Shown: positions 1 through 32,956 of the stretch, in pieces
Position numbering within the stretch: position 1 is the stretch's first letter
Layout of the letters: every line of letters begins with the position of its first letter
Assembly: GCA_021804825.1 (NCBI GenBank)
Contig: JAJZGX010000022.1
Span: 1 to 32,956 of the forward strand
DNA from: Pseudomonadota bacterium
Lineage (GTDB): Bacteria > Pseudomonadota > Alphaproteobacteria > Rhizobiales > Beijerinckiaceae
DNA: 32,956 bases
Direction: 5' to 3'
Notes under the pieces: generated by a model
What the model was told of the DNA's origin: nothing
The model's database searches: none
The model's input: only the letters and a program-made list of their open reading frames with translations
Translations under genes and position numbers: made by a program

Positions 1-20
1 CGGTGGTGATGCCGCGAAAC

Positions 21-100
21 CCCTGGGTTGCTTCGCTTGCGCTCGCAATGACGGAGGGAAGTCGCTCGCAATGACGCGGGTTGGGCGCTCGCAAAGGCGG
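21..100. repeat. Degenerate tandem copies of a dispersed 'tcgcaatgacg' element
   Basis: The stretch just downstream of the major tail protein gene carries two close copies of gctcgcaatgacg (about 43-55 and 64-76) and a decayed third, gcgctcgcaaaggcgg (85-100). The first copy is preceded by ttgcttcgcttgc, so on the minus strand it reads cgtcattgcgagcg followed by caagcgaagc. Short intergenic repeats with this core are scattered through many proteobacterial genomes. I see no coding sequence in 1-141. The next GTA gene (g10) would be expected further left, outside the window, so whether the cluster continues cannot be judged. Confidence 0.55.
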
Positions 101-141
101 CAACTGGGGCGCCAAACCCGGGCACGACAAGCGGCGCTTCC

Positions 142-558
142 TCAAACATGGGTGAAGGTCAGCGCGCCTGCCGATTCCAGCGAAATGTCAAAGGTCACTT
201 CCGCAGCCTGCTCGCCGCGATAATCCAGCGTGCTGATCAGGAAGGGCCCCTGAATGGTGCCGTAGGCCGGCACCACGACCTGCCAGTTGCCGACAATGCC
301 GTTGAAGAAATTTTGCTGCATCAGCGCATCCGAGGCCGCATCCTTGAAAATGCCGGCACCGGTGATCGAGGCCCGTAATACGCCCGCCCCGGCCAGAAGT
401 TCTCGCCAGCGGCCCGGCGAGTCGGCGGATGTGGCATCGACCTTGTCGGTGGTAAGCGAAAAACGCTGGGTGCGCAGCCCTGCCACTGTGACAAAGGTGT
501 TGGTGCCGGTGCCATCATCAAGTTTCAACAGCAGGTCTTTGCCTTTTTGCGCGGCCAT
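142..558 (-). CDS. GTA/phage major tail protein (g9-like, TP901-1 family)
   Basis: This 138-residue protein is the repeating subunit of the tail tube of a siphovirus-like particle. The sequence matches the family over its whole length: it opens MAAQKGKDLLLKLDDGTG, has the conserved AGLRTQ and DSPGRWRELLAGAG blocks, a GIFKDAASDA segment, and the C-terminal EVTFDISLESAGALTF strand. These are hallmarks of the gp9 protein of RcGTA-type agents. The ATG is preceded by ctggagattttccc, a good ribosome binding site. It lies 28 bp downstream of the tail terminator gene in the same orientation and is the last GTA gene visible. The assignment to a GTA rather than a prophage rests on gene order and similarity. 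Confidence 0.9.
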   Translation of the reverse strand: MAAQKGKDLLLKLDDGTGTNTFVTVAGLRTQRFSLTTDKVDATSADSPGRWRELLAGAGVLRASITGAGIFKDAASDALMQQNFFNGIVGNWQVVVPAYGTIQGPFLISTLDYRGEQAAEVTFDISLESAGALTFTHV

Positions 559-586
559 GGGAAAATCTCCAGATGAATGTCAGCGC

Positions 587-997
587 TCAAAGCGCCTCGG
601 TATAGGCGCGCAGCTTCAGGCTGGCGCGGGCAAAACGGCCATTGTGCTCGCGCCTGGTCTCCAGCGACACCAGCCGCAGATTGACCAGATTGAAGCCGGT
701 CAGCACCAGCGGCTGGTCTTGAACGAGCGCGAGCACGCGGGTGGCAATATCGAGCGCCTCGTGGCTTCCGCGCTGCAATGACCATGCGTTGAGAATGACG
801 AACTGCTCGGCGCCAATGTCGGATCGGGTCGAAAGGTCGCGCCACAGCGCATCGCCGAAGGTGACATAGGGCGGGTTGGCGCTGCGCGGTGCTTCATCGA
901 ACACGTTGGGGCCGCCGAGCATGGCGCTCAGGCTCGCGTCCGCCAGCAAGGCGTTGCGAATGGCGGCACGCAACGCAGTCACAGGTGAGACGCTCAT
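587..997 (-). CDS. Tail terminator / DUF3168 protein (g8-like)
   Basis: The protein caps the tail tube and joins it to the head in HK97-like particles (gp8 of RcGTA, DUF3168 family). The 136-residue product has the family pattern: MSVSPVTALRAAIRNALLAD, then a short glycine-proline loop, PYVTFGDALWRDLSTRSDIG, an HEALDIATRVLALV helix and a C-terminal RASLKLRAYTEAL strand. I place the start at the ATG at 997, which overlaps the stop of the upstream head-closure gene (ATGA), implying translational coupling. A TTG eight codons further upstream is in frame but lies inside the neighbour's coding sequence and has no ribosome binding site. Confidence 0.85.
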   Translation of the reverse strand: MSVSPVTALRAAIRNALLADASLSAMLGGPNVFDEAPRSANPPYVTFGDALWRDLSTRSDIGAEQFVILNAWSLQRGSHEALDIATRVLALVQDQPLVLTGFNLVNLRLVSLETRREHNGRFARASLKLRAYTEAL

Positions 998-1323
998 GGA
1001 CGGATTTCCTCGCAATGACAAAGAACAAAGCGCGCCGGCGTGTCGACATCCTCATAGCCATGAATGACAAAGCTGCGGGTTGCGGTCGCCAGCCGCATTT
1101 CGCCGGTGAAGTTGGCAAAGGCGCGCAGGGTGATGTGGTGGGTGATGCTGACCTCCATCCGCCCAGCGCGAAAACGGTCACGTGCATGGGTCGGCACAAT
1201 CTCGCCCCACAAGGTTGCCAGCGGCACGAAGCTCTGCGTGAAGCCGCCATTGTCATCCGAGCTGTCAACGGGTTGCAGCAGGGTCAAGCGCGTGCGCAGC
1301 GCACCGTTCGCCGGGCGCTTCAT
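994..1323 (-). CDS. Head closure / head-tail adaptor protein (g7-like)
   Basis: This 109-residue protein matches the phage head-tail joining family (SPP1 gp16-like; gp7 of RcGTA), which seals the portal before tail attachment. Visible features are the N-terminal basic stretch, RLTLLQPVDSSDDNGGFTQ, the FVPLATLWGEIVPTHARDRFRAGR segment (split here into short motifs in family descriptions), and the THHITLRA strand. Its ATG overlaps the stop of the connector gene (ATGA) and its own TGA overlaps the ATG of the tail terminator gene, so three genes are coupled. The last residues, LCHCEEIRP, are encoded by a stretch resembling the dispersed repeat found at the left edge of the window; see findings. 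Confidence 0.85.
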   Translation of the reverse strand: MKRPANGALRTRLTLLQPVDSSDDNGGFTQSFVPLATLWGEIVPTHARDRFRAGRMEVSITHHITLRAFANFTGEMRLATATRSFVIHGYEDVDTPARFVLCHCEEIRP

Positions 1324-1895
1324 GTCAGCCTCACGGCGCGGAATGGGGCGATCAGCGCGGCGACGGACGCTGGCAAGCGCACCGCGCCGGAATCGGCCAG
1401 CACATCGCCGCGGTTGTCATACCAATGGGCGATCAACATAAAATGCGCCTGCAACAATGGCTGCGGCACGGCCGCTCCTGTCGCGCCGTAACCAATAGTC
1501 ACATCGAGATAAATTCCGGCGATGGCCCGCCCCGGAGCAAGCGGTGCAGCGCTGAACAACAGCCGCGCCGCGTCAGGCGTCGTGTCGATGATGGGAAGCG
1601 TGACCGCAAGGTTTTGCGGGTTGTTGCTGGCATCAAACACCGTGATGGCGGTGAGCGCCGCAAAGGGTGCCAGCGGGATGGGGATCAGACCTGACTCTGG
1701 CCAGGCATCACGGATCAGGCGCCAGCCCTGCGTGATCAATCGCCGCCGCGTCGCCTGCTCGATGATCATGCGGGCGGAGGTGATCAAGCCGCCGATCAGG
1801 CCGTCATCGTCGGTATTGTCGACTTTCAACCAGCTCTTGACATCGGCCAGCGCCACCGGCTCAACCGCGGGCTGGATAAGGAGAACAGGGGTCAT
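1320..1895 (-). CDS. Head-tail connector protein (g6-like)
   Basis: This 191-residue protein is the first connector ring below the portal in HK97-type heads (phage gp6-like family; gp6 of RcGTA). The segments EPVALADVKSWLKVDNTDDD and LIGGLITSARMIIEQATRRR are typical, followed by a middle beta domain and a C-terminal helix with LLQAHFMLIAHWYDNRGD. I use the ATG at 1895, preceded by agatgaggccccc. A TTG at 1940 would add 15 residues without support. It is separated from its normal upstream neighbour, the capsid gene, by an antisense protease gene, so it needs either read-through from the capsid or its own promoter in 1896-2071. I could not find a convincing promoter there. Confidence 0.85.
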   Translation of the reverse strand: MTPVLLIQPAVEPVALADVKSWLKVDNTDDDGLIGGLITSARMIIEQATRRRLITQGWRLIRDAWPESGLIPIPLAPFAALTAITVFDASNNPQNLAVTLPIIDTTPDAARLLFSAAPLAPGRAIAGIYLDVTIGYGATGAAVPQPLLQAHFMLIAHWYDNRGDVLADSGAVRLPASVAALIAPFRAVRLT

Positions 1896-2071
1896 GGGGG
1901 CCTCATCTGGAGCGTGATGCCAAAGCCTTTCCGCCGACAACAGCCAAAGGGCTGCGGCGGATCGCTTTGCGGCAGGATGGTGCGAATGTTGCAGGAGAGT
2001 GCTGGAAGTCAGGGGCAGCGGCTGCTAGGATCAACCTGCCGCCCCGCGCTTCATGTCGTTGAGATTAAATC

Positions 2072-2809
2072 ATGTCTGCATTCAGGATGCTTGTCGCAGC
2101 GGCTCTGGTGCTGCTTGCAAGCCAGCCCGCCGGTGCCGTTGTCGGCCCGACGATTCGTGATCCCGGCCTCGGCCCGCATGTCATCATGGTGCTGATGCGC
2201 CAGGGCAGTGCTGCGGGGTTTTGCAGTGGCGTGGTGGTTGCGCGCAACGCGGTGCTGACCGCCGCCCATTGCGTCACGAAGCCCGACAAGATGAAGCTGT
2301 TCTACCGCGACCATGGCCGTCCCGTGATGCTTGATGTGGCGCGCGTCGCGGTCAACCCCGGCTATCGCGCCGATGCCCAGCAAAAGCGCACCCGCACGGT
2401 CGATCTGGCGCTGGTCGAGAGCGCCACGCCGCTGCCCGACAGCTTCCGGCCCGCAAGGTTCAGCACAAGGGCATCAGCCCGGCTGCACGAGCCATTCCTC
2501 ATCGCCGGATATGGCATGGGCCGCGAGCACGATCCGGCCTCGACAGGCGTGTTGCGCGTCGCCACAATCGAGACCCGCGCGCCCCTGTCACACATCCTCA
2601 TCTGGGCCGAAGACCCCGGCCATGATGGTGCCGGGGCCTGCGAGGGCGATTCTGGCGCGCCGATTTTCGATCCCGAAACACGCCAAGCCATCGCCATCAC
2701 CGCCTGGGCGGATGGTCATGACCGACACGTCTGCGGCGCCTTCACACAAGGCACGTTCATCGCGCCGCAACGCGGCTGGATCAGCCACGTCCTGCAAAGT
2801 TGGCAATGA
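2072..2809 (+). CDS. Secreted trypsin-fold serine protease (S1 family) inside the GTA cluster
   Basis: A 245-residue S1-family protease. Residues 1-22 form a signal peptide (basic start, hydrophobic run, cleavage after AGA), so the enzyme should act in the periplasm or outside. The triad is complete: His66 in TAAHC, Asp111 in VDLAL and Ser194 in GDSGAP. Cys51/Cys67 and Cys190/Cys221 match the conserved disulfides. Six residues before Ser194, where trypsin has Asp189, there is Gly188, so trypsin-like Lys/Arg preference is unlikely. The gene is opposite in strand to the cluster around it, converging on the capsid gene (12 bp between stops) and diverging from the connector gene. The ribosome binding site is weak (gag before ATG). 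A role in particle maturation or release is possible but only inferred from position. Confidence 0.9.
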   Translation: MSAFRMLVAAALVLLASQPAGAVVGPTIRDPGLGPHVIMVLMRQGSAAGFCSGVVVARNAVLTAAHCVTKPDKMKLFYRDHGRPVMLDVARVAVNPGYRADAQQKRTRTVDLALVESATPLPDSFRPARFSTRASARLHEPFLIAGYGMGREHDPASTGVLRVATIETRAPLSHILIWAEDPGHDGAGACEGDSGAPIFDPETRQAIAITAWADGHDRHVCGAFTQGTFIAPQRGWISHVLQSWQ

Positions 2810-2821
2810 GTTCGTCACCCC

Positions 2822-4078
2822 TCACGCCGTGCCGAATTTCAGCAGTTTGATGGCATCGAAATCCTGCACGCCGCCGCCGACCCGCTTGGTCGAATAGAAC
2901 AACACATAGGGCTTGGCAGAATAAGGATCGCGCAGCACACGGATTCCGAGTCGGTCAACGATCAGATAGCCGCGCTCGAAATCACCAAAGGCAATCGACA
3001 GTGAATTGGCGCCAATGTCCTGCATGTCCTCGGCCTCGGTCATAGGAAAATTCATCAGCGTCGTTGCCCCGCCAATGGTGGTCGGTGGTGCCCAGAGATA
3101 TTCGCCCGTGCTGGTCCTGAAGGTGCGCACCTGCGAGAGCGTGCGCCGATTCATGACAAAACGCGCCTTCTGCCTATATCCAGCCTTCAGGGCATAGATC
3201 AGATCGATCACCACATCGGACGGGTTCGCGGCAGGCCAGCCCGCCGAAACGCCGGTGACCTGATAGCCAAGGCTGCCCCAGGCCCAGCTGGTCTGCGCCA
3301 CATTCGGCACGCTCATGAAGCCCTGCGGCTGGTTGACGCCGGTGCCATTGACGAAGGCCGTGCCTTCCTGCGTTGCAAAAGCCAGCGCGATTTCCTCACC
3401 GATCCATTGCTCGATATCGACAACCGAATCGTCGAGCAGGGTTTGGGTCGCCGCGGGCATGGCATAAAGCTCGAAAGCTGGAAAATGCATGTCGGCGATC
3501 TGCTGGGTGGCGCTTTGCGGGCGCGGATCAGCTTCCGCCACCCATCCCGATGCCGGGCCATTGAACGAGAAGGCCTTGCGCAATTGCGCGCCGGAAATCT
3601 GACGCACCGAGGCGATGGTGCGGATTGGCGAATAATTCGCCATGCGCAGCAATATCTCGCGTTCGGCTGGCACCGGCACGAGATAGCCGCCATCCGGGCC
3701 GGAACCAGCCGAAAGCGCCTTCGCCTCGAGCCCCTTCAGGCCCATGGCTTCCCCAGAGCGCATGTAGGAAGTGAAGGCCGCCTTGTGCTCGCGCTCATCG
3801 GTGCTGATGATCTCGCTGCGGCCGATTTGCGGACGGGCTTTTTCGATCAGCATGGTGTCGAGCCGACGCTTGTTGTCGTCGAGCGCCCGGTCAATGCGGG
3901 CCAGCTTTTCCTCGGTGACGACATCGGCGGAAAGTCTGGTCTCGATCTGATCGAGCCGCTCATCGTTGGTGTCGCGGAAGCTGGCGAAGGTGCGGTGAAA
4001 ATCTTCAAAGGCCTGCGTGACATCATTGCCGATGGCTTTGGTCTCGGGTGCTGGTTTGGTGCGTGTTTCAGCGTTCAT
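2822..4078 (-). CDS. HK97-family major capsid protein (g5-like)
   Basis: The protein forms the icosahedral shell. The N-terminal part (about residues 1-118) is charged and helical, with a likely coiled coil at about 38-80, as expected for the delta/scaffold domain removed by the prohead protease. The mature fold begins near AKALSAGSGPDGGYLVP (residues 119-135). Further family marks are GWVAEADPRPQS, DSVVDIEQWIGEEIALAFATQE (two adjoining motifs), GTGVNQPQGFM and a C-terminal VGGGVQDFDAIKLLK. I choose the ATG at 4078 (418 residues) because aaagg lies seven bases upstream. ATGs at 4084 and 4093 are alternatives. The reading frame stays open to 4255 but that part overlaps the protease gene. Confidence 0.92.
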   Translation of the reverse strand: MNAETRTKPAPETKAIGNDVTQAFEDFHRTFASFRDTNDERLDQIETRLSADVVTEEKLARIDRALDDNKRRLDTMLIEKARPQIGRSEIISTDEREHKAAFTSYMRSGEAMGLKGLEAKALSAGSGPDGGYLVPVPAEREILLRMANYSPIRTIASVRQISGAQLRKAFSFNGPASGWVAEADPRPQSATQQIADMHFPAFELYAMPAATQTLLDDSVVDIEQWIGEEIALAFATQEGTAFVNGTGVNQPQGFMSVPNVAQTSWAWGSLGYQVTGVSAGWPAANPSDVVIDLIYALKAGYRQKARFVMNRRTLSQVRTFRTSTGEYLWAPPTTIGGATTLMNFPMTEAEDMQDIGANSLSIAFGDFERGYLIVDRLGIRVLRDPYSAKPYVLFYSTKRVGGGVQDFDAIKLLKFGTA

Positions 4079-4122
4079 GATCATGCCTTTCATGAGAGGA
4101 AGTTTGCGATTGCGCGGCAGCT

Positions 4123-4695
4123 TCAGCGAAATGCTGCGGCAGCTTTGCGGATGGCGCGCGCCAGGCCTTCGGGCTTGACGGGAAGGTGGGCGCGCTTGAC
4201 GGCGGATACCCGCGCCTGCGGCAACATGGGGAAAGTGACGATCGAGATTTCCCATAAATCGAGCCGGATCAGCTTGCGTATGCCGGTTGACTTGTCAGTG
4301 ACGGCGCTTTGCGTGCGAAACCCGATGGAAAGCCCATCGAGCGCGCCATCGCGCATCAGCGCATGGATCTCGCGGGCGCGGGCCACCGCCAGATTGAGTT
4401 GCCCCTCAACCTTGAGGCCGCGCGCGTCCTCGATGATGGATGTCCAGACGCCGAGCGGCTGCGAAGCATCGTGTTGCCACAACATTTTCACGCCCGCAGC
4501 GCCACGCTTTTCCAGCGATGCGCGAAAGGCCCCCGGCATGACCAGATCGCGCCCCATGTCAACCACGCCGAACAGACTGGCATAGCCGACGAACGAGCCA
4601 TCCTGGGTGAGGCCGGAAATCTGGCCGGGGAGATTTTTGGTTTCCAGCGCCGCGGTGATATGCGCCGTTTCGAGCTTTGGAATCTGTCTCCCCAT
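4123..4695 (-). CDS. HK97 prohead protease (g4-like, peptidase S78 family)
   Basis: This 190-residue serine protease would cleave the capsid delta domain during head maturation. The signatures are FVGYASLFGVVDMGRDLVMPGAF (two adjoining conserved blocks), His75 in MLWQHDASQPLG, Ser123 in LDGLSIGF and Glu149 in LWEISIVTFPM, the positions expected for the catalytic residues of the family. The frame is open upstream to 4902, but the start is set by a near-perfect ribosome binding site, ggaggtgat, just before the ATG at 4695. That ATG overlaps the stop of the 50-residue ORF upstream (TGATG), so the two are translationally coupled. The capsid gene follows after 44 bp. Confidence 0.92.
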   Translation of the reverse strand: MGRQIPKLETAHITAALETKNLPGQISGLTQDGSFVGYASLFGVVDMGRDLVMPGAFRASLEKRGAAGVKMLWQHDASQPLGVWTSIIEDARGLKVEGQLNLAVARAREIHALMRDGALDGLSIGFRTQSAVTDKSTGIRKLIRLDLWEISIVTFPMLPQARVSAVKRAHLPVKPEGLARAIRKAAAAFR

Positions 4696-4847
4696 CAGAT
4701 CACCTCCGGCGTGGCGGCGCGCGGCGCCTTGGCCTTGCTGCGAGGCAGCGGCGTGAGCTTGCCCAACAAAATCAGGAAAGTGGCCAGCACCCGCTCGGCT
4801 TCGGCGCTTGAGGAGCGGCTCTTGCGTTCTCGTCGGCGAAACATCAT
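4695..4847 (-). CDS. Uncharacterised 50-residue GTA-cluster protein, coupled at both ends
   Basis: I do not recognise this small protein. It runs from an ATG that overlaps the stop of the g3.5-position gene (ATGA) to a TGA that overlaps the ATG of the prohead protease gene (TGATG). An ATGATG start is preceded by ttggagatgaacc, a plausible ribosome binding site. The product starts MMFRRRERKSRSS, has a hydrophobic segment VLATFLILLG at about residues 20-29, and a basic, proline/alanine-rich tail. The first part is strongly positive, so a membrane- or DNA-contacting peptide is conceivable, but no function can be assigned. The tight packing on both sides makes it likely to be translated. Confidence 0.6.
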   Translation of the reverse strand: MMFRRRERKSRSSSAEAERVLATFLILLGKLTPLPRSKAKAPRAATPEVI

Positions 4848-5032
4848 GGTTCATCTCCAAATTGGCGGTTGAAGCGGGAAAGTTCACGCACGAACAAGTC
4901 AAACCGGCGGTTGGCGGCGGCCAGTTCGCGCAAGGTGGCGAGCAGCAGACCGGAGGCGCTCGACGCCCAGAGAAACAGCGCCAAATGCGCCAGATCGCCG
5001 CGTGCGATGATGGTTGAGATGACGTCGTTCAT
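4844..5032 (-). CDS. Small GTA protein in the g3.5 position
   Basis: A 62-residue protein occupying the place of the small head-formation gene between portal (g3) and protease (g4) in RcGTA-type clusters. It has a hydrophobic segment, LALFLWASSASGLLLATL (about residues 17-34), followed by a charged amphipathic helix, RELAAANRRFDLFVRELSRF. Its ATG overlaps the portal stop (ATGA at 5029-5032), and its TGA overlaps the next start. The function is not visible from the sequence. The name rests on position, size and a single membrane-like segment. Confidence 0.7.
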   Translation of the reverse strand: MNDVISTIIARGDLAHLALFLWASSASGLLLATLRELAAANRRFDLFVRELSRFNRQFGDEP

Positions 5033-6249
5033 GGCTTGGCCGGGCTGACAGACCCCGTCTGCGGCACCTGCCCGCGTGGCAGGACGCCGTAACCCAGCGC
5101 CTCGCGCTTTTCATCGATGGTCAGGAAGCTCGCCGCATCGACGCGCGCCCATTCGATTTGCCGTTCCTCGGCCAGAGCGTCTATGCGATCAACATTATAG
5201 TCGAAGGTGAAAGGCCCATAGGCCTTGGCAAACCACGCGGCAAAGCTCTTTTGCGTGCGGGCGATCAACGGAATGACCGTCTGACGCCAGAAGGCGCGGT
5301 TGGCTTCCTGATAATTGGAGAAGGTGTTGTCACCCGGTATGCCGAGCATTTGCGGCGGCACGCCAAAGGCCAGCGCTATGTCGCGGGCCGCGCCATCCTT
5401 GGCCGCCATGAAATCCATGTCGCGTGGCGTCATCGACAGGGCCTTCCAATCGAGTCCGCCCTCTAACAGCAGTGGCCGTCCGGCATTGGTGAGGCCCGAG
5501 AAATTGTCGTCGAGTTCCGCCTTGAGCCGGTCGAACTGCTCGTCGCTGAGTTGGCTGCCTTCCGGGCCGGCATAGACCAGCGCACCGGAGGGTCGCGCAG
5601 CATTGTCGAGCAAGGCCTTGTTCCAGCCGCAGGCGGCATTGTGGATGTCGAGCGCCACCTGCGCTGCCGCAATCGGCGAGAAGCCATAATGATCATCGAG
5701 CGGATGAAACAGCTTCAGGTGCAGGATCTGCGCCATGCCCTCGGCATTGACGGGGTAGCGCACCTTGTCGCCGCCGATCATGTAATCATAGGCAACCGGC
5801 CAGCCGGTCGCGCCAGGCACGAGGCTCATGCGGTCAGGGCGCAGCGCGTAGAGTTCGCGCGGCAGGGCTTCGACCAGCGTCGCTTCGACATAGCCATTGC
5901 CAAACAACAGCAGGTTGGTGAACAACGCCTCGAAAAATGTCGGGCCAACATCCGTTGGGTTGGGGCGCGCGAGCAGATCAAGCAGCGGATGTTCGGTGAT
6001 TTCCCTGCGGCCTTCAAACATCAGCCATGGCACCGAAGCGGCCGCTTCGGCGATCATCCGCACCGTGCGATATACCACGGCATTGCGCTCATAGCCCTGC
6101 TGGGTCAGCGTGACATAATTGCGCGGCGTCCAGCGGGCGAGGCCCATGGAGTGCAAAGCCAGCAACCGCGCCGCGCGCGAGACCTTGGTCTCCGGCAAAC
6201 CAGGCAAGGCTCCGCCACCGCCGAAAAGGCGTGAAAAGAAGGACGACAT
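5029..6249 (-). CDS. Phage/GTA portal protein (g3-like, HK97 family)
   Basis: The portal forms the dodecameric ring through which the terminase pumps DNA. The 406-residue product shows family blocks in order: NAVVYRTVRMIAEAAASVPW, HPLLDLLARPNPTD, LLLFGNGYVEATL, HLKLFHPLDDHYGFSPI, and the C-terminal AFGVPPQMLGIPGDNTFSNY with EANRAFWRQTVIPL. The start is the ATG at 6249, giving MSSFFSRLFGGGG, with agggag nine bases upstream. The reading frame stays open to 6336, but that extension reads through an intrinsic terminator hairpin and is unlikely to be coding. It is the first gene after the gap that separates it from terminase. Confidence 0.93.
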   Translation of the reverse strand: MSSFFSRLFGGGGALPGLPETKVSRAARLLALHSMGLARWTPRNYVTLTQQGYERNAVVYRTVRMIAEAAASVPWLMFEGRREITEHPLLDLLARPNPTDVGPTFFEALFTNLLLFGNGYVEATLVEALPRELYALRPDRMSLVPGATGWPVAYDYMIGGDKVRYPVNAEGMAQILHLKLFHPLDDHYGFSPIAAAQVALDIHNAACGWNKALLDNAARPSGALVYAGPEGSQLSDEQFDRLKAELDDNFSGLTNAGRPLLLEGGLDWKALSMTPRDMDFMAAKDGAARDIALAFGVPPQMLGIPGDNTFSNYQEANRAFWRQTVIPLIARTQKSFAAWFAKAYGPFTFDYNVDRIDALAEERQIEWARVDAASFLTIDEKREALGYGVLPRGQVPQTGSVSPAKP

Positions 6250-6277
6250 GAGATGGGGCTCCCTGAAGGCAGGCAAT

Positions 6278-6302
6278 AAAAAACCCGCCGGGTAGGGCGG
6301 GT
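6278..6302 (-). terminator. Intrinsic terminator between terminase and portal
   Basis: Read on the minus strand, the sequence is acccgcc, a six-base loop ctaccc, ggcgggt, then an unbroken run of six T. The seven-base-pair stem is perfect and GC-rich, with the U-tract on the side expected for minus-strand transcripts. It lies 28 bp upstream of the portal ATG, after the terminase gene, inside what is normally one GTA transcription unit. Nothing comparable follows on the plus strand, so it is oriented to act on the GTA transcript. It may be a true terminator or an attenuator. Confidence 0.8.
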
Positions 6303-6638
6303 GCAAGGCTTGAGATCGCGAAGCGCGGCCCTGCATTGGCGAAAAAGCAATATCGCGTCTTCGCCCACCACGTGCCGAGACATCTTGAGCCGTCAGTTTT
6401 GGAACGTGTTGAGCAAAGACACCTCAATGATCATCCTTTCGAGAAGGGCGTGTGCCCCTTGAAGCGGGCTTGTCCTCCTCAAATTTCGTCATTGTCTCGC
6501 ATGCTCGATGATCACAGCGCAGCGTAAAATTGCCGCCAAGGGCGAATAACCCGCAGCGCCTCAGAACCATTCAAATGGTCGTGCTGTTCTTCCAACGTCC
6601 CGGCATCACCATGCCAGGCGTTAAAACCATTCTCGCCT
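6303..6638. other. Gene-free gap between terminase and portal genes
   Basis: This 336 bp stretch splits the GTA head genes. Frames that cross it are short or are out-of-frame shadows of the terminase and portal genes. I see no RNA gene and no recognisable promoter. On the minus strand a ribosome-site-like gaaagg precedes a 13-codon ORF near 6440, which I do not consider a supported gene. The gap ends at the terminator at 6278-6302. Confidence 0.5.
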
Positions 6639-8015
6639 CTACAACCGCCGCATCCTTGGTTCGGCGGCGTCCTTGACCAGCGCCAGGGCGGTGACGGCCC
6701 ACACCAGTGCGTCGAGGCGGTCAGGGCTGTGGCCATCGGCCTTGCCTTCGAGGGTAAAGGCACACATTTCGTCTTCCAGCGCCGGAAAGGCCCCGGCGTG
6801 GCGCACCCTGCCCTGCTCATAAAGCTGCGCCACCGGCGCGGCGCGCAGATATTTGCCGCGGGTTGCCCGCACCGGGCGCACCGGCACGCCGGCATCGGCT
6901 TCGCCAATGACGGCCGCCACCATCTCACCACCCTGGTTGACCTCGGCCACCAGGGCATCGGCCTCGAAGCGGTGATAGAGCGCCACCGCCGCTGCCGCCC
7001 ATTGCGCCGGGCGTGCCTGCGTCAAGGAGGCATCAGCCAGCACAATCACCAGACCGTCCGCGGTCACACCAGCGGCGATGATGCCACAGGCATCGGCACG
7101 TTTGCTGGAACTCGCCGGTGGATCGACCGCGACCACGATTTTGCGACAAGCTGGTGCCACCGCAAGGCGGGCCGCCTCCATCATGTCTCTTGTCCAGAGC
7201 GCGCCCGCGACATCCTCGATCACTTCGCCATCGATCTCCTGACGGCCCAATTTCGTGCCGCCATAGCGGGCAAGCACGGCTTCCAAAAAACCCGGTGCCA
7301 GATGCGCGGCATTGGCGGCGGTGGCGGCACGGGTCACGGCGGTGCGCGGGTCCTGCATCAGGCGTTTGACCAGCGCGGTCGGGCGCGGTGTCGTCGTCAC
7401 CAATTGGCGCGGGAAGCGGCCGAGCCGAAGCCCGAATTGCAGCATGTCCCAGGTTGCCTCAGCCTGCCGCCATTTCGCCAACTCGTCGCACCATGCGGCT
7501 TCAAATTGCGGCCCGCGCAGACTGTCGGGCTGTTCAGCGGAAAACACCTGGGCAATCGTGCCATTTTTCCATGTCAGCAGACGCCGCGAGGGTTCCCACA
7601 AGGGCCGCTCATCGCGCCGGTGCACGGATAGCAGGCCCGAAACGCCCTCGATCATCACATTGCGCACATCTTCATGGGTCTCGCCAATCAGCGCGATCCG
7701 CTGGGGAGCCACCTCGGCGAAGCCCGGCAAGGCCAAAGCCAACCCGCGCACCCATTCGGCGCCGGTGCGGGTTTTGCCAGCGCCGCGACCGCCCATCACC
7801 AGCCAGGTCGTCCAGGGTGCACCGTCTCTGGCCCCCGCAGGCGGCAATTGATCCGCCCGGCCTGACAAGCACCAATCAAACATCAAACATTCAAGTTCAT
7901 GGGCCGAAAGCCCGGCGACCAGCGCCTCGAAGTGGCCGTCGCGCACGGCTGCCAGAAGCATCCGGCGAAATTCCCCATCGATCTGCGGCCACCCCTGCGG
8001 GGCCGGCGCGCTCAC
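6639..8015 (-). CDS. Terminase large subunit (g2-like)
   Basis: The ATP-driven motor and nuclease that packages DNA into the head, about 458 residues. The N-terminal ATPase has Walker A GGRGAGKT (residues 75-82) and a Walker B-like segment AAWCDELAKW. The coupling region LVTTTPRP follows. The C-terminal nuclease begins at KIVVAVDPPASS, whose Asp is the expected first metal ligand, and the late GHSPDRLDALVWAV segment supplies the last acidic residue. I choose GTG at 8015, which overlaps the TGA of the upstream small gene (GTGA). A TTG at 8042 is the upstream alternative. GTA terminases package host DNA by headful with little sequence specificity; that is known for the family and not visible here. 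Confidence 0.93.
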   Translation of the reverse strand: MSAPAPQGWPQIDGEFRRMLLAAVRDGHFEALVAGLSAHELECLMFDWCLSGRADQLPPAGARDGAPWTTWLVMGGRGAGKTRTGAEWVRGLALALPGFAEVAPQRIALIGETHEDVRNVMIEGVSGLLSVHRRDERPLWEPSRRLLTWKNGTIAQVFSAEQPDSLRGPQFEAAWCDELAKWRQAEATWDMLQFGLRLGRFPRQLVTTTPRPTALVKRLMQDPRTAVTRAATAANAAHLAPGFLEAVLARYGGTKLGRQEIDGEVIEDVAGALWTRDMMEAARLAVAPACRKIVVAVDPPASSSKRADACGIIAAGVTADGLVIVLADASLTQARPAQWAAAAVALYHRFEADALVAEVNQGGEMVAAVIGEADAGVPVRPVRATRGKYLRAAPVAQLYEQGRVRHAGAFPALEDEMCAFTLEGKADGHSPDRLDALVWAVTALALVKDAAEPRMRRL

Positions 8016-8257
8016 ATCGCCACGTCGGTCGCAACCGGCCAATAGGCGTCATCGACAGGTTTGGGCGACACTCTTTTCGGGCGCGGCTTCACGGCAATGC
8101 CGTCCTCCTCGCGCTCGATCACCTGCAAAACCCGCACCGCCAGCGGCTGCGGTGTCGTGCCCGGTTGCGCGTCTGCGGCATCACCCAGCAGATCAGCCGC
8201 CGCCTCGGCGCCAACAAGCATGATGGCATTGAAATCCTGCGTTGTCTTGATGACCAT
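8012..8257 (-). CDS. Small protein in the g1 (small terminase) position
   Basis: An 81-residue protein immediately upstream of and overlapping the large terminase (GTGA). In RcGTA the gene at this place, g1, encodes the small terminase. This product has one helix-forming stretch, NAIMLVGAEAAADLLGDA, a second, LAVRVLQVIEREED, and a basic proline-rich tail with KPRPKRVSPKP. The ATG at 8257 is preceded by aaagggag, a strong ribosome binding site. The frame remains open to 8344 but has no ribosome binding site there. I could not recognise a helix-turn-helix, so the small-terminase role is a positional inference. Confidence 0.65.
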   Translation of the reverse strand: MVIKTTQDFNAIMLVGAEAAADLLGDAADAQPGTTPQPLAVRVLQVIEREEDGIAVKPRPKRVSPKPVDDAYWPVATDVAM

Positions 8258-8315
8258 GGCCACTCCCTTTGTGTTCGGGCAATGTCGTGTCGATACAGTC
8301 ATCGACCATGCCCAT

Positions 8316-8382
8316 TCACTAGCCGACCAGCGTGCGGAAGTCAAGGATTATTTTCTTATTTTAGGAATTTTTTCTTAGTTTT
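8316..8382 (-). promoter_or_regulatory. Candidate GTA operon promoter with phased A-tracts
   Basis: On the minus strand TTGACT (8344-8339) is followed after 17 bp by TAGTGA (8321-8316), about 60 bp before the g1-position ATG. The -35 box is good, the -10 box poor, which suits an activator-dependent promoter. Just upstream are four A-tracts on this strand (8351-8354, 8359-8362, 8368-8373, 8379-8382), spaced 8-10 bp centre to centre, a layout that gives intrinsic bending and can act as an UP element. They overlap the last codons of the ycgN-like gene. Confidence 0.5.
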
Positions 8383-8882
8383 CTTCGTGGCGGCATTTTT
8401 GCCAGATGCGGCATGCGACGTGGCCATGTGACAATATGATCAATTAAATCATCAACTTCGATGTCCTCTTCGTGGCCTTGCAATCTGCCGCGCACAGATA
8501 TGCCCGCCTCATGCACGCTGTCCCGCGAGCCGGATTTGAGATAGTGCCACCACATCAGATCACGCCCCTCGGCGACCAGACGATAGGCGCAGGTCGGCGG
8601 CAACCAGCCGATATCGCGCAGCTTGTCCGGCGTCAGGGCGATGCAATCGGGCACGAGGTTTTGGCGTTGAGGATAATTTCGGCACGCACAGGTGTGTCCA
8701 TCCAGCAATTTGCAGCCAATATCGGTGAAATGCACCTTGCCGGTATCTTCATCCTCCAGTTTGACGAGGCAGCAGCGCCCGCAGCCATCGCAAAGCGCTT
8801 CCCATTGCTCCGGAGTCAGAGCCTCCAGTCCGTCGTGCCAGAACTCACCCGTTTTCGCCGCATGGCCGCCATTGATCGTCAC
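8361..8882 (-). CDS. YcgN family cysteine-cluster protein (UPF0260)
   Basis: A 173-residue protein of the YcgN/UPF0260 family. The family's pattern is clear: the N-terminal FW, LTPEQWEALCDGCGRCCL (the CxxCxxCC motif), then GCKLLDGHTCACRNYPQR, and the LPPTCAYRLVAEGRDLMWWH region. The cysteines probably bind a metal or an Fe-S cluster; the biological role of the family is not known. The start is a GTG at 8882 with gagg eight bases upstream. The C-terminal codons fall in an A-rich tract (PPRRKLRKNS) that also forms the upstream part of the GTA promoter candidate. It is divergent from the PBP gene. Confidence 0.88.
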   Translation of the reverse strand: MTINGGHAAKTGEFWHDGLEALTPEQWEALCDGCGRCCLVKLEDEDTGKVHFTDIGCKLLDGHTCACRNYPQRQNLVPDCIALTPDKLRDIGWLPPTCAYRLVAEGRDLMWWHYLKSGSRDSVHEAGISVRGRLQGHEEDIEVDDLIDHIVTWPRRMPHLAKMPPRRKLRKNS

Positions 8883-9071
8883 ACTTGATACCTCAAGACT
8901 TCGCGCCCCATTTCAGCACAGTTGCAACTGGCACGCCACTTGCTGTTTCGGCATCACGGTCAAGGCTTGCACCGTCATGTGTCAGGTTGCCGACATCATG
9001 TGTTGAAAAAGTCTTAACCCTGTGCCACATCACAGCCTGATCGGGGCGGGGCTTGTTAAGGAGTGTAGAGC

Positions 9072-11342
9072 TTGCGTGAATGGCTCGCCCAGTCGCAGCT
9101 GATGCGCCGCCTGTCTCGATTTTTCCTGGCCCTTGATGCTGCCATCACGGCCTGGCTGTTCGAAGGCGGGCGCGATGGCCGCGAAATGCTAGAACAATTC
9201 GTCACCTTCATGGACCGATTCCATGTCTCGGGCTTTCGCAAATTTCTGGTCGAAGTTGCCTGCGAAGGCCTGACGCTCGGCTCGGCAGGTGCGGTCTTTG
9301 CCGTGATCATGGCTGGCCCCGCGTTCCAGATCACCCAGCAGAAATGGCCACGCAAGGAAGACCTCGCCATCACCTTTCTTGATCGTTATGGCCGCGTCGT
9401 CGGCAAGCGCGGCATCCTGCATGATGACAGCGTGCCGTTGAGCCAATATCCCGCCAATCTCATCGATGCCGTGCTTTCCACCGAAGATCGGCGGTTTTAC
9501 CATCATTTCGGCGTTGACATCATCGGCACCCTGCGGGCCGTGACGGTCGATGCCACCGGCAAAAAACATGTGCAGGGCGGTTCGACCCTCACCCAGCAAT
9601 TGGTCAAGAACCTTTTTCTCAATGACCAGCGCACCATAGAGCGCAAGGTCAATGAGGCTTTTATTTCGATCTGGCTGGAGCAACATCTCACCAAGCGCCA
9701 GATCCTGAAAATGTACCTTGATCGCATGTACATGGGCAGTGGCACCTTTGGTGTGCAGGCAGCCGCCAAATTCTATTTCGGCAAATCGGTGCGTGACCTC
9801 ACCTTGAGTGAATGCGCGATGCTGGCGGGCCTGTTCAAGGCCCCGACAAAATTCTCGCCTGATGTGAATTTGTCGGCAGCGCGCGGACGTGCGGCGCGGG
9901 TTCTCGATAATATGGTGGCGGCCGGCTATATTTCCGAAGGTCAGATGCATGCCGCCCGCCTTGCCCCGGCAACGCCGATCGAGCGCCCACAAGTCAGCCC
10001 GCCCGACTGGTATCTCGATTGGGCTTTCAGCGAAGTGCAACACCTCGCCAACGAGGGCAAGTTCGGCAAATCCCGCGTTCTGGTGGTGCGCACCGCGCTG
10101 GATCCAGCGCTGCAAAAGGTCGCTGAATCGTCGATACAAGACCATCTGCGCGTGTCGGGCAAAGCCCTGCATGTGTCGGAAGCTGCCGCAATTTTCCTGA
10201 AACCCGATGGCGCCGTCCGGGCCATGGTCGGCGGGCGCGATTATGGCACCAGCCAGTTCAACCGCGTCACGTCGGCGCTGCGCCAGCCGGGTTCTTCGTT
10301 CAAACCCTATGTCTATCTCACCGCCATCGAAACCGGACGGCTGCATCCAAATACCATCATCGTCGATAGCCCGGTGTGCCTTGGCAATTGGTGCCCGCAT
10401 AATTTCGAAAAGCGTTATCTTGGCCCGGTGCCGGCCTGGAAGGCCCTTGCTGAATCCATCAACACCTGCGCCGTCAAAGTGTCGATCCTGATTGGCGCCG
10501 ACCTCCGGTCAAATACCTGGAATGATGCCAAACTCGGGCGCAAGCGCATCATCGCCATGGCGCACCGGCTCGGGATCACCACGCCGCTTGAAGACACGCC
10601 TTCGTTGCCCATCGGGGCCGATGCCATCAAAATGATTGATGAAGCGACGGCTTATACGACCTTCGCCAATGGCGGGAAGAAAGCACCTCCCTATGCCGTG
10701 ATTGAGGTTCATGACAGTCGCGGCAACCTGATTTACCAACATGATCGTGACGCGCCACCCCCGGTGCAAGTCGTCAGCCCGCAGAACATCGCGCAATTGA
10801 ACTTCATGCTGCAAAAAGTCGTCGAGACCGGCACCGGACGCAAAGCCTTTCTCGGCTTCACCCCGGCGGCAGGCAAGACCGGCACAACCAACAATTACAA
10901 AGACGCGTGGTTCAATGGCTTTACCGGCAATTATGTCGGCCTCGTCTGGTACGGCAATGATAATGATTCACCGATGCGGCAGGTTGTTGGCGGCCTGTTA
11001 TCGGCTTCCACCTGGCATGATGTCATGGTTTACGCGCATCATGGCGTGAAATTGGTGAATTTCCCGGGCGCCGAACCGGTTGCCGCTCAAGGGATTGCAG
11101 CCGCTAATGCTGCCTCAGGCACGGCAACTGACCTCGCCAGTGCCCTCGGCGCGCCCGTGGCACCGCCTCGGCTCTCGAAAGTTTCAGCTAAAGCTCTGAA
11201 AAATCTCAATATTCTTATTGATCAGGTGAAGCCCCGAAGGGCCAGCTGGCTGCGACAGCGGCACATGCGCACGCAGCAGGCCTCGCGCCAGAGCGGTCAT
11301 GCGGGCATCATCATGCCGGGCGGGCGCATCACCATCCAATAG
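9072..11342 (+). CDS. Bifunctional penicillin-binding protein, PBP1A family
   Basis: A 756-residue inner-membrane enzyme that polymerises and cross-links peptidoglycan. A membrane segment lies at about residues 66-85. The glycosyltransferase (GT51) domain has Glu138 in TEDRRFYHHFGVD and the GGSTLTQQLVKNLFL block (169-183). The transpeptidase has Ser408-Ser-Phe-Lys411, Ser462-Ile-Asn464 and Lys602-Thr-Gly-Thr, the three catalytic motifs in correct order. The start is a TTG at 9072, supported by aaggag eight bases upstream; no in-frame ATG is available before the conserved parts. An N-terminal cytoplasmic extension of about 60 residues and a basic C-terminal tail (RRASWLRQRHMR) are present. It is a monocistronic gene divergent from the ycgN-like gene. 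Confidence 0.93.
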   Translation: MREWLAQSQLMRRLSRFFLALDAAITAWLFEGGRDGREMLEQFVTFMDRFHVSGFRKFLVEVACEGLTLGSAGAVFAVIMAGPAFQITQQKWPRKEDLAITFLDRYGRVVGKRGILHDDSVPLSQYPANLIDAVLSTEDRRFYHHFGVDIIGTLRAVTVDATGKKHVQGGSTLTQQLVKNLFLNDQRTIERKVNEAFISIWLEQHLTKRQILKMYLDRMYMGSGTFGVQAAAKFYFGKSVRDLTLSECAMLAGLFKAPTKFSPDVNLSAARGRAARVLDNMVAAGYISEGQMHAARLAPATPIERPQVSPPDWYLDWAFSEVQHLANEGKFGKSRVLVVRTALDPALQKVAESSIQDHLRVSGKALHVSEAAAIFLKPDGAVRAMVGGRDYGTSQFNRVTSALRQPGSSFKPYVYLTAIETGRLHPNTIIVDSPVCLGNWCPHNFEKRYLGPVPAWKALAESINTCAVKVSILIGADLRSNTWNDAKLGRKRIIAMAHRLGITTPLEDTPSLPIGADAIKMIDEATAYTTFANGGKKAPPYAVIEVHDSRGNLIYQHDRDAPPPVQVVSPQNIAQLNFMLQKVVETGTGRKAFLGFTPAAGKTGTTNNYKDAWFNGFTGNYVGLVWYGNDNDSPMRQVVGGLLSASTWHDVMVYAHHGVKLVNFPGAEPVAAQGIAAANAASGTATDLASALGAPVAPPRLSKVSAKALKNLNILIDQVKPRRASWLRQRHMRTQQASRQSGHAGIIMPGGRITIQ

Positions 11343-11451
11343 CCTGCGCATCTGGCGTTGGCACAAGGTTTATTTTGCCGCCCTATTCTGCTATGGCCGC
11401 AGCAGGCATGACAGCGCGGGCTGATGTGCCCTCGCACCTTGGGTTATTGTC

Positions 11452-12054
11452 GTGTGGTCGCTTTTTCGCCTCCTGATAGCTGGCTTTCTCGGGACGGCGC
11501 TCGGTTTGGCGGCAACATGGTACAGCGTGCGGCATGTGAAATCAGTGTCCTATGTCGCCATAGGGCCGTGGCGCGCCACCCCTGCCAATGCCACTCTGGC
11601 AGCAGATCCTTATGGCCGGGCCTATTTGGCGCATTCCGGCACGGTGCCGCTTGGCCTTGGTGAAGGTATCGTGCTCGTCGCGAAACACGACAGTTCCGGA
11701 CAGCCGCTTTCAGGGGCCTGCACCTATCGCGTGACCGGAGATATGCCTTCTGCGCGGTTCTGGACGCTGACCGCCACAGCCAGGCAACCCGCTATCCAGC
11801 CCGTGACATCGACGTCGCGCGCCGCTGTGGACGCCGCGTTTTCCGGCAGCCTGACGTCCGGCGAGGCCGTCTGGCAGCGCCATGATTCCATTGCAGTCGC
11901 TATTTCGCGCCAACCCCAGCCCGGCAACTGGCTGGCGCTGGCCAATGATGCCACCTTTGCTATCAAACTGCGGCTATATGATACGGGTGCGGCCTTTGTT
12001 GGCCCATCAACGGCGCCTTCGATGCCAAAAGTCCAACGCGTGTCCTGCCCATGA
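11452..12054 (+). CDS. DUF1214 domain protein, membrane-anchored
   Basis: A 200-residue protein starting at GTG. It has one N-terminal membrane helix (about residues 5-22), followed by a periplasmic domain with DPYGRAYLAHSGTVPLG and a C-terminal block NWLALANDATFAIKLRLYDT, typical of DUF1214. Related domains are usually found with DUF1254, either fused or as neighbouring small genes, as here. The biochemical role is unknown. No strong ribosome binding site is visible before the GTG. The downstream DUF1254-type gene begins 40 bp after the stop and is probably cotranscribed. Confidence 0.75.
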   Translation: MWSLFRLLIAGFLGTALGLAATWYSVRHVKSVSYVAIGPWRATPANATLAADPYGRAYLAHSGTVPLGLGEGIVLVAKHDSSGQPLSGACTYRVTGDMPSARFWTLTATARQPAIQPVTSTSRAAVDAAFSGSLTSGEAVWQRHDSIAVAISRQPQPGNWLALANDATFAIKLRLYDTGAAFVGPSTAPSMPKVQRVSCP

Positions 12055-12094
12055 TCGCGCTAGCTCCACTGCCATTGCTGCCGAGGTTTTGGCC

Positions 12095-12661
12095 ATGAAA
12101 CCAGCTTTCGAGCGCACAGGTTGGCCATCATGGGTTTTGGGCACGCTCTGCCTTGCGGGGATTGTGCACCTCACCTCGATTCTGATGTTGCCGCATTTCA
12201 GCAAAAGCGCCGTAGTCGTGCCGGTGCTCACGGCGGCGTCGGCGGCCAGCGCCCCACAAATCGCACCACCCGGCGAGATGACCCGCGACCCCAATATCAT
12301 TTCGGCGCTCTGCCGGTTTGATTTGAAGCAAGGCCCCCTGCGTATCATCACCGCCGTTCCGGGCGATGAATTCATGTCGATCTCGTTTCACGAGACCGGT
12401 GGGCCGGTTTATTTCTCCGTCACCGATCAGGCCGCCGACAAGGGGCAAATCAATCTGGTGCTCGGCACCCAAAGCCAGATTGATGATATTGGCGCCAACG
12501 ATGATCCCGATCATCCCTCCCCCGATCTTCGGGTCGTCAGCCCGCATCATCGCGGCTATGCGCTATTTCACGTGCTGATCAGTCAGCCGGATCAGCGTGC
12601 CGAAGCTCAAGCCTTGCTCAAAGAGGCCGTCTGCCGCCCCGATAGCGAAGACGCAAGCTAG
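12095..12661 (+). CDS. DUF1254-like membrane-anchored protein
   Basis: A 188-residue protein with an N-terminal membrane anchor (WVLGTLCLAGIVHLTSILML, about residues 10-29) and a periplasmic domain. The segment RDPNIISALCRFDLKQGPLRI and the following GDEFMSISFHETGGPVYFSVTD resemble the small DUF1254 proteins that pair with small DUF1214 proteins in Hyphomicrobiales. The start is the ATG at 12095 with gagg upstream; the frame is open further left, but that part overlaps the DUF1214 gene out of frame. Function unknown; pairing suggests the two products work together in the envelope. Confidence 0.7.
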   Translation: MKPAFERTGWPSWVLGTLCLAGIVHLTSILMLPHFSKSAVVVPVLTAASAASAPQIAPPGEMTRDPNIISALCRFDLKQGPLRIITAVPGDEFMSISFHETGGPVYFSVTDQAADKGQINLVLGTQSQIDDIGANDDPDHPSPDLRVVSPHHRGYALFHVLISQPDQRAEAQALLKEAVCRPDSEDAS

Positions 12662-12719
12662 CTTGCCAATGCGACATAAACTGGTGGCGCTGCCTGGCGA
12701 AATTCCATTGCCACAGGTC

Positions 12720-12758
12720 ACGCAATCAATTGCGTCAGGGGATTTCTGCCCGCATAAT
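12720..12758 (+). promoter_or_regulatory. Promoter with overlapping palindrome upstream of nitronate monooxygenase
   Basis: TTGCGT (12730-12735), a 17 bp spacer and CATAAT (12753-12758) form a good sigma-70-type promoter 28 bp before the coding start. A perfect 16 bp inverted repeat, acgcaat-ca-attgcgt (12720-12735), ends exactly at the -35 box. A protein bound there would contact or cover the -35 element, so this is a candidate operator. The regulator is not identified. Confidence 0.6.
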
Positions 12759-12786
12759 GTGTCTTTCTCCTGCAAGGATCCCGCCG

Positions 12787-13749
12787 ATGGCTCTGCCGCC
12801 GCAACTGCAACATAAATTGCGTATTCCCGTCATTGCCGCGCCGCTGTTTATCATTTCCAATCCCGATCTGGTGATCGCCCAGTGCAAGGCGGGGGTGGTA
12901 GGGTCTTTTCCCTCGCTTAATGCCCGGCCGATCTCGCAACTCGACGAATGGCTGCACCAGATCACCGAAGCCTTGGCAGCCCACGACAAGGCACACCCGG
13001 ACAGGCCCGCTGCGCCTTATGCCGTCAACCAGATCGTGCACAAAACCAACAATCGCCTCGATCAGGACATGGCACTTTGCGAAAAATGGAAGCCGCAGGT
13101 GGTGATCACCTCGCTCGGCGCCCGCGAAGATGTGAACCATGCCGTGCATGGCTGGGGTGGCATCACGATGCATGACATCATCACCGAACGCTTTGCGCGC
13201 AAAGCCATCGAGAAAGGCGCAGATGGGCTGATCGCTGTCGCCGCCGGGGCTGGCGGACATGCTGGCTCACTCTCCCCTTTCGCTCTGCTGCAAGACATAC
13301 GTGACTGGTTTTCCGGGCCGCTGGCGCTCTCGGGGGCCATTGCGCGCGGCGGTGCCATTCTTGCCGCACAGGCGGCGGGCGCGGATGTCGCCTATATTGG
13401 TTCAGCCTTCATCGCGACGCAGGAAGCGCGTGCGGTGGCCGACTACAAGCAAGCCATTGTCGAAGGCCGCGCCGCCGACATTCAAGGCTCAAGCTTGTTT
13501 ACCGGCATATTCGGCAATTATCTGCGCCCCTCGATTGTCCGTGCGGGGCTTGATCCCGACCATCTGCCGGCGAGCGACCCCAGCCATACCAATTTCGCGT
13601 CGGGCGGTGCGGGCGACGCCAAAGTCTGGCGCGATATCTGGGGCAGCGGCCAAGGCATTGGCGCCGTGCACGAGGTGGTCTCGACGCAAGCGCTGGTCGC
13701 GCGCCTCGCCTCCGAATATCAGGCTGCCAAACAGGCCCTGTGTGGCTGA
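12787..13749 (+). CDS. Nitronate monooxygenase / 2-nitropropane dioxygenase family
   Basis: A 320-residue FMN-dependent enzyme of the NMO family, which oxidises alkyl nitronates such as the toxin propionate 3-nitronate to carbonyl compounds. The TIM-barrel features are seen: IPVIAAPLFIISNPDLV near the N-terminus, AGVVGSFPSLNAR, the GADGLIAVAAGAGGHAG block (residues 144-160) and the phosphate-binding GADVAYIGSAFIATQEA (198-214). The start is the ATG at 12787 with aagga upstream; an in-frame ATG at 12730 lies on the promoter itself. The substrate in this organism cannot be told from sequence; related proteins include enoyl reductase-like members. Confidence 0.87.
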   Translation: MALPPQLQHKLRIPVIAAPLFIISNPDLVIAQCKAGVVGSFPSLNARPISQLDEWLHQITEALAAHDKAHPDRPAAPYAVNQIVHKTNNRLDQDMALCEKWKPQVVITSLGAREDVNHAVHGWGGITMHDIITERFARKAIEKGADGLIAVAAGAGGHAGSLSPFALLQDIRDWFSGPLALSGAIARGGAILAAQAAGADVAYIGSAFIATQEARAVADYKQAIVEGRAADIQGSSLFTGIFGNYLRPSIVRAGLDPDHLPASDPSHTNFASGGAGDAKVWRDIWGSGQGIGAVHEVVSTQALVARLASEYQAAKQALCG

Positions 13750-13840
13750 CGTCCGCGGCAATGGTGCCGCAGGCTTAGCGCGAGAAGTTCGGCTCAGGCC
13801 GAATTATGATGCGCCGCCTTGATCGGGGCTTGCAGGCAAT

Positions 13841-13879
13841 CCTGTTTTAGTTATTATTGATAACTATAAACAAAACAGG
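13841..13879 (+). promoter_or_regulatory. Nested inverted repeat just upstream of the tannase ribosome binding site
   Basis: An AT-rich island stands out in GC-rich surroundings. The outer arms cctgtttt (13841-13848) and aaaacagg (13872-13879) are perfect complements. Inside them is a second inverted repeat, tagttat (13848-13854) and ataacta (13860-13866), five bases apart. The outer right arm runs into the ribosome binding site aggagg, nine bases before the ATG. It could be a repressor operator of the TetR/MarR kind or an mRNA hairpin that limits translation. Confidence 0.6.
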
Positions 13880-13887
13880 AGGCAAGC

Positions 13888-15627
13888 ATGTTGACAAAAA
13901 TCAGCATTGTCAGCGCCGTGGTTGGCGCTTTGACCGTATCAGGCGGCCATGCCGCGGAAACCCCCGCGCAGGCGGCGGCGAAGGCCAAGCCAATGGCCTG
14001 TGAACAATTCACGACTGCGATTTTGGGTCAAAGCGATGTCACCATCAAGTCTGCCAAGGACGCCACAGGCAAAGGCGATGTGCCTGCCTGCATCGTAAAG
14101 GGCGCTGCGGATGCTCGTACGGGTGCTGACGGCAAGGCCTATGCGCTCGATTTTGAAATGCGTTTGCCAAAATCCTGGAACGGGCGGTTTTTGCACCAGG
14201 TGAATGGTGGCAATGATGGCAAGGTCGTCAAGGCTGACGGTGGCGGCGGGCTTCTCAATGCCGTTGGCGGTGTTTCGGCATTGGCGCGCGGCTTTGCCGT
14301 GTTGAGCAGTGACGAAGGTCATCAGGGCAAGGATGCCGCCAATGCGTCATGGCGTCTCGGGCAAGGCACGGCCTTTGGGATCGACCCGCAAGCGCGCGAT
14401 GACTATGGCTACGTCGGCGACGCAACTTTGGGCCCGCTCGGCAAGGCCATTATTGCGCGGTTCTATGGCGTGAAACCGGCGACGTCCTACATGGTCGGCT
14501 GCTCGAATGGCGGACGGCACGCCATGGTCGCGGCGGCACGTTTTCCCGGTCGTTACAATGGCTTCGTGGCTGGCGATCCGGGGTTTGATCTCCCGCGCGC
14601 CGCCTTGCAGCACGCCTGGGATGTGCAGAGCTTCATGATCGCCAATCCCGATGTGCAGAAAGCCTTCTCGCCCACCGATTTGGCGTTGATCTCGCGCAAG
14701 GTTGTCGAAGTTTGCGACAAGCTCGATGGTGTTGCCGACGGCATTGTCGGAGATATTCGCGCTTGCCAAAAGATATTTCACCTCAGCAGCTTGCAATGCA
14801 AGGGTGCCAAGACTGATACGTGCCTCGCCCCCGCCCAGGTGAAAGCTCTGACCCGCGCATTTGGTGGCCCAAGGAACAGCAAAGGCCAGCAGCTTTATGC
14901 AACATGGCCCTACGATAGCGGCCTTGGCGGCAGAAATTGGCGGTTTTGGAAGCTTTACAGCGGCATTGCGCCTTGGGGCAACAATTCGCTGATTGCCGTC
15001 ATGGGCGCGGCCTCGCTCGCTTCAATTTTCACGACGCCGCCGACACCAACGACAGGTGATCCGGTCGCATTGGTGAATTTTTTGGCTCATTTCAATTTCG
15101 ACAAGGATGCCCCGAAGATTTATGCAAAGGGCACTTACACGGTTGATGGCAAAGTGATCACCTACCGCGATTCTGCGTGGGATTTCATGACACCACCGCA
15201 TGTGGACAATCCGCATCTTGCCGCGCTTGCTGCCTCTGGGCACAAACTGATCATTTATCAGGGGCAAAGCGATCCAGTGTTTTCATTTGATTCAATCACC
15301 CGCTGGTATGAGCACCTCAACGCCAACGACAAGGGCAAGGCGGCGCAATTTGCGCGTCTTTTTGCCGTGCCGGGCATGAATCATTGTGAAGGCGGCCCGG
15401 CGACCGATGGGTTTGACGCGCTCAGCGCGGTGGTAGATTGGGCAGAAAAGGGCAAGGTCCCACATCGTCTGATAGCGCACGTGCGCGCCGCCAACAGGGA
15501 AGTTCCGGCCGACTGGAGTCCAAAACGCACGCGTCCCTTGTGTCCATGGCCAAAAATTGCCCGCTACAAGGGCGGAGACATTGAAAGTGCCACAAGCTTC
15601 GTGTGCGAATTGCCTCGCGAAGACTGA
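13888..15627 (+). CDS. Tannase/feruloyl esterase family hydrolase, secreted
   Basis: A 579-residue alpha/beta hydrolase of the tannase family, which cleaves ester bonds of phenolic acids (gallate, ferulate) or of related synthetic esters. A signal peptide covers about residues 1-22, with cleavage near HA-AE. The nucleophile is Ser206 in GCSNGGRH, the acid Asp462 in QGQSDPVF, and the base His499 in GMNHCEGG. Cys205 and Cys500 flank the triad and should form the disulfide known in this family. CDKLDGVADG (276-285) matches the calcium-binding loop. Substrate is not deducible. A strong ribosome binding site, aggagg, precedes the ATG. The flavin monooxygenase gene follows after 152 bp in the same direction. 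Confidence 0.88.
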   Translation: MLTKISIVSAVVGALTVSGGHAAETPAQAAAKAKPMACEQFTTAILGQSDVTIKSAKDATGKGDVPACIVKGAADARTGADGKAYALDFEMRLPKSWNGRFLHQVNGGNDGKVVKADGGGGLLNAVGGVSALARGFAVLSSDEGHQGKDAANASWRLGQGTAFGIDPQARDDYGYVGDATLGPLGKAIIARFYGVKPATSYMVGCSNGGRHAMVAAARFPGRYNGFVAGDPGFDLPRAALQHAWDVQSFMIANPDVQKAFSPTDLALISRKVVEVCDKLDGVADGIVGDIRACQKIFHLSSLQCKGAKTDTCLAPAQVKALTRAFGGPRNSKGQQLYATWPYDSGLGGRNWRFWKLYSGIAPWGNNSLIAVMGAASLASIFTTPPTPTTGDPVALVNFLAHFNFDKDAPKIYAKGTYTVDGKVITYRDSAWDFMTPPHVDNPHLAALAASGHKLIIYQGQSDPVFSFDSITRWYEHLNANDKGKAAQFARLFAVPGMNHCEGGPATDGFDALSAVVDWAEKGKVPHRLIAHVRAANREVPADWSPKRTRPLCPWPKIARYKGGDIESATSFVCELPRED

Positions 15628-15779
15628 TGATCTCATCCCGGAATTTTGCTCCCGTGACGCAGACGTGGGCGCAGAAGCTTCCCAGCCCCAACCGGGGCAG
15701 TTGACGACCAGCAGTTTATTGCCCAGTCTGACCGCCAAGACCCGCCGCCATGCAGCGCGGGTTGCCGCGGGAGGATTCC

Positions 15780-17573
15780 ATGGCCGTCACGTCTGCAACC
15801 AGCGCCATGCGCCGGTTTTTAAGCGCTCTTGCTAAAGCTCTAGCTGAAGATGATGCCAAGGCTGCCGCCGGGCTTTTTGCGCCTGACGCTTATTGGCGCG
15901 ATCTGGTGAGCTTCACCTGGAACATTCGCACCATGGAGGGCAGGCCTGCCATCAAGGCCATGATCGAAGCCTGCCTGCCGCATGTCAAACCCCGCAATTT
16001 CAAGATCGACGGCAAGGTCAGCCAGAGCGATGGCATCGCCGAAGCCTGGATAATTTTTGAAACCGCAGTGGCGCGCGGGCGCGGCCATGTTCGCCTGAAG
16101 GGCGACAAATGCACCACCTTGCTCACCACCATGGCCGAACTCAAAGGCCACGAAGAAAAAACCGGCGAAGCGCGCGATCCTGGCGTCGTGCATGGCGCGG
16201 AACTCGGTCGCAAGACCTATGCCGAGCGGCGGGCCGAAGAACTTGCGACCCTCGGTGTTTCGACCCAGCCTTATTGCGTCATCATCGGTGGCGGACAGGG
16301 CGGCATTGCTCTTGGCGCAAGGTTGCGACGCCTCGGTGTGCCCACCATCATCATCGAGAAAAATCCGCGGGCTGGTGATAGCTGGCGCAACCGCTACAAA
16401 TCGCTCTGCCTGCATGATCCGGTCTGGTATGACCACCTGCCCTATCTGCCCTTCCCCGATGATTGGCCGGTGTTCGCGCCTAAAGACAAAATCGGCGATT
16501 GGCTCGAGAGCTACACCAAGATCATGGAGCTGAATTATTGGAGCAGCACGGTTTGCGATCGGGCGAGCTATGACGAAGCCAAGGGCGAATGGACGCTGCA
16601 TGTCACGCGCGAGGGCAGACCCATGGTGCTGCACCCCAAGCAACTGGTGCTGGCCACGGGCATGTCGGCGGTGGCCAATATGCCGGATTATCCCGGTCAG
16701 GCCAGTTTCAAGGGCATAGTTGTGCATTCAAGCCAGCACAAGGGCAGCGATGGCTGGAAGGGTCGCACCTGCGTTGTCATCGGCTCCAACAATTCAGCCC
16801 ATGATATTTGCGCCGATCTTTATGAACACGGGGCCGATGTCACCATGGTGCAACGCTCCTCGACCTTGGTGGCGCGCTCGTCGAGCCTGATGGAACTTGG
16901 CCTTGCCGGACTTTATTCCGAAGCTGCCACAAAGGCCGGAATCACCACCGACAAGGCCGATATGATTTTCGCGTCCGTCCCCTATGGCATGATGGCCGAA
17001 ACCCAGAAGCCGATTTATGAGGCCATGAAAATACGTGACGCTTCGCTTTACGAGCGTTTGAAGGCTGTCGGGTTCAGCCTCGATTTTGGCGAGGATGGTT
17101 CCGGCCTGTTCATGAAATATCTGCGACGTGGCTCCGGCTATTACATCGATGTCGGTGCCAGCGAACTCATTGCCAGCGGCAAGATCAAGCTCAAATCCGG
17201 CAAGGTCAGGGAGATCAAGCCGAATGGCGTGGTGATGGCGGACGGCACGCACCTGCCGGCTGATCTCATCGTCTTCGCCACCGGCTATTCCTCGATGAAT
17301 GGCTGGGCCGAGCGGCTGATTTCCAAGGATGTCGCCGACAAGGTCGGCAAATGCTGGGGGCTTGGCTCAAGCACCACCAAAGACCCCGGCCCCTGGGAGG
17401 GTGAATTGCGCAACATGTGGAAGCCGACGCACCAGCCCGGCCTCTGGTTTCATGGCGGCAACCTGCACCAGTCACGCCATTATTCGCAGTTCCTGTCGCT
17501 GCAACTAAAGGCCCGCATGGAAAAGATTGCGACGCCGGTCTATGGCATGATGCCGGTGCATCACCGCGCCTGA
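15780..17573 (+). CDS. Flavin-containing monooxygenase with N-terminal NTF2-like domain
   Basis: A 597-residue class B-type flavin monooxygenase. Residues about 8-130 look like an NTF2/SnoaL-like fold (FLSALAKALAEDDAKAAAGLF, YWRDLVSF). The FAD site is GGGQGGIALGARLRRLG starting at residue 170, with Glu193 ending the second strand. The FMO/BVMO fingerprint region reads F310-K-G-I-V-V-H316-S-S-Q-H320. The NADPH-binding loop is GSNNSAHD (335-342), and FATGYSS occurs late. The last fingerprint residue is His rather than the usual aromatic. Substrate is unknown. The start is the ATG at 15780 with gggagg upstream; the frame opens 10 codons earlier without a ribosome site. The neighbouring esterase suggests a joint oxidation and hydrolysis route, which is inference. 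Confidence 0.85.
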   Translation: MAVTSATSAMRRFLSALAKALAEDDAKAAAGLFAPDAYWRDLVSFTWNIRTMEGRPAIKAMIEACLPHVKPRNFKIDGKVSQSDGIAEAWIIFETAVARGRGHVRLKGDKCTTLLTTMAELKGHEEKTGEARDPGVVHGAELGRKTYAERRAEELATLGVSTQPYCVIIGGGQGGIALGARLRRLGVPTIIIEKNPRAGDSWRNRYKSLCLHDPVWYDHLPYLPFPDDWPVFAPKDKIGDWLESYTKIMELNYWSSTVCDRASYDEAKGEWTLHVTREGRPMVLHPKQLVLATGMSAVANMPDYPGQASFKGIVVHSSQHKGSDGWKGRTCVVIGSNNSAHDICADLYEHGADVTMVQRSSTLVARSSSLMELGLAGLYSEAATKAGITTDKADMIFASVPYGMMAETQKPIYEAMKIRDASLYERLKAVGFSLDFGEDGSGLFMKYLRRGSGYYIDVGASELIASGKIKLKSGKVREIKPNGVVMADGTHLPADLIVFATGYSSMNGWAERLISKDVADKVGKCWGLGSSTTKDPGPWEGELRNMWKPTHQPGLWFHGGNLHQSRHYSQFLSLQLKARMEKIATPVYGMMPVHHRA

Positions 17574-17583
17574 ACCCATCACC

Positions 17584-17608
17584 GCGGAGCGCCATCGCGA
17601 CGCTCCGC
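17584..17608 (+). terminator. Hairpin after the flavin monooxygenase gene
   Basis: The arms gcggagcg (17584-17591) and cgctccgc (17601-17608) are perfectly complementary with a nine-base loop and are followed by ttt. It begins 11 bp after the monooxygenase stop. The T run is short, so termination strength is uncertain. A second, smaller hairpin, ccgca-ctcg-tgcgg (about 17622-17635), sits before the convergent katG stop. Confidence 0.5.
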
Positions 17609-17640
17609 TTTGCATCTGGTCCGCACTCGTGCGGCGAAGA

Positions 17641-19977
<2,337 letters not shown>

Positions 19978-19979
<2 letters not shown>

Positions 19980-20889
19980 GATAAATTTCACCCTCAAGCA
20001 AATCCGCTACTTCGAGGCTTTGGCGCGACATCGGCATTTTGGGCGCGCGGCGGAGGCCTGCGCGATTTCGCAATCGGCCTTGTCGCAGCAAATCAAGGAA
20101 CTGGAGGCAGCCTTGGGCGCGGCGCTGTTCGAGCGCGGCGCGAGGCTGGTCACCATCACCAGTTTTGGCGAGGAATTCGCGCAGCGCGCCCAGATCATTT
20201 CGCGCTCGGTGCTTGAAGTGGAAGGCCTGGCGCGCGCCTCGCGTGATCGCCTGTCGGGACGCTTGCGCATCGGCATCATTCCAACCATCGCACCCTATCT
20301 GCTGCCCAGCATCCTCAACGGCCTGACGCAAGCCTATGCCGACCTCGACGTTAATGTTCGCGAGACCCTGACGCCGACGCTGCTGCACGAGCTGGCGGAG
20401 GGCAGAATCGATACCGCGCTGGTGGCCTTGCCGGTTTCCGAACCGGCTTTCGTTGAAGTCGCTCTGTTTTCCGAAGATTTTGTCTTGGTGCGCCCGCTGG
20501 ATGATGCCGCCAAACCCGTGCCCAATGCCCGGATGTTGCGGGAAATGCGGCTACTGCTGCTCGAAGAGGGCCATTGCTTTCGTGATCAGGCGCTGGCCTT
20601 TTGCAATATGCCTTCCACAAGGCCGCGCGAACTGATGGATTGCAGTTCGCTCTCGACCCTTGTGCAAATGGTGAGCGCCGGAATTGGTGTGACGCTCATT
20701 CCCGACATGGCCGTTGCTGTGGAAACGCGCTCGGCAAAGGTGGCGATCGCAAGGTTCGACGCCCCCAGACCTTCGCGTACCATTGGCATGATCTGGCGCA
20801 AAACCAGTCCCCTGACGCAGCAACTGCTGCATGTTTCTGACGTGATCCGCCGCGCCTGTATTGCCGACAGAAGCGAGCTTTCGCCTTGA
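19978..20889 (+). CDS. oxyR: Hydrogen peroxide-responsive regulator OxyR
   Basis: A 303-residue LysR-type regulator. The N-terminal helix-turn-helix is seen in LARHRHFGRAAEACAISQSALSQQIKELE (two adjoining motifs, residues about 16-44). The sensor domain carries Cys200 and Cys209 in EEGHCFRDQALAFC, the redox pair that forms a disulfide on peroxide exposure in OxyR proteins. The position next to katG, transcribed divergently, supports the name. The start ATG at 19978 gives MINFTLKQIRYFEAL; there is no strong ribosome binding site before it, and the start codon lies within a palindrome. Confidence 0.94.
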
Positions 20890-20907
20890 AGCGTCGCCGC
20901 GTTGCGC

Positions 20908-21894
20908 TCAGGCGCGCGGGTGGGCGGATTTCCAGGCTTCCAGCAGCCTTGCGGCATCGACGGCAGTGTAGCCTTGCGTCGTCTTCAGCGACGCATGGCC
21001 AAGCAACTCTTGAATGGAACGCAAATCGCCACCCTGCCCCAGAAGATGCGTCGCAAAGGAATGGCGCAGCGCATGCGGTGTGGCGCTGTCCGGCAGATCG
21101 AGCGCGCCGCGTGCCCGCTCCATCGCAAGCTGGATCAGCCGCGGTGACAGGCGCCCGCCACGCGCGCCGATGAACAGCGGCCCATGAGCTGGCAGGGCAT
21201 GCGGGCAGAGCGTCAGATAGGCCTGAACCGCCACCTGAACTGCGGCGATCACCGGCACCTGGCGGATTTTACCGCCCTTGCCCTCGATGCGCAGCACGTC
21301 GCGACCCGGCCCCGGCGCATCGATGCGGTTGAGGCCCAGGGCCTCGGAAATACGCAGGCCAGCACCATAGAGCAAAGCCAGCACGGCGTGGTCGCGCGCC
21401 TCGATCCACGCCTGTAGCGCCTCGGGAGCGACGACGGCCAATGCCTTTTCGGGGCTCAGGGGCTTTGGCAGACTGCGGGCGAGTTTCGGCATGCGCACCA
21501 GCGAAAAGGCTGCGGCTTTGGCAAGGCCCTCGCGCTCCAAATGGCGCATCAACGAGCGCAGGCCGGCCAATTGGCGCGATAGCGAGCGGCTGCCCGCCCC
21601 GCTCGCGCGGCGCTGGGCCATGAAGGCGCGCAAATCGGCGGCACGCAGCGCCTGCAGCGCTGCAAGATCGGGCAGAGCGCCGGAAGCTTCGCGCAGAAAT
21701 TCAAGGAACTGGCGCACGTCACGGGCATAGGCCTCCAGCGTGTGCGCGGCGACGCGGCGCTCACCTGCGAGATGCGCCAGCCACAGGCGGGCGGCGTCGG
21801 CAAGATCGGGCGCGGCGGCGGGAAAAGTCAGGGAGGAGCGCTGCATAATGGCGAAGCTAGCATGAATTTGCTGCGCTTTGGTTAGCGTTGCCAC
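20908..21894 (-). CDS. xerC: Tyrosine recombinase XerC
   Basis: A 328-residue tyrosine recombinase that resolves chromosome dimers at dif with XerD. The N-terminal SAM-like core-binding domain ([20 protein letters not shown]) is followed by the catalytic domain with Arg181 ([10 protein letters not shown]), Lys206 (GKGGK), His274 and Arg277 ([12 protein letters not shown]), His300 ([11 protein letters not shown]) and the nucleophile Tyr309. All are present. The start is taken as GTG at 21894, preceded by aaggg; an ATG at 21846 is the alternative and would remove 16 residues. Its end faces oxyR (18 bp between stops) and it is divergent from leuB. Nothing nearby suggests a mobile-element integrase. 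Confidence 0.92.
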
Positions 21895-21975
21895 GCTTCA
21901 AACCCTTATTGCCATGCCGCACGCCATTGGCTAAGGCAAAGCCTCTGGCTCTCGTGCTTTTTCAAGGACAATCTG

Positions 21976-23076
21976 ATGCAAACGCGCTCTCTTCTGCTGC
22001 TTCCCGGTGATGGCATTGGCCCCGAGGTGATGGCCGAGGTCGAACGGGTGATCGACTGGCATCAACGCCACAAGGTCATTGCTTTCAATCTTGAGCGCGG
22101 GCTGGTCGGGGGCTGTGCCTATGATGCGCATGGTGCAGCGATTTCGGAAGCCGATATGGCCAAGGCCAAAGCCGCAGATGCGGTGCTGTTTGGCGCGGTG
22201 GGCGGCCCGAAATGGGATAGCGTGCCTTACGAAGTGCGCCCGGAGGCAGGGCTGCTGCGCCTGCGCAAAGATCTGGGGCTGTTTGCCAATCTTCGCCCCG
22301 CCGTCTGTTTTCCGGCGCTCGCCGATGCCTCGTCGCTGAAGCGTGAACTGGTCGAGGGTCTCGACATCATGATCCTGCGCGAACTCACCGGCGGCGTGTA
22401 TTTTGGCGAACCCAAGGAAATCCGCGATCTCGGCAATGGCCAGAAGCGCGGTATCGACACGCAGGTCTATGATACTTATGAAATCGAGCGCATTGGCCGT
22501 GTCGCCTTCGAGATGGCCCGCAAGCGCCGCAACAAGGTCACGTCCTCCGACAAGCGCAACGTCATGAAATCCGGCGTGCTCTGGCACGAAGTCATTGTCG
22601 CCCTGCACAAGCGCGATTATCCCGATGTGCAGCTCGAGCACCAACTCGCTGACGCTTTGGGCATGCAGTTGGTGCGGGCGCCCAAGCAGTTTGACGTGAT
22701 CGTCACCGATAATCTGTTTGGCGATATGCTGTCGGATGTCGCTTCCATGCTGACCGGCTCGCTCGGGATGTTGCCATCCGCCTCGCTTGGCGAGACCGAT
22801 CCGGTGACCGGCACGCGCAAGGCACTTTATGAGCCGGTGCATGGCTCCGCGCCCGATATTGCGGGTCAGGGCAAAGCCAATCCTTTGGCGATGATCGGCT
22901 CGTTTGCGATGATGCTGCGCTATTCCTTTGGCCTTGGCGAAGCCGCCGACCGGCTGGAGGCCGTCATGGCCGACGTGCTGGCGTCCGGTGTGCGCACTGC
23001 CGATATCGGGGGCGCGGCCACCACCAGCCAGATGGGCGATGCGGTGCTGGCGGCGCTGGATAGACGCGCGGCGTGA
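21976..23076 (+). CDS. leuB: 3-isopropylmalate dehydrogenase LeuB
   Basis: A 366-residue cytoplasmic NAD-dependent dehydrogenase that oxidises and decarboxylates 3-isopropylmalate in leucine synthesis. Family marks in order are [11 protein letters not shown] at the N-terminus, [41 protein letters not shown], and the metal-site block [18 protein letters not shown], with [12 protein letters not shown] and [15 protein letters not shown] near the end. The ATG at 21976 has aagga upstream. The stop overlaps a GTG of the next gene, so the two may be cotranscribed. leuC/leuD are not in the window. Confidence 0.97.
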
Positions 23077-23084
23077 GATGGGCT

Positions 23085-23903
23085 ATGGACAGCCCGACTA
23101 AAGCACGCCACCCGATTGCCCCGGCGATCCGCGTCGCCATCATGGAGAAACTTGCCCGCGTCGAGCGCGACGAGAACGTCAAGATTGTGCTGGCCGTTGA
23201 ATCGGGCAGCCGCGCTTGGGGTTTTGCCTCCCCAGACAGCGATTATGATGTTCGCTTCATTTATGTCCGGCGCCTTGCCGATTACTTGACGCTGGCGCCG
23301 CGTCGCGATGTCCTCGAATTACCGATAGACGCTACTTTTGACATCAATGGTTGGGATTTGCGCAAGGCATTGGGACTGCTCACGCGCTCCAATCCCATGC
23401 TGATCGAATGGTTCACCTCGCCTGTGCGCTACCTTGCCGTGTCGCCATGGGTCGAACAACTGGTGCAGCAGGCTATCGTCGCGATCGACCCACGCGCGCT
23501 TCGCTATCATTACATCAATCAAACCCGATTGCGATGGGATCAAATCTCACATAGCGATCCCTTGGTGTCGGTCAAGCACTATTGCTATGGGCTACGCTGT
23601 GCACTTGCACTGGATTGGCTCGACAATCATCAGGGCCTGCTGCCGATGGACGTGGCCAGCCTCGTTGCGGATCTGAGCTTGCAACCCGCTCTGTTGGCAG
23701 ACATGGCGCAATTGCTCGCCACCAAAGCGTCAGCCCATGAGAAAGGCCGGACGGCCCGCCACCCGCTGATTGACGCCTATTTGCAAGCCATGCTCGAAAA
23801 GCCTCGTGCCAGCCGCAAGGCGCAATCTCGAACCGCCCTTTCCGCCCAAGGCGATGCGCTATTTGCAAAAATAGTGATGGCGCTTGAGGGCTCCGCGCAT
23901 TGA
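23085..23903 (+). CDS. YcgL-like nucleotidyltransferase domain protein
   Basis: A protein of about 272 residues resembling the COG3541 predicted nucleotidyltransferases. The polymerase-beta-type motif is clear: ESGSRAWGFASPDSDYD, with Gly41-Ser42 and metal-binding Asp53 and Asp55. It continues DVRFIYVR, then a helical region with INQTRLRWD and VSVKHYCYGLRCALALDW. Substrate is unknown; relatives have been found near RNA-repair genes, but no such partner is here. An in-frame GTG at 23073 overlaps the leuB stop (GTGA) and is an alternative start adding four residues. It is convergent with dinB. Confidence 0.8.
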   Translation: MDSPTKARHPIAPAIRVAIMEKLARVERDENVKIVLAVESGSRAWGFASPDSDYDVRFIYVRRLADYLTLAPRRDVLELPIDATFDINGWDLRKALGLLTRSNPMLIEWFTSPVRYLAVSPWVEQLVQQAIVAIDPRALRYHYINQTRLRWDQISHSDPLVSVKHYCYGLRCALALDWLDNHQGLLPMDVASLVADLSLQPALLADMAQLLATKASAHEKGRTARHPLIDAYLQAMLEKPRASRKAQSRTALSAQGDALFAKIVMALEGSAH

Positions 23904-23932
23904 TTTGCGCGACACGGCCCAAGCAAGCTGTT

Positions 23933-25219
23933 TCATTTTTTCTTGGGGCGGAACGCAAGCCCGCGGCTGACCGCCTCATCACCAAATTTGGCGCGCAATT
24001 GCATGACGGCCAGTTCGGTCGCCTTCTCGCGCGCCAGATTGGGATTGAGCAGGGTCTGTGGATCGGCCGCCTCCAGTTTTTGCAGGTTCGAGACACCAAT
24101 GCCGATCAGGCGGAACGGCGTGCCGTCGAGTTCGGCCTTGAGCAGGTCGCGGCCAATGGCAAACAGCCGCGTTGACAGCGCGGTGGGATCGGCTTGACTA
24201 AGCGCGCGGGTGCGGCTGGCAAAACGCGCGGTTTTCAGTTTCAAGGTGATCGTCCCCCCGCAAAGATCGGCGCGGCGAAGGCGCAAGGCCACCCGCTCGC
24301 ACAGGCGCAGCAGGATCGGTTCAAGTTCCTCGAGCCGGCTCAGATCCTGCGCAAAGGTCGTCTCCGCCGAAACGCTTTTCGTTTCCCGAAACGGCGTCAC
24401 GCGGCGCTTGTCATCACCAAGCGCCAGGCGCGCCAGGCGTTGGCCCTCATCGCCGAATTGCGCCACCAGCCGCGCGGGCCCGGCATCTTGCAAATCACCG
24501 ATCAGCCGGTAGCCGGCCTTTTCGAGTCGTGCTTGCGTCACCGCGCCAACCCCAAATATCAGGCCGAGCGGTTTTGCCCGCAGGAAACCGACCGCCTCGG
24601 CGCGCCCGATGATGGTAAAGCCGCGCGGCTTCTGCATGTCGGAGGCGATTTTCGCCAGAAACTTGCAGTCGCTGAGGCCGATCGACACCGTAATCCCGAG
24701 TTCGTCCTCGATAACGCGGGCAAGGCGTGCCAGTGCGTGCGCCGCGCTGGCACCATGCAGGGCTTCGGTTCCCGAAAGATCGAGAAAGGCTTCATCAATC
24801 GACACCGGCTCGACCAGCGGCGTCAAGGTTTCCATCATGGTGCGCATCTGGCGGCTTACCGCAGCATATTTGGCCATGTCCGGCTTGATGATCACGGCAT
24901 CGGGGCATAATTGGCGGGCCTTGAACATCGGCATGGCCGAGCGCACCCCGAAAGTGCGGGCGATATAACAGCAAGTCGAGACCACGCCGCGAATGCCGCC
25001 GCCAACGATGACCGGCTTGTTCATCAGTTCCCGATTGTCGCGCTTTTCGATGGTGGCGTAAAAGGCGTCGCAATCGATATGGGCCACACTTAAAGTGTCG
25101 CGCTCGGGATGGCGCAACAGGCGCGGTGAGCCGCAGTGCTCGCATCGTTGCGCCAGCGCGGCGCTGAAATTCAGGCAGTCACGGCACAGCACTCGCCCGT
25201 CAGGGGTCGATCCAGACAT
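23933..25219 (-). CDS. dinB: DNA polymerase IV (Y family) with N-terminal four-cysteine motif
   Basis: A 428-residue translesion DNA polymerase. Catalytic residues are Asp49 in AHIDCDAFYA and Asp142-Glu143 in SIDEAFLDL; Tyr54 sits at the position of the steric gate. The thumb, KPLGLIFGVGAVTQARLEKAG, and the little-finger domain with ETKSVSAETTF follow. Before the core, residues 12-29 carry CxxC-x10-CxxC, a probable zinc knuckle seen in many alphaproteobacterial DinB proteins and absent from E. coli. The start is the ATG at 25219 with gaggag upstream. The first 20 bp overlap the end of the DUF3572 gene, so the two are coupled. The C-terminus ends FRPKKK and shows no obvious clamp-binding motif. 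Confidence 0.93.
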   Translation of the reverse strand: MSGSTPDGRVLCRDCLNFSAALAQRCEHCGSPRLLRHPERDTLSVAHIDCDAFYATIEKRDNRELMNKPVIVGGGIRGVVSTCCYIARTFGVRSAMPMFKARQLCPDAVIIKPDMAKYAAVSRQMRTMMETLTPLVEPVSIDEAFLDLSGTEALHGASAAHALARLARVIEDELGITVSIGLSDCKFLAKIASDMQKPRGFTIIGRAEAVGFLRAKPLGLIFGVGAVTQARLEKAGYRLIGDLQDAGPARLVAQFGDEGQRLARLALGDDKRRVTPFRETKSVSAETTFAQDLSRLEELEPILLRLCERVALRLRRADLCGGTITLKLKTARFASRTRALSQADPTALSTRLFAIGRDLLKAELDGTPFRLIGIGVSNLQKLEAADPQTLLNPNLAREKATELAVMQLRAKFGDEAVSRGLAFRPKKK

Positions 25220-25541
25220 CGTGCTCCTCAAAAGCTTCGCCCTGCGGTGCGCTCATGTGCATGAGTTCCCCCGCCAGGGCTTCGGGTGTCATTCCGGCCC
25301 GCTCCGCCATCAGGCGCAGCAAAGCCTCATCTTTCAAGGCATAGTCGACGACACCCTGCAAAAACCCCGGATCGCGCGATGCCGCCCGCAGATGGCTGGC
25401 ATCAAGGCCGCTCAAAGCCAAAAACCGCTCCAGATCTTCCGGCGTATCGGCCAGAGTTGCCAGCACGAGAGCGCAAGCATTCTGTAACTTAAAGTGCGGT
25501 TCGCGGGATTTTCCACTACGATGCCCCAATTTCGCCTCCAC
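25200..25541 (-). CDS. DUF3572 family protein
   Basis: A protein of up to 113 residues, mostly helical. The core [40 protein letters not shown] and [17 protein letters not shown] matches DUF3572, a family found in alphaproteobacteria. Function is unknown. Its 3' end overlaps dinB by 20 bp, so it is probably cotranscribed and translationally coupled with it. The GTG at 25541 has no ribosome binding site; a TTG at 25529 has ggagg five bases upstream and may be the real start. Confidence 0.75.
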
Positions 25542-25642
25542 AACACTGCTTTCGTCAACTATTATCGCCTATCAGGACAAAGTGGAAACCCCGCGTGCGG
25601 TCGGCAGTGCCGTGTCCGCTGGCCAAGCAGGATCAAGAGACG

Positions 25643-26035
25643 ATGACAAAGACCGTGCTGGTGGTCGAGGATCACGAGATGAACATGAAGTTGTTCCGGC
25701 ACCTGCTTGAATCGCTGCAATATCGCATTCTCGAAGCCCGCAATGGCGTCGATGCCGTGAAATTGGCGCGCGCTGAAGTTCCTGACCTGATTCTGATGGA
25801 TATGCAATTGCCTGGCGGTGCTTCAGGCACTGAAGTCACGCAATGGATCAAACAAGAAAAAGCCCTTGCGCATATACCAATCATTGCGGTTACGGCCTTC
25901 GCCATGAAGGGCGACGAAGAAAAATTCCGGCAAAGCGGCTGTGATGCCTACATGTCAAAACCAATATCGGTCGTTAAGTTTCTGGAAACAGTGAAGACCT
26001 ATCTTGGTGACTCCCCCGGGGCCGCCGCTTCATGA
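25643..26035 (+). CDS. divK: Single-domain response regulator DivK
   Basis: A 130-residue stand-alone receiver domain. The acidic pair Glu9-Asp10, phosphoacceptor Asp53 ([11 protein letters not shown]), Thr ([10 protein letters not shown]) and Lys (MSKPISV) are all present. With pleD directly downstream (ATGA overlap) this matches DivK, which in Caulobacter and rhizobia links the kinases PleC and DivJ to cell polarity and the CtrA pathway. The ATG at 25643 is preceded by aagaga; the frame is open 16 codons further up without support. It is divergent from the DUF3572-dinB pair. Confidence 0.93.
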
Positions 26036-27399
26036 CTGCACGAATACTCGTTGTTGACGACTTAGCTGCCAATACCAAGCTGCTCGAAGTGCGGCTATCT
26101 GCTGAGTATTTTGAGGTTATTGTCGCCAATAATGGTGTCGATGCCCTGCAAATCTGCCGTGCCGGACGTTGTGACATCGTGCTGCTCGATGCCATGATGC
26201 CGGGCATAGATGGGTTCGAAGTCTGCCGCCGCCTGAAGGCCGACAAACTGACGGCGCATCTGCCGGTCATCATCATCACCGCGCTTGATGAAGCGCGTGA
26301 TCGGGTGCGTGGTCTTGAGGCGGGCGCCGATGATTTTCTGACCAAGCCCGTCGATGAAATGGCGCTGATGGCGCGCGTGCGCTCGCTGACCCGCCTCAAG
26401 GTTTTCATGGATGAATTGCGTTCGCGGGCGCAGGCTTCCAACAAGATCGGCACGCTCGAACTCTTGCAATTATCCGCCGACAGGGAAGCGCTGGGTGGCC
26501 ATATCCTGCTGGTCGATGACCGTCCAAGTTCGTCCGAGCGCGTTGCTGCGGCGCTGACCGAGCACCACAAGATCGACATTGTCTCCGGCATCGCCGAGGC
26601 CCAGCACAATCTCGGAGAGCAGGATTATGATCTGGTGATTGTCGCGCTTTCAGTGCGGCTGTTTGATCCCTTGCGGCTTTGCAGCCAGATTCGGGCCATG
26701 GAAAAAACCCGGCAGACACCGATTTTGCTCATTGCCGAGACCGAGGATCGGGCGCGGGTGCTGCGTGGTCTCGAAATGGGTGTCAATGATTATCTGATGC
26801 GCCCGCTCGACCGCAATGAGCTGCGCGCGCGGGTGCGCACGCAATTGCGGCGCAAATATTATACCGAAAGCTTGCGCGAGAGCATGCAGGCGACCATTGA
26901 AATGGCGGTGATTGACCCACTGACCGGGCTCAACAACCGTCGCTATATGGAAAGCCAGCTTGGCAATGTGCTGCAAAAGGCAGAGGCGCGCCGCCGTCCG
27001 GTTTCACTGATGATTCTGGATATTGACCATTTCAAGCGGGTCAATGACACTTATGGCCATGGCGCAGGCGACGATGTTCTGAAAGGCTTCGCCCAGCGCG
27101 TGCGTCAGGTGATCCGCGCGGTCGATCTGATGTGTCGCCTGGGGGGTGAAGAATTTGTGATTCTCATGCCCGATACCGACATCGACTACGCCGCCATGAT
27201 TGCCGAGAGGGTTCGCAGCAGCGTCGAGGGCTCACTATTTCCGGTTGAGGGCGGTCGCAACCTGCCGATCACCGTGTCGATAGGCATCGCCGACAATTCT
27301 TCCAGCGCCGCGCCCGACGAAATTCTCAAACGCGCTGATATTGCGCTTTATCGCTCGAAATCCAACGGGCGCAATCAAGTTACCAAAGCCGCCGCCTGA
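26032..27399 (+). CDS. pleD: Diguanylate cyclase response regulator PleD
   Basis: A 455-residue protein: receiver 1 (residues about 3-120, phosphoacceptor Asp53), receiver 2 (about 156-273) and a GGDEF domain (about 295-450). Receiver 2 lacks the acceptor Asp ([10 protein letters not shown], Ala205 in its place), as expected for the dimerisation adaptor of PleD. The active site is GGEEF (371-375). An inhibitory site Arg362-x-x-Asp365 lies five residues before it, so product inhibition by c-di-GMP is expected. The ATG overlaps the divK stop, giving a two-gene operon. PleD makes c-di-GMP during the swarmer-to-stalked or sessile switch in alphaproteobacteria. Confidence 0.95.
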
Positions 27400-27410
27400 A
27401 GCCGCGGCGG
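27389..27410. terminator. Hairpin between convergent pleD and rpmG
   Basis: The arms ccgccgc (27389-27395) and gcggcgg (27404-27410) are perfect complements around an eight-base loop that contains the pleD stop codon. Neither side has a proper T run. It may help terminate both convergent transcripts, but intrinsic termination is not certain. Confidence 0.35.
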
Positions 27411-27414
27411 ATGA

Positions 27415-27582
27415 TCACTTGATTTTGGTTTCCTTGAATTTCACATGCTTGCGCGCCACCGGATCATATTTCATCATCTCGAGCTTGTCGGTCTTGGTGC
27501 GGGCATTCTTCTTGGCGACGTAAAAGAAACCTGTGCCGGCTTCGGATTGCAGCTTGATCTTGATGGTGGCGGCTTTTGCCAT
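27415..27582 (-). CDS. rpmG: 50S ribosomal protein L33
   Basis: A 55-residue ribosomal protein: [40 protein letters not shown] and [15 protein letters not shown]. It is the cysteine-free type usual in alphaproteobacteria. The ATG at 27582 follows a weak ribosome binding site (gga). The gene converges with pleD, as in other alphaproteobacteria. A promoter lies about 80 bp upstream, and a hairpin (27604-27622) falls in the leader. Confidence 0.97.
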
Positions 27583-27603
27583 GATAAAATCCAATGTTCG
27601 GGC

Positions 27604-27622
27604 TGTGCTGGCTTTCAGCACA
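27604..27622 (-). promoter_or_regulatory. Hairpin in the rpmG leader
   Basis: The seven-base arms tgtgctg and cagcaca flank a five-base loop. It lies between the predicted rpmG transcription start and its ATG, so the rpmG mRNA would carry it about 20 nt before the start codon. Function unknown; a translational control element is one option. Confidence 0.35.
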
Positions 27623-27659
27623 AAAACCCCGCCGACACCGCCGACAGGACGTTACCTTC

Positions 27660-27687
27660 CTTCTAAGCTGCCCTGCTCGCTTGTCAA
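27660..27687 (-). promoter_or_regulatory. Promoter for rpmG
   Basis: On the minus strand a perfect TTGACA (27687-27682) is followed after 16 bp by TAGAAG (27665-27660). Transcription would start near 27653, giving a leader of about 70 nt before the L33 ATG. Confidence 0.6.
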
Positions 27688-27786
27688 GATCAACGTGGCA
27701 TGCCGCGCGCGATGCCCACCGCCCCAGTTGACGGCACGCGTGTCAATCGCCACAACGGGCCATCTTTGCCTAACCTTGGAAGCAGC

Positions 27787-28491
27787 ATGACCCCGCCTCT
27801 CCGCAGCCCGGCCCAGAGCCGCATTGCTGAACTCGCCGCCCAGTGGCTGCTCGAAATCGGCGCGATATTGTTTCGACCCGAGCCGCCTTTCATTTTCACG
27901 TCGGGCTGGGCAAGCCCGGTCTATACCGACATGCGCAAAGTCATCGCGTTTCCCCGCACCAGGACGGCGCTGGTGTCCGCCGCCGCCGAGATCATCCGCG
28001 AAAACATCGGCTGTGAATCGCTCGATGTGATCGCGGGCGGCGAGACCGCCGGCATTCCCTATGCCGCTTGGCTGGCTACCGAATTGGCCTTGCCGATGCA
28101 ATATGTGCGCAAGAAACCCAAGGGTTTTGGCCGCAATGCCCGGATCGAGGGCGAAGTTCGCGATGGCGCGCGGGTGCTGCTGGTCGAAGATCTCGCCACC
28201 GACGGGCGTTCCAAGGTGAATTTCGTGGAGGCCATCCGTGAATCCGGCCAAGTCTGCACCGATGCGCTGGTGTTTTTCTATTATGGCATTTTTGCCGAAG
28301 CTGAATCGGATCTCGCAAAGCACGACATCAGGCTGCATGCCCTGACGACATGGCACGATGTGCTGAAAGTCGCGAAATCCAAAGGCGCATTTGCAAAACC
28401 GGTGCTGGCCGAAGTCGAGCGCTTTCTGGCGGAACCAGCGGCGTGGTCGGCGGCGCATGGCGGCGTCTCCTCGTTCAAAGCTGGTGGGTGA
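27787..28491 (+). CDS. pyrE: Orotate phosphoribosyltransferase
   Basis: A 234-residue cytoplasmic enzyme that joins orotate to PRPP in UMP synthesis. The PRPP-binding motif is VLLVEDLATDGRSK (about residues 130-143). The FIFTSGWASPVYTDMRK block and QYVRKKPKGFGRNARIEG loop are typical of the longer alphaproteobacterial form. The ATG at 27787 has ggaag upstream; the frame is open 29 codons further left without a ribosome site. The DUF815 ATPase gene starts five bases after its stop. Confidence 0.94.
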   Translation: MTPPLRSPAQSRIAELAAQWLLEIGAILFRPEPPFIFTSGWASPVYTDMRKVIAFPRTRTALVSAAAEIIRENIGCESLDVIAGGETAGIPYAAWLATELALPMQYVRKKPKGFGRNARIEGEVRDGARVLLVEDLATDGRSKVNFVEAIRESGQVCTDALVFFYYGIFAEAESDLAKHDIRLHALTTWHDVLKVAKSKGAFAKPVLAEVERFLAEPAAWSAAHGGVSSFKAGG

Positions 28492-28495
28492 CATT

Positions 28496-29356
28496 GTGAA
28501 CAGCGACGAAACCATGCTCCTTGCCCGCATTGCGGCACTGTTGGAGCGTCTGGCGCCTGCCCCTGCCGCCACCGCCGATTTTGCTGCTGCCGATGCCTTT
28601 GTCTGGCACCCGAAAGAGGGCGCGCTGGCACCGGTCGTGAAGGTCAATCGTGTCGATCTTGGCCTGCTGAAGGGCATCGACCGCGTACGCGATGAACTCG
28701 GCGCCAATACCGAGCGTTTTGCAAAAGGCCTGCCCGCCAATAATGCGTTGCTCTGGGGCGCACGCGGCATGGGCAAATCCTCGCTGGTCAAGGCCGTTCA
28801 CGCGGCGATCAACGCCACGGCAGACGCAGCCAACCGGCTCAAACTCATCGAGATCCATCGCGAGGACATCGATTCACTGCCGCTGTTGATGGGGCTTGTG
28901 CGGCCCGCGCCCTACCGCTGCATCATTTTTTGCGATGATTTGTCGTTCGATCACGACGACACCTCCTATAAATCGCTGAAGGCTGTGCTGGAGGGCGGCA
29001 TCGAGGGGCGGCCCGACAATGTCATTTTTTACGCGACCTCGAACCGTCGCCACCTGCTGCCGCGCGACATGATGGATAACGAGGCCTCAACAGCCATCAA
29101 CCCGGGCGAGGCGCTGGAAGAGAAAGTGTCGCTGTCCGATCGTTTCGGCCTTTGGCTCGGCTTTCATCGCTGCTCGCAGGATGATTATCTGGCGATGGTT
29201 GCCGGTTATGCCGCAGCCTTCAATCTCAAGCTCGATGAGGCTGCACGTGATGCCGAGGCGCTGGAATGGGCCGCCACCCGCGGCTCACGGTCAGGCCGCA
29301 CGGCATGGCAATTTGTCCAGGATCTGGCAGGACGGCTGGGGCAGATGATGGCTTGA
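28496..29356 (+). CDS. DUF815 family AAA-type ATPase
   Basis: A P-loop ATPase of about 286 residues. Walker A is GARGMGKSS (88-96) and the Walker B region is RCIIFCDDLSFDHDD. It continues with KAVLEGGIEGRPDNVIFYATSNRRHLLPRD, the sensor-1 Asn-containing block that defines DUF815, and the EEKVSLSDRFGLWLGF segment. The cellular role is unknown. I place the start at GTG 28496; GTG 28484 (overlapping pyrE) and ATG 28514 are alternatives. It is probably cotranscribed with pyrE. Confidence 0.85.
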   Translation: MNSDETMLLARIAALLERLAPAPAATADFAAADAFVWHPKEGALAPVVKVNRVDLGLLKGIDRVRDELGANTERFAKGLPANNALLWGARGMGKSSLVKAVHAAINATADAANRLKLIEIHREDIDSLPLLMGLVRPAPYRCIIFCDDLSFDHDDTSYKSLKAVLEGGIEGRPDNVIFYATSNRRHLLPRDMMDNEASTAINPGEALEEKVSLSDRFGLWLGFHRCSQDDYLAMVAGYAAAFNLKLDEAARDAEALEWAATRGSRSGRTAWQFVQDLAGRLGQMMA

Positions 29357-29688
29357 ATGGCGTATCGGCGCCAAAGAGCAGCCCGATGCGACGTGCTTGA
29401 ATGCCGAAAGACACTGACAATTGCTGAAAATTCGGGCAAGCTCAAGCTTGCGCCTTCGTCTTTAGTATGATAGCCTGCTTTCAGTCTGGTGGTAAAGACA
29501 CGTTGGTGACTTCGATGCAACTTGGTTGCGCCCCTGAAGATTGAGGGCCCGAATAGACATGGCTCGCTAGACTTGGATGCAATCTTGGAATGTTAAACCC
29601 AAAGAGAAACTGACCTAGAAATTCAGAAACAGCGTGGCTTTGTCACAGACAAGACTTGCAATGTCCTTCTCTGAAAAGGTTGCAGCCC
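29357..29688. other. Gene-free region with a palindrome
   Basis: This 332 bp stretch is more AT-rich than its flanks and has no supported gene on either strand. It contains a perfect palindrome, gcaagct-ca-agcttgc (29436-29451). No complete -35/-10 pair was found, although the promoter of the downstream secreted protein must lie here. Nothing resembles a known ncRNA. Confidence 0.45.
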
Positions 29689-30336
29689 ATGAAAGTCTTA
29701 GTTGTAGCCGCGTGCTTGATGGCATTTACTGCCATGCCCACAAGAGTGCTGGCCTGCCCCGGACAAACCGGCAAGGTTATTTTTTCTGATAATTTTTCCG
29801 ATGACACCGGCGGCTGGGATCCAGCTCAGGGCAAATGGGCCAAAGCCGGTGATTATGTCGTAACTCTGCCAAAAGGCAGTTACCTGACCGACGATTTCAA
29901 CCAGACATTCAACGCCGACAGCGGCGATTTCTGCGTGGTTGGAAAATTTCCGGCCGGCACGGCCGATCCCAAGAACCCGTCAGCGGTTCGCCTTGACTTC
30001 TGGGCCACTGATTACCAGAATTACTTCGAACTGCATGTCGGCACCGATAAAGACGTATTTCTGAGCAAGCTTGTAAAAAACGTCTTCACCAACATCTGGG
30101 ACGTGCCGAGTTCGGATGCCGTAAACATCACGCCGGGGGCATCAAACACGCTCCGCGTGGTTGTGAAGGATCAAAAGATCTCTGCTTATGTGAATGGCAA
30201 ACTGATCAAGGTCATTCGCGCGCAAATGCCTGACGGAGCTAACAAATTCGGATTTGGTGGGAGCTTTACGAACGACAAGGCGCTGGTCAATACGGATTTT
30301 CATTTTCAAGACTACAATGTCACTGCGGCGCCATGA
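29689..30336 (+). CDS. Secreted concanavalin A-like (lectin/glucanase fold) protein
   Basis: A 215-residue protein with a signal peptide (about residues 1-22, MKVLVVAACLMAFTAM onward). The mature part begins CPGQTGKVIFSDNFSDDTGGWD, continues with LDFWATDYQNYFELHVGTDK and LRVVVKDQKISAYVNGKLIKV, and ends FHFQDYNV. This is the layout of LamG/DUF1080-like beta-sandwich domains that bind or cleave sugars. Two cysteines (in ACPGQ and DFCVVG) could form a disulfide. No catalytic residues can be assigned. The start ATG at 29689 has aagg ten bases upstream. Gene neighbours give no partner. Confidence 0.6.
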   Translation: MKVLVVAACLMAFTAMPTRVLACPGQTGKVIFSDNFSDDTGGWDPAQGKWAKAGDYVVTLPKGSYLTDDFNQTFNADSGDFCVVGKFPAGTADPKNPSAVRLDFWATDYQNYFELHVGTDKDVFLSKLVKNVFTNIWDVPSSDAVNITPGASNTLRVVVKDQKISAYVNGKLIKVIRAQMPDGANKFGFGGSFTNDKALVNTDFHFQDYNVTAAP

Positions 30337-30357
30337 CTTGACCTGAGACACCGCGAA

Positions 30358-30375
30358 CCCAGCTTGTCAGCTGGG
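30358..30375. terminator. Hairpin between convergent genes
   Basis: The arms cccagct and agctggg enclose a four-base loop (tgtc) in the 81 bp between the lectin-fold gene and the cytochrome gene. It is a stable stem but has no T run on either side, so an intrinsic terminator is not proven. Confidence 0.35.
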
Positions 30376-30417
30376 GCCGCAAGGTGTGTCCACGAATTGC
30401 GCAAGGGCGCGAGTCGG

Positions 30418-31845
30418 TCAGGGGTCGACAATTTGCAACGCACGCAGGAAGGCAATGACGTCCTGCTGGTCGGCAGGCGTTGCGGCGAGATAGGCATCGC
30501 GCGCGAACCGGGCGCTGCCACCATGCGCGGCGATGATCGATTCCAGCGTGTGGAAATTGCCTCTGTGGCCATAAGGTGCGGTTGAGCCCGCGCCCCAGAG
30601 GCGCGGCGTCATGAACACATCGCGCTCGACAAAGCGCTGCGCCAGCACTTCATTGCCGAGCGCTTTGACTTGATCATCCACCATATTGTGCCGCTTCAAA
30701 TCGCTGAACAGCGGGATCAGCCATTCGCCCTTGGCGTTGCGTTTGAGCGATGCCGCATAGGGCTGCTTCGCCAAATCGATCACAATCGGCGCCTTCACCT
30801 CACCAGCCCGCAGCGTCCCTGCCGTGTCATAGGGGCCGGGATCGGTGAAAAGCATCGATTTGAGTGGCAAAGTCTGCACATGGCAGAGCGCGCAGCCGAG
30901 GTGATCGAACTCTTTGGCGCCCTTGGCGGCGGCGTCCTTCCAATCCTGGGGCAGATGCGCCTTGACGGTCGGCGGTGGCAGTGTCGCCTGCCAGGCCACG
31001 AGCGCCGAAACATCGCCGCGGGTTATGGCATTCGGCACGCCCGAGCCATCGAAATCATCCGTCCCGGTCCAGCGGGCCCCGAAGCGCTCCGACGCCTCCA
31101 TGCCATGATGGGCATTGAGAGCATTGATTGTGAACTGCCTGATCGAGGCAAAGACGCCCTTGCGGCCAAAGGGCCTGACAATCAGGTCATTGTCGATGCC
31201 CTTGATCTGCGAAAGATCAACAACCCCGTCGGGTTTGGCGGTGATCGAGCCGAAGCGCACCCCCTTGCTCACAAGATCAACCGAAACCGGCTTGCCGGAA
31301 GCCCAAGCCTGCTTCACCGCCGTTTCGCGCTCGGCTTGCAGGTCAGCCGTCATTTCACGGCCGAGCAATTCAACCAGTCCATCGCCAAAAATGGCCTGGG
31401 TATGGCGCTCGTTTGAGAAGGTCGGGTCGGTTGAATCAAACTGCGCGCTCTCGAAACCCTCCGAGACAAAGGCATTGGCCACCGTGTCACCTGCCCCGCC
31501 GGCAAAGGGTTGATTGTGACACGAGGCACAAGCACTCGAGTCCGGGCCACTGAGGCGGCTGAAACGAGGATTGGTGCCGTGGACGCGCTTGGTCGGGATG
31601 ATGGCCTGTGTCGCATCGGGTCGGCCTGCGCCATCGGCACGGGTGAATTTCGCGGTGAACAATACGCCGCCGCGAGCAACCAGCCCCTTGATGCCAGCCG
31701 CGCCCTGCTTGACGATGTCTGCAAAATGCAGATGCGGATGGTCAGGCGTGAACACCCGCTCGTCCCAGCTCGCACCCAAGGCCAGCCCACTGGCCAGCGC
31801 CACCATGCCAGCCCCCAGCAATATTCCGGCCGTGATCTTGCGCAA
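30418..31845 (-). CDS. Periplasmic di-heme c-type oxidoreductase (cytochrome c peroxidase-like)
   Basis: A 475-residue protein with an N-terminal export signal (MRKITAGILLGAGMVALASG, cleavage near GAS). Two haem c sites are present: CASCH (106-110) and CALCH (318-322). FDGSGVPNAITRGD (266-279) looks like a calcium loop between them. The general layout fits the di-heme oxidoreductase/peroxidase-like family (DUF1111), whose members pass electrons to or from small periplasmic partners; the substrate is unknown. The start is a TTG at 31845 with ggggag eight bases upstream. The frame is open to 31965, but that part contains the promoter. It is divergent from the sugar-binding protein gene. Confidence 0.82.
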   Translation of the reverse strand: MRKITAGILLGAGMVALASGLALGASWDERVFTPDHPHLHFADIVKQGAAGIKGLVARGGVLFTAKFTRADGAGRPDATQAIIPTKRVHGTNPRFSRLSGPDSSACASCHNQPFAGGAGDTVANAFVSEGFESAQFDSTDPTFSNERHTQAIFGDGLVELLGREMTADLQAERETAVKQAWASGKPVSVDLVSKGVRFGSITAKPDGVVDLSQIKGIDNDLIVRPFGRKGVFASIRQFTINALNAHHGMEASERFGARWTGTDDFDGSGVPNAITRGDVSALVAWQATLPPPTVKAHLPQDWKDAAAKGAKEFDHLGCALCHVQTLPLKSMLFTDPGPYDTAGTLRAGEVKAPIVIDLAKQPYAASLKRNAKGEWLIPLFSDLKRHNMVDDQVKALGNEVLAQRFVERDVFMTPRLWGAGSTAPYGHRGNFHTLESIIAAHGGSARFARDAYLAATPADQQDVIAFLRALQIVDP

Positions 31846-31909
31846 AATCCACACTCCCCGGTTGCGAGCTGCTTCTTGCTGATCTTGAGTCCCGAGCCCG
31901 ATTAAATTG

Positions 31910-31938
31910 ATCTTATGTGCCTTCGATGCGATTGACAA
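31910..31938 (-). promoter_or_regulatory. Promoter for the di-heme oxidoreductase gene
   Basis: TTGTCA (31938-31933), a 17 bp spacer and TAAGAT (31915-31910) on the minus strand fit a sigma-70-type promoter, giving a leader of about 58 nt. Its position supports the TTG start at 31845. An inverted repeat (31924-31931 and 31960-31967) overlaps it. Confidence 0.55.
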
Positions 31939-32053
31939 GATCGTTCCAAAAAGCCAATCTCGCATCGTGGTTGGTTGGGAAACCTGATCAACTTCGAAGA
32001 ATCACGTCGGACCTTCCGCCTTGCAGCGGACGGCCGTTTGGGAGGATGTTGAA

Positions 32054-32956
32054 ATGAGATTTAGCAGCAAGATGGTCATTGGTGCCGCGCTTTTGGCCAC
32101 GGCCAGCGTCACCAGCCTCGGTGCCATGGCCGCCGCGAAAAAGCCGGTGGTTGTCGGTGTGTCGTGGTCGAATTTCCAGGAAGAACGCTGGAAGACCGAC
32201 GAAGCGGCGATCAAGGGCGTTCTGGCCAAGGATCACGCCAAATATATCTCGGCTGACGCGCAATCTTCTGCCACCAAGCAGCTCAACGATGTCGACAGCC
32301 TGATCGCGCAAGGCGCGACCGTGCTGATCCTGCTCGCCGTTGACGACAAGGCGATCATTCCCGCCGTCAAGAAGGCCAATGCCGCCGGCATCCCGGTGAT
32401 TGCCTATGACCGCGAAATCGAAGATCCGAGCGTACTTTATCTGACCTTTGACAATGTCGGCGTCGGCCGCCTGATGGCCAAGGCCGTCATGGCCGTGAAG
32501 CCGAAGGGCAATTATGTCTTCATCAAGGGTGACAAGGGTGATCCGAATGCAGGGTTCCTTTATTCCGGCATGATGCAGGTGCTTGGCCCGGCGATCAAGT
32601 CTGGCGCGATCAAGAACGTCGGCGAAACCTTCACCGATGGCTGGAAGCCTGACAATGCGCAGAAGGAAATGGAACAGATCCTCACCAAGGATAACAACAA
32701 GGTCGATGCCGTGATGTCGGAAAACGACGGCATGGCGACCGGTGCATCGGCAGCGCTGAAAGCGCAAGGCCTGCTCGGCACAGTGGCTTTGACGGGTCAG
32801 GATGGCGACCATGCTGCGCTCAACCGCGTGGCACGTGGCGAGCAGACCCTGTCGGTCTGGAAGGACGTGCGCGTGCTCGGTCGTGAAGCCGCCAGAGACG
32901 CGGTGCTTTTGGCACATGGCACGAAAATGTCAGCAATTCCGGGCGTCAAGGTGTTT
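32054..32956 (+). CDS. xylF: D-xylose ABC transporter substrate-binding protein (partial)
   Basis: A gene running off the right edge, with 301 codons visible and no stop. The ATG at 32054 has ggagg eight bases upstream. A signal peptide covers about residues 1-26 (LGAMAA before AKKPV). The mature protein begins [19 protein letters not shown], with [24 protein letters not shown] and [15 protein letters not shown], and a [11 protein letters not shown] block; these match XylF-type periplasmic binding proteins of the type I fold. Ligand specificity for xylose is inferred from overall similarity; ribose or other pentoses are possible. The transporter ATPase and permease would be expected just beyond the window. 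Confidence 0.88.

Follow-up and report, generated by a model that had tools for sequence, protein, structure and literature searches.

The closest described counterparts of the locus analyzed here are prophage morons. In the available part of PMC7067206, a gene that lies antisense to prophage lytic genes and carries its own promoter is described as typical of moron loci. The gene we describe codes for an S1 (chymotrypsin-fold) serine protease. It is likewise a single extra gene in a standard head operon, it lies antisense among structural genes on the strand opposite the lytic genes, and it appears to be unneeded by the particle and useful to the host. It differs from prophage morons in that it resides in a GTA, holds one site across several families, and outlives its element repeatedly. 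Its base composition is also host-like, and its own promoter is putative.

Trypsin-like serine peptidases have been tied to an alphaproteobacterial GTA in Caulobacter, where LypA and LypC belong to a CARD-NLR-like system that controls GTA release (PMC13236601, available part). The LypABC proteins are large and multi-domain, with CARD-like, ATPase or nuclease parts, whereas the protease described here is a single exported domain encoded inside the structural cluster. The Caulobacter GTA (CcGTA) also uses GafZ antitermination, which takes polymerase past terminators in the GTA cluster (PMC11150451, available part). Phage relatives have gene insertions in the g6-g10 part (PMC11409702, available part). 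Our search of the open-access literature returned no description of a protease between g5 and g6. The word "protease" is absent from the main text of PMC9836097, PMC11841831 and PMC6821227, and a g5-g6 protease goes unmentioned in the available parts of PMC13236601, PMC11409702, PMC11150451 and PMC7067206.

An S1 protease gene lies antisense within a GTA head cluster

The window, which is the whole stretch of DNA that we analyzed, is an entire 32,956-bp contig of a draft genome. It contains the RcGTA-type head order g2-g3-g4-g5-g6-g7-g8-g9. All eight genes lie on the minus strand: g2, the large terminase (6639-8042; PF03237/PF17289); g3, the portal (5029-6249; PF04860); g4, the S78 prohead protease (4123-4830, start codon uncertain; PF04586); g5, the major capsid protein (2822-4078; PF05065, E 1.3e-82); g6, the head-tail connector (1320-1895; PF05135, E 2.2e-9); g7, for head completion (994-1323; PF05521); g8, for tail completion (587-1000; PF11367); and g9, the tail tube (142-558; PF06199). 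The starts of g5 and g6 were taken inside longer ORFs. Two markers flank the cluster. One is a YkgJ-type (CxxCxxCC) gene (8361-8882, minus strand; PF03692), which also marks the site in some genomes that have lost the GTA. The other is a penicillin-binding-protein-like ORF (9072-11342, plus strand), which was named by reading the sequence and whose position is conserved in relatives. Because the window is a whole contig, the cluster breaks off after g9, and g10-g15 lie off this contig. A g15-type domain (PF13547) is found at the edge of another contig, C50, so the cluster seems to have been split by the assembly. The contig end just past g9 (positions 1-120) is rich in short repeats.

The protease gene lies between g5 and g6 on the plus strand, antisense to both. 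It is an intact ORF that begins with ATG, spans positions 2072-2809 including the stop codon, and codes for 245 amino acids. By ORF coordinates, it converges on the end of g5 across a 12-bp gap (2810-2821) and diverges from the start of g6 across a 176-bp interval (1896-2071). The product matches the Trypsin profile PF00089 with an E-value of 2.1e-20 and a score of 73.9 bits against a curated cut-off of 20.6; an NCBIfam search returned no match for the window protease. The GC content of the gene is 0.660 (g5, 0.601; g6, 0.634) and its GC3 is 0.756 (g5, 0.728; g6, 0.760). These values are near those of g5 and g6, so the composition is host-like and not foreign. The g4 product is also a serine protease of the same cluster, but it belongs to another family and its gene lies on the operon strand; the antisense protease is present in addition to it. 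The original prediction had described an intact, secreted S1 protease gene antisense in a GTA head cluster, 12 bp from the capsid stop codon and similar in base composition to its surroundings. The ORF, the PF00089 match, the catalytic triad, the leader and the Pfam matches of g5 and g6 agree with this description, as do the gap and the GC3 values.

The protein is predicted to be an exported S1 enzyme

We examined an alignment of 157 S1 proteins that took intact ORFs only. The catalytic residues His66 (codon at 2267-2269), Asp111 (2402-2404) and Ser194 (2651-2653), all encoded on the plus strand, are kept in 157/157 proteins, and all three are unchanged throughout a 20-row alignment too. Four disulfide-type cysteines are retained in 157/157 S1 proteins as well. 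The AlphaFold model of the protease is a chymotrypsin double barrel with a mean pLDDT of 91.8. The 50 structural matches listed have Z-scores of 25-27 and rmsd values of 2.3-2.9 over 198-213 aligned residues. Among the matches listed, the closest solved folds in the PDB are cathepsin G (Z 27.0), granzyme H and chymase, with Z-scores of 26-27 and about 20% identity. By profile, triad and predicted fold, we assign the protein to Peptidase S1 (Trypsin, PF00089), with predicted protease activity.

The N-terminus is hydrophobic and closes with PAGA followed by VVGPT. Sequence, conserved residues and structural alignment predict a signal peptide (2072-2137, plus strand) that is cut after PAGA at residue 22. 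Leader residues P19, A20 and A22 are invariant in the 20-row alignment. Residue 23 of the model, the first past the predicted cut, is the first aligned residue and pairs with residue 16 of chymase and cathepsin G. A free residue-16 amine activates S1 proteases, so signal peptidase cleavage itself would be expected to activate the enzyme. We based this reading of the N-terminus on 24 proteins with hand-chosen cut sites and on the structural register. Automatic calling of starts and signal cuts gave a site in 140/154 loci, some with visibly wrong cuts (e.g. L053 and L056), and was set aside for the N-terminus.

The protease shares its fold, triad and residue-16 N-terminus with S1A peptidases such as chymase, cathepsin G, granzymes and elastase (PF00089), and its four cysteines sit as in two S1 disulfides. 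It differs from these enzymes in its low identity (about 20%) and in having no visible propeptide beyond the signal peptide. It also differs from trypsin in having Gly and Ala in place of Asp189 and Ser190 (chymotrypsin numbering). The Asp189 position, placed with the help of an alignment to Fusarium trypsin, is Gly in 151/157 proteins, Ala in 4 and Ser in 2. None of the 157 carries the Asp of the trypsin-specific (Arg/Lys) subgroup, and with Gly in 151 of them Arg/Lys specificity would not be expected.

These features bear on the idea that the protein matures the GTA particle, which the original prediction had raised as a self-maturation factor. A role in prohead or capsid maturation would suit a gene that adjoins the capsid gene. 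However, its signal peptide and conserved disulfide-type cysteines suggest that the protein is exported, g4 of this cluster already supplies an S78 prohead protease, and some GTAs remain under selection with no antisense protease (see below). We consider this role highly improbable.

The same site is occupied in several Hyphomicrobiales families

We collected 154 distinct S1 loci after removing seven duplicates (L051, L055, L059, L063, L218, L219 and L222), eight short copies of wider loci (L161, L162, L166, L169, L174, L177, L185 and L187) and three paralogues (L193, L195 and L196). These loci are not a random sample, since most were the top S1 hits of a search, and 20 regions were picked from apparently GTA-less genomes, which lowers the share with GTA neighbours. 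GTA genes lie nearby in 114/154 loci, with both g5 and g6 in 98, g5 only in 2 and g6 only in 14. All 212 of the 212 scored GTA neighbours are antisense to the protease. Since the arrangement recurs with both neighbours in 98 of 154 distinct loci, it is not chance, and the protease in the window is not a local insertion.

Individual genomes show the same pattern. A first set of 41 genomes gave an S1 match in 22, including the window's own; two of these matches were weak. Besides the window, 19 loci were mapped from this set, and 16 of them place the protease between g6 and g5. In G001 it lies between g6 and a capsid remnant. In G011 and G015 it has no GTA gene nearby and adjoins the YkgJ and penicillin-binding-protein-like flanking genes. 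In G019, g5 and g6 adjoin with no protease between them. A scan of named genomes covered the best 80 of 410 relatives and found the protease among GTA genes in 66/80 and without them in 14, 8 of which have it beside the flanking markers. These 80 include Bosea, Methylobacterium, Microvirga, Chelatococcus, Methylocapsa, Alsobacter and Lichenibacterium, genera that we take to fit the GTDB family Beijerinckiaceae.

Within the window's family, 309/397 genomes have an S1 match, and 291 of these matches are strong. An evenly drawn sample of the class gave matches in 4/385 genomes at 1e-20, three from the window's family and one from a second family, which we guess to be Xanthobacteraceae in the GTDB sense. 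The second family has an S1 match in 98/119 genomes. A sample of the order gave S1 matches in 38/249 genomes and added families f193 and f221, along with a weaker paralogue in f207. A tandem S1 pair lies between g5 and g6 in 2/3 loci of f193, and an S1 pair lies beside the flanking genes, with no GTA, in 5/5 mapped loci of f221. At least three Hyphomicrobiales families thus carry the protease at the g5-g6 site, and a fourth carries it next to these flanking genes. Elsewhere, in other families, g5 and g6 are uninterrupted, with gaps of 44-494 bp in 10/10 measurable loci (12 loci were examined, 2 of them without g6), as the original prediction had supposed for GTA head genes in general. It had also judged that the insertion was not recent, which is borne out by relatives that carry the protease at the same site. 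The comparison with relatives that it had proposed therefore does not support the alternative that they lack the gene or that its family is scattered at random sites.

Spacing around the gene varies between families. In single-copy loci of the window's family, the convergent gap between the protease and g5 has a median of 6 bp and is at most 30 bp in 35/41 loci, with starts estimated by script. The median start-to-start distance between the protease and g6 is 49 bp (n=77, start codons estimated). In the second family, the protease-g5 gap has an estimated median of 810 bp (n=21) and commonly falls between 0.4 and 3 kb. Some genomes have a second S1 copy, or other DNA, between S1 and g5. Further unrelated ORFs in the g5-S1 interval (L201:8007-9029, L206:5750-6946, L198:5248-9898, L064:10500-11603 and L119:7801-8391) appear by eye to be lytic-transglycosylase-like, a transporter set, another protease-like ORF and Dps-like, and the interval resembles an insertion hot spot. 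The head module is rearranged in L188, L198 and L199, where g2 adjoins the protease and g6; in L198 and L199, the two of these loci with wide flanks, g4-g5 lie about 10 kb from the protease.

Such spacing could reflect a transcriptional switch in which the protein itself is secondary. Read-through from a protease promoter would run antisense into g5-g2, a GTA transcript would run antisense through the protease gene, and the two states would be mutually exclusive. The very close convergent ends in the window's family and the short start-to-start distance to g6 are consistent with this model, as is the bypassing of terminators by GafZ antitermination in CcGTA described above. If it held, transcription of the protease would silence the capsid side and GTA read-through would silence the protease, a cell would either secrete the protease or commit to GTA particles, and lineages that lose the GTA would keep the protease half. 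The long g5 gap of the second family argues against it, however, and the protein sequence and triad are clearly selected also where the GTA is absent. We regard such a switch as improbable.

Descent and origin of the protease gene

We compared the history of the protease with that of its neighbours. On the S1 tree, families f193 and f221 each form one clade, and f1 and f18 take two changes each. The S1 and g5 distance matrices correlate with a Spearman coefficient of 0.57 over 86 loci, a value reached in 0/299 permutations, and the correlation between g5 and g6 distances is lower (0.40). Common descent alone would give a correlation between S1 and g5 distances.

A diverged second S1 copy stands in tandem with the first in L062, L063, L064, L066, L067, L190, L197, L191 and L194; at loci that have g5, it lies toward g5. 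In f1 and f221 the second copies cluster together (support 94), along with two non-GTA paralogues, and the second copies of f193 fall elsewhere on the S1 tree on a long branch. Given the non-GTA paralogues in the group and the separate position of the f193 copies, an ancestral tandem pair is only possible. Diverged S1 paralogues also occur away from any GTA gene, at three loci in f193 and f207 (L195, L196 and L193), and may point to where the inserted gene came from.

We considered a phage origin and rejected it. No homologue of the protease was found in 50,697 phage records at an E-value of 1e-3, and a PHROG search at 1e-3 gave no match. The protease was matched at 31 IMG/VR loci, and in 24 of these (L250-L272 and L276) g6 adjoins it on the opposite strand, as in the GTA. 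Most simply, the 24 loci are GTA clusters binned as viral. The remaining 7/31 match weakly (E 8e-9 or worse) and have no GTA genes. Membership in a defence system was rejected as well. PADLOC matches to the window protein were limited to E-values of 0.0026 and 0.0029; second copies matched LmuA (0.0021 and 9.9e-7, in two copies) and Avs1b (3.9e-5, in one). We took these weak matches to reflect the common trypsin fold.

The protease is retained where the GTA head is gone

We scored the protease and the capsid across whole genomes. A capsid was called present at an E-value cut-off of 1e-60, a match that could also come from a related prophage, and in the window's family we treated 18 genomes whose S1 matches were all weak (2.6e-15 or worse) as S1-less. 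Among the 397 genomes of the window's family, 218 have S1 and capsid, 73 S1 only, 37 capsid only and 69 neither; among the 119 of the second family, the counts are 68, 30, 3 and 18. These counts treat related genomes as separate, and drafts can hide a capsid. The protease is retained in 73/142 capsid-less genomes of the window's family and 30/48 of the second. It is commoner where a capsid is present (218/255 in the window's family and 68/71 in the second, uncorrected for kinship), which leaves room for a functional tie.

We checked the S1-only genomes for the portal gene as well. This check covered 80 of the 103 such genomes (63/73 and 17/30 in the two families), each with a completeness of 90% or more and contamination of 5% or less; 10 more second-family genomes that pass these thresholds lie outside the 80. 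The portal is absent too, at 1e-60, in 74/80 and present in 6/80. The S1-only genomes include single-contig ones such as G011 and G693. A g15-type domain remains elsewhere in the G011 genome. In G001, which belongs to the window's genus (L052), the capsid gene is broken into pieces about 39 kb apart and the protease is intact. An intact-looking portal lies on the far side of this break. The near side has the protease together with g6-g9 and a g15 domain. Given the six genomes with a portal and the g15-type domains in G001 and G011, a capsid-less genome is not always GTA-less.

On the S1 tree, the state of having or lacking a GTA changes at least 15 times; the state was defined by GTA genes within the fetched stretch, so that relocation is counted as loss. 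Among 14 pairs that lack the GTA, the dN/dS of S1 runs from 0.10 to 0.33, and among 15 that bear it from 0.06 to 0.48; some pairs have a member in common. As judged from these ratios, the protease is under purifying selection also in capsid-less genomes. A neutral passenger that has merely not yet been removed could have the host-like composition seen here and no known function, and at least one copy, that of G065, is interrupted by an in-frame stop. Across 29 pairs, both GTA-bearing and GTA-less, dN/dS stays under 0.5, and the triad is intact in 157/157 intact ORFs; these results refute this reading as far as sequence can show, and we give it almost no weight.

A clade keeps the GTA without the protease

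The converse case is concentrated in two sister genera. In the window's family, 35 of the 37 capsid-only genomes belong to g17 (26) and g58 (9), which we guess may be Methylocystis and Methylosinus. The 23 sampled capsids of these genera form one clade (SH-aLRT 99) that is nested among S1 carriers, within a larger clade of 48 rows (99) to which the window belongs too. The g5-g6 gap in these genera is 57-89 bp with no S1 match in 22/22 measurable loci. The dN/dS of g5 is 0.03-0.17 in 8 pairs, and selection of this kind suggests that the GTA is active in the S1-less clade. A single loss of the protease with the GTA kept is the simplest account of g17 and g58. Weak S1 matches in G337 and G317 (both g17) lie on contigs other than those of their capsids. 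One draft genome of g58, G227 (86% complete, 6% contaminated), carries a protease (L285; G227:C286:5160-5858) antisense to the capsid gene and beside it, with match ends 9 bp apart, so the S1-less clade is not uniform. Contamination, misassignment of the genus or a second history may explain this exception.

The two dissociations bear on whether the protease serves the GTA. The protein could act extracytoplasmically as a helper in GTA release or recipient entry, for example by digesting envelope or surface proteins, and the link could have been lost in clades that found another way. Across several families the gene has kept one site inside the GTA, a constancy that could indicate a tie between the two, and it is found more often in genomes with a capsid. 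Its distances correlate with those of g5 more strongly than g5 and g6 correlate with each other, a pattern for which common descent suffices. GTA lysis in Caulobacter needs the trypsin-like peptidase activity of LypA and LypC (PMC13236601, available part). On the other hand, the protease is encoded on the strand opposite the GTA operon, remains under selection in many lineages whose GTA head genes are missing, and is absent from most of the g17 and g58 genomes that keep a selected GTA. It is also a 245-aa single domain with neither the CARD-like nor the ATPase parts of LypA. We think a helper role unlikely, though somewhat less so than the antisense switch. The release factor suggested in the original prediction is likewise disfavoured by the opposite strand and by these losses and retentions.

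A probable host-serving gene in a domesticated prophage

We favour, with a probability of roughly 0.7, the reading that the protease is an ancient, host-serving, moron-like accessory gene in a domesticated prophage, the GTA. Of the three options in the original prediction, a cargo or unrelated accessory gene fits best, and maturation and release fit poorly. We extend the accessory-gene option to a gene that is ancient, fixed in place and apparently host-serving. A composition unlike that of the element is typical of recent morons and is not required of old ones. The protease does not have such a composition, and we therefore claim that it works like a moron and do not claim membership.

In the model that we propose, an ancestor of several Hyphomicrobiales families would have acquired the gene, possibly already as a tandem pair, at the g5-g6 junction and antisense to both neighbours. 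The gene would since have been mostly inherited in place, as its position, orientation, distribution and family-wise tree suggest. The gene would be expressed from its own promoter, and its product would be exported by Sec, as the signal peptide predicts. A signal peptidase cut after A-x-A would expose an Ile/Val-16-like N-terminus and activate the enzyme, so no propeptide would be needed. The conserved cysteines would form two disulfides outside the cytoplasm. The mature enzyme may then cleave proteins in the periplasm or extracellularly through an uncharged, chymotrypsin/elastase-like pocket. Both dissociations seen in our genome counts suggest that the protease is neither needed for selection of the GTA genes nor dependent on the GTA.

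This host-serving model has consequences for transcription of the locus. Any protease promoter is expected in the interval 1896-2071 or within g6. A consensus promoter scan found none upstream of the protease and one weak match inside the gene (mean in shuffles, 0.5), and the 12-bp protease-g5 gap has no intrinsic-terminator-like match. Fourfold-site divergence, compared as a sign of promoter overlap with g6, is lower over the first 20 codons of g6 in three S1-bearing groups (0.26, 0.23 and 0.14). The second family shows no dip (0.44), and of the S1-less controls g17 shows a dip (0.24) and g58 does not (0.40); the model makes no use of this comparison. The GTA operon would have to cross the antisense protease gene to reach g6, and antitermination of the GafZ type, by inference from Caulobacter, would carry polymerase across here too.

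GTA clusters are usually treated as conserved blocks in which every gene is there for the particle. If the host-serving model is right, a domesticated prophage can be a long-term address for host genes. The genomes with and without the protease also offer a natural set in which to ask what GTA retention depends on. They carry a warning as well: genes inside a GTA cluster need not be GTA genes.
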